DNA of 64,000 nt from Ignavibacteria bacterium (GTDB taxonomy: Bacteria; Bacteroidota; Ignavibacteria; Kapaibacteriales; UBA4661): the NCBI GenBank assembly GCA_014654705.1, contig JACVZY010000051.1:1-64000 (forward strand), read 5' to 3'. The notes under the pieces were generated by a model. That model searched no databases and was not told the DNA's origin. It saw nothing but the letters and a program-made list of their open reading frames with translations. Positions 1 to 64,000 of the stretch are shown piece by piece; the stretch's first letter is position 1, and each line of letters starts with the position of its first letter. The position numbers and the translations under genes were made by a program.

Positions 1-5
1 TTTAC

Positions 6-43
6 AAAGAGCCTTCGTAACACACTTGTTGCGAAGGCTCTTT
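6..43 (+). terminator. Long perfect hairpin, probable terminator of the gene left of the window
   Basis: Arms 6-17 and 32-43 are exact reverse complements. The pairing continues inward through 18-22 and 27-31 with one G-U pair, giving a stem of about 17 bp closed by a 4-nt loop at 23-26. The stem starts in AAA and ends in TTT with no long T tract. It lies just before the first gene, so it most likely ends an upstream transcription unit outside the window. Confidence 0.7.
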
Positions 44-77
44 GCGTTAGGGGGATTGGTTAGAGAGGTTTTGATAT

Positions 78-1082
78 ATGAATGGTAATCAAGAATCGTT
101 TGTCCTTGCTTTAAGCGACATTGCTAACAATGTGCCTACCGAAGTAGGCGTACAGAAACGGTCTAGACGTTATCGTGTTATTCATCGAACAGAATATGAG
201 TATTATGATGCCGTGAATTTGTGCCATAATTCATCGCTTCTTGTGCCACGTAATTATACGACCCCATTCTCAGAGCAGCACTGCATTACGACTGCTCTAC
301 AAATTGCACCATACCCTGATGATGAGGGGCAACACATAGATTTCTGGGGTAATAATATCCACTATTTTACCATCCAGCAGTCTCACAAATTCTTGGTAGT
401 GACCTCAACTAGCCTTGTTGAGCGCTCCTTTTACCCTCCATCAACCGATCAACTTCTCCTAAACACAGAAGCATGGGAAAAAGTCGCGGGACTTTTACAG
501 CATCCAAAAGTAGCATGGGGTACATCCATGTATGAAAGTGTGGTGGAAGCGTCTGCATATCGTTTCCCTTCTGCGCTGGCTGGAATATCTGATGATGTGC
601 GTGAGTATGCACTTCAATCATTTATACCAGAGAGTCCGCTGCTACAAGCAGTGCAAAATTTAGTTCAGCGAATTTATGAAGACTGTGAATTTGTATCGGG
701 CTTCACCACTATCAGTACACCAATTACGGAAGTTTTGCGAGAACGAAAAGGTGTTTGCCAAGATTTTGCTCATTTGGCACTTGGCTGTTTGCGTTCAATG
801 GGATTGGCAGCACGGTATGTGAGCGGATATATTGAAACAACCCCGCCCGAGGGCACAGAGCGTTTGATTGGGGTAGATGCTTCGCATGCGTGGATCGCTG
901 TTTTTGTGCCGCATTGGGGATGGGTGGAATTTGACCCAACAAATAATCAACTTGTTCAAGAGCAGTATGTAGCTCTTGGCTGGGGACGTGACTATGGAGA
1001 TGTGCCACCACTCAAGGGAGTGATAATGAGTGCGGCAGCAACGAAACTTTCGGTCTCAGTTGATATGATGCGACTAATCTAA
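78..1082 (+). CDS. Transglutaminase-like cysteine peptidase-fold protein
   Basis: A 334-residue protein with the two-part layout of bacterial transglutaminase-like proteins. An N-terminal beta-rich region (about 30-190, starting YRVIHRTEYEY) precedes a transglutaminase core. The catalytic triad is visible as Cys227 (in GVCQDF), His270 (in SHAWI) and Asp286 (in FDPTNN). No signal peptide or membrane segment is seen, so it is probably cytoplasmic. Family members act as peptidases or amide-modifying enzymes, and the substrate cannot be told here. In many genomes such genes sit with circularly permuted ATP-grasp and alpha-E genes; none is visible on the right, and the left lies outside the window. 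The start at 78 has a GAGAGG ribosome-binding site 9 nt upstream. Confidence 0.85.
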   Translation: MNGNQESFVLALSDIANNVPTEVGVQKRSRRYRVIHRTEYEYYDAVNLCHNSSLLVPRNYTTPFSEQHCITTALQIAPYPDDEGQHIDFWGNNIHYFTIQQSHKFLVVTSTSLVERSFYPPSTDQLLLNTEAWEKVAGLLQHPKVAWGTSMYESVVEASAYRFPSALAGISDDVREYALQSFIPESPLLQAVQNLVQRIYEDCEFVSGFTTISTPITEVLRERKGVCQDFAHLALGCLRSMGLAARYVSGYIETTPPEGTERLIGVDASHAWIAVFVPHWGWVEFDPTNNQLVQEQYVALGWGRDYGDVPPLKGVIMSAAATKLSVSVDMMRLI

Positions 1083-1167
1083 TGGATAAGGAAGTTTCCC
1101 GTGCTCCTGAGAAAAGAAATTTCAGCATGATGCATGTAACCTACAAAAGCTCTATGAAGCATTTAAG

Positions 1168-1195
1168 TTGACTCTTTTGGGCAGAAAAATATATC
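1168..1195 (+). promoter_or_regulatory. Candidate promoter upstream of the NRDE gene
   Basis: TTGACT at 1168-1173 and TATATC at 1190-1195 are separated by 16 nt, resembling a sigma-70 promoter. It lies about 105 nt before the chosen start codon in a 218-nt gene-free gap that otherwise shows nothing clear. This is pattern matching only. Confidence 0.25.
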
Positions 1196-1300
1196 AAGAT
1201 TGGGCAAGTTCGTCAAGCCAGTGGGGAGTTGGTATTTGTGATAAAAGCGTGTACTTTTGTTGTGGTACAAATGTATCTCTCACAACTTTCACTCTACCAA

Positions 1301-2113
1301 ATGTGTCTTATCCTCTTCGCGCTTAATGCGCACTCTGATTATCCTTTCATTCTCGCCGCTAATCGTGATGAATTTACGAAGCGCCCCGCCCACAAAGCGC
1401 ATTGGTGGCATTATTTCCCTCAGGTGCTTGGTGGGATTGACCTTGAAGCCGGTGGTACATGGCTCGGAATGACCGCTACGGGACGGTTTACAGCGTTAAC
1501 AAATGTCCGTGACTTATCGAATATCAATCCCGACGCGCCTTCGCGCGGTGAACTAACCTATAAGTTTCTTACACAAAACCTCTCCAGCAACGATTTTGCG
1601 GACTTGCTTGAGCGCAAAGGTAAGCAGTATAACGGCTTTAATATCTTGTGGGGGAACGCCGCCGAGGGAACCCTATGGTGGTACTCGAATTATGGCAAGC
1701 ATACAGAAAAGTTACAGAGCGGAGTTCACGGCGTAAGCAATGCACTTTTAGACACACCTTGGTACAAAGTAGAACAAGGCAAAATGCGTGTGCAAGAAAT
1801 TATCAATAGCAGCGAAGCAAGTACCCCCGAAGCCTTGACCACTGCTTTACTGGTAATGCTGCAAGACCCTACAATGCCTGATGATAGCCGTTTGCCCGAC
1901 ACAGGAGTCGGTATAGAATGGGAGCGACAGCTTTCTTCGATATTTATTCATGCGCCGGAAAAGCAGTACGGAACGCGCTGCTCGACGGTGGTCTTGGTAA
2001 ATAAAAATAAATCCGTATCTTTCACTGAGCGTCGTTTTACGCCCAGTTTTGAGTCTGGTTTCCTGGATGAATCTCCCGGTCAAAACTCATTTACATTTTC
2101 TCTTCACCCGTAA
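1301..2113 (+). CDS. NRDE family protein (TANGO2-like)
   Basis: The protein opens MCLILFALN and carries the family's name motif Asn-Arg-Asp-Glu at residues 21-24, followed by a GGIDLEAGGTWLG-type segment, as in NRDE/TANGO2 proteins. I chose the start at 1301 because these proteins begin Met-Cys; Cys2 is thought to become the N-terminal nucleophile of an Ntn-hydrolase-like fold. The frame stays open upstream to 1229, but that stretch has no family similarity. Length is 270 residues, normal for the family. TANGO2 has been linked to heme or lipid handling in eukaryotes; the bacterial role is unknown. The next gene starts 10 nt after the stop, so the two are probably co-transcribed. Confidence 0.85.
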   Translation: MCLILFALNAHSDYPFILAANRDEFTKRPAHKAHWWHYFPQVLGGIDLEAGGTWLGMTATGRFTALTNVRDLSNINPDAPSRGELTYKFLTQNLSSNDFADLLERKGKQYNGFNILWGNAAEGTLWWYSNYGKHTEKLQSGVHGVSNALLDTPWYKVEQGKMRVQEIINSSEASTPEALTTALLVMLQDPTMPDDSRLPDTGVGIEWERQLSSIFIHAPEKQYGTRCSTVVLVNKNKSVSFTERRFTPSFESGFLDESPGQNSFTFSLHP

Positions 2114-2123
2114 TTATATCAAT

Positions 2124-3122
2124 ATGTCCTCTCTTGTTCTTCGTATTGTTGTTTTCTGCGTATTCTTTCCAACGCTTTTACAGGCTCAAGGGCAGAGCCA
2201 GACATCGCCACCAATGCCAGCCGCCATTCGTCAAAGTATGCAAGCTCTTGGTGAGCCCGAACTGTATCTGGCAGATATTGAAAAATCCAAATCCGGCTTG
2301 AAACTCGGAACACCGGTCAATATCACCCGTCGTCCCGGATATGACAACCAACCTTCTTTTACGCCCGATAGTCGTTCTATTCTCTACTCTTCCATGCGAG
2401 AAGATTTTCAAACCGACATTTACAAATACAGTATTAAAGATTCAAGCACCGTTCGGCTCACAAACACAACAGAGAGCGAGTATTCGCCGAGTATTTTTCC
2501 TGCCGACGGGCAAAGTATTATTGTGGTACGCGTAGAGAAGGATTCAACGCAGCGTCTCTGGCGCTTTGATGCAAGCGGCGGCAATCCACAAGTGCTGTTG
2601 GACAGTGTGAAAGGCATTGGCTATTATGGCTGGTTAGGCGCATCCAGTCTGGGGTTGTTTGTACTTGGGCGTGAACGCAATTTGCCTTTCACATTGCAAA
2701 TCACTTCCTTTGACGCTGAAAATCCTCACGGTGCTGGCTTGCCCAAACCCGACACAATTGAAAGTAAAATTGGGCGCTGTATTCGGCGTGTACCGAGCAG
2801 TATTGCCGGTTCCCAGCTTGCGGCAAGTTTTGTTCATAAAATAAATGATTCTGCTTGGATGCTCAAGCGAGTCAATGTAAAAAACCGCATTGTGAGCCAA
2901 ATTTGCCCGACGGTAACCGGAGCAGAAGATTATGTGTGGACAGGAAACGGAACTGTTATCATGGGGCAGGGATTGAAACTATTCGCCCGCCATGCTCGCA
3001 AAGACAACGCTTGGCATGAAATTGCAGACTTTAGTAAAACAATTTCCGTCGGTTATATCAAACGTTTGGCGCTCAGTCCTGATGAAAAGCGTTTGGTGTT
3101 TGTCGTACAGGAAAAGCCGTAG
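2124..3122 (+). CDS. Secreted WD40-like (PD40) beta-propeller protein
   Basis: A 332-residue exported protein. Residues 1-22 form a signal peptide ending in LLQAQ. A PD40-type blade follows at about 70-100, with the pattern NQPSFTPDSRSILYSS and then a Tyr-rich strand. A second blade (EYSPSIFPADGQSIIVV) follows, and the C-terminus again reads LALSPDEKRLVFVV. This is the TolB-like propeller repeat, probably acting in the periplasm as a binding scaffold. No catalytic motif is seen. The start at 2124 gives the signal peptide at the very N-terminus, which is why upstream in-frame codons back to 2049 were rejected. Confidence 0.75.
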   Translation: MSSLVLRIVVFCVFFPTLLQAQGQSQTSPPMPAAIRQSMQALGEPELYLADIEKSKSGLKLGTPVNITRRPGYDNQPSFTPDSRSILYSSMREDFQTDIYKYSIKDSSTVRLTNTTESEYSPSIFPADGQSIIVVRVEKDSTQRLWRFDASGGNPQVLLDSVKGIGYYGWLGASSLGLFVLGRERNLPFTLQITSFDAENPHGAGLPKPDTIESKIGRCIRRVPSSIAGSQLAASFVHKINDSAWMLKRVNVKNRIVSQICPTVTGAEDYVWTGNGTVIMGQGLKLFARHARKDNAWHEIADFSKTISVGYIKRLALSPDEKRLVFVVQEKP

Positions 3123-3160
3123 AAACAGTAACAGGGCTGTTTCATAATTTCTACGCAAAG

Positions 3161-3192
3161 TTGAAGCATTTAGCATTCCTGTAATATTTTTG
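3161..3192 (+). promoter_or_regulatory. Candidate Bacteroidota-type promoter for lptB
   Basis: TTG at 3161-3163 lies 21 nt before TATTTTTG at 3185-3192, matching the -33 TTTG/TTG and -7 TAnnTTTG pattern known for Bacteroidota primary sigma factors. It would give a leader of about 30 nt before the ATG at 3230. Confidence 0.4.
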
Positions 3193-3229
3193 ATTGTACC
3201 TTCTTTGTTCACCCGTGAATTCAAGACCA

Positions 3230-4024
3230 ATGGAAACCACAGACACACTCAATTCTTTGGAAGAATCGTTGTTGCCACCGCAGCATCTTTCGACTTTGCA
3301 CACGGAAAATCTTGTAAAAGTGTACAAGCAGCGGAGCGTCGTGCGCGGGGTATCGCTCTCGGTCAAGCAAGGAGAAGTAGTCGGGCTGCTGGGACCAAAC
3401 GGCGCAGGAAAAACGACATCGTTTTACATGATTGTCGGCGTGGTGCGTCCTAGCGAGGGGAAAGTTTTTCTGGACAATGCCGATATTACGAAAGTACCGA
3501 TGTACAAGCGTGCACGTCTGGGGCTGGGCTATTTGCCGCAAGAAGCATCGGTGTTCCGCAAAATGACGGTAGAAGATAATATCATGGCGATTTTGGAATT
3601 GCAGAAGCTCTCCAAGCCGCAACGCAAGGAGCGTCTGGAGCAACTTTTGGAAGATTTGAGCATTGCTCACATCCGTAAAAGTAAAGGCTTTATGCTTTCG
3701 GGCGGCGAGCGTCGTCGGTGCGAGATTGCTCGGTCACTGGCTACCAACCCCAAGTTTATCTTACTGGATGAACCCTTCGCCGGTATTGACCCCATCGCAG
3801 TGGAAGAAATTATCGGTATTGTTCGTTCATTACGCAAGCGCGGCATCGGTGTTCTCATTACCGACCACAACGTCCATGAAACACTCTCCATCACTGACCG
3901 CGCGTACATTTTGATAGACGGGCAGGTTTTTTACTCCGGTACCGCAGAAAGTATTGCCGAGAATGAAGAAGTTCGTAAACGCTATCTTGGTGCGACGTTC
4001 AAGCTGGAACGTTACGCGGAATAA
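3230..4024 (+). CDS. lptB: LPS export ABC transporter ATP-binding protein LptB
   Basis: A 264-residue cytoplasmic ATPase. Walker A is at 55-62 (GPNGAGKT), the signature LSGGE at 156-160 followed by [11 protein letters not shown], Walker B is FILLDEP, and the switch histidine is in ITDHNV. The run [16 protein letters not shown] followed by [11 protein letters not shown] is characteristic of LptB, which powers lipopolysaccharide extraction from the inner membrane with LptFG. A roughly 20-residue N-terminal extension precedes the usual start. The ATG at 3230 is preferred over a TTG at 3194 because the upstream residues do not resemble the family. LptA, LptC and LptFG genes are not adjacent, which is common in this group. 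Confidence 0.9.
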
Positions 4025-4100
4025 CAACCAAGCACTGTTGCACATCATTTGTTGACACATATTCCAAGCCACTTGTTTCACCCAAATTTCTTTTGCCACT

Positions 4101-6593
4101 ATGACACGTTCATGGACGAATCGCCTTGTCTCGAAGCAGCTTTTGCTGATTATTCCGGCGTTCTGCTTCTTTGTGGGGGTGCACACACTCTCCCAAGCCC
4201 AATCTGCATATAAAATGCCGCCTAAGGCTATTGCCGATATTATTGATGCACCCGTTGTTCCGCAAGCCATCCTCAGCCCGCGTCGTGATGCGATGCTTCT
4301 CATAGAAACGAAGCCGAATCCATCATTGTCCGTAATTGCCGAACCTGTACTCAAACTTGCCGGAGTGCGCATCAACCCTGAACTCAATTCCTCGCAGCGC
4401 ATTGCAGAGGTAAGCGGCTTTACCATCCAGCCTGTCGGCGAGCCTTCTGCAAAGCAAGCCGGAGCAAAAACTGCTATCCGTATTCAAGTTCCTGCGGGAT
4501 CGAAACTTGGTTCACCGTCGTGGTCGTACAACGGCTCATCGATTGCCTTCACCCGCGATGCCAAAGACGGTGTAGAACTCTGGGTTGCCGATGCGGCGAC
4601 GGGAGCGGCAAAGCAAGTCGGCACGGTGCGCGTGTCCGATATATTGGGCGCTCCCTATTCGTGGATGGCAGACGGCAAGCACGTTCTGGCGTTCACCATA
4701 CCGCCAGGGCGTGCGAAAGCACCCGAAGTGCCGCGTGTGCCCGCCGGTCCGGTAATTGAAGAAAGTCTTGGCAAAATGGCGCAAGTAATGACATTTCAAG
4801 ATTTGCTCAAGAACTCCGGTGACGAATCGCTTTTTGAGTATTATGCGACCACGCAACTTGCAATGGTAAATGTGCAAACAGGAGCCGTAACGGCACTTGG
4901 AGCGCCAGGTATTTATGCCGAAGCAGATTTATCTCCTAACGAAGAATTTTTGCTCGTGAGCCGCTTGCAAAAGCCATTTTCATATCGTGTTCGATATGAC
5001 GATTTTGCAAAAACGCATGAGGTTTGGGATGTGAAGTCTTCGCCCGCGAAACTTGTGAAAACGATAGCATCTCTGCCTATTGCTGACCAAACCCCGCGCA
5101 TGGGCGTTCCGATGGGTGTTCGTGGTTTGACGTGGCAAGCATTACATCCCGCAAAATTGCTTTGGGTTGAGGCATTAGATGGCGGCGACCCGATGAAGAA
5201 GGTGGACTTCCGTGATAAAATTATGACGCTTTCGGCACCCTTTATCGGCGAAGCGCAAGAAGTCGTCAAAGTCAAGCACCGCTTCGCAGGCTACGGCTGG
5301 ACGGCAACAAAAGACCAGATTTTGCTCACCGAATACGACCGCGATCGTCGCTGGCGCACGACCTATTTGATGGATATGGCAAAGCCACAAGCAGCGCCGA
5401 AAGTGCTCTTCGACCTCAGCGTCAACGATAGCTACAATGACCCCGGGCAGCCAATGTATGAGCGTCGCACGAGTGGTGAGCGTGTTTTGCTGCAAGATGG
5501 TGATTGGATCTATCTGACAGGAGTGGGGGCAAGCGAAAAAGGCGAACGTCCATTTTTGGACAAAATGAATCTGCAAACAAAAGAGAAAAAGCGCCTCTAC
5601 CAATGCGGCGAAACAAGTTTTGAAACAGTGCTAGGCTTCAATGGTGCACAGAATGCTACATCCAGAAACGCCATTATCACACGGTATGAAAGCAAAACGG
5701 AATATCCGAATTTCGTAGCTGTTGATATTTCGTCGAACAAGCGTCGTCAGATTACATCCTTCCAAGACCCCGCACCGCAGCTCACGGCACTCAAAAAAGA
5801 GCTGGTGAAATACAAACGTGCTGATGGCGTACCGCTTTCCGGTACACTCTATTTGCCCGCCGATTACAAAGCCGGAACACGCTTGCCACTGATGATTGTA
5901 GCCTATCCGCTTGAATACAACGATGCTGCTACTGCCGGGCAAGTGCGGACATCGCCGAACCGCTTTACGGTGCGCTCGCGCAGCTATTCTCAGGTGTATC
6001 TTGCTTTACAAGGGTATGCCGTGCTGGACGGCGCAACGATGCCGATTGTAGGCAGCCCTGAGACCATGAACGACACATTTATTGAGCAAATAACGGCTGC
6101 TTCAAAAGCCGCAATTGACTACTTGGATTCGCTTGGTGTGATTGACCGCAAGCGTGTGGGCGTGTCTGGGCATAGTTACGGCGCGTTTATGACGGCGAAT
6201 CTTCTGGCACACACCGATCTTTTTGCCGCCGGCGTGGCAGGTAGCGGCGCATACAATCGCACACTGACGCCGTTTGGTTTTCAGGGCGAGCGTCGTAATT
6301 TCTGGGAGGCAAAAGATGTGTATATGAAACTTTCGCCTTTCACCTTTGCCAATAAAATCAAAAAACCGCTTCTGATGACGCACGGCGAGGCGGACAACAA
6401 TCCCGGCACGTTCCCGATTCAGTCGCAGCGTCTATACCAAGCCATTTCCGGCACCGGAGGCGCGGCGAAACTTGTTATGCTGCCCTACGAAAGTCACGGC
6501 TACTCCGCACGGGAATCAGTGATGCACGTCATGGCGGAAATGGTGGAGTGGATGGATAAATACGTGAAAAATGCTCCGAAGACGAGCGACTAG
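4101..6593 (+). CDS. S9 family prolyl-oligopeptidase-like peptidase, exported
   Basis: An 830-residue protein with an N-terminal signal peptide (about 1-34, ending LSQAQS), a long beta-propeller region and a C-terminal alpha/beta-hydrolase domain. The catalytic triad reads Ser692 (GHSYGAF), Asp765 (HGEADNNPGT) and His799 (ESHGYS). The layout and length match exported S9 peptidases of the glutamyl-endopeptidase/dipeptidyl-peptidase type found in Bacteroidota, which trim peptides in the periplasm. Substrate preference cannot be read from sequence. It stands alone, with 76 nt before it and a 343-nt gap after it. Confidence 0.9.
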   Translation: MTRSWTNRLVSKQLLLIIPAFCFFVGVHTLSQAQSAYKMPPKAIADIIDAPVVPQAILSPRRDAMLLIETKPNPSLSVIAEPVLKLAGVRINPELNSSQRIAEVSGFTIQPVGEPSAKQAGAKTAIRIQVPAGSKLGSPSWSYNGSSIAFTRDAKDGVELWVADAATGAAKQVGTVRVSDILGAPYSWMADGKHVLAFTIPPGRAKAPEVPRVPAGPVIEESLGKMAQVMTFQDLLKNSGDESLFEYYATTQLAMVNVQTGAVTALGAPGIYAEADLSPNEEFLLVSRLQKPFSYRVRYDDFAKTHEVWDVKSSPAKLVKTIASLPIADQTPRMGVPMGVRGLTWQALHPAKLLWVEALDGGDPMKKVDFRDKIMTLSAPFIGEAQEVVKVKHRFAGYGWTATKDQILLTEYDRDRRWRTTYLMDMAKPQAAPKVLFDLSVNDSYNDPGQPMYERRTSGERVLLQDGDWIYLTGVGASEKGERPFLDKMNLQTKEKKRLYQCGETSFETVLGFNGAQNATSRNAIITRYESKTEYPNFVAVDISSNKRRQITSFQDPAPQLTALKKELVKYKRADGVPLSGTLYLPADYKAGTRLPLMIVAYPLEYNDAATAGQVRTSPNRFTVRSRSYSQVYLALQGYAVLDGATMPIVGSPETMNDTFIEQITAASKAAIDYLDSLGVIDRKRVGVSGHSYGAFMTANLLAHTDLFAAGVAGSGAYNRTLTPFGFQGERRNFWEAKDVYMKLSPFTFANKIKKPLLMTHGEADNNPGTFPIQSQRLYQAISGTGGAAKLVMLPYESHGYSARESVMHVMAEMVEWMDKYVKNAPKTSD

Positions 6594-6633
6594 ATGATGA
6601 TGCGTTAAGACTTTCGCAAATATCGAAGACAAT

Positions 6634-6769
6634 GAGCTAAAGCCCAAAGCTATCAATGTAAGCAATTGGAGTGCGAACGGCAGTTCGCAAAAAACAAGCA
6701 ACGAGCCGAACTTTGGCTTGCACTCCTGACAACAGAATTCTTAGGTTGATGGCATTGGGCTTGAAGCTC
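6634..6769. repeat. Imperfect palindromic intergenic element (copy A of the GGAGTG family)
   Basis: Outer arms 6641-6656 and 6746-6761 pair at 13 of 16 positions, and GAGCT/AGCTC extends them to 6634-6769. Inside, GGAGTGC at 6668-6674 pairs exactly with GCACTCC at 6720-6726. Each inner arm also has its own small hairpin: GCGAAC-4-GTTCGC at about 6673-6688 and AGCC-7-GGCT near the right arm. The same plan recurs at 26400, 26530 (partly) and 54704. It could be a stable RNA hairpin, a terminator, or a palindromic REP/MITE-like repeat. Confidence 0.6.
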
Positions 6770-6798
6770 TTGGTTGAAGAAGTAAAGCGCTATCTTTG
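6770..6798 (+). promoter_or_regulatory. Candidate Bacteroidota-type promoter for ftsX
   Basis: TTG at 6770-6772 lies 18 nt before TATCTTTG at 6791-6798, close to the TTTG-N19-21-TAnnTTTG pattern. The spacing is slightly short and the leader to the ATG at 6937 would be about 130 nt, so support is weak. Confidence 0.25.
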
Positions 6799-6936
6799 AA
6801 GTCCTCGAAATTGTGCGGGTAAAAATCAATGGTGTCGTAAAGCGTATGGAGCAGTAACGGCTTCTGCGTATATTGCACTTCTTACTGCATTGCTACGGCA
6901 CATTTATACTCCAAAATCTTGCTAATTTGCAATACT

Positions 6937-7767
6937 ATGTCCCGCACAACCATCGTTCAAACCTTTTCCCCGCGTGGCGCAATTACTCGCGTTGCCACCG
7001 CCGCTTGTACAGCATCGCTGCTTGTCGCGCTTGTAGTACTCGTTTTTGTGGGCGTTCAGCGCGACCTTGAAGCTCTCTCCAAGCAAATTGTCCTGACGGT
7101 GTTTATGGAAGCCGGCACAAACGTCAAAGACCTTGCCACTGTCACGAGCGACCTCAAAACAATCGTCGGCGTTGATTCTATTCGTGTCCAATCGGCAACA
7201 GAAATCAAAGAAACGTTTGTGAGTCGCTATGCCACCAATATCGCTTCGGTCTTGCCCGACAATGCCTTCCCGACAGCGCTTATTGTAAGTCTCCGCGAGG
7301 ATTATCGAACCAAAGAGCGCATAGATTCTGTCGTTACGCAAGCATTGGGTATGCAAAGCGTAGATAACGTAAGTTACCGAACAGCATTTGTGGAAGCAGT
7401 GGAAGCACGGCAGCGTCAGGAAACCATTGCAATGTGGGTAAGCGCCGTGATATGCTCGCTGGTGGTCGCTGTGCTTCTCTGGCAAGCACTTTATGGTTTG
7501 CCCCTCCGCTTGCAGGAAAGCGCCGGCGCGGTCTTGGCGGGTGTGCTAGTGGGATTGGTTGTCGGTCTTGCTATTTTTGCGAACAGTAAAGGCTACTCTT
7601 CATGGCTTTCGGCGGCAGGGTGGTCATTTTTTGTCAAGATTCAATTGCTTGGAAGTGTTGCTGTTTGTGCTTTTGCGACCATTGTTTTGGCTGTAAACAC
7701 CGTACAAAACGCGAGGCATCATAGCGATGGTGATGAAGCTCCGACGACCCCGCCTAGCGACGAGTAA
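6937..7767 (+). CDS. ftsX: FtsX-like permease, cell division
   Basis: A 276-residue membrane protein with the FtsX layout. A short cytoplasmic N-terminus and TM1 at about 18-40 are followed by a roughly 120-residue periplasmic domain (starting [14 protein letters not shown]). Three more helices are at about 165-188, 194-215 and 225-250. FtsX works with the ATPase FtsE to activate peptidoglycan hydrolases at the septum. No ftsE is adjacent, so it is probably elsewhere. A start at 6919 is also possible; 6937 gives the usual MSR-type N-terminus. The C-terminal tail is short, acidic and Pro/Thr-rich. pdxH follows after about 60 nt. Confidence 0.75.
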
Positions 7768-7829
7768 TTATCTGCATAATGACTGGTTCAGAGTTACATT
7801 TTTATTATTTACCCTTCATTCTTTCTTCC

Positions 7830-8474
7830 ATGAACCGAGACGACATAGCAGGAATGCGCCGTAGCTACACGCTGGCAGGCTTTTCCGAGCGCGATGCCCA
7901 CGCAAGTCCCTTTGTACAATTTCGCCTTTGGTTCGAGGAGGCAAAAGCCGCACAAATCCTTGAGCCAAACGCAATGACACTCGCAACCGTAAGCCCATCG
8001 GGTACGCCGGAAGCCCGTGTCGTCTTACTCAAGGATATGGATGAGCGAGGCTTTGTGTTTTACACCAACTATGAAAGCGCAAAGGCAGAATCCATTGCCG
8101 CCAACCCTCGTGTTGCCTTACTTTTCTTTTGGGGAGAATTAGAACGGCAAGTGCGCATCACAGGCAGCATTGAAAAGGTATCGCGTGAAGAGTCCGATGC
8201 TTATTTTCAAATGCGTCCCCGTGAAAGCCGCATTGGCGCTTGGGCTTCCAAACAAAGTAGTGTTATCGAAAGCCGCGAGGCACTGGAGAAACGTTTTGCT
8301 GAATTGACTGCTGATTTTGAAGGAAAAGAGATACCACTGCCACCCTTTTGGGGCGGTTATCGCGTTGTGGCGGAGTCGTTAGAGTTTTGGCAGGGGCGTG
8401 TCGGCAGGCTGCACGACCGCGTACGTTATCAGCGCACAGCATCGGGCTGGAAGATTGCGCGACTTTCACCGTAA
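7830..8474 (+). CDS. pdxH: Pyridoxamine/pyridoxine 5'-phosphate oxidase
   Basis: A 214-residue FMN flavoenzyme that oxidises pyridoxine or pyridoxamine 5'-phosphate to pyridoxal 5'-phosphate, the last step of vitamin B6 synthesis and salvage. The family runs from the N-terminal [12 protein letters not shown] region through the FMN-binding [19 protein letters not shown] segment. The C-terminal signature [14 protein letters not shown] is complete. Length matches the family (about 210-220). I start it at the Met before [12 protein letters not shown]; the frame is open back to 7779 but the extra residues are not family-like. It converges with the minus-strand gene that ends at 8511. Confidence 0.95.
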
Positions 8475-8510
8475 CACCATAGCATCACCGTATGTGGTCT
8501 GATGGCGCTT

Positions 8511-10796
8511 TTATGCCACCGCGACCGCAATCGGCTCATACAATGCGGTCAGTACACGCTCCGGCGACATCGGCGCTTTGAGGAGGAAGCGTTTGTCAGG
8601 GCGTGAAGCCTTGAGTGCGTTCATCAGCGCGAAGTATGCGCCGATGCCATACATGAACGGTGGTTCTCCAACGGCTTTGGAATTCATAATGCCCATTGGA
8701 TTTTCAGAATTGTCTAAAAACCGCACGTCTATCTGCTTCGGAGCCGCATTGATGTCGGGGATTTTGTAGGTAGAAAGTGCATCGGTCAGCAAACGCCCAT
8801 TTTCGGCATACAGAACTTCCTCCATGGTCATCCAGCCTATGCCTTGCATAATTCCACCTTCTGCCTGACCCAAATCAACAGTGCGATTAAAACTTTGCCC
8901 AAAATCATGCACTACCTGAACGTTTTCTACCTCGTAGGTGCCACGAAGGCAATCCACCGTTACCTCAATGATAGCTGTTCCATAGACATGATACGCAAAG
9001 GGATGACCTTTCATCGTGGCTTTGTCGAAATGGATACGTGGCGTTGCATACTGCGCCTGCTCAGAGAGTTTGATTCGTTGAAAAAAAGCCGTCTGTACAA
9101 GTGCATTCCACGAGAGGTTTGTTTCAGCGCCATTTTTCCAGACTTTTTCCTCACTGAAAGTGAGACTATCGCCTTCTGAACAAGCCAGTTCTGTGCGAGC
9201 AAGCGATAAAAGCCGCTCACGGAGTGCCGTGCAAGCAATTTCCGTTGCTTTACCGTTCAGGTCAGCTCCGGCGCTGGCGGCTGTGGGCGACGTATTCGCC
9301 GCACGACTGGTGTTTGTGGTCTGCACCTTGACGCAATGTTCCGGCAGTCCGAAAATACTCATCGCTGTTTGGGCAATTTTTGTGTTCACGCCCTGCCCCA
9401 TCTCTACCGCTCCCGTGCTGATGCTCACGCTGCCGTCCGAGTAAATATGAACAAGTGCACTAGCTTGATTCATCATCGTATTCGTGAAGGAAATACCGAA
9501 GCAAATGGGCATCACGGCGATACCTTTTTTGTGCAAGGTATTTATCGCATTAAATTCTGCAACCCGCTTCTGCGATGATGCTAATTCGAATGTTTGTTCG
9601 GCTTCGTTCCACGTGCGTTCTGCTTGACAGCGCTCTGTTACTTGTCCGTAAGGGAATGTGTCACCATCGCGCAAGAGATTGGTTCGTTGAATTACGTGTG
9701 GCTCTATTCCCATTATCTCGGCGGCACGGTAAATGGCGGCTTCTACAAGAAACATTCCCTGCGGACCGCCGAAGCCCCGAAAAGCAGTATTAGGCGGGAC
9801 ATTCGTGCGGCAGGAAATTCCCGTGGCGCGGACATTAGGAATAAAGTAGCTGTTGGTGCAATGAAAAAGTGTTCTGTCCAGCACTGCCGGTGATAAGTCG
9901 GCAGCAGCGCCCGCATCCTGATAAAATGTTGCTTCCAGCGCGAGAATTTTACCGTCTTTTGTTAGCCCAATTTTGAAATCCGACGAGTATGGATGCCGCT
10001 TTCCGGTCATGCGCATATCTTCTTGGCGTGGCAGGACGAGCTTCACGGCGCGGTTGAGCCTGAGCGCCGCCATCGCCGCCATAATTGCCCACGGAGTCGC
10101 TTGGTCTTCTTTGCCGCCAAAGCCGCCGCCAAGCCTGAGCACATCTACTTCGATGAGGTGCATCGGTATTCCGAGAACCTTTGCCGCAGCACGTTGCACG
10201 GCAGTCGGACCTTGCGTAGAAGATACAATCCGCACGCCACCGCCTTCGGTTGGAATGGCAAAAGCACCTTGCGTTTCAAGATAGAGATGCTCTTGTCCAC
10301 CTGATTCTGCCTTGTCTTCGATAACAATATCGCACTCTGCCCAGACCGCATCGACGTTCCCAGTCTCAACCGTCCGTGCAGGCATGATGAGCTTGCCTTC
10401 GCGGGCGGCTTGGCGTGGGTCGGTAATGACGGGAAGCGGCTCAATATCGCACTCAATCAAATGCGCTGCCTCACGCGCCAGTGCTGCCGTTTCAGCCACG
10501 ACCACCGCAATTGGTTGCCCCCAGAAGTGAACGTCGCTTTCTGCCAAAAGTGGCTCGTCAGGGATAATGCCGCCAATTTGATTCTCACCGCGAATGTCTT
10601 GTGCCGTCAGCACTGCATGAACGCCCGTGTGAGCAAGTGCCGGAGCCGTGTTCAGACGTTTGATATGCCCATGTGCCATTTTCGCATAAAAAACTGCTGC
10701 ATGAAGCGTTCCTTCGGGGACACTCATGTCATCGAGAAATTGCGAAAGACCGCTTACGTGGCGGGCTGCATCGAAGTGTTTTGAAATTGATTTCAT
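8511..10796 (-). CDS. xdhB: Xanthine dehydrogenase molybdopterin-binding (large) subunit
   Basis: A 761-residue molybdoenzyme subunit that would hydroxylate hypoxanthine and xanthine to urate. The cofactor motif GGGFGGKE is at 223-230, the substrate-guiding FRGFGGPQ has Arg340, there is a GAVEMGQGVN segment, and the catalytic glutamate is Glu711 (VGEPPFMYG). Glu230 and Arg340 match the positions that give xanthine specificity in the bovine enzyme. Length fits a stand-alone XdhB rather than a fused enzyme. The FAD/2Fe-2S partner XdhA and the insertion factor XdhC are not next to it, so they must lie elsewhere. Upstream, 73 nt away, is a membrane acyltransferase gene on the same strand. Confidence 0.9.
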   Translation of the reverse strand: MKSISKHFDAARHVSGLSQFLDDMSVPEGTLHAAVFYAKMAHGHIKRLNTAPALAHTGVHAVLTAQDIRGENQIGGIIPDEPLLAESDVHFWGQPIAVVVAETAALAREAAHLIECDIEPLPVITDPRQAAREGKLIMPARTVETGNVDAVWAECDIVIEDKAESGGQEHLYLETQGAFAIPTEGGGVRIVSSTQGPTAVQRAAAKVLGIPMHLIEVDVLRLGGGFGGKEDQATPWAIMAAMAALRLNRAVKLVLPRQEDMRMTGKRHPYSSDFKIGLTKDGKILALEATFYQDAGAAADLSPAVLDRTLFHCTNSYFIPNVRATGISCRTNVPPNTAFRGFGGPQGMFLVEAAIYRAAEIMGIEPHVIQRTNLLRDGDTFPYGQVTERCQAERTWNEAEQTFELASSQKRVAEFNAINTLHKKGIAVMPICFGISFTNTMMNQASALVHIYSDGSVSISTGAVEMGQGVNTKIAQTAMSIFGLPEHCVKVQTTNTSRAANTSPTAASAGADLNGKATEIACTALRERLLSLARTELACSEGDSLTFSEEKVWKNGAETNLSWNALVQTAFFQRIKLSEQAQYATPRIHFDKATMKGHPFAYHVYGTAIIEVTVDCLRGTYEVENVQVVHDFGQSFNRTVDLGQAEGGIMQGIGWMTMEEVLYAENGRLLTDALSTYKIPDINAAPKQIDVRFLDNSENPMGIMNSKAVGEPPFMYGIGAYFALMNALKASRPDKRFLLKAPMSPERVLTALYEPIAVAVA

Positions 10797-10869
10797 AGAT
10801 AATTTTAGGTCAAAAATTATGATGCCCAAGCAACATTTGCCCAAGTAACCTTTGTTATAGCCATGTCTG

Positions 10870-12147
10870 CTACTTTACCGCGCCTGCGAGATACTGCGTT
10901 GCCCATGCTTCCGCCATATCAGCAAACTGTGGCGTTACCAAAATAAAAATGAGTGCAAAGAGCACCCCAAACGTCCAAATTATGCGCTTGGGCACGTCGG
11001 GGGAATTTTTCTTTGCCAAATGCCATTGTTCCATGAGCACATACACCGCCACAATGACGGCACAGGTCAGCACAAACGCTGCAAAGGGGCGCAGCACACC
11101 ACCCACAAAATACGACATTCCTAAGTTTGCCGGCGAGCCATAGACCAGCATCAAATGGAACACATAGACAAAGAGGGATTCCTGCCCCATCAGTTGCAGC
11201 CACTGTGCGGGTTTGCGTCGAAGTACAGTCCACTCGGCAAGGCGCTCTTGCCAAAGAAAGAGCAGCGAGAACAGCAGTGCCGAGCCGCTCACGCGGAAAA
11301 TAACGTTACCGGGCGAGCAGAGATACCAATTTTCCGTCCAGCCGTAGTTGAACATCTGATTCCATCCCGTCCAAAAGAACGTCATCACGACAAATGGCGT
11401 AATGAAGCCAACCCACGCCGTGCGTTTGGCAAAGGTGTGGCGGTCTTTGGATTCCAGAAAAAAAGCAGTCAGCGCAGCGCCGATAAAAAAGTAGCCGCAC
11501 CACGGGAATAAAGGAAATGCCGCTGCCGGAGGGCGCGACAAATACGAACCCAGCGCTCGTGGCAAGAATGTATCCGGCTCTAACTGCCAGACAAGAGGCG
11601 CACCAAAGACAAACAGTACGGCAAACCCCACAAATACCCAACGGAGTTGCTTCAGCGTCGGGACAAGCATCAGCAGCGCCAGCGCTATGAATGATGCTAT
11701 CGCAATGGCATGAAGCACATCGCATATCCAGAGGATATTTTGCCGCTCCGGTGCTGCAATGAGGTATTTTCGCAGCGAAATTTCAGGAATATGCAGCCAA
11801 TAAGCAATGAGCAAAATAAAACCCAATCGCCGAACATACTGCCACAGCGACGGCTGAAAGGTCTTGTATTCTTGGGCTTTACGAGTGGCTGCAAGCCAAA
11901 AGCCCGCTCCAGCACAGAAAATAAACGACACCGACACATAGCCGTTAGTCGTATTGAGCACATTGAAGAGCCAGCCGCCGCGATACTGCCAACTAAGGCA
12001 GGCATTGATGACGTGCGTTTCAATCATCCACACACACGCCAAACCGCGCATGATGTCTATGAACGTAAGGCGTTGTGAGGCTTGTGGTTTACCGGCGCTG
12101 TGCGCCATTGCTTGAGCAGATGCTTTAGCGGGTGCTTGGTCAGACAT
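10870..12147 (-). CDS. Membrane acyltransferase of the HGSNAT/DUF1624 family
   Basis: A 425-residue polytopic inner-membrane protein with about ten hydrophobic helices. It opens with the family motif RLTFIDIMRGLACVWMIETH, including the Arg-Gly and the conserved His, and has a FPWCGYFFIGA segment in the middle. Families with this start (heparan-alpha-glucosaminide N-acetyltransferase-like, DUF1624 or DUF5009) move acyl groups across the membrane onto glycans. The acceptor cannot be told here. The N-terminal 25 residues are Ala/Ser/Gln-rich and look disordered. The start is well supported by a strong ribosome-binding site, TAGGAGGAGA at 12151-12160 on the minus strand, one of the clearest in the window. 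Confidence 0.75.
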   Translation of the reverse strand: MSDQAPAKASAQAMAHSAGKPQASQRLTFIDIMRGLACVWMIETHVINACLSWQYRGGWLFNVLNTTNGYVSVSFIFCAGAGFWLAATRKAQEYKTFQPSLWQYVRRLGFILLIAYWLHIPEISLRKYLIAAPERQNILWICDVLHAIAIASFIALALLMLVPTLKQLRWVFVGFAVLFVFGAPLVWQLEPDTFLPRALGSYLSRPPAAAFPLFPWCGYFFIGAALTAFFLESKDRHTFAKRTAWVGFITPFVVMTFFWTGWNQMFNYGWTENWYLCSPGNVIFRVSGSALLFSLLFLWQERLAEWTVLRRKPAQWLQLMGQESLFVYVFHLMLVYGSPANLGMSYFVGGVLRPFAAFVLTCAVIVAVYVLMEQWHLAKKNSPDVPKRIIWTFGVLFALIFILVTPQFADMAEAWATQYLAGAVK

Positions 12148-12292
12148 ACTTCTCCTCCTAAAAACACAAAAAATGTCATTACAAAAAATGGGTAGTGCTG
12201 AGCGTTGAGTTTATCATACTGAAAAGCCCTTCATTACTGACGTTGTGCGCTCTTAAGCTCAGCACTCAACGTTCAAAACGTAGCACTCTCGA

Positions 12293-14119
12293 TTATGCAA
12301 TGTTTGGCTCGGCGACACTATCAACGTCGCCAAACTGCAAAGTACACAACTTTGCATAAAAACTACCTGTTTGCGCAAGCAGCTCGTCGTGCGTCCCCGA
12401 TTCGACGATACGACCTTTGCTGAAAACGAAGATATTATCACATCGGCGAATTGTCGAGAGGCGGTGCGCAATGATAATCGTCGTGCGCCCATTCATCAAG
12501 CGCTCCATTGCTTCTTGAATCAGATACTCCGTCTGCGAATCCAGTGAACTTGTGGCTTCGTCCAGAATCAAAATTGGTGGGTTTTTCAAAATTGCTCGCG
12601 CTATTGCCACGCGCTGACGTTGCCCGCCGGAGAGCTTGACGCCGCGCTCACCGACAACTGTTTGCAGCTTCTCGGGAAATTGCTCAATAAATTCTGTGGC
12701 GTTCGCCAGGCGCGCCGCTTCCCAAAGCTCATCATCACTTGCGTTCAGGTTGCCATAGCGGATATTGTCGGCAACGGTTCCCCCAAAAAGTACGATGTCC
12801 TGCGGAACAATACCAACGCTCTCGCGTACCGAGGCAAGCGAAAGCTCCTTTGCCGGAGTGCCGTCAAAGCGGATTTCGCCCTCGTCCACATCATAAAAGC
12901 GCTGAATGAGTGCTGCGGTTGTGCTTTTGCCGGCACCGGACTCGCCCACAAACGCCACGCGCTGACCTGAGCGAATCTGAAACGAAACGTTATTGAGCGC
13001 CGCAATATCTTTTCTGCCGGGGTACCGAAAGACAACATTGGAAAATTCAACATTTTGGAAACGAGGATGCGTTCCGGCAGAACCCTCCGCATCGCCAACA
13101 TCTTCAGGCGTTTCTGTCAGAATCTCACGGACGCGCACCGAAGCGCCTAGTGTGCGTTGTATCTGCCCGAAGAGTTCTGCAAAACTGCCCAATGCACCGC
13201 CGACAAACGTGGTGTAAATAATAAATGATGTCAAATCGCCCATTGTCATTTCGCCGCTTCGCACAAGGCTACCACCGTACCAAATCACGCCCGCAATCCC
13301 CGAAAACAGTGCAAAAATAATGAACGAGACAAACGCCGACCGAATCTTCGCGCCTTTGAGGGCAATCGCCACGCCACGCTTAATGGATGAACCATAGCGT
13401 GTGGATTCGTAGCGCTCATTGACAAACGATTTCACACCTGCAATGCCCTGAAGTGTTTCCTCTACGACCGTTGCTGCATCGGCGAGTGCGTCCTGCGCAT
13501 CGCGGCTGTACTTACGGATATAACGAGCAAAAAGCAGCGCCACGACAACCAAGAGCGGCACGACAAGCATGATCATACCCGTCAAACGTAGGCTTCGTCC
13601 GGCAATCAAAATCACGCTGCCAATGAAAAATACAGTCTGCCGCAAAAGTTCCAGAAATGTAAAGGTAAAGGTCTCTTGAATCAGCGCCAAATCCGACGAC
13701 ATCCGCGACGAAAGTTCACCCACGCGGCGCTCCCCAAAGAATGCCATTGGCAGACGAATGATGCGCTCAAAAAGCGTTATGCGAAGCTCGGCAAGGGTGT
13801 TTTCCGTAATGGAAGCAAGCGTGGTGGACGTAAAGAAGCGTGTTACGGATTGTACCACAAGCACTGCCACAAGCACACTTGCAATAGTGCCAAGCGAATA
13901 CGGCGAGGTGGCTTCGTTCAGCACTACGTCGATGAGTTTACCGATGAGCGCTGGAAATGCTAAGCTCACGGAGCTGCTGACAATCAAGATCAGAAGCGCA
14001 AACGCTATTTTCCAGCGGTGCGGCTTGAGAAAACTGACGAGAAATTGTAATTGCTCACGGCTTTGTTCGCGGTTGAGTTTCGGAATGTCGTCGTCGTTGC
14101 GGGTACGTCGTTTTGCCAT
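12293..14119 (-). CDS. MsbA-type ABC exporter (fused permease and ATPase)
   Basis: A 608-residue half-transporter with six TM helices in residues about 35-320 and an ATPase domain from about 360. Walker A is GESGAGKS at 392-399, the signature LSGGQ at 496-500, and Walker B has Asp520-Glu521 (ILILDEATS), followed by the H-loop IAHRLST. It would act as a homodimer exporting lipids, lipid-linked sugars or drugs. The sequence resembles MsbA/BmrA-like exporters, but substrate cannot be assigned. The 145-nt gap to the next minus-strand gene has an inverted repeat (12194-12203 with 12257-12266) that may end this transcript. Confidence 0.9.
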   Translation of the reverse strand: MAKRRTRNDDDIPKLNREQSREQLQFLVSFLKPHRWKIAFALLILIVSSSVSLAFPALIGKLIDVVLNEATSPYSLGTIASVLVAVLVVQSVTRFFTSTTLASITENTLAELRITLFERIIRLPMAFFGERRVGELSSRMSSDLALIQETFTFTFLELLRQTVFFIGSVILIAGRSLRLTGMIMLVVPLLVVVALLFARYIRKYSRDAQDALADAATVVEETLQGIAGVKSFVNERYESTRYGSSIKRGVAIALKGAKIRSAFVSFIIFALFSGIAGVIWYGGSLVRSGEMTMGDLTSFIIYTTFVGGALGSFAELFGQIQRTLGASVRVREILTETPEDVGDAEGSAGTHPRFQNVEFSNVVFRYPGRKDIAALNNVSFQIRSGQRVAFVGESGAGKSTTAALIQRFYDVDEGEIRFDGTPAKELSLASVRESVGIVPQDIVLFGGTVADNIRYGNLNASDDELWEAARLANATEFIEQFPEKLQTVVGERGVKLSGGQRQRVAIARAILKNPPILILDEATSSLDSQTEYLIQEAMERLMNGRTTIIIAHRLSTIRRCDNIFVFSKGRIVESGTHDELLAQTGSFYAKLCTLQFGDVDSVAEPNIA

Positions 14120-14207
14120 TGGAGTAGTGAAAGCATTAAAAAAAATGGGAACACATCGGGCAAGCCTTGTGTCCCCTTACAGCAAAAGTAGTCAGAATAA
14201 TGCTTTT

Positions 14208-15257
14208 TTACAAGCGCACATTGAGCGAAAAACGATGAACATCGCCCGGCATACCCAGTGAAGTCAGCGCATAGTCGAAAGAAAATTTATCAAGAGCAAT
14301 TCCCACGCCACCGGAGAAGCCAGCCAAGCGCGGCTGCGCGTCGGCAGCAATCTCACGACGGCGTTGGTTGTCGTACCCAACGCGCACGCGTACTACGTTC
14401 CCGAAGTAAAATTCACCACCGATAGCAAAATTCAAAAAGCGGTCGGTAAAGACAGGCACATTATCGGCGAGGCGTGTGAGCGTAACATTAAGCAAAAGCG
14501 GCAGTCCGCGCAAACGATGGTTTACCCCCAATCGCACATCAAGCGGGAGAGCTTCTTGTGCACCGTTCACGGTTGCGATTTGCGCTCCGGCATTCAAGAC
14601 CGACAGTCCGATATTCACATTCGCTTTCGGAATGCGGTATAGCATACCCGCATCAACGGCAACGGCAGCCGCAGAGACGTTATCAAGGCGGTTATTGATG
14701 TATTTCACTGCCACACCGTAGAGCCAATTAGAATCCAATTCATTTGCATATCCCAGAGAGAGCGCTATATCGCCACCGCCAAAATTACTTCCTGCGGGCA
14801 AGCCGTTTCTGTCAAGGCGCTGGAATGAACCATAATTCACATAATTCACTCCCACAGCTACCGAACCCTTTGCTACAGGGGAACTTGATTGTACGCCAAG
14901 TGTTTGCAGAGATGTGTTGTACACAGCAAAGCCGGAGTTGATGTCTTGGACGTGCTTAAAAAAGGTAACGCTCAGCTGATTGTCCTCAGCGCTGGCAATG
15001 GCGGCGGGATTGTAAAAAAGTGCGGACGGGTCGTCGTGAACAGCCACAAAAGAGCCGGCAAGCGCAGCGGCGCGAGCGCTCGCGTCATCGCGCAGAAACG
15101 AGTACAATCCGCGTTGGGCAAAGGCGGACGTGGTCAGAAGAAGCCCTACAATGAGAGCAAGAAGTATTATCGCCACAAGCTGACGATAATAAGACGGAGT
15201 GGAAGAAGGAGAAGCAGGCACAAAGGCGGGGCGAGGCGATATGCGGTTATTCAGCAT
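14208..15257 (-). CDS. PorV/PorQ family outer-membrane protein
   Basis: A 349-residue exported protein. The N-terminus is long and polar (about 1-25) before a hydrophobic signal core ending TTSAFAQ. The mature part begins YSFLRDDASARAAALAGSFVAVHDDPSALFYNPA; this asparagine/proline-rich FYNPA segment marks the PorV/PorQ/UPF0164 FadL-like barrel family. In T9SS bacteria PorV shuttles cargo and PorQ belongs to the attachment complex, so this fits with the CTD-bearing cargo at 24-28 kb. Whether it is PorQ itself or a paralogue needs a profile search. The Met at 15257 is chosen over 15338 because it directly precedes the exported region. Confidence 0.75.
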   Translation of the reverse strand: MLNNRISPRPAFVPASPSSTPSYYRQLVAIILLALIVGLLLTTSAFAQRGLYSFLRDDASARAAALAGSFVAVHDDPSALFYNPAAIASAEDNQLSVTFFKHVQDINSGFAVYNTSLQTLGVQSSSPVAKGSVAVGVNYVNYGSFQRLDRNGLPAGSNFGGGDIALSLGYANELDSNWLYGVAVKYINNRLDNVSAAAVAVDAGMLYRIPKANVNIGLSVLNAGAQIATVNGAQEALPLDVRLGVNHRLRGLPLLLNVTLTRLADNVPVFTDRFLNFAIGGEFYFGNVVRVRVGYDNQRRREIAADAQPRLAGFSGGVGIALDKFSFDYALTSLGMPGDVHRFSLNVRL

Positions 15258-15393
15258 AGTGCATCCGAAAAAAATGAAACAACGAAGATTATCAAGCAAT
15301 ATCAGTCGTGCAGACAAATCTGAATTGCTGAGAATCAAAGGTGCATACGCTTAGAAGGGGATTGATGTGAATAAGACGCTTACGCGAGGCAGA

Positions 15394-16404
15394 TTACGGC
15401 TTGCTTGCTTTGCGAATATTGGTTGTGAACGTTGTTTTGCCGTCAATATCAACAAATTCGATGTACATTCTGGATTGAGAGACTGCAATATAATGAAATC
15501 CGCCATTTGTGGCAGCAAAAATTGTGTTTGCACCATATGCTGTGTTTCGTGCCTCGCCGCCGCCTCCCGAAATGAGGCAGTAAAAGCGGTCTTCGGGCGC
15601 TTTGAGATACTGCAGATCATGCTCGTGTCCATTCATATACAAATCCACGCCGAACTCATCCAAAATCGGCTTGATGGCTTGCAGCATATACTCCTGGTCA
15701 CCATAGCCGCCGTGCGAACGAATCGGATGATGTCCCACCACAATTTTCCATTGTGCTTTAGAAGCGATAAGTTCACCACGCAGCCACGCATTTTGCTTGA
15801 TAGCAAAGGCAGTATCCTTGCGGTTCAGAGGGTCGGTATCAATGGCGATAATGTCAAGTACAGTGCCGTCTTTCGCTTTCATACTCGTGCGATAAAAGCG
15901 GTCAGGCATATTCCAAAGCGGATTTTTTTTGTGGTAATCAATCTGCGCCTGAATGCTACCTCGGTGATCGTGATTACCTAGGACGACATACCAAGGAAGA
16001 GCGAGTTCTGAACAAGAATACGGTTCCTCAAACTTGTTTTTCCATTGCGGATCATCCACCGATACAACGCCATTGTTGTAGATATTATCGCCTGTGCTAA
16101 CGATAAAAGCGGGTTTTTCCTTGCCCGCTTTGGTGCACATTTGTGCTGCAACGCGCTTCTGAAAACTTGCACCTGTTCCCCAATCGCCCACTACCAAAAA
16201 GCGTATTGCTGCTGAATCAAGAAACGATTCTACCGTAAAGGGCGGCGTAGGGCGTGCATTCGCAACTGTTTTCGTGCCGGGAGCAAATGAGGACAACAGC
16301 ATCGGCACTGAGCCGGAGCACGCCACAGTCAGAATAATGCCCACCAATGCAAGAATGGGCAAGATGCGATGTGTCAGCAAACGAGTTGATTGTAATATGG
16401 GCAT
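15394..16404 (-). CDS. Exported metallophosphatase (acid phosphatase-like)
   Basis: A 336-residue calcineurin-like phosphoesterase. The metal-binding motifs appear in order: GDWG, GDNIYNNG, GNHD, GHHP and GHEHD. The overall pattern is closest to purple acid phosphatases of the tartrate-resistant type, which hydrolyse phosphomonoesters with a di-metal centre. The N-terminus is hydrophobic and ends LTVACSG, a plausible lipoprotein cleavage site with Cys29, so it may be a lipid-anchored periplasmic enzyme. It starts 11 nt after bshC on the same strand and is probably co-transcribed. No functional link between the two is obvious. Confidence 0.85.
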   Translation of the reverse strand: MPILQSTRLLTHRILPILALVGIILTVACSGSVPMLLSSFAPGTKTVANARPTPPFTVESFLDSAAIRFLVVGDWGTGASFQKRVAAQMCTKAGKEKPAFIVSTGDNIYNNGVVSVDDPQWKNKFEEPYSCSELALPWYVVLGNHDHRGSIQAQIDYHKKNPLWNMPDRFYRTSMKAKDGTVLDIIAIDTDPLNRKDTAFAIKQNAWLRGELIASKAQWKIVVGHHPIRSHGGYGDQEYMLQAIKPILDEFGVDLYMNGHEHDLQYLKAPEDRFYCLISGGGGEARNTAYGANTIFAATNGGFHYIAVSQSRMYIEFVDIDGKTTFTTNIRKASKP

Positions 16405-16415
16405 AGAAAAACTTC

Positions 16416-18044
16416 TTACTCTGAGTCAAGTACAACAAAGAAGTGGCGATTTGCCGCCTCTTTGGTCAAAAGCTGCATCTTTCCTGACAACGCTTCTAAC
16501 CCTACTTTTGCCGCAAAATAAATATAGGGCAGCGAGCGTTCTTGCAAGCCATTTTCAGGATAGAGCATCGCAGCAGCTTTGCGAGCTTTGCCGAGCGTTG
16601 TTTCTTCGAGACGCTTTTGTGCTTTGCGGATTTTTGCTTCGAGATCGCTCACGCCCTGCAATGCCTGATGCTTCATGCGGTCTGCCGTCGGAGCAAGCGT
16701 TGCGTCCAGCGCCGTTACAACGGGTTGCAAACGCCCGAAAGCCTGTTCAATTGCGGCTTTCGTTGCCTCTAGTTCTGCCGACAGTTGCTTGTTCTCGTGT
16801 TCGTGCATAATGTCTTTTTCTACTTCGTCGTAGCGGCGCATGAAAAACGATGGTTGAACACCTTGCTTGGCACATAATTGCTCAATCCGGCTGTCCAAAA
16901 GTGTTGCGGAATGACGTGCAAGCGTCGCCGAGAGCGGCACATCAAAAAGGTCGTACAACTCGGCAATTTGCGCTAAATAAGCAATTTCACCAGGACCGCC
17001 AATATACGCGGCATTGGGGAAGATAGAGTCTTGCACAACAGGACGAAGCAGAACAGCAGGACTGAAGCACTCAGGGGCGGTAGCGGCAAGAGCGCTTAGT
17101 TCGGCTTTGGTGTAAATAATTTCTCCCGCTTGAAAACGTTCATCGCCTTCAATGGTATTGATTTTATGCCGTTTGCCATCAATATGCAGAAAGAGATTGA
17201 CCGCCGAAGCCTGTGCTTGTGCGTGATAACCGTGTTCGGTAAGTATAGCGGATGCTTTGGCAACAGCCGCAGCCGTCGCGCCGGGTCGTTCCATTTCCTT
17301 CGTGGCGATCTGAGCAAACAGACCGCGTTTACGGAGTTCTGCTGCCGACACAAAGAGCATACCGCTTGCGCCCAGCGTATGCTGCAAAAGCGCTGTGAAT
17401 GCTTTTACCACTGGTGTTCCAGACTTGTATGCTGTGCGAAGAAGTTCCGCAATTTGGTAACTATACTCGGAATTTGGCAATGCCTCAATAATTTCTTCAA
17501 TGACGGGCTGAAGCGTGTTGTCATATTCCACATCCGATGCCGCAACGCGCTCGGGTAGGGCGCTCCACGGCGAACGGACGGTGTATGCCTCTCCCTGCGA
17601 ATTCAGCATCCCGGCGGAGGAAATCTCATCAATGTCATGGTCGTTGTCTTCTATCCAGAACACGGGCACAAACGACAAGCTACTATGCGATACGGTAAGA
17701 TTGTGTGCGGTTTGTATCGCCGTCCACGCCTTAAGCATTGTGTAGAGCGCTCCGCCCAGAAAACCGACTTGCTGACCTGTAATCACGGTCAAAGATGTCG
17801 GTTCTGCGAGGAATTTTAGATTGCGCTCCTGCTCAGGTGTAAAGGACGTTTGCGCCATTGTGGAGCGAATCGCCTCAAGAAATACGGCTCGGTTTCGGTT
17901 CGATGTCGCAATAGTGTGAAGGTGTTCTGTATCATAGAAGAGGGAGGCATTCCCGGGGAAACGAAGTGCGGTTAATTCTTTGTCAGCGATAAAATCTACA
18001 AAGAGTTTGGAAAACCCTAATGATTCAAACGACGCTGTGTTCAT
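16416..18044 (-). CDS. bshC: Bacillithiol biosynthesis cysteine-adding enzyme BshC
   Basis: A 542-residue cytoplasmic protein matching BshC in length and motifs. These include VITGQQVGFLGGALYTMLKAWTAI near residues 85-110 and FWIEDNDHDIDEI, which lines the nucleotide-like site. A coiled-coil helix near the C-terminus (about 410-490) carries the dimer contact in this family. BshC joins cysteine to glucosaminyl-malate to give bacillithiol, the low-molecular-weight thiol of Firmicutes and many Bacteroidota/Chlorobi. bshA and bshB are not in the window. The start at 18044 gives the usual N-terminus; a longer frame reaches 18092 without family similarity. Confidence 0.9.
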   Translation of the reverse strand: MNTASFESLGFSKLFVDFIADKELTALRFPGNASLFYDTEHLHTIATSNRNRAVFLEAIRSTMAQTSFTPEQERNLKFLAEPTSLTVITGQQVGFLGGALYTMLKAWTAIQTAHNLTVSHSSLSFVPVFWIEDNDHDIDEISSAGMLNSQGEAYTVRSPWSALPERVAASDVEYDNTLQPVIEEIIEALPNSEYSYQIAELLRTAYKSGTPVVKAFTALLQHTLGASGMLFVSAAELRKRGLFAQIATKEMERPGATAAAVAKASAILTEHGYHAQAQASAVNLFLHIDGKRHKINTIEGDERFQAGEIIYTKAELSALAATAPECFSPAVLLRPVVQDSIFPNAAYIGGPGEIAYLAQIAELYDLFDVPLSATLARHSATLLDSRIEQLCAKQGVQPSFFMRRYDEVEKDIMHEHENKQLSAELEATKAAIEQAFGRLQPVVTALDATLAPTADRMKHQALQGVSDLEAKIRKAQKRLEETTLGKARKAAAMLYPENGLQERSLPYIYFAAKVGLEALSGKMQLLTKEAANRHFFVVLDSE

Positions 18045-18186
18045 GGAAGAAGGTAGTGTTTGTGGGAAGAAGGATTGATGCGAAAACTCCATGCGATAGT
18101 GGTGCGAGAGAACCTGTTGCTTGAGTCATAGGATGAAAGCACCGCAATTCTATCGGCAGGTGCTCCATCAATCTATCAGTAGAGTG

Positions 18187-19623
18187 CTACATCAATACGC
18201 CCGTAATTCGCAGCACTGCCGACGGTACAAGACCAAGCAAGATTACGCCCGCGACGGCAATCGCAATCGTTACACCCGACATACCGGGCTGGGCGGCGTG
18301 TATCTCTCCCGTTTCGTGAGAGCGGAAATACATTGCAACAATAAGACCGAGATAGAAATATGCCGAAATAAGACTTGCCAAAATTCCCACGAGTGCCAGC
18401 CAGGTGTAACCCGCTTCAATAGCCGCCGTGAAGAGATAATATTTGCCAAAGAAAATAGCAAAGGGCGGCAAACCAAGAAGTGAGAACATAAAGAGCGACA
18501 TCACGCCCGCCAAAAGCGGATGACGTTTTGCCAAGCCCGCATAGTCGCTGAACTCTAATTGCTTGCCGTATTCATGCTCCAGCGCCGAGACGATGATAAA
18601 AGCACCAATTTGAGTAAACAAATACGCCGCGAGGTAGAACATAATTCCGCTTGTGCCGCGCCCTGTACCTGCCACAATGCCTATCATCATGTAACCAGCC
18701 TGCGCGATGGAAGAATACGCCAGAAGCCGCTTCACGTTTTGCTGGGCGCAAGCAGCGATATTGCCGTAGAGCATCGAAGCCGCAGAAAGTATTGCGAGGA
18801 GGTAGGTTATTTTGGTGCTGTCCGGACCACCGTTGGGAATGAGTGCATTGGCTAATTGGATAAAAGCAGCAAAAGCAGCCACTTTCCCGCCTGTACTCAT
18901 AAATGCCGTTACGATAGTCGGTGCACCTTGATACACATCCGGCGACCAAACGTGAAATGGAAATGCAGAGACTTTGAAACTCAGACCAATAATAATCAGC
19001 CCCGTGCCAGCAAGTAGCAACGAAGGCATTTGAGCACCATAGCTGACGGCTGCTCGAATCGCGCTGTACTCCATTTTCCCGCCTGTTGCGCCATAGACGA
19101 GTGCCATGCCGTAGAGCAAAAATCCTGTGGAAAACGCGCCCAAGAGAAAGTATTTCAAGCCTGATTCTACCGAAAGGATGTGATTTCGCATATACGCCGA
19201 AAGCACATAAAAGCTGATGGACATGACCTCAATGCCGATAAACGCAATCAGTAAGTGATTAGCATGTGCCATGAGAATCATACCGCTCACGGCAAAAAGA
19301 ACGAGGATGTAGAATTCATCGAACTCCCAGTTCATGCGCTGCAAGTATGGTCGGGCGGCTATCATCACCAAAATACCCGATGCCGAGAAGAGCATATCGA
19401 AAAACGAGGGGTACATTCCCGTCGTTATCATGCTATTGAAGGCGGTTCCATTTCTGCCCCAGAGCAGTGCCGCAAAGGTAAAGACTATCGCAAGCCCGAT
19501 AGTGGCGAACGGCATGACGATATTGCTACGGTTCTTCGGCAAAAAAGCGCCCAAGAGCATCGCGGTTAGGCAGAAAAAGGAGCTGAGAGCTATTGGCAAT
19601 GAGTAGAAAATATCGTAGAGCAT
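18187..19623 (-). CDS. nuoN: NADH-quinone oxidoreductase subunit N
   Basis: A 478-residue antiporter-like subunit of complex I with about 14 TM helices. The family core FPFHVWSPDVYQGAPTIVTAFMSTG is intact, including the histidine, the broken-helix proline and the lysine that follows a few residues later. NuoN is one of three proton-pumping subunits in the membrane arm. It follows nuoM by 92 nt on the minus strand, the usual M-N order. The rest of the nuo cluster, including nuoL, is not here. Downstream comes bshC, after 142 nt without a strong terminator. Confidence 0.93.
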   Translation of the reverse strand: MLYDIFYSLPIALSSFFCLTAMLLGAFLPKNRSNIVMPFATIGLAIVFTFAALLWGRNGTAFNSMITTGMYPSFFDMLFSASGILVMIAARPYLQRMNWEFDEFYILVLFAVSGMILMAHANHLLIAFIGIEVMSISFYVLSAYMRNHILSVESGLKYFLLGAFSTGFLLYGMALVYGATGGKMEYSAIRAAVSYGAQMPSLLLAGTGLIIIGLSFKVSAFPFHVWSPDVYQGAPTIVTAFMSTGGKVAAFAAFIQLANALIPNGGPDSTKITYLLAILSAASMLYGNIAACAQQNVKRLLAYSSIAQAGYMMIGIVAGTGRGTSGIMFYLAAYLFTQIGAFIIVSALEHEYGKQLEFSDYAGLAKRHPLLAGVMSLFMFSLLGLPPFAIFFGKYYLFTAAIEAGYTWLALVGILASLISAYFYLGLIVAMYFRSHETGEIHAAQPGMSGVTIAIAVAGVILLGLVPSAVLRITGVLM

Positions 19624-19715
19624 GACGGGGGCAAAAAGGATGAAGTGTAAAGATTGAAGTATGAATGCAACGAATGGGCGTGCGTGTTTTGTTTGAGAAG
19701 CAGATGCCTATTTGT

Positions 19716-21335
19716 TTAATGTTCTTTGTGCGCTTCGTGTGCCTCACTTTGGGCGGCAGGCGCTTTGTGGAGCTTTTTCAGCGCTTCGGTGTAATTGGTT
19801 TTTCCGAATTTTGCAATTTCAAGTTTGCCCACAAGTGCTTTGGTGGATTCTTCCGAAAAGCGCATAAAGGTCGAAGGGTAAATGCCAATCCAAATCATCA
19901 GAATTGTTGCCGGAAGGAGCATGGCAAGTTCTTTTGTTGTCAGGTCGCTCATGCTGGCGCTTTCATCGTTTTTGAAGCCGCCGAAGCAAATATCATTGTA
20001 CAGCTTCAGCATATAGATTGCTACAAATATGCCTGTGGTTGCGCCTAAAATTCCAAACGTCCAGTTATTCAAAAATGGCGAGCGGAATGTGCCGAGAAGC
20101 AGCAAGTATTCGCCCACAAAGCCGTTTAATCCGGGCAAACCCACGAGCGAAAAGAGCGAAATAGCGAAGAGCACGGCAAATACGGGCATCACCTTTGCAA
20201 TTCCGCCGTAGTCCGCCAGAAGAGTTGTGCCGCGCCGTTCGGTCAACATTCCAAGACAAAGAAACAAGCCCGTTACCGAAAGCCCGTGATTGAACGTCTG
20301 AATAATTGCGCCTTGTACGCCTTCGGGAGTCATGGAGAAAACACCCATGACCATCGTGCCCAAGCTGCTCACAAGTGCAAATGACGCAAGACGGCGAATA
20401 TCGGTCTGCACAATTGCCAGCATTGCACCATAAATCACGGCAGCAGCGCCAAGAGCGCACATCACCTTTGCATATTCAAAAGATGACTGCGGAAACATCT
20501 CCAAACCAAAGCGAATAAGACCATAAATGCCGATTTTGAACAAGACCGCTCCTACGACGACCGTCCCGACAAGCGGGGACTCAGATTGCACGTCCGGCAG
20601 CCACGTATGCACAGGGAAAAGCGGAACTTTGATGCAAAAAGCAAGCATGAAAGCGAAAAACATCCATTTTTGGGTATCAAGCGGAATCGTCGGGGCAATT
20701 TCGCGGAGCAAAAGAAGATTGGTCGTAAAGTGTCCGGTGGTCTGCTCCACGTAGTAGCCAAGCCAAATCAAACCGATGAGCATGACCAGCGAACCAAACA
20801 TCGTGTAAATAAAGAACTTTATTGCTGCAAATGTTTTGCGCTCACCACCCCAAACACCGATAAGAAAATACATCGGTATTAAAATCAATTCAAAAAAGAC
20901 GTAAAAAAGGAAAGTATCTAATGCAGCAAAAATTCCGATAACGCCAAATTCCAAAAGCAGTATTAAAACGTAAAACTCTTTCTCTTGGCTTTTGATGCTA
21001 TCGAAGCCCGCCAGAATCACGACCGGCATAGTGAGCGCGGTCAGAAAAATGAACAGCACCGACATCCCGTCCACGCCAATACGGAAACCTGCATCCAGCG
21101 AAGGTATCCAGCCTTGCATGGTCAGCATTTGCATATTGGGATTGGCATGGTCAAAACTGAGGAGTGTCGCCAGCCCGAAGAGAAAGGCAACGACCGATAC
21201 GGTGAGAGATGTGTATTTGAGCGCTTTCTTAGCATCACGGCTGACAAGCAAAAGCGCGAGTGCGCCGACAAGAGGTGCGAAGAGCGTTGCAAGAAGCATA
21301 GTAGCAATCGGAATGTGGTTGTACGGATGATTCAA
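19716..21335 (-). CDS. nuoM: NADH-quinone oxidoreductase subunit M
   Basis: A 539-residue antiporter-like membrane subunit of complex I. Family features include FELILIPMYFLIGVWGG with the key TM glutamate, IKVPLFPVHTWLPDVQSESP, and TFNHGLSVTGLF with the conserved histidine. It pumps protons in the membrane arm together with NuoL and NuoN. The C-terminal tail (about 510-539) is rich in His, Glu and Ala. Upstream on the same strand is an MFS transporter, not nuoL, so this M-N pair is separated from the rest of the complex, or belongs to a second set. Confidence 0.93.
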   Translation of the reverse strand: MNHPYNHIPIATMLLATLFAPLVGALALLLVSRDAKKALKYTSLTVSVVAFLFGLATLLSFDHANPNMQMLTMQGWIPSLDAGFRIGVDGMSVLFIFLTALTMPVVILAGFDSIKSQEKEFYVLILLLEFGVIGIFAALDTFLFYVFFELILIPMYFLIGVWGGERKTFAAIKFFIYTMFGSLVMLIGLIWLGYYVEQTTGHFTTNLLLLREIAPTIPLDTQKWMFFAFMLAFCIKVPLFPVHTWLPDVQSESPLVGTVVVGAVLFKIGIYGLIRFGLEMFPQSSFEYAKVMCALGAAAVIYGAMLAIVQTDIRRLASFALVSSLGTMVMGVFSMTPEGVQGAIIQTFNHGLSVTGLFLCLGMLTERRGTTLLADYGGIAKVMPVFAVLFAISLFSLVGLPGLNGFVGEYLLLLGTFRSPFLNNWTFGILGATTGIFVAIYMLKLYNDICFGGFKNDESASMSDLTTKELAMLLPATILMIWIGIYPSTFMRFSEESTKALVGKLEIAKFGKTNYTEALKKLHKAPAAQSEAHEAHKEH

Positions 21336-21511
21336 CGTTTGGAACGGTGTGTGAAACGGGCTTTACTACACGGCTGAAGTCAACTGTGCGCCTGCCTACG
21401 GTTCACGAAGGCACAATTTAGCAAAATCGCCGCGCATGGCAAATTATTTGTCGTGAAAAGTTAGCGAAAAGACGGTGAAAGAGTGTTGCTTGGGGGGAAC
21501 GTCTTGATGCT

Positions 21512-22804
21512 TTAATGTCCGCTTCCGCCTTGTTTCGCTTCCGTCTTGTTCCCGCTCTGCACCTCTTTCACCAGCAGCCACAGCCCTGCCGAAATTGCCA
21601 GCGAAACGCCGGAAATGACGAAAATAAGCGACTTGTCGGGCGCAGCCTGTATGAATTTCCCAACAAAAAGGCTGGAAGCGAGTTGCGGCAAGACCACCGA
21701 TAAATTGAAAATGCCCATAAACAACCCCATGCGGCTTTTGTCCACTTTTTCGGTCATAATCGCAAAAGGCAAACTTACCACTGCCGCCCAGCCGATGCCG
21801 ACAATAATCATGAGTCCATAAAGCGAAACAGCACTTTTGCCAAAGAACACGATTCCGAAATATCCGACTGCCATTACCGCCAACGCCAGAAGATGCGTTC
21901 TGACGCGCCCTAAGCGCTCGGCAAGTGGCTCCAATGCAGCAACCGGTAGAATAAAGCCAACGGTGTTCAGCACGGCAAAAGAAATAGCAATCACCTGTCC
22001 GATACTTTGGTCGTCGGTATTGGCAGGCAGAACCTGCTTGGCGTAGGCGAACATATAGACGAACATTGTCTGCACACCCAGCCACGAGAAGGCGTGCGCA
22101 ATACAGATGCGAACAAACTGCCCCGTATCGGTCGTGCCCGTAGGTATCGTATCCTTAGCGCCTGTGTCGGTATTTGTTGCCGTTTGGTTCAGCGTTCGAG
22201 ATTCGGTAATGAACAATGTAGGCACAATCGAAAACACCAACACAAGAAACACACCCGAATAAATGAGCGTGTAGTTCCCAAGCCACGCGCCGATGAGATA
22301 CGCAATCACGCCAAACATTCCCGAAATAGTCTGCATCCACGTATAGCCTTTGGTGCGCGTGTCGCCTTCGGGAGTTACGTCGGCAATAATAGAGCGCGTT
22401 GGATTAAAGCTAACATTGATGGACAAATCCAGCAGCAGCGCAACGGCAATACCGATAAACAGAAGGTTGCTTGTCCCCAGCGCCGCGCCGATAGCATCCA
22501 CATTCGGCAGCGCAAAAAGCATGAGCGCAGCCAGAATGCCGCCGATAAGGATAAATGGTCGCCGCCGTCCGCCCCAGAACCACGCATTATCGCTCACTAA
22601 GCCGATAATCACTTGCCCCAAAATACCGGCAATCGGTCCCGAAGCCCAGACAAAGCCGACTTCTTCGATATTAAGATGATATTTCGTACTCATAATCCAA
22701 CTGAGCGCGGAAATCTGCACACAAAGCGCAAAGCCCATAGCTGTCGCCGGAAGGCTCAGAACGGCATAAAACGTGTTGGTCATTTTGCGTTGCATATCAA
22801 GCAT
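21512..22804 (-). CDS. MFS transporter, SLC45/sugar-transporter-like
   Basis: A 430-residue protein with 12 predicted TM helices. The second loop reads GLVSDNAWFWGGRRRPFILIGG, the extended D-x-x-x-x-x-G-R-R-R-P version of the MFS loop 2-3 motif seen in SLC45/sucrose-type and related bacterial sugar carriers. An Asn-Thr/Asp-rich loop of about 20 residues lies in the middle (near residue 215-240). It probably moves a sugar or a small organic solute with protons, though the substrate is open. The start at 22804 has AAAGG about 8 nt upstream; the frame remains open to 22861. Confidence 0.8.
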   Translation of the reverse strand: MLDMQRKMTNTFYAVLSLPATAMGFALCVQISALSWIMSTKYHLNIEEVGFVWASGPIAGILGQVIIGLVSDNAWFWGGRRRPFILIGGILAALMLFALPNVDAIGAALGTSNLLFIGIAVALLLDLSINVSFNPTRSIIADVTPEGDTRTKGYTWMQTISGMFGVIAYLIGAWLGNYTLIYSGVFLVLVFSIVPTLFITESRTLNQTATNTDTGAKDTIPTGTTDTGQFVRICIAHAFSWLGVQTMFVYMFAYAKQVLPANTDDQSIGQVIAISFAVLNTVGFILPVAALEPLAERLGRVRTHLLALAVMAVGYFGIVFFGKSAVSLYGLMIIVGIGWAAVVSLPFAIMTEKVDKSRMGLFMGIFNLSVVLPQLASSLFVGKFIQAAPDKSLIFVISGVSLAISAGLWLLVKEVQSGNKTEAKQGGSGH

Positions 22805-23069
22805 AGATGCGCCTTTCAAGAGAGAAATAAGGAAGTGAATGACGGAAGAAATGGTGAACATTTGGGGGCGTACAGGTATAAATCACACGCGGGGAAAATA
22901 CACACTTTCACGGCTCTCTACAAAAAAATCTCGTTGCTTGGTGAGGGATTTTGTAAATTTTCTTGTAACCATGCTTAAACGTGGGGCTTTCTTAGAGTGT
23001 CGAACTCGTACTCACGAACAAATACTTAGAATTTTCACAATCTCTTTTTCTCATTTTTCTCGTATCACC

Positions 23070-23963
23070 ATGTTTCTCTCTCGCATATATCCCTCGCGCT
23101 TGCTTGCGTTTGTGCTAGTCGCGCTTGCTTCTCTCGTTACGCTGACCGCACAAGACGGTAGCTGGACGTTTGGTAATCGTCTTATCGTACAGGGCGGCAT
23201 CTCTACGCCTGTGGCAAATTTTGGTGCCCTTCCCGCCACGCTTCAAGACCTTATTCCTGCCGACGGAAAAACCCCACAGGGTGCAGCAGTGATGGGTTTC
23301 ACACTTGGTTTGAATGATGTGTTTCGCTTCACGCCGAATCTTGCTCTTAGCGTTTCGCTGGATGCAAATTACAACGCTTTCAATAACGACGAAGCTGCCC
23401 GCCAATTGAGGAACAGCGTTTTGGGCACGAGTCTGAACGGCATAAGCCTCGGTGCATTTTCCTCTCTGCTCGGCATTACCAGCTCATACAACGCGCAAGC
23501 GTACATCAACGGAACGCTTACGGGCGGTATTCGCTACGATTTGCCCGTGCTGACGGGCTTGGTGAATGTCTATGGCAATGCACAAGCAGGCTTGTTCTAC
23601 GGCATTGCGCCGCAGAGCGAGGCAAAACTTGGGCTTAATGTTCTGGGTGTGAAAGCCGATGCAACTATTTCTCGTCCGCAAGCCAGTGCAACGGCTTTTG
23701 CGTACAAAATTGGTGCAGGGGTGCTGCTTTTTGACCGCCTCAATGTTGGTGTGAATTATGTGGCAGCAGTGCCGCAGTACATTGCCAATACGACCGTCAA
23801 CACCGTGGTAACGGGGCTTCAGGGCAATACAACAATTCCCGGACTTGGCACCGTCAACACGCAAACAATTGTCAATGCTGTTGCCGGCGCTGTTCCTGCT
23901 GCTGCTTCGCGCTATGATTTCCCGACAAACGTGCTGCAAGTTACGGTTGGCTGGGCGTTCTAA
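23070..23963 (+). CDS. Predicted outer-membrane beta-barrel protein, unknown function
   Basis: A 297-residue protein with a clear signal peptide (1-27, ending LVTLTAQDG). The rest alternates hydrophobic and polar residues and ends in VTVGWAF, a C-terminal aromatic typical of outer-membrane barrels. It is Asn/Thr/Ala-rich in the loops, with a region near residues 240-275 full of NTVVTGLQGNTTIPG-like low-complexity sequence. I do not recognise the family. The start is chosen for its signal peptide; the frame is open far upstream to 22839. It lies divergent from the MFS gene across a 265-nt gap with nothing else recognisable. Confidence 0.6.
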   Translation: MFLSRIYPSRLLAFVLVALASLVTLTAQDGSWTFGNRLIVQGGISTPVANFGALPATLQDLIPADGKTPQGAAVMGFTLGLNDVFRFTPNLALSVSLDANYNAFNNDEAARQLRNSVLGTSLNGISLGAFSSLLGITSSYNAQAYINGTLTGGIRYDLPVLTGLVNVYGNAQAGLFYGIAPQSEAKLGLNVLGVKADATISRPQASATAFAYKIGAGVLLFDRLNVGVNYVAAVPQYIANTTVNTVVTGLQGNTTIPGLGTVNTQTIVNAVAGAVPAAASRYDFPTNVLQVTVGWAF

Positions 23964-23995
23964 GGCGTTGTACGAAAAAAGTGGCAGCGAATCTT

Positions 23996-24037
23996 GGTGA
24001 GCTCATTTACGGTGAGCACGTTTACGGTGAGTATGCT
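23996..24037. repeat. 15-bp tandem repeat, about 2.7 copies
   Basis: Units GGTGAGCTCATTTAC (23996-24010) and GGTGAGCACGTTTAC (24011-24025) are followed by a third partial copy from 24026. They sit between the barrel gene and a terminator hairpin. This looks like slippage-prone filler rather than a regulatory array. Confidence 0.7.
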
Positions 24038-24039
24038 TA

Positions 24040-24084
24040 AAAAGTGCAGGTGTGGACTCTTTTATCGTCCGTGCCTGCACTTTT
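24040..24084 (+). terminator. Rho-independent terminator of the outer-membrane protein gene
   Basis: AAAAGTGCAGG at 24040-24050 pairs exactly with CCTGCACTTTT at 24074-24084. Three G-U pairs and GGAC/GTCC extend the stem inward to about 18 bp with a 9-nt loop (24058-24066). It ends in TTTT, as expected of an intrinsic terminator. Confidence 0.75.
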
Positions 24085-24208
24085 CTCGTTGAGGAAAAAG
24101 CTGGCTAGTTCGTTTTGCATCTCTTCCTTATTTTTGCTGTGTATCTTCGCCGTGCCTTTCGTAGATTGCGGTTCATTTCATTTCTACTCTTCACTGATTT
24201 GTCTTGCT

Positions 24209-25420
24209 ATGACGATAATGCAACGCTCCTTCACGTGCCTGTGCGCCGCACTGCTCCTGTGTTTCGGTGTTCTTCCTGCGCAACAGCCCACACAGCAGCG
24301 TTTTTTGCGCTTTCTGGGGCAACGCTCGGTGACGACGGGAACGCTACTGCAGACTGTGGAGCCGTTTCGTGCAGGCGTAACGACGACGGCGAGTTTGGTG
24401 TTTGCTGTTACTGATAGCGAAGGGAAGATTTTGAAGGACGATGGCACTAACGCAGTTCTTGCCGTCACAGGTGCAACGCTCCTTTCAGATGCTTTTCTGT
24501 GCATCTCGTCGGGGTTCAAGATGACGCAACGCTCTACAGCAGGCATTATTGAATTTAACAATCTTACTGTTTGTGGCTACACTGTACCAACACTACTAAA
24601 GTTACAATGCTCTTCAACAACAGCAAATGCAACCACTATTACCATTTCGTTCTTGGGTGGTTATCCGAGTTTTGGAAGTTTTGTGCAGCTCAACAATGGT
24701 AAATATGCTGTTCCCGGATTAATAACGGATAATCCTGCATATCAGGGAGCTATTCCATCAATTGAGTTAGGTAAACCCGTGCGTTTCAATAATCTTGATA
24801 AAAGCGACTATAATTATATTGCCATTCGTGTTCTTGATAGGTTCAGCAATACCCCATCTTTCTCAACTACTGTCACACTGATAATTACGAACAATGGGTA
24901 TCCTTACATAGATACGACTCGCCGATTGACAGGAAACATTGCCTGGACAAATAACCTCGGTATTGCTGAGTTCCCTGATTTTACTGTTTGGGGGACAGTC
25001 GCAAATATTTTGTTGTCTGCTAGTGCTAGCCTGAATCCAGATGACATGAAATTTTTCAATCTTGGCTTGTATGAGGGTGGCTCAACATGGGCAACAACGA
25101 GTCTTATCGCACCACAGCAAGTCCATACTGGTTTATTCCGCCAAAATCCCGATATATCTGTATTTGAGACTGTTTACGTCTCACCTAATCCCGCTTCCGA
25201 CGCCCTCCACATCGCTCTTGGCTTGCCAGAGAGCGCTCCGGTGCTCATTCGCATAGAAGATATGCTAGGACGTACTGTGCTTCGGCACGAGGAGCAATTA
25301 GCCCTGCAAGGCGCATTCGCTACAATGCTGGATGTAAGCCGTCTCGCACAAGGCGCATATACGCTACACGTGCAGTCTGGGCGTGAGCGGTGGACGCAGC
25401 GCGTGGTTATTCTGCGCTAA
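24209..25420 (+). CDS. T9SS cargo protein with type A C-terminal sorting domain
   Basis: A 403-residue exported protein. After a signal peptide (ending GVLPAQQ) comes a beta-rich, Thr-rich body with at least one Ig-like (Big_1-like) segment, SLVFAVTDSEGKILKDDGTNAVLAV. The last about 80 residues are a type A T9SS sorting domain: VSPNPASDALHI, then IEDMLGRTVLR, then LAQGAYTLHVQSG. Such domains send proteins through the type IX secretion system to the cell surface, where the domain is usually cleaved. The body's function is unknown; no enzyme motif is seen. The Met at 24209 or 24218 gives the signal peptide. panC follows after about 60 nt. Confidence 0.85.
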   Translation: MTIMQRSFTCLCAALLLCFGVLPAQQPTQQRFLRFLGQRSVTTGTLLQTVEPFRAGVTTTASLVFAVTDSEGKILKDDGTNAVLAVTGATLLSDAFLCISSGFKMTQRSTAGIIEFNNLTVCGYTVPTLLKLQCSSTTANATTITISFLGGYPSFGSFVQLNNGKYAVPGLITDNPAYQGAIPSIELGKPVRFNNLDKSDYNYIAIRVLDRFSNTPSFSTTVTLIITNNGYPYIDTTRRLTGNIAWTNNLGIAEFPDFTVWGTVANILLSASASLNPDDMKFFNLGLYEGGSTWATTSLIAPQQVHTGLFRQNPDISVFETVYVSPNPASDALHIALGLPESAPVLIRIEDMLGRTVLRHEEQLALQGAFATMLDVSRLAQGAYTLHVQSGRERWTQRVVILR

Positions 25421-25482
25421 CCAATCCTTCAACAATCATCATAACTCTTGATTCATTATTTGATTCAATATTTTTACAATTC

Positions 25483-26331
25483 ATGCAACATATTTCTTCC
25501 GCAAGCGCCATGCAGCGCCTCGCTTTGGATGCCCGTAGAGGCGGCAAACGCATTGGTGTTGTCCCCACGATGGGTTTTTTGCACGACGGTCATGCGTCGC
25601 TTATTCGTGAAGCCCGCTCGCAAAGCGACCTTGTAATTACCACTATTTTTGTCAATCCACTTCAGTTTGCGCCGAATGAAGATTTTTCGCGGTATCCGCG
25701 GGATTTAGAACGCGACACACGCATTGCCGACGAAGCAGGCTGCGACGTGCTGTTCACGCCTACGCCGGAGGAAATGTATCCGCCCGGATTCGATGCCACT
25801 ATCTCTATCGGTGGTGTAACCGCTCCCTTTGAAGGCGTTTTTCGCCCGACGCACTACGACGGTGTGGCAACGGTGGTAGCAAAACTTCTCACGCTCACCC
25901 AAGCAGACAAAGCATTCTTTGGGCAAAAAGATTATCAGCAGTGTATGGTTGTTAAAAAACTTGTGCGCGACCTTTCGATGCCGCACGACATCATCGTTTG
26001 CCCCACTCAGCGCGAAGCAGACGGCTTGGCAATGAGTTCGCGGAATGTGTATCTCTCGCCGGAGAACCGCACCAAAGCTACCGTTCTCCACAAAGCACTT
26101 CAAGCTGCGCAAACGCTTATTCGTGCCGGAGAACGCCGCCGCGCGCGAATAGAAGCGCTTTTGAGCGAGACCATTCTGGCAGAAAGCGGTTTCACGATTG
26201 ATTATGCTGCCGCAGCCGACAGCATGACGCTAGAACAACCTTCGGAGGCTTTCGCTCAGGAACAAGGAATTGTGCTGCTTCTGGCGGTGCGTTTGGGTGG
26301 GACACGGCTTATTGATAACCTTGTTGTCTGA
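25483..26331 (+). CDS. panC: Pantothenate synthetase
   Basis: A 282-residue ATP-dependent ligase that joins pantoate and beta-alanine in coenzyme A synthesis. The HIGH-type nucleotide motif PTMGFLHDGHASLI is near residues 28-41. FVNPLQF, FGQKDYQQ and the KMSKS-like MSSRNVYLS are all present in order. Length is normal (about 280). The ATG at 25483 gives the standard MQ-type N-terminus; the frame is open upstream into the previous gene's end. No other pan gene is adjacent. Confidence 0.95.
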   Translation: MQHISSASAMQRLALDARRGGKRIGVVPTMGFLHDGHASLIREARSQSDLVITTIFVNPLQFAPNEDFSRYPRDLERDTRIADEAGCDVLFTPTPEEMYPPGFDATISIGGVTAPFEGVFRPTHYDGVATVVAKLLTLTQADKAFFGQKDYQQCMVVKKLVRDLSMPHDIIVCPTQREADGLAMSSRNVYLSPENRTKATVLHKALQAAQTLIRAGERRRARIEALLSETILAESGFTIDYAAAADSMTLEQPSEAFAQEQGIVLLLAVRLGGTRLIDNLVV

Positions 26332-26348
26332 AAAATACTAAAACATCC

Positions 26349-26378
26349 TGAAGGGGGTGCTCCCCGCACTTTCCTTCA
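26349..26378 (+). terminator. Hairpin after panC, possible terminator
   Basis: TGAAGG at 26349-26354 pairs with CCTTCA at 26373-26378, and GTGC at 26357-26360 with GCAC at 26366-26369, leaving a C-rich loop. There is no T tract afterwards, so it may act with the larger hairpins that follow in the 310-nt convergent gap. Confidence 0.4.
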
Positions 26379-26399
26379 CACCTCAAGGGACAGCTCAAT

Positions 26400-26466
26400 G
26401 GAGTGCGGAATTTTGATTCCGCCGTTTTGTCAGATAAGACACGGCAGAATTAAAATTCCGCACTCC
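26400..26466. repeat. Palindromic intergenic element (copy B of the GGAGTG family)
   Basis: A 67-nt element. The first 26 nt (from GGAGTGCGG) pair with the last 26 (ending CCGCACTCC) with only one G-U pair and one mismatch. Each arm is itself an inverted repeat: CGGAAT around TTTTG on the left, GAATT/AATTC on the right. It can therefore form one long hairpin or a double stem. The flanks TCAA (26395-26398 and 26467-26470) resemble a short target duplication but leave one extra base. It lies between convergent panC and the C25 peptidase. Confidence 0.7.
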
Positions 26467-26529
26467 TCAAAGGGTAAAAATCTCTTAAAACAAAGCACTG
26501 GTAATCCATCAAATGAATGCGTAGTCTAT

Positions 26530-26582
26530 GGAGTGTGCACAGGAGTTCATTCTTGTTTGGGAACGAACTCTGTCCGTACTCC
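26530..26582. repeat. Palindromic intergenic element (copy D of the GGAGTG family)
   Basis: A 53-nt element bounded by GGAGT (26530-26534) and ACTCC (26578-26582). Its inside forms one hairpin: ACAGGAGTTCATT pairs imperfectly with AACGAACTCTGT. It is less like copies A, B and C, but it lies only about 60 nt from copy B and shares the same outer bases. Confidence 0.5.
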
Positions 26583-26641
26583 ACAGAGTTTATGCACAGA
26601 GTCGAGAACTTCGGGAATTGTGGAAAGAATCAAGCTGTCTA

Positions 26642-28183
26642 TTAGCGGCTAACAGTGAGCAGAACACTTTGCCGATAGCCGCCATTGGCTTGAAGTCTGC
26701 AAAGGTAGCAGCCCGGCGGCAGCGATTCGGTATTGATGATGAGGGATTGAGCACCCGCACTCTGGGTCTCACGCAGAGACAGAACGGTTTGACCGAGAAG
26801 ATTGACAACGTCGCAGGAAACATCGTTGCTGGCGGGAAGCGTGTAGTGAAGCGTTGCTTGGCTTGCACTGGGATTCGGTGAAATTTGCACACCGCCCTCA
26901 AACTGTCTTTCTGAGCGGTCGCTCACAGAAGTAAGAAGTCGCGAAAAGGGTACTAATGCCGGGTCGCCCAAGAGCGCAATACGGCGGATAAGGTCGTCTT
27001 GTGGCGTGATGCTGCTGGTGTAAAGCGCATTTTTTGCATTTAGAATAGCCGTGCCAACATCAATGCTTGCTGTGGTGGCCAATTCCTTGAAAAAGAGGCG
27101 AATAAAGGTATTATTCTCCGGATAGCTGGAGTACCCTGATGAAGCCACCGTCATCACGGCACCACCATTCTCCAGAAGCATCATTGCCTCCACGATGGAT
27201 GGTGTTTTGGGAGCATCATAGTTTTGGCTGCATCCGGCAGTAATCATCATGTATGGCTTGCCATTCCGCGCCAGATTATTCCCTACATCATCGGTGGTGA
27301 GTATCTTATATTTTGACCATAAGTCCGGCGAACCGTGCCCGTAATACATCACAATCGGTTGCCCGGCGCTCATTGCCGATGTTACCTGCCGTCGTGCATC
27401 AGGCTGTGGAGCGATTGTTTGGAAGTTCACAATGTTCATCGTCAGGGGTTTCCCGACATTATACCGCAAGTAGTTGTCTAGGAGAAAGACTTGATTGTCA
27501 AAAGCATCGTTATCTTCAGCGTCCAAAATGACGGTTGCGCGGGTGGAAAGATTGAAGCCGAGAGCATTACCACTTTCTTCAAAGAGCCGGATTTTTCCCA
27601 GTACCCGCCTGATTTCTGCCGATGTGCGCCCAGGTATGCGCCCGATTGCCGCTTGTGGTCGGGTATTGAAGTCCTCGCGGTATTTGTTGACAATATACCA
27701 TTCGTCCATCGGGATAGAATCTTCGTAGTAGCTGTACGGAGGGCGCGTGAAGAGGTCAATCGTTACCTTCGCACGATATGCCGGCAAAAGGTTCGTGCTA
27801 CCGACAAGCATAATGCGCGAGGGGCGGGGTTCAGCCCAAAATTGCAGTGTATAACTCAGGAAAGCGCGGATAGCTTCTGCTTGGGACTGCGGTCGGTTTT
27901 TAACTTCTTCACCAAATTCTTTGTTAATTTCTTCGAGAGTTACAATACGAGTGCGGAGCGCCCGATGTGTCCATGAAGCGCTTGAGCGCCATGCGGCGTG
28001 TGCTTGAAGATCGCCCACAAACTGAGACGGCGTAACGATGAGATAATCAAAGCGGTTGCTGTTGCTGCGGAGTGGCTCGACGGTGGATTGAGCTTCAAGA
28101 GAGTAGTTTTGCAGAGCCAAAAATAAGAATAACGACGACAAAAGTGCCCGCGAGGAGCGGCAAAGAAGAAGCAGGTATTGCAT
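26642..28183 (-). CDS. C25 family (gingipain-like) cysteine peptidase with T9SS sorting domain
   Basis: A 513-residue exported peptidase. It has a signal peptide (ending YSLEAQ), a caspase-fold catalytic region, and a C-terminal type A T9SS domain (ISPNPSASQATLHY, then VVNLLGQTVLSL, then LPPGCYLCRLQANGG). The catalytic dyad of the C25 family is in place: His283 in YYGHGSPD and Cys318 in TAGCSQN, 35 residues apart, close to the 33 of gingipain R. The segment KNALYTSS...RRIALLGDPAL is the usual C25 C-terminal part. It is shorter than gingipains and lacks hemagglutinin repeats. It is divergent from the GldL/GldM-like pair. Cleavage specificity is unknown. Confidence 0.87.
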   Translation of the reverse strand: MQYLLLLCRSSRALLSSLFLFLALQNYSLEAQSTVEPLRSNSNRFDYLIVTPSQFVGDLQAHAAWRSSASWTHRALRTRIVTLEEINKEFGEEVKNRPQSQAEAIRAFLSYTLQFWAEPRPSRIMLVGSTNLLPAYRAKVTIDLFTRPPYSYYEDSIPMDEWYIVNKYREDFNTRPQAAIGRIPGRTSAEIRRVLGKIRLFEESGNALGFNLSTRATVILDAEDNDAFDNQVFLLDNYLRYNVGKPLTMNIVNFQTIAPQPDARRQVTSAMSAGQPIVMYYGHGSPDLWSKYKILTTDDVGNNLARNGKPYMMITAGCSQNYDAPKTPSIVEAMMLLENGGAVMTVASSGYSSYPENNTFIRLFFKELATTASIDVGTAILNAKNALYTSSITPQDDLIRRIALLGDPALVPFSRLLTSVSDRSERQFEGGVQISPNPSASQATLHYTLPASNDVSCDVVNLLGQTVLSLRETQSAGAQSLIINTESLPPGCYLCRLQANGGYRQSVLLTVSR

Positions 28184-28412
28184 ACAAAAACAATTCGATA
28201 ATTGAAAAAGCGCATCAAACAACATCAACAGATAAGCCATAAATTTACGGAAAAAAGTGCAGACTGAAGCAAAGAATTATCACAGCCGTTGATGTTTGGG
28301 TTGAAATTTGTATTTTGGCTCGTATTTTGCGAGGAGAAATCACGGCTATTGCTTTGTATTGATTTATTTCGTTGTTTACCAAACTCTTGACTTTTGCGTT
28401 TTTTTTATCTCT

Positions 28413-29207
28413 ATGGAACAGATTCAAACACTTTCAACGCTGCGCGGTCGCGTCGTTTTGCGCGATATTGTTCGCGAATTGCGCTACGAAAAACAAGTAA
28501 GCAGTCTTACAACGTTGCTCACGTGCTGGCGGCTCTGTGCCTTCGAGCGCGATGTTTATCGGTATAGCAAACGCCAAGTAACTGTTATTCACACGTTGGG
28601 ACTCTTTCGTGGTACATCCTTGTGGTTGCAAGAGGTTGTCAATCGCTTCTATTTTTCGACTATCAATTCATTGGTATATCTCGGAGCCGCTATTTTGCTG
28701 GTACTCGTCAGTGGCTATCGCTTCACCGACCGGGTAGATACACGCTTGGTACTGAGTGGAGTGGGGCTGGAAGCACTGATGCTTCTTATTCTTTTTGTGG
28801 TTATGTTCTTTTCGCCGTCGGACGATATTGAAATGGAAGAGCAGAGCGGTGAGAACGAAGAATCAAGCGAAATTCGTGAGCTTATTAGCGAAATCGGCGA
28901 TATTTCGACCGACTACGCCGGCGCCGGGGCAAGGCTAGAAAACGTGGTCACTGCATTATCGGATATAACGGCGCGGCAGGACGAACTTCTCGGTGCAGTC
29001 AACGACGTTGCCCGTGCTGTTTCCTTCGCAGCGCACCCGCAGCCGGAATTTATTGAGACAATGCGGCAGACAAATCTTACCTTGCAAGCCTTTCACCTGA
29101 ACGTGCAAGCACTTGTGGAAGCTACACACACCCTACGCCGTGAAGAAATTCAACGAGCGGTGCGGGCGGAAGTAGAACGTATTCTGGAGCAGCGCGTTCG
29201 CTTGTAG
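28413..29207 (+). CDS. Putative GldL/PorL-like membrane protein
   Basis: A 264-residue inner-membrane protein of tentative assignment. Two adjacent TM helices lie at about 83-101 and 113-132, joined by a short polar loop. They are followed by an acidic stretch (SPSDDIEMEEQSGENEESSE) and a long helical cytoplasmic tail. This matches GldL, the stator-like T9SS motor subunit, including a glutamate inside the second helix (Glu120 in GVGLEALML) at the position of GldL's essential TM2 glutamate. The helix ends in a Phe-x-Pro pattern like GldL's. Tail helices such as FIETMRQTNLTLQAFHLNVQAL recall GldL's coiled coil. Against it: an extra 80 residues before TM1 and loss of GldL's TM1 Lys/His. The next gene looks like the GldM partner. 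Confidence 0.55.
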   Translation: MEQIQTLSTLRGRVVLRDIVRELRYEKQVSSLTTLLTCWRLCAFERDVYRYSKRQVTVIHTLGLFRGTSLWLQEVVNRFYFSTINSLVYLGAAILLVLVSGYRFTDRVDTRLVLSGVGLEALMLLILFVVMFFSPSDDIEMEEQSGENEESSEIRELISEIGDISTDYAGAGARLENVVTALSDITARQDELLGAVNDVARAVSFAAHPQPEFIETMRQTNLTLQAFHLNVQALVEATHTLRREEIQRAVRAEVERILEQRVRL

Positions 29208-29267
29208 CACATTCGGTTGTAGTACCAAAGCTCCTAGCAATTGAGGTTCATTTTTGAAAATGGAAAT

Positions 29268-30860
29268 ATGCTTTTCAAGCCCACGTCGAAGACATCCGAA
29301 CGAAAACGCCGCACACGGCGGCAAGTAGAGATTTATTTTGTTCTCTATCTTGCGGCGCTACTCTTGCTTTTACCTAATAAACGAGAACGTGCGCCGGAGT
29401 CCGACCCGTCGCTGGTGTATGAATTGCTGAAATCCCGCTTCATTATTGCAGCTGAACGCCCGACGATGAATTGTCAGCTACTCGTCATTGGCGATAGTGT
29501 GCGCGTCGTAACGTTGGATTCGGTTAACACCGTTTCCTCAAGCGGTGATGTGGGCGATGTGCATTACGAGTTCCGCGTGGAGGACGAAACGCAAGGGCAG
29601 GTGCTGACGATTTCTTCACAAACCCCGCAAGTTGGTATTTTTATGATGAAAGAAGACGCGCAGCGTAAACTTGCCGAATTTTTTTGGCAGCCAGCTCGCA
29701 ATGAGAGACGCAGTCGAACACTCAAGGTGTCCGTGATTGGCACGGCAAAACCCGTCATCCCTTCGACCATCACCCGTCCCGATGTTCGGGAGCGGCTTGT
29801 GCGGCTTTTGAACGAAGAAGACCGTTTCGATACAGCACGGACGGAATTTACGATTAACATTTCGTTTGTGGATGTCGGGCGCTCTATCGCGCTTAATAGC
29901 GTCAACATTGACAGCCTTGTGAATGCAGTACGCAGCTCCAGCGCTTCTCTCGCCTCCGGCTTCTCGCAGCCAATTTTTGTTACTAACCGCCAATTTGTAC
30001 CGCCACCGCCAGGTGAGTTTTCACTGTATGCCGTAAGCGATCGCGTAGAATGTTTACCCTTTCAGCAGTGGGAGAATCAAATCCGGGTCTATGGCATGAA
30101 CCTTCGCACCGAAGGACGCGGTGACCCAAAAGCAGAAATTCTGCGCACCGACCGCAATGATGGAACAGGCACGGCGAGTATAGCCGACGTGCGTGGCGAC
30201 CTTATCCGGGTAACGGGTACAGCGCCTACATCGGGGCTGATGACTATTCGCGTTATCGTTACACGAGCGGGTGATGGCAAACAAAATACGATTGATTTCC
30301 CCGTTCGCGCCACGCCAATTGCTGCACCCGACATTCCTCGCAGGATGTATGCCGGAGTGGGATACGAGTTCGACCCCAAACTACCATTTGTAACAAAGCA
30401 AGAACTCCGCGCCACGCTCTCGCTGGGCGGCAAAGAGCGCTCTGTAAGCCAGCAAGGTGAGAAATTTACCTTTTCCCCTGATGAAAGTGATATTGGCAAA
30501 ACATTTGCCTTTGAACGCTTCGTGGGCGGGAAGCGTGTTGGCGAGGTGTATTACGTGAAAGTGGAAGAATTTTCTGCACCTGAAATTGTTGAGGTCTTTT
30601 CGCAAGGAGCAGATGAATTTGTGCGAACACGTTGCTATGGACAAGTGAACGGCACGGACAACCGCGTGATACTGGAAGTAAAAGGAAATAATCTTAAAGC
30701 AACCGAGCGATATGGCGACCGCCGCAGTGAGCCGCCTGCAATCTTGCAGCTTTTCAAACTCAGCAGAGTGGAAAGCGGAAAGCCATACAACGCTACAATT
30801 CGCGCCATTGATAGCAAAGGAAGGGCTTCCATTGCTCGTTTCCTTGATGGCAAGGATTAG
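29268..30860 (+). CDS. Putative GldM/PorM-like protein, single TM and large periplasmic part
   Basis: A 530-residue protein. A basic start (SERKRRTRRQ) leads into one TM helix at about 20-38 (IYFVLYLAALLLLLP). About 490 periplasmic residues follow, mostly beta strands. Segments near 255-340, 345-430 and 430-530 look like successive Ig-like domains, for example FSLYAVSDRVECLPFQQWENQIRVYGMNL. The arrangement, an RQ-x-motif before one N-terminal helix and then stacked beta domains, is that of GldM, which spans the periplasm and couples the GldL motor to the T9SS outer ring. Sequence identity is clearly low and the helical D1 domain of GldM is not obvious. The start at 29268 is 60 nt after the GldL-like gene. 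Confidence 0.5.
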   Translation: MLFKPTSKTSERKRRTRRQVEIYFVLYLAALLLLLPNKRERAPESDPSLVYELLKSRFIIAAERPTMNCQLLVIGDSVRVVTLDSVNTVSSSGDVGDVHYEFRVEDETQGQVLTISSQTPQVGIFMMKEDAQRKLAEFFWQPARNERRSRTLKVSVIGTAKPVIPSTITRPDVRERLVRLLNEEDRFDTARTEFTINISFVDVGRSIALNSVNIDSLVNAVRSSSASLASGFSQPIFVTNRQFVPPPPGEFSLYAVSDRVECLPFQQWENQIRVYGMNLRTEGRGDPKAEILRTDRNDGTGTASIADVRGDLIRVTGTAPTSGLMTIRVIVTRAGDGKQNTIDFPVRATPIAAPDIPRRMYAGVGYEFDPKLPFVTKQELRATLSLGGKERSVSQQGEKFTFSPDESDIGKTFAFERFVGGKRVGEVYYVKVEEFSAPEIVEVFSQGADEFVRTRCYGQVNGTDNRVILEVKGNNLKATERYGDRRSEPPAILQLFKLSRVESGKPYNATIRAIDSKGRASIARFLDGKD

Positions 30861-30894
30861 CAGCCTACGTTCAGTAAGCCACTTCTGATTCGGT

Positions 30895-31512
30895 CTATGG
30901 AAATATTCTTGTCCCGTTTGTTTGAAGTTGATAGCGAAACGCATAATAGCGCGTTTGAGCTGTGATGCTGGGCGTAGCCATGTCTTTGTAGTAGCTTTGT
31001 ATTTCTAACTTTGCATATTTTGTGCCATCGGCAGTTCGCACAACAAGCACAACATCCTTAATGGGAGTAATCGTAGTGCCACCATACGAATACCATCCTT
31101 CGCCGCTTTTAGCTGTCAGTGCAAGGTTATCTTCCGCATCATCAGTGCGGTAGCCGCTTGCAGGCGCTTCTGTGAGTGCATCATATTTTTGGTTCGTGAG
31201 GCGCACCATTCCGCCCTGTCCCGTGCGAATTTTCCCACCGTTGACAATAATTGTTGTCTTACGGAATCCAATATCCCATTTGGTCGTCGCTGAATCGCTA
31301 TTGGGGATGATAGTTTGGGTCTGCAAGTTCAGAAGCGTAAAACGGTCTTCCGAGTCAGCGTTAAGGTTTTTGACCGATACTACCGCGCCACTTGTCGAAA
31401 ATTCTGCTGTTGGCAAAGAGCCGTCATTTGGTTGCCGGCAAGCAGTAAAAAAGCTGGAAACGCAAATGAGCACACTTACTGCGTAACTCTTTATTTTGGG
31501 ATTCGCTGTCAT
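30895..31512 (-). CDS. HmuY-like lipoprotein
   Basis: A 205-residue lipoprotein: the signal peptide ends SFFTACRQ, with the cysteine as lipid anchor. The body follows the HmuY fold plan. It runs DRFTLLNLQTQTIIPNSDSATTKWDIGFRKTTIIVNGG, then a GQGGMVRLTNQKYDAL segment, WYSYGGTTITPIKDVVLVVRTADGTKYAKLEIQSYY, and finally FRYQLQTNGTRIF. HmuY of Porphyromonas gingivalis is a cell-surface heme-binding lipoprotein. The family is broad, and the axial histidines of HmuY are not evident here, so heme binding is a guess. It converges with the GldM-like gene. A possible promoter (TAATTTTG on the minus strand at 31579-31586) lies about 65 nt upstream. Confidence 0.75.
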   Translation of the reverse strand: MTANPKIKSYAVSVLICVSSFFTACRQPNDGSLPTAEFSTSGAVVSVKNLNADSEDRFTLLNLQTQTIIPNSDSATTKWDIGFRKTTIIVNGGKIRTGQGGMVRLTNQKYDALTEAPASGYRTDDAEDNLALTAKSGEGWYSYGGTTITPIKDVVLVVRTADGTKYAKLEIQSYYKDMATPSITAQTRYYAFRYQLQTNGTRIFP

Positions 31513-31738
31513 GGTTGTAGAGAAAATATGGGTGAAATTCGACTTTAGTATTTGCTTTTGCTAGAATGATAATTCGGGCAAAATTAGAAAAAGTTTTTTA
31601 ATTGTAAAAACACTATATGCAAAAACACAAAATAGTTACACCGACAGAGTGAATTTTGATTGCCTGCCTACGCAGTTGTGGCTAAATTGCGTGGGTAGCA
31701 TCAGCAATTTTTCTTTTCTCAACCATTCCTTTTTCCAA

Positions 31739-32521
31739 ATGTACTGGCGTATCTGGCTTTCCTTTTTCACCAACTGCCTTTCCCGCGAAATGGAATATCG
31801 TGGGCATCTTTTTATGCAGTTTATGGTGGATATGGTCTGGTATGGTGTTCAGATCGGGCTTTTCGAGGTGATTTATCTGCACACGCCCTCCGTCGCAGGT
31901 TTCTCGCGGGCGGAGATGCTGGTCTTTTTGGGAACAGTCTTCGTTACTGATGCCGTTAATATGATGTTGTTTTCTCATAATTTTTGGCACTTCCCTGAAT
32001 ATGTTCGCACTGGCGAACTTGACTTTTTTCTCACAAAGCCAGCATCGACCTTCTTTTTGACGTGTTTTCGTTATATTAATATTGCCGCAATAGCGAATTT
32101 TGGTTTCGGCTTGGGCTTTTTGCTTTATGCGCTGCATCTTACTGCTTTTACGCCGCCATTGCTGAATGTGGTATTGTTTGTTATTCTCTGTTTCACGGGA
32201 CTGTGCATCAATGTTGCCGTGCAGACTTTTTTTGCCGCACTATCTATTTGGACGGTCTCAGGTGAGGGCATTCAGTATCTTTACCACAATCTGTTTAGCT
32301 TTGCCTCACGTCCTGATGCGGTGTACAAGGGCTATATGCGCAGGGCGCTTCTCTATGTTTTTCCGCTTGCGCTTGTCGCTTCTATTCCGGCACGAGCGCT
32401 TATGGGCACACTGGATATATCGCTTATGCTCTGGAGCGTTTGCGCAGGCGGGCTGTTCTTGTGGTCTGCGCTTGTTTTTTTTAGTTGGGCGCTTTCCCAT
32501 TATTCCGGCGCAAGCAGCTAA
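31739..32521 (+). CDS. ABC-2 family permease
   Basis: A 260-residue membrane protein with six hydrophobic helices. It starts YWRIWLSFFTNCLSREMEYRGHLFMQFMVDMVWYGVQ and has the central EYVRTGELDFFLTKPASTFF segment typical of the ABC-2 membrane family PF06182. These permeases usually come as two different subunits with a separate ATPase; neither partner is beside this gene, so they must lie elsewhere. Substrate unknown. The start at 31739 removes a leader of about 30 residues that lacks family similarity. The stop codon lies inside a 16-bp tandem repeat. Confidence 0.8.
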   Translation: MYWRIWLSFFTNCLSREMEYRGHLFMQFMVDMVWYGVQIGLFEVIYLHTPSVAGFSRAEMLVFLGTVFVTDAVNMMLFSHNFWHFPEYVRTGELDFFLTKPASTFFLTCFRYINIAAIANFGFGLGFLLYALHLTAFTPPLLNVVLFVILCFTGLCINVAVQTFFAALSIWTVSGEGIQYLYHNLFSFASRPDAVYKGYMRRALLYVFPLALVASIPARALMGTLDISLMLWSVCAGGLFLWSALVFFSWALSHYSGASS

Positions 32522-32553
32522 AAGCAAAAACAGCTAAGAGCAAAAACAGCTAA
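32515..32553. repeat. 16-bp tandem repeat across the stop codon of the ABC-2 permease
   Basis: CAGCTAAAAGCAAAAA (32515-32530) is followed by CAGCTAAGAGCAAAAA (32531-32546) and a partial third copy (32547-32553). The first unit contains the TAA stop. Slippage here would not change the protein, since the first unit already ends the frame. Confidence 0.8.
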
Positions 32554-32594
32554 TTTTCAAGCAACCATAGACATAATTTCGACTTCAAGACCAG

Positions 32595-33104
32595 ATGAAA
32601 AACCTCGTTCTTATCGGCTTTCGCGGCACGGGCAAATCAACCTTGTCGCAAGAACTCTCACAGAGGCTCAGGCGCAAGCGTATCTCTACGGATGAAGTAG
32701 CAACAGAACGCGCTGGAATGAGCATCAGCGATTTTGTATCACAGCACGGCTGGGCGGAATTTCGGCGCATAGAAGCTGAATGTATTGCAGCTTTGCGCGG
32801 CAGCGAGAACCTTATCATCGACTCCGGCGGTGGCGTGGTGGAGAATCCTGAAAACATGAGCTTTTTAGGTGAGAACAGCGTTATTGTCTGGGTTCATGCT
32901 TCGCTGGAGGATGTTCTCAAGCGACTTATGGGTAATGTCCACGATGCGCAGCGCCCTTTACTCTCGCAAGGTGATTTTAGAACAGACATTACGGAAAATT
33001 ATATCCGCCGCGAGCCGATGTACAAGCGCTACGCAGCCTTTACTGTCAACACCTCCACACACACGATTGAGGAATGTTGTGCGGCGATAGAAAAAATACT
33101 TTGA
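32595..33104 (+). CDS. aroK: Shikimate kinase
   Basis: A 169-residue kinase that phosphorylates shikimate at the 3-hydroxyl in the pathway to chorismate. Walker A GFRGTGKST is at 8-16, the shikimate-binding Asp is in RISTDEVA, and the SGGGVV motif and the lid arginine in AQRPLL are all present. Length is normal. It lies 73 nt after an ABC-2 permease gene and converges with the next gene (47-nt gap). The same pathway's aroC is about 7 kb away. Confidence 0.95.
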   Translation: MKNLVLIGFRGTGKSTLSQELSQRLRRKRISTDEVATERAGMSISDFVSQHGWAEFRRIEAECIAALRGSENLIIDSGGGVVENPENMSFLGENSVIVWVHASLEDVLKRLMGNVHDAQRPLLSQGDFRTDITENYIRREPMYKRYAAFTVNTSTHTIEECCAAIEKIL

Positions 33105-33151
33105 ATGGATGCCTTGAACGTTCTCATTGATGCAGTAAGCGTCTTAATGAA

Positions 33152-33862
33152 CTACACCAAAAGTCCAAGAATGCTGCTCTGCACGGATGCCCCCAATGCC
33201 ATAATCATTCCCCAGAGCACAATACCGGTGCTGAGTGGAATCGAAAAATTGTCGTCCATGTGCAATCGGATAGATGCTGCCTCCACAATACCGCCGATGA
33301 AGGTCGCCACCATTGCCGTAGCCGCATATTGCCATGGTGCTTGTGTGAGCGCCCACACTACACCCACGACGAGCCACGATGAAATCCAGAACGCAGTTGT
33401 TCCTTCCAAACTTTTATCAAGAAATTTTCTCTTACCAAACTTTCGCCCGATAAGTGCTGATGAGATGTCGGAGACGATGAGCACCGCAAAGGCAGTAATA
33501 GCAACAATTTTGGGAAAAATAAGGACGCATAGCAACGCCGACAGCAACACATAGGTGGCGCCATTGAGCAAAATGCGTTGCTCGTCGAGTTCATGCTTGC
33601 GCATCATATTGCCAAAGATACGCCGCACAAGCCGCTCTAGAGGCGGTATCCAGTGCCGTGCTAGATCTATCGCTAAAACGGGCAGGAAAAGACAGGCTAA
33701 AATGACGATTGCCGTTTGTCGTGTGATAAACGCATAGATGATGGGAATGGAGAGGGAACAGAGGTGGATAAGTTTGCGAAAAATTTCTTGGCGATACGAG
33801 ATGTCGGCGCTTGGCATTTGCTGCTGTATTTGTGTCGGCGGTATTTGAGGATTTTTTTGCAT
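33152..33862 (-). CDS. Diacylglycerol/polyprenol kinase family protein (SEC59/DGK1/VTE5-like)
   Basis: A 236-residue membrane protein with about seven TM helices. The family's marks are RKLIHL near the N-terminus, DISSALIGRKFGKRKFLDKSLEGTTAFWIS in the middle and FIGGIVEAAS near the end. Members are CTP-dependent kinases acting on dolichol, diacylglycerol or phytol. Bacterial members are poorly studied, so the lipid substrate cannot be named. The start at 33862 gives a short Gln/Pro-rich N-terminus; the open frame reaches 33952. ispE is divergent on the other side of a 131-nt gap. Confidence 0.75.
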   Translation of the reverse strand: MQKNPQIPPTQIQQQMPSADISYRQEIFRKLIHLCSLSIPIIYAFITRQTAIVILACLFLPVLAIDLARHWIPPLERLVRRIFGNMMRKHELDEQRILLNGATYVLLSALLCVLIFPKIVAITAFAVLIVSDISSALIGRKFGKRKFLDKSLEGTTAFWISSWLVVGVVWALTQAPWQYAATAMVATFIGGIVEAASIRLHMDDNFSIPLSTGIVLWGMIMALGASVQSSILGLLV

Positions 33863-33993
33863 CTTTGTACATCTGTTGGTAAGCGTTGCTTTGGTAGCGT
33901 TGAACCATTCATTTGCCTCTTGTTGCGTCAAAAGGCTTTGTGCAAAATACAACCGAAAATTTGTAATTCGTCATTCTTAATTCATAATACATC

Positions 33994-34887
33994 ATGAATG
34001 CAGTCGGAACAGTTGCTCACGCGAAAATCAACCTTGGACTGGAAGTCCTGTACAAACGCCCCGACAATTATCACGAAATCAATACCGTGTTTGTCCGTGT
34101 TTCGCTTGCCGATACCGTTGTTATTGGCTCCAACGGCACAATGAATTCAATTTTTCTGGATTGCAAACCAGATTTAGGCATTCCCGATGAACAGAATCTC
34201 GCCTACAAAGCCATCAAAAAAGCGCACGAGATAGCACATGAAGGCGGCAAAATAGCCCTCCCCTCGCTGGCTATCACACTGCGCAAGCAAATTCCTTATG
34301 GTGGCGGTCTGGGTGGCGGAAGTTCCAATGCGGGAGCGGTCTTGCGGGCACTTCCATCGCTCTGGGGCAAAAAGGCACTTTCGGACGAGCACCTGCTCAA
34401 TGTAGCGGTCAGCGTCGGCAGCGACGTACCTTTTTTTATGGAAAACATGGACTGTGCTTTGGGTTCAGGACGGGGTGAAACACTCAAGCCCGTGTCAGTG
34501 CGGATGCCGTATTATGTGGTGATTGTTTCGCCGAGCATTCGTATTCTTACGGCGTGGGCGTACAATGCTCTTCAGCGTGGCTCCAAGACGGAAGAGAAGC
34601 GCACGCCGACAAACTATGCGGAACTTTTGGAAGACGCTATTTCGTCGCCTAATATCCTCCGCCAACACTTCATAAACGATTTTGAAGAGCCTGTTTTTGC
34701 TGAATATCCCGTCATTGGCGGTATCAAGCAGCACCTTTACGAAGCGGGCGCAATGTTTGCCCTCATGAGCGGGAGCGGCTCGTCAGTCTTTGGGCTATTC
34801 AAAACGAACACGGAAGCCGAAGCGGTAGCAGCATCCATGCAAGAACGCTTCGAGGGGAGTACAACCTTTGTCTGCAAGCCGTTGTAA
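33994..34887 (+). CDS. ispE: 4-diphosphocytidyl-2-C-methyl-D-erythritol kinase
   Basis: A 297-residue GHMP kinase of the non-mevalonate isoprenoid pathway, phosphorylating the 2-hydroxyl of CDP-methylerythritol. The N-terminal AKINLGLEVLYKRPDNYHEI motif is recognisable, with Asn where most have Gly in RPDGYHE. The ATP-binding PYGGGLGGGSSNAGAVL and the C-terminal MSGSGSSVFGLF glycine loop are complete. Length is slightly above average. It would feed isoprenoids to the phytoene/squalene synthase at 42.6 kb. A SulP transporter follows after 70 nt. Confidence 0.95.
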   Translation: MNAVGTVAHAKINLGLEVLYKRPDNYHEINTVFVRVSLADTVVIGSNGTMNSIFLDCKPDLGIPDEQNLAYKAIKKAHEIAHEGGKIALPSLAITLRKQIPYGGGLGGGSSNAGAVLRALPSLWGKKALSDEHLLNVAVSVGSDVPFFMENMDCALGSGRGETLKPVSVRMPYYVVIVSPSIRILTAWAYNALQRGSKTEEKRTPTNYAELLEDAISSPNILRQHFINDFEEPVFAEYPVIGGIKQHLYEAGAMFALMSGSGSSVFGLFKTNTEAEAVAASMQERFEGSTTFVCKPL

Positions 34888-34957
34888 GTAAGTAATTCAA
34901 AAGAACCAAACAAACGACCATTTATTTTATCCCGCCTTGATTTGGATGTGAGAATAT

Positions 34958-36583
34958 ATGCCAGAACTCTACTCCTCTACACCGATTGTTGCACATTCCG
35001 ATACAGGAGTGCATCATAAAAGCCTCGACCTCTCTCTCTACCATAATTTTGCCCATGATATTCCCGCCGGGCTTGTCGTGTTTCTGGTGGCACTGCCTTT
35101 ATGCTTAGGAATTGCCCTTGCTTCCGGTGCACCGCTTCTGGGTGGAGTCATTGCAGGTATTATCGGGGGAATAGTTGTCAGCATTTTCTCACGCTCGGAG
35201 CTAAGTGTTAGCGGTCCTGCTGCTGGGCTAACGGTCATTGTCGCTACGGCGATTGTGCATTTGGGGTCGTACTCCAATTTTCTTGTAGCCGTGATACTTG
35301 CCGGCATCTTGCAACTAGGCTTCAGCTATATGCGAGCCGGAGTGTTGGGCGATTATGTGCCCTCAAGCGTCATTCGCGGTATGCTTGCCGCTATTGGGAT
35401 TGTAATTATTCTCAAGCAAATTCCTCATGCCTTAGGACGAGATACGGATTTCGAGGGCAATTTTGGCTTTCTTGAGCCAAATGGTCAAGCAAATACATTT
35501 TCTGAAATTGCCCGTTCTTTTGTCAGTGCCAATCCGGAAGCAATCATCATTACTCTTGTGTCGATTGCCATTCTGCTACTTTGGGAGCATCCACAGGTAA
35601 AACGCCAACGCTTTTTCAAAATGATGCCCGCGTCTCTCGTGGTGGTCATTTTCGGCATTGTGATAAATGAGGTGTTTCGCGCATTATTCACTGATTTTTA
35701 TCTCCGCGCCGAGGACGGACACCTTGTGCAACTTCCCCTCATTACGAATGCAGCAGTCTTTATCAGCGGATTACAATTCCCAAATCCTGCTGCGTTGGCG
35801 AACCCGCAGGTCTATTCGACAGCACTCACACTTGCATTGGTCGCCAGTTTGGAAACACTACTTTCGCTAGAGGCAATTGACAAGCTCGACCCATACAAGC
35901 GTATTTCCGACACAAATAAAGAACTACAAGCGCAGGGCATAGGCAATATCATCTCAGGGCTTCTGGGTGGATTGCCTATGACCTCCGTTATTGTTCGCAG
36001 TTCGGCGAATGTCTATGCGGGCGGACGAACACGTATGGCGGCTATTATCCACGGTGTTTTTCTTCTCGTCGCGGTTGTTTTTCTTGCGCCTATCCTCAAT
36101 CGTGTGCCCCTTGCCTCACTTGCTGCCATTCTTATCCTTGTCGGCTATAAACTCACACAAATTCGGCTGTTTCGGCAAATGCTTCGGGCAGGACGAGAGC
36201 AGTTTTTACCCTTTCTTGTTACCGTTTTGGCAGTCGTCTTTACCGACCTTCTCACGGGTATCGCCATTGGGCTATGCGTGGGAATGTTTTACGTGATTCG
36301 CACCAATCACCAGCTTGCCGTTACTCTTGTGAATATAGACAACTATTATCTGCTACGATTCACCAAAGACATGACATTTATCAATAAATCAGAGCTTAAA
36401 AAGAAGTTAAGTCGTATCCCGAACGATATATTTTTGCTTATAGACGGCTCCAAGGCTCGGTTTATTGATGCGGATATCTACGATACAATTGCAGAGTTTG
36501 CTCAGTCAGCGACTTTTCGGAACATCAACATCGAATACAAGAATTTCGAGGCGAAAGCGATACAAATACAGACTCCGCATTAA
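34958..36583 (+). CDS. SulP family anion transporter, possibly bicarbonate
   Basis: A 541-residue membrane protein with a SulP transport domain (about 25-430, starting DIPAGLVVFLVALPLCLGIALASG). A short STAS-like domain is at about 450-535 (LAVTLVNIDNYYLLRF, then IFLLIDGSKARFIDADIYDTI). GVIAGIIGGIVVSIFSRSELSVSGPAAGLTVI is the substrate-site helix pair of the family. SulP proteins carry sulfate, bicarbonate or organic anions. A beta-carbonic anhydrase gene follows 251 nt later on the same strand, a pairing common in bicarbonate carriers. That makes bicarbonate the best guess. Confidence 0.87.
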   Translation: MPELYSSTPIVAHSDTGVHHKSLDLSLYHNFAHDIPAGLVVFLVALPLCLGIALASGAPLLGGVIAGIIGGIVVSIFSRSELSVSGPAAGLTVIVATAIVHLGSYSNFLVAVILAGILQLGFSYMRAGVLGDYVPSSVIRGMLAAIGIVIILKQIPHALGRDTDFEGNFGFLEPNGQANTFSEIARSFVSANPEAIIITLVSIAILLLWEHPQVKRQRFFKMMPASLVVVIFGIVINEVFRALFTDFYLRAEDGHLVQLPLITNAAVFISGLQFPNPAALANPQVYSTALTLALVASLETLLSLEAIDKLDPYKRISDTNKELQAQGIGNIISGLLGGLPMTSVIVRSSANVYAGGRTRMAAIIHGVFLLVAVVFLAPILNRVPLASLAAILILVGYKLTQIRLFRQMLRAGREQFLPFLVTVLAVVFTDLLTGIAIGLCVGMFYVIRTNHQLAVTLVNIDNYYLLRFTKDMTFINKSELKKKLSRIPNDIFLLIDGSKARFIDADIYDTIAEFAQSATFRNINIEYKNFEAKAIQIQTPH

Positions 36584-36834
36584 CCCTAATACCAACCAAA
36601 AGTTAATTTCAAAAGCGTCTTTTGGAGACGGATTAGATACAATTTCGCTGATTACACGGATTTTTCTAAAAAACAAGCCCCTTGAATCTAAGACCATTAT
36701 ACTCGTGTGCAATGTTTTAATACCTGTGTAATTTGTGCAGTCCTCTTCAATTTGTGTCACAATTTCTTGTCTTTGATACGTTGCAGCACAGCTCTTTTTG
36801 CATTCCTGTTCCACCCTCAATCCCCCAAAAAGTT

Positions 36835-37488
36835 ATGGAATCGTATAAGAAACTACTCCTTGCCAATCGTGCATGGGTTGAAGAAAAGCTGAGCGTGAAA
36901 GCTGATTATTTTGAGCGCACATACCCAGAGCAAAAGCCGGAATTTCTCTGGATTGGCTGCGCCGACAGCCGCGTTCCCGAGACCGATATTACAGGCACAG
37001 AGCAAGGTGACATTTTTGTCCATCGGAATATCGCAAACCTAGTTGTCCATACCGATTTTAATTTTTTGAGCGTTTTGCAGTATGCAGTAGAAACACTCCA
37101 TGTGAAACATATCGTTATTTGTGGACATTATGGCTGCGGTGGCGTCCTCAATGCAATGTCGCATAAAGACTTAGGGCTGCTCAATAAGTGGTTGCGCTAT
37201 ATCAAAGACGTTTATCGTTACCACGAGGCTGAACTGGAAGCAATTGGGGATGAGAAAGCCAGATTCGATCGCCTTGTGGAGCTGAACGTTATCGAACAGT
37301 GCCGTAATGTGACAGAAACATCTATTGTGCAGAGGGCATGGGAAAAAGAGCATTTTCCCTATGTACACGGCTGGGTGTACGACATTAGGACAGGACTGAT
37401 TAAAGACTTAGCTCTGCTTAAGCCGGGTGAAGACATTAATTCCATTTATCATTATGATTTTGGTACTCCGGACGATAAGCGCCATTGA
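36835..37488 (+). CDS. can: Beta-class carbonic anhydrase
   Basis: A 217-residue zinc enzyme that interconverts CO2 and bicarbonate. Zinc ligands are Cys42 and His98 with Cys101, and the catalytic Asp44-Arg46 pair is in CADSRVP. The GHYGCGG loop is complete. These residue numbers coincide with those of E. coli Can, supporting the chosen start at 36835. It is probably cytoplasmic. It follows a SulP transporter gene, and together they may move and equilibrate inorganic carbon, for example for carboxylations such as PEP carboxykinase running in the carboxylating direction. Confidence 0.93.
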
Positions 37489-37538
37489 GAGAGAGTTTTG
37501 CACTCTTGAATCCAAGACCATTATGAATCAGATTTCAA

Positions 37539-39650
37539 ATGAAAACATTCACCACCAACATTCGCCTGCAAGCGCTTATTCTCGTAGCCTTTGCGCTTTT
37601 GCTCTATGGACAAACACTTCGCTTTGACTATGTGCTGGACGACGGCGAAATGGTCGTTCGTCAGCCAAGTGTCGTCAAAGGGTTAGCAGGTATTCCTGAG
37701 ATTTTAACAACCGCGACGACGTTCACAGGCACGTTCAATGCCGTATCAAATAGCGTCTCCACGCCATTCGTTGAATCCCGTACAAGCAAGCAACGGAGCG
37801 CCTATCGTCCTTTATCGCTCATTACCTTCGCTTGTGAGTATCACGTGGCGGAGAATAATGCCGTTCTTCGTCATGCGACGAATACGCTTTTGTATGCGCT
37901 GGCAGTTGTTGTGGTCTTTGGTGTTTTGGTACAGCTTTGCGCTGGTATTCACGCGCTATTGCCGTTTCTAGCAGCACTGATATTTGCAGCGCATCCGCTT
38001 CATGCCGAAGTGGTGTGTAATATCAAAAGCCGCGATGAACTTTTGGCGCTCCTCTTTTCCGTCGGAGCACTGTGGTTGGTCGTTCGATACGCTCAAACAC
38101 GAGATGTAAAAAGCCTTCTTGCTGCTTTCGGGGCATTTTTTCTGGCGCTCTTGTCCAAAGAAAACGCCGTTACGATGCTGCCCGTTTTTCCGTTGGCAAT
38201 GTGGCTTGTCCTTGCTCCGAAGCCCGACATAAAGCGCATTAGTGCCGCTTTCGGAGGAATGGCGGCGGTGGCTCTTGTATGGCTGCTCGTCAGTTTGCGC
38301 ATTGCTTCGTGGGGAGCAGACGATGTGAATTTTACCTCACTGCTCAATAATCCTTACGCAAGAGCCGCTCAGGAACAACTTTTGCCGACCAAACTAGCTG
38401 TGCTCGGCGACTACATTCTCAAGCTCGCCTTTCCCGCTACGCTTTCCTTTGACTATGGCTATCGTGTTATAGAACCTATTAGTTGGGGGATGCAGCCACT
38501 TCTAGCGCTTGCGCTCATACTGGCGCTTGCCGCGCATGGCGCGTGGTACATTCGTGCACGCGATGCCGCCGGAAACCGCTCCGCTCTGGGTTTGCTCTGG
38601 ATGATGGCGGCAATGTCTATCGCTTCCAATCTTGTAGTGTACTCCGGCTCGGCAATGGCAGACCGCTTCATGTTTTTGCCATCAGTGGCATGGTCGCTGG
38701 CATTGGGGGCAGGAACGGTGTGGTTTTTGCAGCGCTTCAAGATTCCGCGTTGGGAGCAAGCCCTTATCGTACTTCTTTGTGGAATAGCCCTTGCATACAG
38801 CGCTCGAACCCTTCTGCGCGTGCCGGATTGGAAAACATCATACAATCTTGCCTCCTCTGCCGTGCGCGAAACACCGCGCAGTATCAAGGCTCATGCGGCG
38901 CTGGTGCTGGAATCTCTTTTGAAATTCAAAGATGAATCCGATTCAGCGCGGCGAAGCGCATATTTGCAGGATGTTTATGCCAGCGCATCCATGCTCACAA
39001 GCCTTGCGCCCGCTTACGGGCGTGGTTACTACACGCTTGCGCTCTATTTCGAGCGCTACGCACCCCAAAAAGACACACGAGCGGGAGATTCTGCACAACG
39101 ATACTACACCGAAGCGCTTGAGCACGAGCCAGAAAACCGCGAATACAAGCACGATTGGGCAATGTTTCGCGGACACAGGGCAATGCGGAATGCTTCCGAA
39201 TCTGCCCCGGCGCTGTTTGATTCCGCAATCGCTTGCTACCGCGAGGCTCTCGCCTATAACATTACGCCATATCTGGCATACGCCAATATCGGCTCGGTCT
39301 ATGCGCGTCGGCAGCGCTTTCAAGAGGCGCTCCCCTATTTGCAAAAGGCTGTTGCTCTCAATCCCTACGACAATACCGTGAACCAACGTCTCTCGCTGTG
39401 TTCTGCTCAAGAAGCAATTGAGCGCGGTAATGTAGAACTACGCGCAAACCGCTTAGAAACGGCACTTGCCGCATATCAAGAAGCCGTCAAATTTGGCGTT
39501 CTCACCGATGTTGCATGGCTCAATGTTGCCCTCGTCAAATCTCGCCAAAGCAAGCGTGAAGGGGCGATACAAGCCGTTCGAGAAGCACTACGCATCAACC
39601 CTGCGAATAGCACTGCCCAAACGATGCTCTCACAGTTACAAGCCCGCTAG
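37539..39650 (+). CDS. TMTC-like membrane protein with C-terminal TPR repeats
   Basis: A 703-residue protein with about ten TM helices (to about residue 430) and then TPR units, clearest at about 560-700 (ITPYLAYANIGSVYARRQRFQEALPYLQKAVALNP). The membrane part resembles TMTC/DUF1736 proteins. It has an early acidic pair in FDYVLDDGEMV, YRPLSLITFACEY, HPLHAEVVCNIKSRDELLALLF and SKENAVTML. Eukaryotic TMTCs are O-mannosyltransferases, and bacterial homologues are thought to be lipid-linked-sugar glycosyltransferases of the GT-C type. Activity and acceptor here are open. It lies between carbonic anhydrase and aroC without an obvious functional link. Confidence 0.72.
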   Translation: MKTFTTNIRLQALILVAFALLLYGQTLRFDYVLDDGEMVVRQPSVVKGLAGIPEILTTATTFTGTFNAVSNSVSTPFVESRTSKQRSAYRPLSLITFACEYHVAENNAVLRHATNTLLYALAVVVVFGVLVQLCAGIHALLPFLAALIFAAHPLHAEVVCNIKSRDELLALLFSVGALWLVVRYAQTRDVKSLLAAFGAFFLALLSKENAVTMLPVFPLAMWLVLAPKPDIKRISAAFGGMAAVALVWLLVSLRIASWGADDVNFTSLLNNPYARAAQEQLLPTKLAVLGDYILKLAFPATLSFDYGYRVIEPISWGMQPLLALALILALAAHGAWYIRARDAAGNRSALGLLWMMAAMSIASNLVVYSGSAMADRFMFLPSVAWSLALGAGTVWFLQRFKIPRWEQALIVLLCGIALAYSARTLLRVPDWKTSYNLASSAVRETPRSIKAHAALVLESLLKFKDESDSARRSAYLQDVYASASMLTSLAPAYGRGYYTLALYFERYAPQKDTRAGDSAQRYYTEALEHEPENREYKHDWAMFRGHRAMRNASESAPALFDSAIACYREALAYNITPYLAYANIGSVYARRQRFQEALPYLQKAVALNPYDNTVNQRLSLCSAQEAIERGNVELRANRLETALAAYQEAVKFGVLTDVAWLNVALVKSRQSKREGAIQAVREALRINPANSTAQTMLSQLQAR

Positions 39651-39773
39651 CGTGCATGGCATCTGCTGCCGTAATTTTCGTGCTTGAAAATATGCGCGAA
39701 AATGCCTACCTTTCGGAAAACATTGGATTCACGCTCACGAGAATTCAAGCACCTTCATTCTTCATCTTTTTCT

Positions 39774-40970
39774 ATGAATAGCCCTAACTCGTTTGGCAAC
39801 GCATATAGTTTTATGACCTTTGGAGAGAGCCATGGCGCCTATATCGGCGTGGTCTTGGACGGCATCAAGCCGGGATTGCCGATTGATACCGATGCCATAC
39901 AGCACGACCTTAATCGTCGTAAGCCCGGACAAAGCAGTGTTACTACCCCACGCAACGAACCCGACCAAGCGCAGATTGTAAGCGGTATCTACAACGGCAA
40001 AACAACCGGAACACCGATTTGCATTCTTATCAAAAATCAAGACCAGCGCTCGCACGACTATGGCGACATTGCAGAAATCTTGCGCCCCGGACACGCCAGC
40101 CACACATATTTGCAGAAATACGGTGTTTTTGATTATCGTGGCGGCGGGCGGGCAAGCGGACGTGAAACGGCGCTGCGAGTGGCGGCTGGTGCAATAGCAA
40201 AGCAACTATTGGCACAGCGTGGTGTAAGCGTCATCGGTTTTACGCGGCAAGTGGGCAATGTTCAATCTGATGTTTCGACTGACAATGTGAACGTAAGCGC
40301 GATTGAAGGCAATATCGTCCGCGCTCCCGATGCGGCTTCTGCAGAAAAAATGATTGCGGTGATTCATGCCGCACAAGCAGACGGCGACTCGGTCGGCGGT
40401 GTGGTGGAAGTGGTTGTGAAAGGCTGTCCGGCAGGCTTGGGTGAGCCGATTTATCACAAGTTGGACGCTGACCTCGCACACGCACTGATGACGCTTGGCG
40501 CAATTAAAGGCTTCGAGATTGGCAACGGCTTCGATTCAGTGCTGCTGCGGGGTAGCGAGAACAACGACCCGTATTACAAAGATGAGCACGGCAATTTTCG
40601 CACGACCACCAATAAAGCCGGCGGCGTGGTGGGCGGCATTTCTAACGGTGAGGATATTGTGGTACGAATAGCAGTGAAACCCGCTTCCTCCATTACAAAG
40701 GCTGTCCAGACGGCAAACCGAAGCGGCGAAATGGTGGATTTCAAGGTAGAAGGTCGGCACGATCCGTGCATTTGCCCGCGTGTAGTGCCTGTCGCGGAGG
40801 CTATGGTGGCTCTGGTACTGCTCGACCATGTTTTGCTTCAAGAGCGCATTGCCGCTACGTCTGCAGCCGAACAGGTTCAACAAAAACTTGCGACTATTGA
40901 CGCAGAAATGCAGCTTTTGGCAATGCAGAAAAAGCTCTATGAAGATGAACTTTCGGCGCTTCAACAATAG
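39774..40970 (+). CDS. aroC: Chorismate synthase
   Basis: A 398-residue flavin-dependent lyase that makes chorismate from 5-enolpyruvylshikimate 3-phosphate. The family motifs FGESHG (FMN site), GKTTGTPI, RPGHASHT and GGGRASGRETA, and a C-terminal PRVVPVAEAMVAL segment, are all present. It is long for the family, with a helical C-terminal tail (about 355-398) rich in Gln, Leu and Ala. The start at 39774 gives the normal NSFGNAYSFMTFGESHG beginning. An S10 peptidase gene follows after 46 nt. Confidence 0.95.
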   Translation: MNSPNSFGNAYSFMTFGESHGAYIGVVLDGIKPGLPIDTDAIQHDLNRRKPGQSSVTTPRNEPDQAQIVSGIYNGKTTGTPICILIKNQDQRSHDYGDIAEILRPGHASHTYLQKYGVFDYRGGGRASGRETALRVAAGAIAKQLLAQRGVSVIGFTRQVGNVQSDVSTDNVNVSAIEGNIVRAPDAASAEKMIAVIHAAQADGDSVGGVVEVVVKGCPAGLGEPIYHKLDADLAHALMTLGAIKGFEIGNGFDSVLLRGSENNDPYYKDEHGNFRTTTNKAGGVVGGISNGEDIVVRIAVKPASSITKAVQTANRSGEMVDFKVEGRHDPCICPRVVPVAEAMVALVLLDHVLLQERIAATSAAEQVQQKLATIDAEMQLLAMQKKLYEDELSALQQ

Positions 40971-41016
40971 TCTCAGATATTGACTCACCCAATCCGCTCA
41001 CCAAACATCCAATGCA

Positions 41017-42564
41017 ATGAAAAAATTTCTTCGCTCACTCGTATATGCTGCTCTCTGTCTTATGTTTGCGGCAACGTCTGTTGGCATTGCACAAGAATCG
41101 GCAAAAGAGAAAGATTCGACCAGAGCCGCCTCAGGAGGCGAGCCGCAGCTATCGGTAACGCAGCATCAAATAACGATTGGCGGCAAAGCCCTCCGCTATA
41201 AAGTGACAGCGGGCTATATGCTCATGCGCGACGAGTCAGGCAAAGCCAAAGCGAATATCTTTTTCACTGCCTACACACGCGAAGATGCGGGCGATGTCAG
41301 CAAACGCCCCGTGCTGTTTTCGTTCAATGGTGGTCCCGGCTCTGCGTCGCTGTGGCTGCACTTGGGAGTCATTGGACCACGGCGAGTCCTGATGGGCGAT
41401 ATGGGCGAGTCGCTTGCACCGCCCTATACGCTCGTTGACAATGAATATACATGGCTGCCAGAAACTGATCTTGTGTTTATTGACCCTGTGATGACGGGCT
41501 ACAGCCGTCCGGCGCAAGGCGAAGACCAGAAGCAGTTTTTAGGTTATGTGGAAGACATTGCCTCAGTGGGTGATTTCATACGGCTCTATACCACGCGCTA
41601 CGGACGGTGGTCGTCGCCAAAGTTTTTGGCGGGTGAGAGCTATGGAACAACGCGTGCTGCGGGGCTTTCGGGCTACTTGCAAAATCGATATAATCTGTAT
41701 ATCAATGGAATCGCGCTCATCTCTACCATTCTTAATTTTCAGACGGCACGCTTTCAGCCCGGTAACGATTTGCCATATATGCTGTTTTTGCCAACGTACA
41801 CTTCAACTGCTTGGTATCACAAGCGTCTAGCGCCTGAATTACAGCAGAAAAGCCTGAAAACAGTTCTTGCCGAAGCGGAGCAATTTGCACTGGGTGATTA
41901 TGCGCTGGCGCTCTTGCAAGGGAGTAAATTGCCGGAAGCTACACGCAAGTCAGTTGCAGAGCGCCTTGCAAAGCTAACGGGACTTACGCCGCAATATGTG
42001 GAAGGCGCCAATCTGCGAGTTGAAATTTCCCGCTTCACCAAAGAGCTTTTGCGAAGCGACCGCCGCACCGTGGGGCGCTTGGACAGTCGCTTCAAAGGCA
42101 TAGACCTTGACGCTGTGGGTGAGCGATTTGAATTTGACCCCAGTCTTGATGCGACTATTTCGGGACCCTTCACAGCAACCGTCAATGACTACCTTCGCCG
42201 CGAACTTGGTGTAAAGAATGACCTGCCGTTTGAATCGCTCACAGGGCGCGTCCAGCCTTGGAATTACAACAATGTGCAAAATCAATATCTGAACGTCGGG
42301 GAAACGCTCCGCCAGGCAATGACAAAAAATCCGTTTATGAAGGTCTGGTTTGCAAGCGGATACTACGACTTTGCAACACCATATTTTGCATCTGATTACA
42401 CGGTTAACCAATTGCAACTTGACCCTTCGCTCCAGCCCAATATCACACAGACCTACTACGAAGCCGGGCATATGATGTATATTCACAAGCCTTCGCTCGT
42501 GCAGTTGCAGAGCGACTTTACGAAATTTATTCGTGCAGCGCTTCCTTCTCCATCAACAAAGTAA
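41017..42564 (+). CDS. S10 family serine carboxypeptidase-like protein, exported
   Basis: A 515-residue protein with a signal peptide (about 1-25, ending VGIAQ) and the S10 carboxypeptidase fold. The oxyanion segment NGGPGSAS and the catalytic Ser208 (GESYG), Asp451 (YYDFATPYF) and His485 (AGHMMY) are in order. S10 enzymes remove C-terminal residues from peptides at acidic pH; bacterial members are usually periplasmic. No cap-domain cysteines of the plant type are obvious. It sits in a tight series with aroC upstream and crtB-like downstream (40 nt). The grouping looks operonic but not functional. Confidence 0.9.
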   Translation: MKKFLRSLVYAALCLMFAATSVGIAQESAKEKDSTRAASGGEPQLSVTQHQITIGGKALRYKVTAGYMLMRDESGKAKANIFFTAYTREDAGDVSKRPVLFSFNGGPGSASLWLHLGVIGPRRVLMGDMGESLAPPYTLVDNEYTWLPETDLVFIDPVMTGYSRPAQGEDQKQFLGYVEDIASVGDFIRLYTTRYGRWSSPKFLAGESYGTTRAAGLSGYLQNRYNLYINGIALISTILNFQTARFQPGNDLPYMLFLPTYTSTAWYHKRLAPELQQKSLKTVLAEAEQFALGDYALALLQGSKLPEATRKSVAERLAKLTGLTPQYVEGANLRVEISRFTKELLRSDRRTVGRLDSRFKGIDLDAVGERFEFDPSLDATISGPFTATVNDYLRRELGVKNDLPFESLTGRVQPWNYNNVQNQYLNVGETLRQAMTKNPFMKVWFASGYYDFATPYFASDYTVNQLQLDPSLQPNITQTYYEAGHMMYIHKPSLVQLQSDFTKFIRAALPSPSTK

Positions 42565-42604
42565 TTTGCAGCCTTGCTTTTACCAGTTTTCGCAGCAAAA
42601 CACC

Positions 42605-43531
42605 ATGACTCAGAATCAGCAAACGCTCACGGCATCGGCGGGAATTCCTGAAAAATTTTGGCTTAACCACGACTTGCGGCTTTCCTTTGAGAATGCTCGT
42701 AAAATCACGGCACACTTTGCAAAAAGTTTCTACTTCTCAGCAAGCATCCTTCCCACTGACCGCCGTTGGGCAACCTACGCGGTCTATGGGTTTTGTCGCT
42801 ATGCCGATAATTTAATAGACTGCCCCCGTGAGCGCACGGCACCCGAACTTTACGCCGAAATTGAGGCGCTGCGTCAAGAATTACACATTTGCTACCGCAC
42901 GGGCGAGTCCGAACACCCCGTCATGCGGGCATTTGCGCCCGTCGTGCAGTTATACGGCATTCCGATTGAATATCCGCTAGATTTGCTCAAGGGTGTAACG
43001 ATGGACATGGAACAGGCGCGGTACGCCACATTTGATGAACTCTACGTGTTTTGCTATCGAGTGGCTTCGGTGGTGGGCTTGATGATGACGTGCGTTCTGG
43101 GATACAAAGACCCAAGCGCCTTCGAGTATGCCGAAAAAATGGGCGTGGCAATGCAGCTCACCAATATTCTGCGCGACGTGCAAGAGGATAAGGGAATGGG
43201 GCGCATTTACTTGCCTCTGGAAGATCTGAACCGCTTTGGCATTGACGAAACCGACATTGTGCAGGAACGTTTTTCGCCGGAGTTGCAAACAATGATGAAG
43301 TTTCAGGTCGAAAGGGCGCACTACTACTACGATGAAGGCGATAAAGGTATTGCACTTTTGCCCAAAGAGTCGCAGTACGCCATTTCATCGGCAAGCAAGA
43401 TTTATCGCGGTATTTTGCGGAAAATTGAGGAGTGTGGTTACAACCCGTTTTTGGGTCGGGTTTTTGTACCACAACAGCAAAAAATGCGGATTTTACTCGG
43501 TGAGATTCTGCGAACAAAATTTTTCTCGTAA
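42605..43531 (+). CDS. crtB: Squalene/phytoene synthase family enzyme
   Basis: A 308-residue prenyl-chain head-to-head synthase. The two Asp-rich motifs are YADNLID near residue 65 and QLTNILRDVQEDKGMGRIYLP near 190-210. These bind the diphosphates of two geranylgeranyl (phytoene) or farnesyl (squalene) groups through magnesium. The sequence pattern looks closer to phytoene synthase CrtB, suggesting a carotenoid pathway, but squalene synthesis for hopanoids cannot be excluded without the next pathway gene. No crtI is in the window. It is followed by a VOC protein after 12 nt. Confidence 0.82.
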   Translation: MTQNQQTLTASAGIPEKFWLNHDLRLSFENARKITAHFAKSFYFSASILPTDRRWATYAVYGFCRYADNLIDCPRERTAPELYAEIEALRQELHICYRTGESEHPVMRAFAPVVQLYGIPIEYPLDLLKGVTMDMEQARYATFDELYVFCYRVASVVGLMMTCVLGYKDPSAFEYAEKMGVAMQLTNILRDVQEDKGMGRIYLPLEDLNRFGIDETDIVQERFSPELQTMMKFQVERAHYYYDEGDKGIALLPKESQYAISSASKIYRGILRKIEECGYNPFLGRVFVPQQQKMRILLGEILRTKFFS

Positions 43532-43543
43532 AAGGACACGTAC

Positions 43544-43906
43544 ATGGCACGAATACTACAAAATCATTATGTACTGGCGGTGCATGATTTGAAGGCATCG
43601 TCAGAATTTTTTGTGCTGCTCGGGTTCAATATCACCTCAGAGCCACCGGGCTGGATTTTTCTGGAAAAAGATAATTGTATGGTTATGCTGGGAGACTGCA
43701 GAGGCTCTATACCGGCAAGCAAACTCGGAGACCATAGTTATTTCGGTTATTTGCGTGTGGACGATGCCACCGCGTACTATGACGAGGTACGGGCACGAGG
43801 AATTACAATTTCTTCGCCTCTTGCCGACAAACCTTGGGGAATGCGTGAGTTCGGAGTAGTGTCGCCCGAAGGTCATCGAATTATGGTTGGTCAGTTGATT
43901 CAATAA
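43544..43906 (+). CDS. VOC family (glyoxalase/bleomycin-resistance fold) protein
   Basis: A 120-residue protein with the two beta-alpha-beta-beta-beta modules of vicinal-oxygen-chelate proteins. These are YVLAVHDLKASSEFFVLLGF, then FGYLRVDDATAYYDEVRARGI, then MREFGVVSPEGHRIMVG. Members are metal-dependent isomerases, dioxygenases or antibiotic-binding proteins; which one applies cannot be told. An AAAAGGA ribosome-binding site precedes the start at 43544. It is probably co-transcribed with crtB upstream. Confidence 0.8.
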   Translation: MARILQNHYVLAVHDLKASSEFFVLLGFNITSEPPGWIFLEKDNCMVMLGDCRGSIPASKLGDHSYFGYLRVDDATAYYDEVRARGITISSPLADKPWGMREFGVVSPEGHRIMVGQLIQ

Positions 43907-43922
43907 CGTCCAGCGCTCACGA

Positions 43923-44399
43923 TTACAGCATTTTCACAATGTCTTCTCGCGCATCGCAGGTACGACGCGAGGCAAGTTCAATAATACGTTTGTGAATTTC
44001 CGCTTTGTCGTCCGCACTTGCTGAGTAGCGCTCCAATTCTTCCGCCGTAAAGTGCCCGACGACAACGCCTATCACCAGCATCCGCAGGCTCATATCTTTT
44101 TTGAGTGCCGTTGTGAGAAAGTCGCACTGTTGCTGTGCCGAAAGTTGCAAAAATGAGGAACGATGCGTAGAGGTATGCAGCGCAACCAAGCGTAATAGCG
44201 TATTATGTTGCAATTTCAGAATTGAGCGCAGGGTGGCATGAAGAAAAAATTCGAGCGTGGTGGGCGCATCTGTACTGCTTTCGGTGGTAACAAGAGCATT
44301 GACTGCTTGCTCAATACCAGTCGTGGTGGGACGTAGTGCGAGAAGAGCCGCATCGCGTTCGGTATTTACGGTTGTTATAGGCTGAGAACTTGAATTCAC
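43923..44399 (-). CDS. Hypothetical helical protein
   Basis: A 158-residue protein I do not recognise. The N-terminal 45 residues are Thr/Ser/Ala-rich and probably disordered. The rest is helical and amphipathic (LEFFLHATLRSILKLQHNTLLRLVALH, then CDFLTTALKKDMSLRMLVIGVVVGHF), without metal-binding or catalytic motifs, signal peptide or TM helices. It ends 17 nt from the VOC gene, converging with it, and lies downstream of the PEPCK terminator on the same strand. Coding potential rests on length and composition alone. Confidence 0.5.
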   Translation of the reverse strand: MNSSSQPITTVNTERDAALLALRPTTTGIEQAVNALVTTESSTDAPTTLEFFLHATLRSILKLQHNTLLRLVALHTSTHRSSFLQLSAQQQCDFLTTALKKDMSLRMLVIGVVVGHFTAEELERYSASADDKAEIHKRIIELASRRTCDAREDIVKML

Positions 44400-44487
44400 G
44401 AATCAAGGGTAACAGTGAAAAAGAAAAAAGTGGTGAGGAAAAATCAAGCAATTCGCAATGTCAAACGAGACTTTCATCAAAAAAAAT

Positions 44488-44524
44488 AGTTCGGCGAAGA
44501 TTGCTATATGCGCTTCGCCGAACT
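44488..44524 (-). terminator. Strong bidirectional terminator after PEPCK
   Basis: AGTTCGGCGAAG at 44488-44499 and CTTCGCCGAACT at 44513-44524 pair perfectly (12 bp) with a 13-nt loop. A-rich sequence lies on the left and TTTTT on the right, so it can work in both directions. It lies 24 nt past the stop of the minus-strand PEPCK gene. Confidence 0.9.
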
Positions 44525-44547
44525 TTTTTATTTGTACTGATACAACC

Positions 44548-46428
44548 TCACTCCACTCGCTCCGGCTCAAGCTGCCACTGTTCTGGCGAGCGCCAAAGGC
44601 TTGACTGCATGAGTTCGCGCATCCAGATAAATTCTTTCGGAAGGCGGTCGTAGAGTTTTGCAAAGAGTTCTTCGTGGGAAAGCACCTCTTGTTTCCACGC
44701 TTCGCGGTCAACAGTCATCAGGTCATTGAACTGTTCGTGTGAGAAATTGTCCATGCCCTGCCACCAGAGGTCTTCATAGCGCGGCATCCACCCCAGCGGG
44801 CTTTCGCTTGCCGAGGAGCGACCATTTACGCGGTCAACCACCCACTTCAGTACGCGCATATTTTCACCGAAACCGGGCCAGAGAAACTTGCCGTCTTTGC
44901 CTTTGCGGAACCAGTTCACGCCAAAAATACGCGGCGGATTCGGTAACTCACGTCCGATTTGGAGCCAATGGTTGAAATAATCGCCCATATGGTAACCGCA
45001 GAAAGGCAGCATTGCAAATGGGTCGCGGCGAACCTGCCCGATAGTTCCGGCGGCGGCGGCAGTCATTTCTGAGCCGATTGTAGCGGCGAGATACACGCCA
45101 AAATTCCAGTTCACTGCCTGATACACAAGCGGCACCGTCGAAGCGCGACGACCACCAAAGATAAACGCTGCAATCGGCACACCATCAGGGTTTTCCCAGT
45201 TTTTATCAATCACGGGGCATTGGCTTGCCGGCGCGGTAAAGCGAGCGTTCGGGTGTGCAGCTTTGCGTCCGGTTTCTTTTGCAATCTCCGGCGTCCAATG
45301 CTGCCCTTGCCAATCGATAAGTTCCGGCGGCGGGGTGTCGGTCATATCTTCCCACCATACGTCGCCGTCCGGTGTAAGAGCGCAGTTGGTGAAAATTGTA
45401 TTTGCCTTGCACGACTCCATGGCATTCGGATTCGATTTATAGGACGTGCCGGGCGCAACACCAAAGAAGCCCGCTTCGGGATTGATGGCATGGAGCTTAC
45501 CGTCATCACCAATTTTTATCCATGCAATATCATCGCCCACGGTCGTAACTTTGTATCCATCAAAGCCTTTCGGCGGAATAATCATAGCAAGATTTGTCTT
45601 TCCGCACGCGCTTGGGAAAGCGGCTGCAAGGTACGTTTTTGCACCTTGCGGGTCTTCCACACCCACAATGAGCATATGCTCTGCCAGCCAGCCCTCATCC
45701 CGTGCCATCGTGGAGGCGATACGCAGCGCAAAGCACTTTTTGCCCAGAAGCGCATTTCCACCGTAGCCGGAGCCGTACGACCAGATTTCGCGGTCTTCAG
45801 GAAAGTGAACGATATATTTTTGATCTTTGTTGCAGGGCCAGGAAACATCTTTGTCGCCGGGTGCGAGTGGAGCACCGACAGAGTGCATACACGGCACAAA
45901 ATCATTGTTTCCCAGAACATCCCAGACTTTTTTGCCCATACGGGTCATAATTTTCATATTCACTGCCACATAGGGCGAATCGCTCAATTGAACACCGATT
46001 TGCGCAATGTGCGAACCGAGCGGTCCCATACTGAATGGCACAACGTACATTGTGCGCCCGCGCATCGAGCCGTCGAAGAGCTTCCCAAGCGTAGTTTTCA
46101 TTTCTTTCGGATTCACCCAATTATTCGTCGGACCTGCGTCTTCCTTGCGGCGGCTGCAGATGTATGTGCGGTCTTCCACGCGAGCAACATCGCTGGGGTC
46201 GGAAATAGCCAGAAAACTGTTCGGACGCTTTTCGGGATTGAGGCGTTTGAACGTACCACTTTGTACCATCTGTTCGCAAAGCGCTTGATATTCTTCCTCC
46301 GAGCCGTCGCACCAATGCACAGCGTCAGGCTTGCAGAGTTCGACCATTTCTTGAAACCACGCCTTGAACCTATCGTTTTTAACGTAATCGGGTATGCTAG
46401 TGCGGGAGTTATTCACTACTGCGCTCAT
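44548..46428 (-). CDS. pckG: Phosphoenolpyruvate carboxykinase (GTP)
   Basis: A 626-residue enzyme converting oxaloacetate to PEP with GTP, the first step of gluconeogenesis. GTP-class marks are the kinase-1a loop [13 protein letters not shown], with the class-specific cysteine in the loop. Also present are [14 protein letters not shown] near the substrate site and VGDDIAW with the metal-binding Asp pair. The length is that of the GTP form, not the ATP form (about 530). The start at 46428 has CGGAGC upstream on the minus strand at good spacing; the frame remains open to 46545. The 207-nt gap upstream holds nothing clear. A strong terminator follows. Confidence 0.95.
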
Positions 46429-46635
46429 AGAATTGCTCCGTTTTGAAAAGAGAATAAATAGTGTGAATTGATTGCAAAAACACGCTCTAAGCCAGATGTG
46501 GTGCGAGATAGCCGTACATTTCACTGGCAGCGAAATTCTGAACACGGCGCAAATTACAAAAGTTCATGTAATAGCACTAGAAAAATTGTCGTCATGCGGG
46601 CTGTGCCTTGCTTGACTACGTGAAAGGATTGCGCT

Positions 46636-48246
46636 TTAGCGCTCTACTAAGTCCATCCGCAGCCGCGTTTCCTCAAGGTCAAGCTCTCGCTCAATTTTAC
46701 GCACAACATCATCACTTGATTTTCCTTGCTTCCTGAGCTGCTTCACAATATCGCGTTCCACATCCAAAAGCTCAATTTGCAAGGAAATGAATTGGTTGAA
46801 AATTTCCGTTGGCGTAGAAGAGACACCATTTTCAGCATTGGCGGGCGTTAGGGGCAAGTCAGTCTTCTGCAAACGATTATATTTGATTTCATATTTGTCT
46901 TTGATACGTGCTAAAATACTCTCGTTGACCAGCGCAAAATTATCTTCAATGTGCGCAATCGAGCCGCTAACCACCTGCATCCGTGTATCGTATTCCTCCG
47001 CAAGTGGCGAGTAAGGAGGCAATCGAAGGTGGCGAATAAGCCATGGCAACGTCAAGCCCAATAACACTAGGGTAAAAATGACAACACAGAATGTCAAGAA
47101 GATAATAAGATTTCGATTCGGAAACGGCGTCGTCCCGCCAATGGTAAGCGGAACTGCCAATGCTGCAGCCATTGAGACTACACCCCGCATACCCGACCAA
47201 CCAAAGATAACCATATTGCGACTGTCAAAGGCTTCTCGTTCACGAATTTTTTTGCTCAGGAGCCTTGGTAATAACGCTGCCGGTACAACCCAGATAAATC
47301 TTACTACCACGACCACAATGCTCACGGCAAGCCCATACCAAAGCAATTCCCAGAACGGCACACCACCCAAACCGTCCAGAACACGCGGCAACTGAAGACC
47401 AATTAAAATAAATACCAAACCATTGAGGATAAAAATCAGCATTTCCCACACCGAATAGGTCTGGATACGGGAATTATGCGAAAAAAAATCTGCCGAGCGA
47501 AACGATAGATACAGTCCCGTTGCCACGACTGCCAGTACCCCCGAAACATGAACATACTCAGCAAGCAAATATGATGCGTAGGGCGTAAGCACGGTAAGTG
47601 TTGTTTCGACGGTCGCATCGCAAATAAATTTCTCATGAATGACAAACATAATGTACCCCACCACAAGCCCAATAGCCACACCGCCCACGACCACCATTGC
47701 AAACTGACCGCTTGCTTGCCACAGTGAAAACGTGCCGGTCATCACCGCAGCAATAGCATATTTGTAAGCAATGAGTCCGCTCGCGTCGTTCAGAAGGCTT
47801 TCGCCCTCCAAGATAGCAATCATGCGGGGATGCAGCCCCAAACCTTTGGTAACGGCACTGGCAGCAACGGCATCCGGCGGTGAGACAATCGCACCCAGCA
47901 AAAATGCTTCCGCCCAACCTAAACCCGGAATAAGGAAATGTGCCGCCACACCCACCAAACCGGTAGTAAAAAAGACCAATCCAAAAGCAGCAAGCGAAAT
48001 AGGGCGCAGATTTGCCTTGAACTCGTGCCAGCTAGTGTACCACGCAGCAGCGTAGAGCAAGGGCGGCAAAAACACCAAAAAGACGATGTTCGGATCGAGG
48101 ACAATCGGCGGAAGATTGGGAATGAGGCTAATTGCCAAACCAATCAGCACAAGTGCAATGGGAAAAGGAAAACGAATTTTTTCACTCAGAACAGCAAGAA
48201 ATGTTACGCCAAAAAGGAGCATAACAACAATGGCGATGTTTTCCAT
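46636..48246 (-). CDS. Na+/H+ antiporter, CPA1 (NhaP-like) family
   Basis: A 536-residue protein with 12 or so TM helices to about residue 400 and a long cytoplasmic C-terminal part with coiled-coil character (about 440-536). The ion-binding Asp is in the GESLLNDASGLI motif and the second helix has SPPDAVAASAV, both standard in CPA1. It would exchange sodium (or potassium) for protons to control pH and salt. The gene is divergent from the nucleotide-sugar dehydrogenase across 224 nt. Confidence 0.9.
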   Translation of the reverse strand: MENIAIVVMLLFGVTFLAVLSEKIRFPFPIALVLIGLAISLIPNLPPIVLDPNIVFLVFLPPLLYAAAWYTSWHEFKANLRPISLAAFGLVFFTTGLVGVAAHFLIPGLGWAEAFLLGAIVSPPDAVAASAVTKGLGLHPRMIAILEGESLLNDASGLIAYKYAIAAVMTGTFSLWQASGQFAMVVVGGVAIGLVVGYIMFVIHEKFICDATVETTLTVLTPYASYLLAEYVHVSGVLAVVATGLYLSFRSADFFSHNSRIQTYSVWEMLIFILNGLVFILIGLQLPRVLDGLGGVPFWELLWYGLAVSIVVVVVRFIWVVPAALLPRLLSKKIREREAFDSRNMVIFGWSGMRGVVSMAAALAVPLTIGGTTPFPNRNLIIFLTFCVVIFTLVLLGLTLPWLIRHLRLPPYSPLAEEYDTRMQVVSGSIAHIEDNFALVNESILARIKDKYEIKYNRLQKTDLPLTPANAENGVSSTPTEIFNQFISLQIELLDVERDIVKQLRKQGKSSDDVVRKIERELDLEETRLRMDLVER

Positions 48247-48470
48247 ACAATTTCCTGAAAAATGTGGCGACGGGTGTGGTGTTTCGTATCCTACAAACCT
48301 ACTGCATTGGAAGTTCCTCTACAAAACTTTTTGAGCAAGCGCATAAAATCTTGCTTCTAAAAAAATCTCGCCTCAGTTCGCCACAAAAAATGCTATATTT
48401 GCTGCCTGTATGCCAAGCAAAGGCAGGCGTACAGTCCACCCTTTTTTTCGCAAACTACGCAGAGCATCCG

Positions 48471-49796
48471 ATGAAAGACGCACTCATTAAGCGAATTGGC
48501 GAACGTGATTACACTATTGGTATTGTTGGTTTGGGCTATGTCGGTCTGCCGCTGTTGGCAGCATTCCACAAGCAGGGCTTTAGGGTTGTGGGAATTGACA
48601 TTGACCCCGCAAAGATAGAAGCATTCCGCACGGGAACAAGCTACATCAAACACTTTCCGGCTTCGGAAATGCAGGAACTAAGCGCATCCGAGCGCGTCCG
48701 AGCCACAAACGACTTTGCTATCGTCAGCGATGTGGACGCTGTTATTCTCTGCGTTCCCACGCCGCTCACCAAGCACCGCGAGCCGGATATGAGCTATATC
48801 ATTGGCACATCCAATGCAATCGCGCCGCATCTGAAGCGTGGACAAATTATCATTCTGGAGTCCACCACCTACCCCGGAACAACCGACGAACTTATTCGCC
48901 CTATCTGCGAAAAGACTTCAGGACTTGTTTCCGGCAAAGATGTCTATTTTGCTTTTAGCCCTGAGCGCGAAGATCCGGGCAATCCAAATTACGGCACAGC
49001 CACGATTCCGAAAGTCATCGGCGGCGATGGCGAGGATGCGCTGGATATAGCAGAAGCGCTCTATTCTGCGGCTATCGTCAAGACCGTGCGCGTTTCCAAT
49101 CCTAAAACTGCTGAAGCGGTTAAACTTCTCGAAAATATTTTCCGCTCCGTCAATATTGCCCTTGTGAATGAACTGAAACTGGTTTTTCATGCGATGGGAA
49201 TAGATGTTCACGAAGTAATTGAAGCCGCTAAAACAAAGCCATTCGGCTTTATGGCGTTTTATCCCGGTCCCGGCTTAGGCGGACACTGCATCCCGATTGA
49301 CCCGTTTTATCTAACGTGGAAAGCGCGGGAGTTTGGCTTACATACACGCTTCATTGAGCTTGCGGGCGAGGTAAATACTGCCATGCCGCAGTTTGTCCTC
49401 CGCCGCACGATTGAAGCCCTTAACCACAAGAAAAAATGTATGAACGGCAGTCGTATCCTCTGCTTGGGGCTGGCATACAAGCCGAATGTGGACGATATGC
49501 GCGAGTCGCCGACCTTTGCGATTATGGATTTGCTTCAGCACGAGAAAGCCATTGTTGATTTTTATGACCCTTACATTCCCATTATTCCGCCTACCCGCGA
49601 GCATGGTGCTTGGACGGGCAAGGAATCCGTGGAATGGCGTAAGGACGTGATTTCCGGCTACGATGCGGTGGTGATTGTTACCAATCACAAATCCGTCAAC
49701 TACGCCGAGCTGTTGGAATGGTGCGATACCGTTATTGATACGCGCAATGCCCTGAACGGTATGAACGCAGACGCAGAGCAAGTGTGGAAAGCGTAA
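48471..49796 (+). CDS. UDP-GlcNAc/UDP-glucose 6-dehydrogenase family protein (WecC/WbpA-like)
   Basis: A 441-residue NAD-dependent enzyme oxidising the sugar C6 hydroxyl of a UDP-sugar to a carboxylate in two steps. The N-terminal NAD fold starts IGIVGLGYVGLPLL, the catalytic Cys273 is in GLGGHCIPIDPFYL, and the C-terminal domain has LGLAYKPNVDDMRESP. The GHCIPIDPFYL form is that of UDP-N-acetyl sugar dehydrogenases such as WbpA, rather than glucose-specific Ugd (usually GFGGSCFPKD), so UDP-GlcNAc is likely. It would supply uronic-acid sugars for surface polysaccharide. The frame is open to 48264; I chose the Met that precedes the NAD domain. A TATATTTG at 48394-48401 may be part of a promoter. 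Cytochrome b follows 17 nt later. Confidence 0.9.
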   Translation: MKDALIKRIGERDYTIGIVGLGYVGLPLLAAFHKQGFRVVGIDIDPAKIEAFRTGTSYIKHFPASEMQELSASERVRATNDFAIVSDVDAVILCVPTPLTKHREPDMSYIIGTSNAIAPHLKRGQIIILESTTYPGTTDELIRPICEKTSGLVSGKDVYFAFSPEREDPGNPNYGTATIPKVIGGDGEDALDIAEALYSAAIVKTVRVSNPKTAEAVKLLENIFRSVNIALVNELKLVFHAMGIDVHEVIEAAKTKPFGFMAFYPGPGLGGHCIPIDPFYLTWKAREFGLHTRFIELAGEVNTAMPQFVLRRTIEALNHKKKCMNGSRILCLGLAYKPNVDDMRESPTFAIMDLLQHEKAIVDFYDPYIPIIPPTREHGAWTGKESVEWRKDVISGYDAVVIVTNHKSVNYAELLEWCDTVIDTRNALNGMNADAEQVWKA

Positions 49797-49813
49797 GAGC
49801 ACGGTGTTCAATT

Positions 49814-51058
49814 ATGCTCATTATTCACGTTCTATCGCCTTGGCTTCTCAGGAGCGCCTTTATCTGCTTTCTGTTGCAAGCCCTGACCGGTGCGCTTCTC
49901 ACGCTGCACTACGAACCGTCCCTGCGGCCTGCTATGACCGAAAACGGTAAGCCGATTGTCATGCTGGAGATGATACAGCCCTTACGCCACAAGCCCACAC
50001 AAACCCGCTACAACGCTCACGACATACTTTTTGCCGAATACGACACTGCTGCAAAAGCACCATTCTATGCACCCGACACGTTGCGCGTTCTGACCCGCAT
50101 TCTCGCTCATTCACATTCCGCAATTCTTCCCAGTGCTGCCTATTACAGCGTCGAGCACGGTATTATGCGCTCGGCAGACTTTGGCGTCGTGGTGCGCGGC
50201 ATTCATGCTTCGGCGGCAAATCTGACTATTCTTGTTTTTGTACTCTGGCTTGGTGCGGGCATCGTGTCGGGGATTTATGCTCAAATGCGCATCCGATCTT
50301 GGCTAACGGGTATTGTTCTTTTTGCGCTCACTTTCGGAACAAGCATTGTGGGCTATATTCTCCCGATGAACGTGCGTAGCCTGACCGCGCTCACAATATT
50401 GCTCTCCACACTTGAATCTACGACCCTTCTGGGCAAATGGCTTGCGGGAATAGTGCGTGGTGCTTCGACGATTTCTTCACCAACGCTGGTGCGCATTTAC
50501 GCTCTGCATATTCTTCTGGTGCCCACAGTGCTGGCAGCGTGTTGGTATGCGCTTCGCAGGCAGGTAGTCAAGCGTGAGGAGTGGGCGCAGTTTCTCATTG
50601 TTGGCGTTGGAATCCTATGGCTGTGCGTGGTCATGGCGTGCGTCCTCACTCCCGCTTCGCAAATGGTACTCCGCGTTCCGGCAGATTTTACCGCAGTTTT
50701 TTCAGCGCCGCAGAACGCACAGCCCGAATGGTACGCGCTTGGTGTTGCCGCGCTGATGAAAATTCTTCCCGCATGGAGTGTGGTTGCAGGATTGCTTGTG
50801 TGGCTATTGGCGACAGCAGCATTACCATTCGTGGAAAAGAGGTCGGCACGGATCGCAGCTATTCTTCGGGTTACAGTCGGCATTTTCTTTATGGGAATTT
50901 GCACCTTGACGCTTTGGCAAGTGCAGTGGTACGAATTGCCCGCACTTGCACTTTCAGAGGAGAATCTTGAGATTATCGTCGTCGTCAGCATTTTGAGCGG
51001 TATTCTTGCAGGGGCATTGGTAGCTTGGTTAGGGCAAAAAGCAGAGCAAAAGGCATAG
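49814..51058 (+). CDS. Atypical cytochrome b, one pair of heme ligands missing
   Basis: A 414-residue protein with eight TM helices in the cytochrome b plan. Helix A reads LLQALTGALLTLHYEPS, as in menaquinol-type cytochrome b of this phylum. Of the four heme-ligating histidines, His131 (RGIHASAAN) and His232 (IYALHILL) are kept, matching the low-potential heme bL. The expected partners 14 residues on are Trp145 and Ala246, so heme bH should be lost. The ef-loop quinol motif PEWY is intact at 304-307. GYILPM replaces the usual GYxLPW. An insertion of about 60 residues lies between helices A and B. No Rieske or cytochrome c gene is near; the nucleotide-sugar dehydrogenase and sufE flank it. It could be a one-heme quinol-binding membrane protein or a decaying paralogue. 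Confidence 0.72.
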   Translation: MLIIHVLSPWLLRSAFICFLLQALTGALLTLHYEPSLRPAMTENGKPIVMLEMIQPLRHKPTQTRYNAHDILFAEYDTAAKAPFYAPDTLRVLTRILAHSHSAILPSAAYYSVEHGIMRSADFGVVVRGIHASAANLTILVFVLWLGAGIVSGIYAQMRIRSWLTGIVLFALTFGTSIVGYILPMNVRSLTALTILLSTLESTTLLGKWLAGIVRGASTISSPTLVRIYALHILLVPTVLAACWYALRRQVVKREEWAQFLIVGVGILWLCVVMACVLTPASQMVLRVPADFTAVFSAPQNAQPEWYALGVAALMKILPAWSVVAGLLVWLLATAALPFVEKRSARIAAILRVTVGIFFMGICTLTLWQVQWYELPALALSEENLEIIVVVSILSGILAGALVAWLGQKAEQKA

Positions 51059-51074
51059 TGTTTATGCCGAATTT

Positions 51075-51106
51075 TTTGATTGTCTGAGGCGAATACCATA
51101 GATTTG
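51075..51106 (+). promoter_or_regulatory. Candidate Bacteroidota-type promoter for sufE
   Basis: TTTG at 51075-51078, then 20 nt, then TAGATTTG at 51099-51106: an exact fit to TTTG-N19-21-TAnnTTTG. The leader to the ATG at 51184 would be about 70 nt. Confidence 0.5.
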
Positions 51107-51183
51107 CTTGTAAGGAATGATGCTATCCAACGGATTTTTTTGAGACCATACTTTTTACTTTGCCACAATTTTGCTTTGCCACA

Positions 51184-51615
51184 ATGACCATCACCGAGAC
51201 TCAAGACGCGATTGTCCAAGACTTTGCCGATTTCACCGAATGGGAAGATAAGTATGCGCATATTATTGCGCTGGGACGAAAACTCGCGCCATTTCCCGAA
51301 GAACATCGCACGGATGACAACAAAATTCGCGGCTGTCAATCGCAGGTCTGGCTTCATGCCGCGCTCAAGGACGGGCACGTCGTATTTGAGGGCGATTCCG
51401 ATGCCGCTATCGTCAAAGGGCTGGTATCACTAGCATTAGAAGTATATTCGGGGCGCACACCGCAGGAAATTTTGCAGACGGAACCGGATTTTATGAAAAA
51501 AATTGGCTTGGACACCCATCTTTCACCCACGAGAACGAACGGTTTTGCGTCTATGATACAAAAAATCAAAATGTATGCACTGGGCTTTTCCATGATTATG
51601 AAGCAACAGGCATAA
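51184..51615 (+). CDS. sufE: SufE family cysteine desulfurase activator
   Basis: A 143-residue protein that takes persulfide sulfur from SufS and hands it to the SufBCD scaffold. The acceptor cysteine is Cys51 in KIRGCQSQVWL, the same number as in E. coli SufE. The family's GLVSLALEVYSGRTPQEI and the C-terminal SPTRTNGFASMIQKIK helix are present. The start at 51184 is supported by that numbering. sufT follows after 21 nt. The other suf genes are not in the window. Confidence 0.93.
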   Translation: MTITETQDAIVQDFADFTEWEDKYAHIIALGRKLAPFPEEHRTDDNKIRGCQSQVWLHAALKDGHVVFEGDSDAAIVKGLVSLALEVYSGRTPQEILQTEPDFMKKIGLDTHLSPTRTNGFASMIQKIKMYALGFSMIMKQQA

Positions 51616-51636
51616 ACACCACAGCACACAACTACT

Positions 51637-51966
51637 ATGGAATTTGTCAATCACGGCACGATACCGGATATGGAAAACCGCATCGTGAGCGCTCTCAAGA
51701 CTTGCTACGACCCCGAAATTCCGGTGGATATTTACGAACTTGGACTTATTTACACGGTCAAGGTCAATCCAGACAACACCGTAAATGTCGAAATGACGCT
51801 CACCTCGCCGAGCTGCCCTGCCGCCGGAACGCTTCCGGGCGATGTGGAAGAGCGCGTGAAATCTATCGAAGGCGTACAGGATGCGCTTGTGGATGTCGTC
51901 TTTGAGCCGACGTGGGAAAAATCTATGATGTCTGAAATTGCGAATCTTGAACTAGGATTCATGTAG
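51637..51966 (+). CDS. sufT: SufT-like MIP18/DUF59 protein
   Basis: A 109-residue protein of the MIP18 family, which helps place Fe-S clusters into target proteins. Diagnostic residues are the YDPEIPVDIYELGLIY N-terminal motif and the LTSPSCPAAGTLPGDVEERV segment with the conserved cysteine, which may hold a cluster during transfer. It follows sufE after 21 nt, so the two are one transcript. A 172-nt gap with no clear gene separates it from the ferredoxin. Confidence 0.9.
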   Translation: MEFVNHGTIPDMENRIVSALKTCYDPEIPVDIYELGLIYTVKVNPDNTVNVEMTLTSPSCPAAGTLPGDVEERVKSIEGVQDALVDVVFEPTWEKSMMSEIANLELGFM

Positions 51967-52138
51967 AATCTTTGATCTGTTTCCGCATCGTCAAAGAACC
52001 ACGCTGAACTCAATGTACTCAAACAAGCGAATTCAAGTATGATGAATCGCCACGATTTTTGTAGTTTTGTACTCCAAACAACAGCGTTCTGCAATATAAC
52101 TCAGAACCACTAACCCCAGAACTTCTAACCGAAACTCC

Positions 52139-52417
52139 ATGTCCCGTTCCGTCACCGTCATTCTTTACGGCAAAAAAAGTGTTATTTCCGTTGAAGAAAG
52201 TGAATCAATTCTCGAAGCAGCTATTCGCCAGAACCTCGACCCGCCGTATGCTTGTCAAATCGGCTCGTGCTGCACCTGCCGCGCAAAAAAACTCTCCGGC
52301 GATGTCGTCATGGACGACCGCGAAGCGCTGACCGATGAAGAAATCGCCGACGGCTACGTACTCACTTGCCAGTCTCATCCAACAACCGACGATGTTTCCG
52401 TAGATTATGATGGATAA
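52139..52417 (+). CDS. 2Fe-2S ferredoxin
   Basis: A 92-residue plant-type ferredoxin. The cluster cysteines are Cys39, Cys44, Cys47 (CQIGSCCTC) and Cys77 (LTCQSHP), in the C-x4-C-x2-C...C spacing. The pattern PPYACQIGSCCTCRAK with LxDEEIADGYVLTC is typical of PaaE-like or stand-alone electron-transfer ferredoxins. It probably donates electrons in the cytoplasm; the partner is unknown. A TAGTTTTG at 52062-52069 might be a -10 element but has no good -33. The last codons overlap the start of the next gene by 11 nt. Confidence 0.9.
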   Translation: MSRSVTVILYGKKSVISVEESESILEAAIRQNLDPPYACQIGSCCTCRAKKLSGDVVMDDREALTDEEIADGYVLTCQSHPTTDDVSVDYDG

Positions 52418-52916
52418 ATTTTTCTTTCGCGGTGTAAGTATTGCCATTCTCATTTTTGGCGCAAGTGCTTGTGCGCCGTCCTACCGGATTGTGCAGGACG
52501 ACATTGCGCGTGCAGTGGTGGGGCGCTTGACATGGCGCGAATGGCAACGCAAAGCCGAGTGGAAGCATTATGCAGATTCCACCTACAAGCCCGATGCCGC
52601 TACGGTAAAAAAACTTTCGGGCTTGATAACCCCGAATGTATCTTTCCGTCTTATTGCCGGGACGTGGTGCGACGACAGCCGTGAGGAGATGCCGCGACTC
52701 TTTCCTTTGCTTACAGCTATCGGCGTGCATACGGATGCTATTGAAATGTGGGGCGTGAACCGTTCTAAACGCGAACCTGCGGAAACTGTGCTGGCAAACG
52801 CCATAGAATATGTCCCGACGCTTATTGTATTGCGCAACGGCAAAGAAATCGGTCGCATTGTGGAGCACCCCAAAGCAAGCTGGGAGGCAGACTTGGCGGC
52901 AATTCTTCAGCAATAA
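52407..52916 (+). CDS. Thioredoxin-like lipoprotein with CxxS active site
   Basis: A 169-residue protein. Residues 1-21 are a lipoprotein signal ending in ASAC, with Cys22 as the lipid anchor. A thioredoxin-fold region follows, with GTWCDDSREEMPRL in place of WCxxC: the first cysteine remains but the second is serine. The cis-proline segment is EYVPTLIVLRNGKEIGRI. CxxS proteins often act on mixed disulfides or in redox-linked chaperoning instead of reducing disulfides. It overlaps the ferredoxin gene by 11 nt, so translation may be coupled. The start at 52407 is followed by a second ATG at 52410, either of which could serve. Confidence 0.75.
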   Translation: MMDKFFFRGVSIAILIFGASACAPSYRIVQDDIARAVVGRLTWREWQRKAEWKHYADSTYKPDAATVKKLSGLITPNVSFRLIAGTWCDDSREEMPRLFPLLTAIGVHTDAIEMWGVNRSKREPAETVLANAIEYVPTLIVLRNGKEIGRIVEHPKASWEADLAAILQQ

Positions 52917-52976
52917 TAGAAATCTCTCTCGCAATAAACTTTTCTCATATTTTTTTACTCGTTTAGGAGTTTACCA

Positions 52977-53603
52977 ATGGCTTACGAATGGAAATTCAAC
53001 CCACGTCCGTATTCGGATGAAGAAGCAAAAACATTGCTGAAAGACCTACTTTCATCCGAGACGACAGACTGGCACTACAACACGCACCACAAGGGCTATG
53101 TTACCTTTTTGAACAAAATCGAGGCAGGTCTGCCGAATGCAGACAAAGCCGGTGCAAATGGTAACTGGTCGGACTTTGGCGAACTGAAGCGCCGCCAGAC
53201 GTGGAACCACGCCGGTACGGTCTTGCATGATGTGTATTGGGAAGTTCTGGGCGGCGATGGCGACCCGTCGAAGGGCAAAGAGGTCGTTGCGGCGATTGAA
53301 AAAGAATTTGGCTCGCTGGACGCATGGAAAGCGGACTTCAAAGCAACAGCAATTGCGACGAAGCTATCGGGCTGGAGCGTTTTGACGCTTGACCAACTCT
53401 ACAGCGGTCGTCTGCTGAATGTGCTTGTGGACGAACACCACTACGGTGCGATTTGGGGCGGTATTCCGCTTATTTCGTGCGATATGTTTGAGCACGCCTA
53501 CTACCACAAAGACGGTCCGGCACGCGCAAAATATCTTGATAATTTCTTTGCAAACCTCCACTGGGAGCGCATTAACGCTCGCTACACGAAATTTGCAAAA
53601 TAA
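52977..53603 (+). CDS. sodB: Superoxide dismutase, Fe/Mn family
   Basis: A 208-residue enzyme converting superoxide to peroxide and oxygen. Metal ligands are His33 (WHYNTHHKGYV), His84 (VLHDVYW), Asp169 and His173 in CDMFEHAYYH. The usual D-x-W-E-H-A-Y-Y signature has Phe171 in place of Trp. The WNHAGTVLHDVYW segment looks like the archaeal/cambialistic branch rather than E. coli SodA or SodB. Metal preference cannot be set from sequence. An AGGAG ribosome-binding site precedes the ATG, and a strong terminator follows at 53628-53665. Confidence 0.93.
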   Translation: MAYEWKFNPRPYSDEEAKTLLKDLLSSETTDWHYNTHHKGYVTFLNKIEAGLPNADKAGANGNWSDFGELKRRQTWNHAGTVLHDVYWEVLGGDGDPSKGKEVVAAIEKEFGSLDAWKADFKATAIATKLSGWSVLTLDQLYSGRLLNVLVDEHHYGAIWGGIPLISCDMFEHAYYHKDGPARAKYLDNFFANLHWERINARYTKFAK

Positions 53604-53627
53604 TTGTGGCAATAAAGCGTTTCTACT

Positions 53628-53665
53628 ACAAGGGAGCAGCAAGCAATGGTGCGCTGCTCCCTTGT
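53628..53665 (+). terminator. Terminator after superoxide dismutase
   Basis: ACAAGGGAGCAGC at 53628-53640 pairs perfectly with GCTGCTCCCTTGT at 53653-53665 (13 bp) over a 12-nt loop, followed by TTGTT. It lies 25 nt past the sod stop codon. Confidence 0.85.
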
Positions 53666-53740
53666 TTGTTCTACGAAAAATGCGTAGTTTCCTTCGCACG
53701 CAATTTTCACGACTTTTTACAGACAGAGCAGAGAGGCATT

Positions 53741-53956
53741 ATGGACACCGTAGATATAGTATCGCCCTCGCAGAATGTGATAGACCTTGTAGAAAAATAT
53801 CTTGCAAACGGCGTACAGTCGGCTTGGATCGTGCAACCCTCTCTCCGCCTGATAAGTGTTTTGACCAACGGCGGACAACCGACGACATATACCTCCGGCA
53901 CACTGACCGACACCAATATCGGTCTCACACTTCAAATGGAAGAGATTTTTCGCTAA
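53741..53956 (+). CDS. Uma2-family C-terminal fragment
   Basis: A 71-residue product matching only the C-terminal part of Uma2 (DUF820) proteins. It has the IVSPSQNVIDLVEKYLANGVQSAWIV segment, which in full-length members reads EVLSPS...K...Y...GV.EYW.V, followed by beta strands to the LTLQMEEIF end. Full Uma2 proteins have about 180-200 residues. The N-terminal half with acidic PD-(D/E)xK residues is missing, and no in-frame continuation is seen upstream. A GAGAGG lies 4 nt before the ATG at 53741. It is either a remnant or a short stand-alone domain. The LON-domain gene follows after 12 nt. Confidence 0.55.
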   Translation: MDTVDIVSPSQNVIDLVEKYLANGVQSAWIVQPSLRLISVLTNGGQPTTYTSGTLTDTNIGLTLQMEEIFR

Positions 53957-53968
53957 CCCTTACTTTTT

Positions 53969-54607
53969 ATGGAAAAAATCGGTTTATTCCCGCTTAATAT
54001 CGTAGTCTTTCCTGAGTCCTCCGTTCCCTTGCATATTTTCGAGCCGCGCTACAAAGAGCTTGTCAATACAGCACTGGACGGACATAAAGATTTCGGTATC
54101 AATCTCGTTGACTCGGCACGCCTCTACCAGACAGGCTGCACGGTGGAAGTAAGCGAGATTTCGCGCCGTTACCCCGACGGTCGCTTGGACGTGATTGTAA
54201 CGGGCAAGCAACGCTACACACTGCGTTCACTGCGCGAGGGTGAGGAATTGTACTATGTCGGTATCGTAGATTATTTTGGTGATGACGACGATGAACCTGT
54301 TGATACGATTCTCCGTGCGGAGTGCATTACGCTTTACAACGAACTTATCGAAATTGTCTATCCCGGTGCGGCTGCCGAGTATGTGCTGGATGTTATCAGC
54401 GATGCGGTTGCATCATTTGTGATTGCTCAAAAAGCAGGCTTGGATATTCTTCGCAAGCAAGAGCTTCTCGAAATTCGCTCCGAAAACAGGCGGTTGGAAA
54501 TTCTTCAAGAGTATATGGAACGTCTTCTACCCGACCTCCGCGAGAAACGCCGATTGCAAGATGTTGTGATGAGCGACGGCTACATTCCGAACCATAACAA
54601 AAAATAA
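53969..54607 (+). CDS. LON substrate-binding domain protein
   Basis: A 212-residue protein consisting only of the N-terminal domain of Lon protease. It opens IGLFPLNIVVFPESSVPLHIFEPRYKELV, then has RLDVIVTGKQRYTLRSL, then a long charged helical bundle to the C-terminus. It lacks the AAA+ and protease domains, as is usual for stand-alone LON-domain (PF02190) proteins, whose role is unknown; they may act as adaptors. It sits 12 nt after the Uma2 fragment. Confidence 0.88.
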   Translation: MEKIGLFPLNIVVFPESSVPLHIFEPRYKELVNTALDGHKDFGINLVDSARLYQTGCTVEVSEISRRYPDGRLDVIVTGKQRYTLRSLREGEELYYVGIVDYFGDDDDEPVDTILRAECITLYNELIEIVYPGAAAEYVLDVISDAVASFVIAQKAGLDILRKQELLEIRSENRRLEILQEYMERLLPDLREKRRLQDVVMSDGYIPNHNKK

Positions 54608-54703
54608 AACCGACAACACAATTGCACCAATAAGAGAACATAAGAGAACAGCTATGCGTGAACTTTTCGGTATTACCCCACTGAGAGCTTTCGCAAACAA
54701 ACT

Positions 54704-54770
54704 GGAGTGCGAGCGGGATTTCGCATAAACACTGCCTTTGCTTTGTCAACCGAACATCCGTTCGGACTCC
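54704..54770. repeat. Palindromic intergenic element (copy C of the GGAGTG family)
   Basis: A 67-nt element with ends GGAGTGCGA and TTCGGACTCC pairing at 8 of 9 positions. Each arm has its own hairpin: GCGA-8-TCGC on the left and CCGAAC-4-GTTCGG on the right. The 67-nt length equals that of copy B. It lies between the LON-domain gene and an ABC permease gene, in the presumed leader of the latter, with its end 75 nt before the ATG. Confidence 0.65.
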
Positions 54771-54845
54771 AATGATTACCCTCCTGAATTCACGGTTGAA
54801 CAATTCCAACGAGAAAATGGACAATTTCTAACCACCATTGTCGCA

Positions 54846-55919
54846 ATGCAGCCTATACTCGCCTACATACTCCGTCTGCGTCTGAACGCCTTTGCGCGAA
54901 GCCTGCGTTCACTCGCGGGTCGAGACCCGATCGGGTTGGTACTGGCTTTGGGAGCTGGCGTTGCTGCTACCGTGTTCTTCATTCGGAATATCCATCGTCT
55001 GGAAATGCTCATAATGATTCCGATGCTGCATCTGGCATTGGTGAATTTTATTCACGGTATGCGCAAGGACGCGCAATTTCTTGCTAGTTTGGGTGTTAGC
55101 TGCCGCGCAATTTTTATGTGGGAATACAGTATTCTTGCCCTTCCTGCCGTGTTGCTGCTTGCGTTTTCGGCATATCCGCAAGCAATGCTGCTACCCATCG
55201 CTCTTTCGGCAATTATTGCCTCTACGCCACCTTTTGCATGGTCTCATCGGCGATTAATGCCATCTCGCCAACACACGTTTTTTTATTCACAAAAAGCTAT
55301 CCGTCATGTCCTTCACAGGCTCTTTACATGGCTTGTGCCGCCACTCGCTTTTGAGTGGTGGGGTGGGCTGCGTCAGCGCAGATTGGCGCTCATTATACTT
55401 TGGACAGGCGCACTTTTACTGGCATGGCAGCCATTTTTGTTGAGCGTCGTACTTTTTTTCTTGGTGATTACGCCGATAGAGTTTTACGGCATGGGCGAGC
55501 ATCGCTCAATGGTGCAGTCGCTTTACCGCTCGCCGTCACAGTTTTTACGTCTCAAAATCAGGCAAGGTTTTCGAGGTTATGCCATGCTGCTGACTCCACC
55601 CGTGATGCTGGGGATGGCGTACTACATCCTGCAAAATCTCCCTTCTGCGAGCGCAAATCTGCTTATTGCACAAGTGCCGTTATTCCTTGCGGTGCTGGTG
55701 GCTTCGCTGGCGGTATCGTTTATTCTGGCTTCGCTGTGTGTTGTGGCGAAATATGCGTTCTACGTGGAGGGTATGCCATTTATGTTTGCAGTATCATCAA
55801 TGGTAACGCTCACCTTGGCAACGCTCTGGCATCCATATATTTCAATTATTGGTTTATCGGTGAGTTTTTCCATTCTGATACCAAAAGCAACGAAGCGGCT
55901 TCGCATCCTGTTTTCTTGA
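54846..55919 (+). CDS. Membrane protein, probable permease of an ABC exporter
   Basis: A 357-residue protein with about ten hydrophobic helices and no recognisable motif. The gene directly upstream of an ABC-type ATPase on the same strand suggests it is the membrane partner, with both forming an ABC-2-like exporter. Charged loops (KAIRHVLHRLF, GMGEHRSMVQSLYRSPSQFLRLKIRQG) would face the cytoplasm. The start at 54846 is the first Met with a plausible N-terminus (MQPILAYILRLRLNAFARSLRSLAGRD); the frame runs back to 54738 without signal. Confidence 0.65.
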   Translation: MQPILAYILRLRLNAFARSLRSLAGRDPIGLVLALGAGVAATVFFIRNIHRLEMLIMIPMLHLALVNFIHGMRKDAQFLASLGVSCRAIFMWEYSILALPAVLLLAFSAYPQAMLLPIALSAIIASTPPFAWSHRRLMPSRQHTFFYSQKAIRHVLHRLFTWLVPPLAFEWWGGLRQRRLALIILWTGALLLAWQPFLLSVVLFFLVITPIEFYGMGEHRSMVQSLYRSPSQFLRLKIRQGFRGYAMLLTPPVMLGMAYYILQNLPSASANLLIAQVPLFLAVLVASLAVSFILASLCVVAKYAFYVEGMPFMFAVSSMVTLTLATLWHPYISIIGLSVSFSILIPKATKRLRILFS

Positions 55920-56096
55920 AATTTTTCTTGCTACTTTGAACTGCTTAGATTACAGCGTACATTGAACGCGGACAGCGCGGGTTGGGCGGATACGCGCAGA
56001 TTTTTGAGGAGAACGATAATGACGGATGCTATACCTGTCTGCTCTCCCATCAGAAACAAATCCGTTGCTAGCGGCTCATACACTATCTTTTCGTAT

Positions 56097-56816
56097 ATGC
56101 TCGAACTTCAGAATTTGCACATATCCTACGGTACACACATCGTCTTTGCTTCTGTGAACGCTACTTTTCGAGAAGGGGCGGTGCATGGAATTGTGGGGAG
56201 TAATGGCAAAGGCAAAACAACATTTTTGAAAGCAATGGCGGGTATGATTACCGCGCAAAGCGGCATCATGCTCATCGGTGGCGAACCTCTGAACACAAGA
56301 GATTGTGCGCTCTTGGAGATAGAACCGTTTTTTTATCCGCGTATCACGGGGGCGGAGTATTTGCGGTTGTTTCAGTTCAACAACCCCGATTTTACAGGTG
56401 TGGAGTGGAATCACCTCTTCGCCCTGCCGCTTGATGACGAAATAGCAACGTATTCCGCAGGCATGAAAAAGAAACTGGCGCTTTTGGGGATTATCGGTTT
56501 GAAGCCACGTGTGATGCTGCTGGACGAACCATTGAACAGTCTGGATTTTGACACGAGTTACCTGCTGATGGACACACTCAGGCTCTTAGCCGCCCACGGA
56601 ATGACAATTTTACTGAGTTCGCATATTGTTGAACCGCTCACAAGTGTCTGCGACACTATCACATGGATTGCCGGAGAGCAAGATGTACAATGCTTTGAGC
56701 GTTCGGAGTTCCCAACATTAGCACAAAAACTTCGCCCCGGCGGACACGAAGAGCAAATCGCGCTTGTGAAGCGGCTTCTGGGGTCTCATCGTAGCAATGG
56801 AGGCGCAGAAGAGTGA
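56097..56816 (+). CDS. ABC transporter ATP-binding protein
   Basis: A 239-residue ATPase. Walker A is GSNGKGKTT, Walker B is VMLLDEPLNSLDF, the signature is the weak YSAGMKKKL (for LSGGQ), and the switch histidine is in SSHIVEPL. The short form and loose signature are common in bacteriocin- or lipid-type ABC-2 exporters of Bacteroidota. An upstream start at 56019 is possible; 56097 gives the standard MLELQNLHISYG start. Its stop overlaps the GTG start of the next gene by 4 nt, so translation is coupled. Confidence 0.85.
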   Translation: MLELQNLHISYGTHIVFASVNATFREGAVHGIVGSNGKGKTTFLKAMAGMITAQSGIMLIGGEPLNTRDCALLEIEPFFYPRITGAEYLRLFQFNNPDFTGVEWNHLFALPLDDEIATYSAGMKKKLALLGIIGLKPRVMLLDEPLNSLDFDTSYLLMDTLRLLAAHGMTILLSSHIVEPLTSVCDTITWIAGEQDVQCFERSEFPTLAQKLRPGGHEEQIALVKRLLGSHRSNGGAEE

Positions 56817-58099
56817 AAAGAATAAAAAAAACGAAAAGCAGGATAGCCCAATGGCTAATGAACCCGCGTGTTGCGGGCGGTATCGTGCTTGCGGTGGTGC
56901 TTGTGGCAACTCTACAAAAGCATGCTCTTGGCGCAGAGCAGATGAACAACCTTCTGATTTTTAGAGCTTCCGTCTGGCATCTTCTTTCCAGTGTCAATCT
57001 CTATGCGCTTTCCACCGACCATGCGGACTTGTTCAAATATAGCCCAACATTTGCACTTTGTATGTTGCCCCTTGCGGCGTTGCCACTGCTCTGGAGTGCT
57101 TTGGTGTGGAATATGCTGAATAGCATCGTTTTTATCGTAGGTATTTATTCTGTTTCGCATCTTTTGTATCGCTCCGATAATGATAGTAGTGATGATGACA
57201 ATCGCAATCGCACAATAGCTGTCTTGCTGTGGATCTGCGCTGTTGAGCTTTTGACCTCTGTACAAAATTTCCAAAGTAATGCGCTTATGGCAGGGCTGGC
57301 GCTGTGTACGCTGTCGGCAATGGAGCGCGGTAAAACGGTGCCGGTGGCGCTCTATCTGGCGCTGTCGTTTCATATCAAGATTTATGGCGCTGCACCGCTT
57401 GTACTCATGCTCTTTTATCCGCAGAAAATACGCTTTACGCTTGCTTTTCTGGGCTTTGCTGCGGTTCTTACTGCTGCACCATTGTGTGCTGTTTCATCGG
57501 ATAATCTGCTGTGGCAATACCAAAACTGGAAAGTGCTGCTCGAAAGCGACCACGCCGCGTCCTACGGGCTTTCGGCGATGAGCCTTCTCTCACCACTTCT
57601 GCCGAATGTACAGGCAGTGTCTTTCGTGCAGGCTTTTTCGTTGCTTGTGCTCTGTGCGCCTGTGGCTGTGATTGCTATTCGCCCTCGCCTTTCCACGTTG
57701 CCCTTGCGCTTGCTATGCGGCGCATCGGTACTGATATGGATGGTGATTTTCAATCACAAAGCCGAGTCGCCAACGTTTATCATTGCTCTGGCAGGGGTGT
57801 CGGTGTGGTACGCGCTCTTACGCCAACGGGAAGTGGAAAATAGTCATGCAGAAAAGATTGTTCTTCTTATGCCAAGACGAGGCTACAAATGGCTTTGGAA
57901 CGGACTTCTTTGGTTTGTGATTGTTGGCACGTCGCTTTCTGTTACCGATTTCTTTCCTGAAAGCCTCCGTAGTGGTATATTTGCAAGCCTTCACCTCAAA
58001 GTGTTGCCTTGTATTGCCATCTGGTTGTATATTCAGATGCAGCTTTGGCACCAGATTATCACGTCTAATTTTGCAACTGGCACACAATTTGAACGTTAA
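56813..58099 (+). CDS. GT87-like glycosyltransferase family membrane protein
   Basis: A 428-residue integral membrane protein with about ten helices. It has the GT87/DUF2029-type segment FRASVWHLLSSVNLYALSTDHADLFKYSPTFALCML near the N-terminus and LYLALSFHIKIYGAAPLVLMLF in the middle. Family members are GT-C mannosyltransferases using polyprenyl-phosphate mannose. Acceptor unknown. The GTG start overlaps the stop of the ABC ATPase by 4 nt, suggesting that transporter and glycosyltransferase act on a common substrate, such as a glycolipid. An Asp/Asn/Ser-rich loop (DNDSSDDDNRNR) separates two helices. Confidence 0.7.
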   Translation: MKRIKKTKSRIAQWLMNPRVAGGIVLAVVLVATLQKHALGAEQMNNLLIFRASVWHLLSSVNLYALSTDHADLFKYSPTFALCMLPLAALPLLWSALVWNMLNSIVFIVGIYSVSHLLYRSDNDSSDDDNRNRTIAVLLWICAVELLTSVQNFQSNALMAGLALCTLSAMERGKTVPVALYLALSFHIKIYGAAPLVLMLFYPQKIRFTLAFLGFAAVLTAAPLCAVSSDNLLWQYQNWKVLLESDHAASYGLSAMSLLSPLLPNVQAVSFVQAFSLLVLCAPVAVIAIRPRLSTLPLRLLCGASVLIWMVIFNHKAESPTFIIALAGVSVWYALLRQREVENSHAEKIVLLMPRRGYKWLWNGLLWFVIVGTSLSVTDFFPESLRSGIFASLHLKVLPCIAIWLYIQMQLWHQIITSNFATGTQFER

Positions 58100-58156
58100 A
58101 GCTGTGCAGCGTCATTTTGTCTTGTTGGCAGTTTTACTGTCTATTCCTTCTGATGT

Positions 58157-59863
58157 ATGAAGCGTTTACACCATTTCGGCTCCATCGCTCTTTTGAGTGC
58201 TTTTTTGTTTGCCTGCGTAGCAATCGAGACCGCGCTGGCGCAGCGTGTTCCGGGAATGCGTAATAGCCAATATCGCTTAAAAAATGATATTCCCACGCCG
58301 CAGACACTAAACGTGACGAAAGTACCGCTTTCCCACGAGGATAGTACTAACGCGCTTTTGCGCTTGCAAAGCAGTATCAACGAACTTCTCGCCGAACACA
58401 GCAAGACATTCCAAAAAAGCAAAACGCAGTTTGGCATGGCGATATATTCACTGGAGCAAAATAAAGAATATTTTGCCATCAATCCCTCAATACCACTCAC
58501 TCCTGCATCAACAACGAAACTTTTTTCTACGTTTGCTGCATTAGATAAATTTGGGACTTCGTACAAAATAGAAACTCTCGTTCTGACCGATGCCTTAGAA
58601 GTTCGTGATGGGGTGCTGGATGGCAATATCTACCTCGTTGGGCATGGCGACCCGCTTTTGGACATTTCGGACTTGGAACAGCTCGCCTATCAACTCTACC
58701 ACGCCGGAGTGCGCCGTATCACGGGCAATGTGTATGGCGACGACACTTTTTTCGACCGAGTAACGAATCGTCAGGATTATAGCGGTGATGACGACATGGT
58801 ACAGCCCACAGCGGCAATTAGCGCCCTGAGCGTCCAGCGCAATCTCATCACTGTTATCGTGAGCGCGGGTGGCGTTGTCGGCAAGCCCGTTCATGTGCAG
58901 ACGTTCCCATCATGTGATGCGTTTGATTTTGATGTCCGTGCGACAGTTGGCGCGGTGGCAAAGGTTGCGAAAAAGCAGAAACGCCGACGTGCGCCTGCAA
59001 AAGCAGCGTTTAGCATTAGTGAAGTATATGGGCAAAAAGGCGGGAAGCAGCGATTTGCAGTAACGGGCACCCTCCCGCCAAATTCATCGGTCTCACGGCT
59101 CTTTTTCATTGAGCAGCCGGCTTCTGTTGCTGCCGATATGTTCAAGCAGCGCATTGCGGCGAGTGGTATTGTTATTGAAGGAGCTTCGGGGCTGAAACAA
59201 GCACCATCAACGGTCTCGGAACTGGCAGCAATACATCGTCCGCTCATGGATGTTGTCAATGTCGTCAACAAAAAAAGCGATAATTTCTGTGCTGAACACG
59301 TCTTCAAGATGATTGGTGGCGGTAAACTTGATGCATCCTCGCCGGAGCTGGTTGCAAAAGATAATCACACTGTTCACTCCTCTATTGAGCAGTTGCAAGG
59401 TGCGCTGCGTCATTACGGTATTGTAAGCACTTCTACTCCGACGGTACAAGTTTTTGATGGTTCGGGCTTGTCGCGCCGCAACAAAATTGCGCCCATTACG
59501 ATGCTACACTTGCTGGAGAATGTACAAAATGCCCCCTTTGGTAATGAGTTCCTGAATGCTCTTTCTATCGCCGGACTGGACGGCACCCTGCAGCGCCGAA
59601 TGCGCGGCACCACTGCCGAATACAACGTCCGAGCAAAAACCGGTACACACAAAAACGTAAGCGCCCTGGCGGGCTATATCCGTACATTAGACGGCGAACG
59701 CCTCATGTTCTCTTTCATTTTCAACGGTAATGCCGTGTGGCTCTATAAAGGACTTGAAAACAAGATTTGTCAGCTTTTGGCAAATTTTTCCTACTACACT
59801 CCCAAAGAAACACCGACGGGACTTGATTCGACGGATGTGGAAGAGGACAAAGAAATGAATTAA
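58157..59863 (+). CDS. dacB: D-alanyl-D-alanine carboxypeptidase/endopeptidase (PBP4, S13 family)
   Basis: A 568-residue exported penicillin-binding protein that trims or cuts peptidoglycan cross-links. Catalytic motifs are Ser118-x-x-Lys121 (PASTTKLF), Ser374-Asp-Asn376 (KKSDNFC) and Lys494-Thr-Gly (RAKTGTH). The S13 insertion domain lies between the first two. The N-terminus is a signal peptide ending ETALAQ. The tail (550-568) is acidic. A very basic run, KKQKRRRAPAK, at about 275-285 is unusual. It follows the GT87-like gene by 57 nt. Confidence 0.92.
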   Translation: MKRLHHFGSIALLSAFLFACVAIETALAQRVPGMRNSQYRLKNDIPTPQTLNVTKVPLSHEDSTNALLRLQSSINELLAEHSKTFQKSKTQFGMAIYSLEQNKEYFAINPSIPLTPASTTKLFSTFAALDKFGTSYKIETLVLTDALEVRDGVLDGNIYLVGHGDPLLDISDLEQLAYQLYHAGVRRITGNVYGDDTFFDRVTNRQDYSGDDDMVQPTAAISALSVQRNLITVIVSAGGVVGKPVHVQTFPSCDAFDFDVRATVGAVAKVAKKQKRRRAPAKAAFSISEVYGQKGGKQRFAVTGTLPPNSSVSRLFFIEQPASVAADMFKQRIAASGIVIEGASGLKQAPSTVSELAAIHRPLMDVVNVVNKKSDNFCAEHVFKMIGGGKLDASSPELVAKDNHTVHSSIEQLQGALRHYGIVSTSTPTVQVFDGSGLSRRNKIAPITMLHLLENVQNAPFGNEFLNALSIAGLDGTLQRRMRGTTAEYNVRAKTGTHKNVSALAGYIRTLDGERLMFSFIFNGNAVWLYKGLENKICQLLANFSYYTPKETPTGLDSTDVEEDKEMN

Positions 59864-60015
59864 GCACTGCCTGATAAGAGATGTACGATTCACACCACTG
59901 GTTCAGCACGGCTGACACAATGCGAACATTGAGTAACAGATTTTGAATAATGACACCAACCGTACTCCAACATACAGATGCCAAATAACAACCTTTTTGG
60001 AAAGGAATAATTCGC

Positions 60016-61248
60016 ATGACCATAATACTTCGCAGCCTTTGTATCGTGGTGGTATCTCTTCTCAGTACCGCATCAGTACTCGCGTTGCCGCAATTTTCTC
60101 TTTTGACGGGTAATCGCTGTCTCACCTGCCACGTGAACGCGCAAGGGGGAGGACTACGCGGTGAACTCGGCTGGTATGCCGCCAAGGACGCATCCATGCT
60201 GAATCCGAAGGATATTCCGCTTTTGCGCGATATTTATGCGTTGGATGGGGAGTCAAACAGCTATCTGGATGGACAGTTGACAATTGGTATGGACTTGCGT
60301 GGGCAACTCACACGTTCGCCAAGTTTTGCCCAAGCACCACGACGGTTTTTTCCGATGCAGCTTGCTCTCTACGGCGCACTAAAGCTGAATGGCGCAGAAT
60401 GGCTCACAGTGGAGGGTGGTTTTGATGCGGCATCACTGTGGTCATCAGCGCGGGGTATGTATCCCGGACAATCCGCTTGGACGGCATCAGCACTTATTCA
60501 GCCCGGATTGACGCTCCCGCTTTTGCGCGTCGGAAAATTTCAGCCTACCATCGGTGTTCGCTACGACGATCACACGATGCTCGTTCGCCAAGTAGCCGGA
60601 GCATTTAGTCGTCCGCTCATTGCGCCGTTGTATGCGGACTGGGGCGCGGAATTGCAATACGACGGTTTGCAATGGCTTTCGCTTTCGGCGGGTGCTTTTC
60701 TACCGCAAAATCTCTCTGCCGTCAATACGGCGTACAGCAACGGTGATTTCGGTTCCATTATCAAAGGTGTATCGCCGGATTCGTCGCTCAGTACTATGCT
60801 CCGTTCACCCACGCTGACCGGGCGTGTCAAACTCTGGCTCCGCACCGAAGATCATGCGCTCAACTCCTACCTCGGTTCATCAATCTTGGCGAACGGCAAT
60901 TTCAGTATGGTGAGTTTTTTTGCTGGTGTCGGCTTGACAGATAAACTCTCTCTTATGGGCGAATATCTGATATCGAATGTACGCGATGGATTTGCGGGAC
61001 AAAATTGGTCGGCAGAACTTACCTATCGTCCCTTTGCATGGCTTTATCCCTACGTGCGCTACGAACAAGGACGCACCCAGGTTTTTGACGATACCAATGG
61101 GAGAAACAACACTTCTGCTAATAATATCGTCATCGGTGCGCAATGGTTTCCGCTTCCGTATATCGAACTCCGCCCCGAATGGCGCTTCTACGATAATGAC
61201 CGTTTTACGGCGACACGCTGGAATGTACAAGTTCACTTTTTCTATTGA
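60016..61248 (+). CDS. Outer-membrane beta-barrel with N-terminal monoheme c motif
   Basis: A 410-residue exported protein. The signal peptide (about 1-23) is followed at once by one heme-c site, CLTCH at 35-39, within LPQFSLLTGNRCLTCHVNAQGGGLRGELG. From about residue 85 to the C-terminus come many alternating amphipathic strands, ending in WNVQVHFFY, whose terminal aromatic marks an outer-membrane barrel. This is the layout of fused cytochrome-porins such as Cyc2, about 400-450 residues long. The motif CxxCHVNxxGGGLR also appears in other porin-like proteins, so it is not necessarily an iron oxidase. Gene order: 152 nt after dacB, then the DUF1207-like gene 19 nt later. Confidence 0.72.
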   Translation: MTIILRSLCIVVVSLLSTASVLALPQFSLLTGNRCLTCHVNAQGGGLRGELGWYAAKDASMLNPKDIPLLRDIYALDGESNSYLDGQLTIGMDLRGQLTRSPSFAQAPRRFFPMQLALYGALKLNGAEWLTVEGGFDAASLWSSARGMYPGQSAWTASALIQPGLTLPLLRVGKFQPTIGVRYDDHTMLVRQVAGAFSRPLIAPLYADWGAELQYDGLQWLSLSAGAFLPQNLSAVNTAYSNGDFGSIIKGVSPDSSLSTMLRSPTLTGRVKLWLRTEDHALNSYLGSSILANGNFSMVSFFAGVGLTDKLSLMGEYLISNVRDGFAGQNWSAELTYRPFAWLYPYVRYEQGRTQVFDDTNGRNNTSANNIVIGAQWFPLPYIELRPEWRFYDNDRFTATRWNVQVHFFY

Positions 61249-61267
61249 GACCCCGTTCTGAATCTTT

Positions 61268-62155
61268 ATGACGATACCCCGCACTACATCTCTTACACAA
61301 GCATTTTTTCTCTTCTGCGTCGCACTGTTTTTCCTCGCCCCGAGTCTCCACAGCCAAGAAGCGCAAGACCGCCCAACGTGGATACCGCAAGGGTTGCTTT
61401 TTCAGCCGCTCAGGGCGAATGTGCTGGAGCCGCGTGTGGGAGGTATGGTAAGCGTTGCGCCGTCCAGCGAGCGCCCCGCCTTGCGTTTAGACATTGGTAA
61501 TTCGATTGATGTTGTGTCCTTTCGCTCCAGTACCGCTTCATCACTGCTGTCGCCTGAAGTCCGATTGGGGGCAGAGTTTTTTACTTTTACGCGCCTTCGG
61601 TCGGAAGTGAATTTTCGTTTTCCCGTCGAAACTACTGATTTTTACTTTGGCGTAAATGCTAGTGCAAAAGCTCCCATCAACGATAAAACCTCGCTTGCCG
61701 CACGGCTGCGCGTGGCGCATATTTCGGCGCATCTGGTGGACGGCTTTCCACAGTTCCAGCAGTCCTTCGTGTACAGCCGTGAGTTTGTGGATGCCGTGCT
61801 AGCGGTGTCGTGGGCATTGCCATTTGGAGCGGTGCGGGTATATGGCGGGGCAACCGTACTCTTTCACTCCATTCCAGATAATTTCGGGGCGGCTGTCCCG
61901 CAACTGGGCGCCGACGCTACAATTCCCATTCCGGGTATAGATTTCGTCAGTATTTGTGCGGGATATGACCTTAAAGCAAGCACAATTTTGGGCGCAACGG
62001 GTATCGTGCAAAGTGCCCAAGCTGGCGTAAAGTTTGGAGAGAAATTCGGACACGGAGTGCTGCTGTCTGCCTATTGGTACGACGGGAAAAGCCTGCACGG
62101 TATGTTCTACAACCAGCGTGACAGCTACATCGGGATAGGTTTCCAGGTCGAGTAG
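61268..62155 (+). CDS. DUF1207-like outer-membrane protein
   Basis: A 295-residue exported protein with a signal peptide ending LAPSLHSQ. Features recalling DUF1207 are the start PQGLLFQPLRANVLEPRVGGMVSV and the end LSAYWYDGKSLHGMFYNQRDSYIGIGFQVE. Strand-rich body, probably a barrel or periplasmic sheet; no catalytic motif. Gene neighbours: the cytochrome-barrel gene ends 19 nt before it, and the two may be co-expressed. It converges with rlmN, only 11 nt away. Confidence 0.62.
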   Translation: MTIPRTTSLTQAFFLFCVALFFLAPSLHSQEAQDRPTWIPQGLLFQPLRANVLEPRVGGMVSVAPSSERPALRLDIGNSIDVVSFRSSTASSLLSPEVRLGAEFFTFTRLRSEVNFRFPVETTDFYFGVNASAKAPINDKTSLAARLRVAHISAHLVDGFPQFQQSFVYSREFVDAVLAVSWALPFGAVRVYGGATVLFHSIPDNFGAAVPQLGADATIPIPGIDFVSICAGYDLKASTILGATGIVQSAQAGVKFGEKFGHGVLLSAYWYDGKSLHGMFYNQRDSYIGIGFQVE

Positions 62156-62166
62156 TTCGGTGCAGT

Positions 62167-63297
62167 TTATGCAAGTGGCATTTCCACATTTGACAGCGCC
62201 AGCTGCCCACACGCCGCATGGATGTCTTTCCCACTGGAAGAGCGAATCATTACCGTAACATCAAGGTCGCGTAAACGCTGGATAAATGCCTGAAATTTTT
62301 CGGGGGTAGTGGCGCGGAGACTGGCAGAAACGCCGTCGGGATTGGTGAAATCAATCGGGTGGAAGGGAATGACGTTGATTTTGGAGGGAACACGCCGCGT
62401 GATGCGCTGCAAACGCCGTGCGTCTTCCTCGCTGTCGTTCAAGCCTTCGAAAAGAATGTATTCGTAGGTAACGGGACTGCCGGTTTTGCGGTAGTAGTAT
62501 TCAAGCGTGTCGCCGAGTTCGCGGAGATTGTGTTTTTTGTTGATGGGCATAAGTTTTGTGCGCAAACCGTCAGTCGTTGCATGGAGCGAAAGCGCGAGTT
62601 TGATAGGACGCTTCTCATCCGCCATGCGTCTCATTCCCTCGACCATTCCTGCTGTTGAAACGGTGATGCGGCGTGCACCTAAAAGCTGTACGTCGTCATG
62701 GGTGAGGATTTCGACGGCTTTCATCACATTGTCATAATTCAGCATTGGTTCGCCCATGCCCATAAACACAAGGTTTGTGATCGGCTTATCGGTGTGCTGC
62801 TGTGCTTGAAGGAATTGCTCTACAATTTCTCCTGTGGTCAAATTACGCTTCATTTTGAGCGATGCAGTGGCGCAAAATTTGCAATTCAGCGCACAGCCAA
62901 CTTGCGTAGAAACGCAGAGTGTGAGACGCTTAGGAACACCATCTTCTTCAACTGATTCGCTGGGAATAAGCACTGTTTCGATTTCGCGTCCGTCGGAGAG
63001 CCGAAAAAGAAATTTTTTCGTGCCATCGGCAGACTCTTGTAGGCGTGAGGGGGCAAGGGGATGTATGTCAGCAACCCCGCTCAGATGCTTACGGAGCGAT
63101 GCCGGAAGTTCAGTCATGTCGTCAAAGGAATGCGTTTGCTGGGCGTAAAGTCGCTTGAAAACTTGCTGGGCGCGATATTTGGGTTCACCGATGGAAACAA
63201 AAAATTCCGCTAATTCATTTGGAAGCAAACCTTTGAGTGATTGCTTCGGTTCTGTTGGCGGGGTACTTAGTGGAGAGTTTGATGTGTTAATGGTCAT
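62167..63297 (-). CDS. rlmN: 23S rRNA (adenine2503-C2)-methyltransferase RlmN
   Basis: A 376-residue radical-SAM enzyme that methylates adenine 2503 of 23S rRNA (and A37 of some tRNAs). The Fe-S cluster cysteines are in CALNCKFC (C-x3-C-x2-C), with GMGEPMLN. The second catalytic cysteine, which holds the methyl, is in IRSSSGKDIHAACGQLA near the C-terminus. The N-terminal helical domain (PKYRAQQVFKRLYAQ) is present. A start at 63312 is also possible. It follows the regulator gene on the same strand after about 40 nt. Confidence 0.95.
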   Translation of the reverse strand: MTINTSNSPLSTPPTEPKQSLKGLLPNELAEFFVSIGEPKYRAQQVFKRLYAQQTHSFDDMTELPASLRKHLSGVADIHPLAPSRLQESADGTKKFLFRLSDGREIETVLIPSESVEEDGVPKRLTLCVSTQVGCALNCKFCATASLKMKRNLTTGEIVEQFLQAQQHTDKPITNLVFMGMGEPMLNYDNVMKAVEILTHDDVQLLGARRITVSTAGMVEGMRRMADEKRPIKLALSLHATTDGLRTKLMPINKKHNLRELGDTLEYYYRKTGSPVTYEYILFEGLNDSEEDARRLQRITRRVPSKINVIPFHPIDFTNPDGVSASLRATTPEKFQAFIQRLRDLDVTVMIRSSSGKDIHAACGQLALSNVEMPLA

Positions 63298-63340
63298 GGG
63301 CTGCTGGGGCAAAATCGGTCAGGGTATTCGGCGAGGACTA

Positions 63341-64000
63341 TCACGAAATACCGTATTTTTGGAGTTTCCTGTAAAGCGTCGCAGAGCTGATTCCAAGGAG
63401 CTTTGCAGCCTTTTCGCGGTGCCCGCCGGAGGCTTGGAGCGCGGCAACAATTTCTTGGCGGGCGCGTTCGTCCTCTGCACGGCGCAGGGAAAACTGGGTA
63501 TCTTCTTCCGAAAGTGCTGCTTCTCCGTTTTGTGCTTGCGGAATATCCAGACCACCCGATGGTGGCAGTGGGAAAGGCGCGTAGCCGCTTTGATTGTACC
63601 CGTTTTGGTTATACCCATTCTGGTTGTACCCATTTGGGTTGTACCCATTTGGGTTGTATCCGTTAGGATTATACCCATTCGGCACATAGCCCTGTGGAAG
63701 ATACATCGGCTGGGCATTGTAGGCGTAAGGCTGTCCATTTGGCAGAAAGCCGGGTTGATAACTCGTTGGGAAGCCACCTGCGGTCGTCGTCGGGTAGTTT
63801 GCCGGATAGGGCTGCATTCCGTAGTGTTGCTGCTGAGGATGGCTCTGGAACTGGATGTCGTCGAGTTCCGGTGTGAGCAAATTCGGCGTGAGCATAGTGG
63901 ATGAACAAAGCACCACTGCCCGCTCTATAGAATTGCGCAGTTCGCGAACGTTCCCTTTCCAGCGCCGTGCAGACAGAGCGCGAAGGAAATCAGGGTTTAA
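63341..64000 (-). CDS. Sigma-54-dependent regulator, 3' part (cut by the window)
   Basis: The minus-strand frame is open from the window's end to 63341. The first residues, LNPDFLRALSARRWKGNVRELRNSIERAVVLC, are the end of a sigma-54 AAA+ activation domain (GNVREL region, with Lys for the usual Pro). A linker of about 125 residues follows, then the Fis-type helix-turn-helix ERARQEIVAALQASGGHREKAAKLLGISSATLYRKLQKYGIS. The linker is Gln/Pro/Asn/Tyr-rich and holds seven 5-residue Asn-Gly-Tyr repeats. The sensor domain lies outside the window, so the signal is unknown. The helix-turn-helix end is intact. Confidence 0.9.
   Translation of the reverse strand, partial: LNPDFLRALSARRWKGNVRELRNSIERAVVLCSSTMLTPNLLTPELDDIQFQSHPQQQHYGMQPYPANYPTTTAGGFPTSYQPGFLPNGQPYAYNAQPMYLPQGYVPNGYNPNGYNPNGYNPNGYNQNGYNQNGYNQSGYAPFPLPPSGGLDIPQAQNGEAALSEEDTQFSLRRAEDERARQEIVAALQASGGHREKAAKLLGISSATLYRKLQKYGIS
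63581..63685 (-). repeat. 15-bp tandem repeat coding for Asn-Gly-Tyr units
   Basis: Seven units of 15 bp encode x-(P/Q)-(N/S)-G-Y pentapeptides (VPNGY, NPNGY three times, NQNGY twice, NQSGY) in the linker of the sigma-54 regulator. Neighbouring units at 63626-63655 are identical, so unit number may vary by slippage, always in frame. Confidence 0.85.

Follow-up and report, generated by a model that had tools for sequence, protein, structure and literature searches.

A conserved two-gene membrane pair of Kapaibacteriales as a candidate, very divergent GldL/GldM motor of T9SS

In a 64,000-nucleotide stretch of DNA from an Ignavibacteria bacterium (the window), two neighbouring genes, here called gene 1 and gene 2, form a pair that is real and conserved beyond chance throughout the order. 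We read the pair, with some reserve, as a very divergent GldL/GldM (PorL/PorM), most likely serving T9SS (Sov). It lies outside the curated GldL and GldM families, yet it probably works like them; in a lineage with a secretion channel but without a recognisable motor, it probably represents a far-diverged form of the proton-driven inner-membrane motor of T9SS. The pair is thus a concrete, testable T9SS motor candidate for one whole order.

Excerpts of earlier papers give the background. GldLM is a 5:2 motor (excerpt of PMC9389320), in which E49 of GldL, located in TMH2, is described as strictly conserved and required for secretion (excerpt of PMC8986121). PorM is described as a TM helix, a helical domain D1 and the Ig domains D2-D4 (excerpt of PMC12421860). 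In 2016, T9SS was reported only in Bacteroidetes, with a model that included GldL and GldM (excerpt of PMC4793230). None of the open-licence papers listed by our literature searches describes a GldL/GldM-like pair from Kapabacteria or Ignavibacteria.

The locus and its conservation in the order

The features of the locus are as follows, with the TM segments of gene 1 and gene 2 called by Kyte-Doolittle hydropathy.

26642-28240, minus strand: C25 peptidase gene with a Por_Secre_tail domain (Pfam/NCBIfam), divergent from the gene pair
28413-29207, plus strand: gene 1, GldL-like protein of 264 aa with a TM pair and an acidic helical tail (ORF from ATG to TAG, hydropathy, hhalign)
28413-28652, plus strand: N-terminal extension of gene 1, about residues 1-80 (41-orthologue alignment)
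28653-28727, plus strand: TM helix 1 of gene 1, residues 81-105, with Y89, GAA91-93 and R103 (28719-28721)
28746-28829, plus strand: TM helix 2 of gene 1, residues 112-139, with the invariant E120 (codon 28770-28772)
28830-29204, plus strand: acidic, coiled-coil-like tail of gene 1, residues 140-264, probably cytoplasmic (from the sequence)
29268-30860, plus strand: gene 2, GldM-like protein of 530 aa (ORF from ATG to TAG; hhalign to GldM)
29322-29378, plus strand: N-terminal TM helix of gene 2, residues 19-37, 3' of RRTRRQVE (hydropathy)
30048-30590, plus strand: residues 261-441 of gene 2, weakly aligned with GldM D2-D3 (hhalign)

The two genes are on the same strand, with a spacer of 60 bases between them. 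Neither gene 1 nor gene 2 matched any Pfam or NCBIfam family over the cut-off. A scan for promoters and terminators showed no excess of promoters over shuffles, and a plasmid search gave nothing useful.

The original prediction described gene 1 as a pair of adjacent TM helices, the second containing Glu120, followed by an acidic helical tail, and gene 2 as a protein with one N-terminal TM helix after an RRQ motif. These descriptions proved correct. Two non-overlapping TM segments, the second spanning the Glu, were found in 41/41 aligned gene 1 orthologues, and the tail is seen in the sequence; an N-terminal TM segment is present in 37/37 gene 2 orthologues. The extra 80-residue N-terminus ascribed to gene 1 is also real and occurs in most orthologues of the 41-row alignment. 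Gly91, Ala92 and Glu120 are invariant in all 41 rows. The absence of Lys/His from TM1, which had been claimed as well, did not stand: position 103 had been overlooked, and it is basic in every row (R in 40, K in 1). No conserved TM1 His was seen in the orthologue alignment.

With a protein query, we found gene 1 orthologues in 60 of the 61 genomes of the order, representing 27 genera. Raw matches extended to 61/61 genomes, but the sole match in G046 was a 451-aa frame of another family, and the count was therefore set at 60. Gene 2 orthologues were likewise found in 60/61 genomes, the exception being G004 (86% complete). Both genes are present in 59 genomes, adjacent in 53 of these and on different contigs in six (G002, G003, G005, G006, G007 and G011). 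The first five of the six belong to the window's own genus. Retention of both genes even where they are unlinked speaks for a working partnership. Database relatives of gene 2 numbered only two, one in a Candidatus Kapaibacterium MAG (locus L031) and one in an Ignavibacteria bacterium MAG (L032).

Divergence of the pair from a C25 peptidase gene with a T9SS domain, another point of the original prediction, was confirmed at the window locus but not as a conserved context: a C25 homologue within 600 bases of gene 1 was found at 0 of the 29 other loci with wide flanks. The C25 cargo gene is not a conserved neighbour of the pair. Beside the pair of the near relative L031, there is a divergent gene similar to the C25 gene of the window. 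A more frequent neighbour is an LptF/LptG gene, which adjoins gene 1 on the same strand at 17 of the 29 loci (identity by Pfam on two of the 17); at one of the 17, L062, LptF/LptG and gene 1 are fused in one frame. Single-linkage clustering had placed an upstream 360-aa gene as a TM-pair paralogue; this candidate was rejected, as the gene is LptF/LptG and had been linked via the fused frame of L062.

The large part of gene 2 would be periplasmic, with GldM-like domains. Its predicted beta-rich nature is suggested by a low-confidence model and by the comparison with GldM. The structure models of gene 1 and gene 2, from alignments of only 2 and 3 rows, had pLDDT values of 45 and 35, too low for the models to be of use. 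Among the best 50 Foldseek matches for each of these low-confidence models, those of gene 2 were mostly Ig-type or other beta chains and those of gene 1 mostly helical; GldL and GldM were absent among the best 50 for either gene.

Comparison of the pair with GldL and GldM

As a canonical reference, we used the GldL and GldM of 20 phylum genomes that a PF22827 search had identified; both profiles recovered the solved GldL/GldM chains. All hhalign E-values given here are from single comparisons, not database searches. The gene 1 family aligned with the 20 canonical GldL at E 1.9e-7 to 7.2e-7 (prob 92-94). In the alignment, the GAA start is in register and E120 (41/41 rows) coincides with the TM2 Glu of GldL, while the TM1 base is one position off. 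The spacing from Gly to Glu is 29 in both proteins (G91-E120 in the window, G16-E45 in the GldL row L108). With four divergent GldL (families f28 and f54) added to the canonical set, gene 1 scored E 1.4e-7, and its TM part alone 1.6e-5; against the four divergent GldL alone, its match was confined to the tail (5e-6), with 0.16 for the TM part.

Because reversed GldL and GldM match GldL (E 4.3e-6) and GldM (2.9e-4) themselves, reversal is a poor control, and column permutation was used instead. When the columns of GldL were permuted inside TM1, the loop and TM2, the real score was reached in 0/200 trials with each of three query versions. Gene 1 as query gave E 0.037 or worse against 26 clusters of neighbour genes (one of which is the gene 2 family itself), LptF/G, GldK, GldM and GldN; against reversed GldL, it gave E 0.003, in the tail only.

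Gene 1 did not exceed the cut-off of the curated GldL/PorL models (TIGR03513 and PF22827; F. johnsoniae GldL structure, PDB 6ys8). Run over the 61 genomes, the canonical GldL profile recovered no gene 1 TM pair and gave, at E 1 or better, 11 weak matches. Ten of these were in the coiled-coil part, one of them at a gene 1 locus (G053); the sole match to the TM part (G020:C117) falls in another gene. Run against the 630 genes of the fetched loci, the same profile gave ten matches up to E 1, all of them gene 1 orthologues, and nine of the ten include the TM region, each piece being weak. A search of solved chains with the gene 1 profile yielded no solved GldL among the best 60 of 193 matches; these 60 fall in the tail, most of them being coiled coils or helical bundles.

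Gene 1 shares with GldL a TM hairpin that begins with Gly-Ala, a basic TM1 residue and an invariant TM2 Glu, a Pro after TM2, a helical tail and a position directly 5' of the M gene. It differs from canonical GldL in its 80-residue N-terminal extension and in the TM1 base, which is an Arg one position later than Lys27 and is not accompanied by a His. In the canonical set (n=20), Lys27, N191, L195, N196 and Y199 are invariant, and His30 is present in at least 90%. The DWxxVYPEL stretch after TM2 and the conserved C-terminal N-L-x-x-L-N motif of GldL are missing from the gene 1 alignments. On the strength of the sequence comparisons, gene 1 is very likely homologous to GldL. The pair suggests which GldL residues may survive extreme divergence: the Gly-Ala start, one base in TM1 and the Glu in TM2.

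Gene 2 did not exceed the cut-off of the curated GldM/PorM model (TIGR03517; structures PDB 6ey4, 6ey5 and 6ys8). By hhalign, the gene 2 family showed weak similarity to the D2-D3 stretch of GldM (E 1e-4 to 2e-3); D4 lies outside the alignment, and the similarity between the TM helices is not significant (0.009). In the column-permutation control, 0/150 reached the real gene 2 score in each of three versions. Against reversed GldM, gene 2 gave E 0.17, and other decoys outside its own family and the M' proteins of Ignavibacteria (see below) gave 0.14 or worse; GldM scores similarly against the gene 2 family (2.4e-4) and against itself in reverse (2.9e-4). Four divergent GldM alone matched gene 2 poorly (E 0.02-0.10).

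Like GldM, gene 2 has a single N-terminal TM helix after basic residues, a large remainder and, over the D2-D3 stretch, a weak colinear similarity. Unlike GldM, it has no PRQKMINxMYLV signature and no recognisable helical D1, and the similarity appears only in profile-profile comparison. Judged by these alignments, gene 2 is likely, though less firmly than gene 1, to have a homologue in its Gld counterpart. Cross-comparisons (gene 1 with GldM, gene 2 with GldL) gave nil, at prob 0.1. The gene order, L then M, with each gene matching the right partner, was counted in favour of GldLM homology. Of the GldL/GldM-like identity originally proposed, the relationship of gene 1 to GldL is thus supported and that of gene 2 to GldM weakly so; the T9SS role is presumptive.

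Another non-canonical GldLM found in this analysis is the divergent GldL-GldM of families f28/f54 (L216-L219). By hhalign, it is clearly GldL/GldM (prob 97.9 and 99.0). In its GldM, as in gene 2, the similarity to canonical GldM is confined to the later part; the f28/f54 pair is not close to that of the window.

Relatives of the TM pair in the order and class

Through the gene pair, other proteins of its TM-pair family can be identified. Within the order, the gene 1 profile also found famB (about 450 aa) and famC (about 350 aa), which carry the same TM pair behind an extra N-terminal TM, a probably periplasmic stretch and another TM. The window's own genome encodes two proteins of this broad kind, at C118 and C14. 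No M-like gene was seen beside famB or famC. A combined TM-pair profile gave 2-4 matches per genome in 25 sampled genomes of the order, and the G, A and E are invariant in the combined alignment (29 rows).

The other orders of the class have mostly shorter proteins, designated L'. Among ten such genomes with fetched loci, a single-TM M-type gene adjoins the L gene in nine, G252 being the one without; one of the nine, G179, has a pair of the gene 1/gene 2 type. The TM pair of Ignavibacteria L' matched gene 1 at E 1.3e-16. For gene 2, the match was at E 1.5e-10 with the long M' (two sequences, L164 and L174) and at 1e-3 with the short M'. On their own, L' and famB/famC match GldL poorly. The L'-M' pairs (L164, L166, L168-L174) resemble the window pair in that a two-TM protein is followed by a single-TM protein and the TM pairs are homologous. 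They differ in having another N-terminal extension or none, in an M' of mostly about 205 aa and, in several genomes, in lying inside an operon that is absent from the window locus.

At six fetched Ignavibacteria loci, the L'-M' pair stands first in an operon that encodes secreted proteins. The scanned ones among these proteins had no Pfam match over the cut-off, and neither gldK nor gldN was recognised in the operon. By eye, some of the operon proteins end like outer-membrane barrels. One operon cluster (c9) was considered as GldN (prob 68) and rejected, with E 0.03-0.08 once signal peptides were left out; together with four more proteins in the GldN position, it gave E 0.003 and prob 10, and GldN identity is not claimed.

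A broader proposal, which we put forward only as a speculation and hold to be rather doubtful, is that the GldL TM pair defines a wider superfamily of stators in the Kapabacteria/Ignavibacteria branch. In the order, most cells would then carry a two-gene GldLM-like motor together with one or two one-gene forms (famB and famC), in which a TM-periplasmic-TM module, a possible substitute for GldM, precedes the GldL-type hairpin and its invariant Glu in a single protein. There would be several different proton motors, one of them running T9SS.

Sov, the T9SS role and its alternatives

SprA_N, the N-terminal domain of Sov, was found in 25/25 sampled genomes of the order, including the window's own; all 25 have both genes of the pair. 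The same domain is present in 48/48 class genomes that belong to other orders (none from the class heads the list of non-matching genomes) and in 228/296 sampled genomes of the phylum. Canonical GldL_N was detected in 37/148 phylum genomes, 0 of them in this class. GldM exceeded the curated cut-off in 70/296 phylum genomes, with 4 weaker matches accepted; none was in the order, and one marginal match was in the class (G118, 0.004). With a broader GldM profile, the order was again without a match, and the class yielded four marginal ones (0.004-0.035). A canonical gldLM elsewhere, which would have spoken against the original prediction, was found neither in the window's own genome nor in the sampled order. 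As canonical GldL and GldM are undetected in the sampled order, no other T9SS motor is visible here. A Pfam search for GldN gave 0/61 relatives, with a model that had no positive control. Across the phylum, Sov in 228/296 genomes stands against GldM in 70 + 4.

On balance, we favour the pair as the T9SS motor of this lineage. Several copies of gene 1, with two TM helices each, would surround a dimer of the gene 2 TM helix, presumably at a 5:2 stoichiometry of gene 1 to gene 2. Protons would pass Glu120 in TM2, the putative equivalent of GldL E49, and R103 in TM1 may play the part of GldL Lys27. Proton passage would turn or bend the periplasmic part of gene 2, which would carry the force to the outer membrane, most likely to the Sov apparatus. 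The stoichiometry, proton use, rotation, the outer-membrane partner and the T9SS role are all inferred.

Retention of the pair in T9SS-positive relatives, on which the original prediction also depended, was seen within the order and only partly beyond it, which in part goes against that prediction. Among the 48 Sov-positive class genomes of other orders, 15 had a clear match to the TM-pair family (E <1e-13), 3 matched at 0.003-0.01 and 30 had none, in a survey in which only 20 first-look candidates were scored in many genomes. In the 33 genomes without a clear match, Sov works without the TM-pair family or with something undetected. This is the main reason why the T9SS role is not claimed outright.

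The same 33 of 48 genomes lend some weight to the possibility, unlikely in our view, that the pair descends from GldL/GldM but is an inner-membrane proton motor for a non-T9SS trans-envelope job, such as driving an envelope machine that has outer-membrane partners of its own. Such a role would suit the conserved operon headed by L'-M' in several Ignavibacteria, with its secreted proteins unnamed by Pfam and no gldK or gldN recognised, and the same-strand LptF/LptG neighbour of gene 1 at 17/29 loci. It fits poorly with the 25/25 sampled genomes of the order that have Sov and both genes, and with the lack of any other detectable T9SS motor in the sampled order.

That the likeness to GldL/GldM arose convergently, in TM hairpins and Ig-like domains of an unrelated membrane complex, appears improbable. 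Curated models and plain HMM searches do miss the pair, identity to GldL/GldM is about 20% or less, and famB and famC carry the TM pair with no M-like gene seen beside them. However, no column permutation reached the real score (0/200 for gene 1, 0/150 for gene 2), the two genes stand in the expected order and each matches its expected partner, and the scores rise slightly once distant GldL/GldM are added.

An assignment of the pair to the ExbB/ExbD, TolQ/TolR or MotA/MotB type can be dismissed as highly improbable: these are of the same general kind, proton-driven 5:2 stators (excerpt of PMC9389320) built of a TM wheel and an axle with one TM helix, but they show no sequence match to the pair, gene 1 has only two TM helices, its hhalign comparison with 23 MotA_ExbB (PF01618) proteins of the order gave E 0.41-0.57 and prob 0.1, so that ExbB/TolQ did not emerge as the better match, and a MotA_ExbB protein is encoded elsewhere in 25/25 genomes searched.

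Sov and GldM across the phylum

The Sov N-terminal domain SprA_N, a marker of the T9SS translocon, was found in 228 of the 296 genomes sampled from the phylum, whereas an accepted GldM match was found in only 74 of the 296. At least 154 Sov-positive genomes therefore lack a recognised GldM.

Divergent gldL-gldM pairs are present in phylum families f28 and f54 (genomes G082, G164, G174 and G326; loci L216-L219), with products of ~240 aa (GldL) and 380-400 aa (GldM); the position of gldN after the pair is occupied by a gene of 309-380 aa. The curated GldM model TIGR03517 matched these GldM proteins but far under its cut-off, and the match of GldL to its curated model was weak in L219 and absent in L216. 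Despite these poor matches, profile comparison with hhalign supports the assignment of both proteins, as GldL and GldM.

Related TM-pair proteins

In six Ignavibacteria loci (L166, L168-L171 and L173), an operon is kept that is headed by L' and then M', homologues of gene 1 and gene 2. Downstream lie secreted proteins of ~365, ~505 and ~465 aa, followed by a further relative of the 505-aa protein, which is often cut by the end of the stretch. A DUF2254-like gene precedes the operon in 5 of the 6 loci. The operon looks like a trans-envelope machine.

Proteins of the famB/famC type (homologues in L155-L161) combine a module of TM helix, probably periplasmic stretch and TM helix with a following GldL-type TM pair carrying the invariant Glu; no M-type gene was seen adjoining their genes. 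Those in the window's own genome (G000) are:
C118:20755-21144, famB/famC-type protein
C14:55451-55756, famB/famC-type protein

Neighbours of gene 1 and gene 2

In L062 (genome G008), the LptF/LptG frame and gene 1 form a single 767-aa open reading frame (4037-6340), which may be either a fusion or an assembly error; LptF/G adjoins gene 1 in 16 other loci (n = 29). In the window, gene 2 is convergent with:
30895-31512, minus strand, HmuY-family protein (PF14064, 48 bits)
A similar 205-aa neighbour is retained in the near relative L031.
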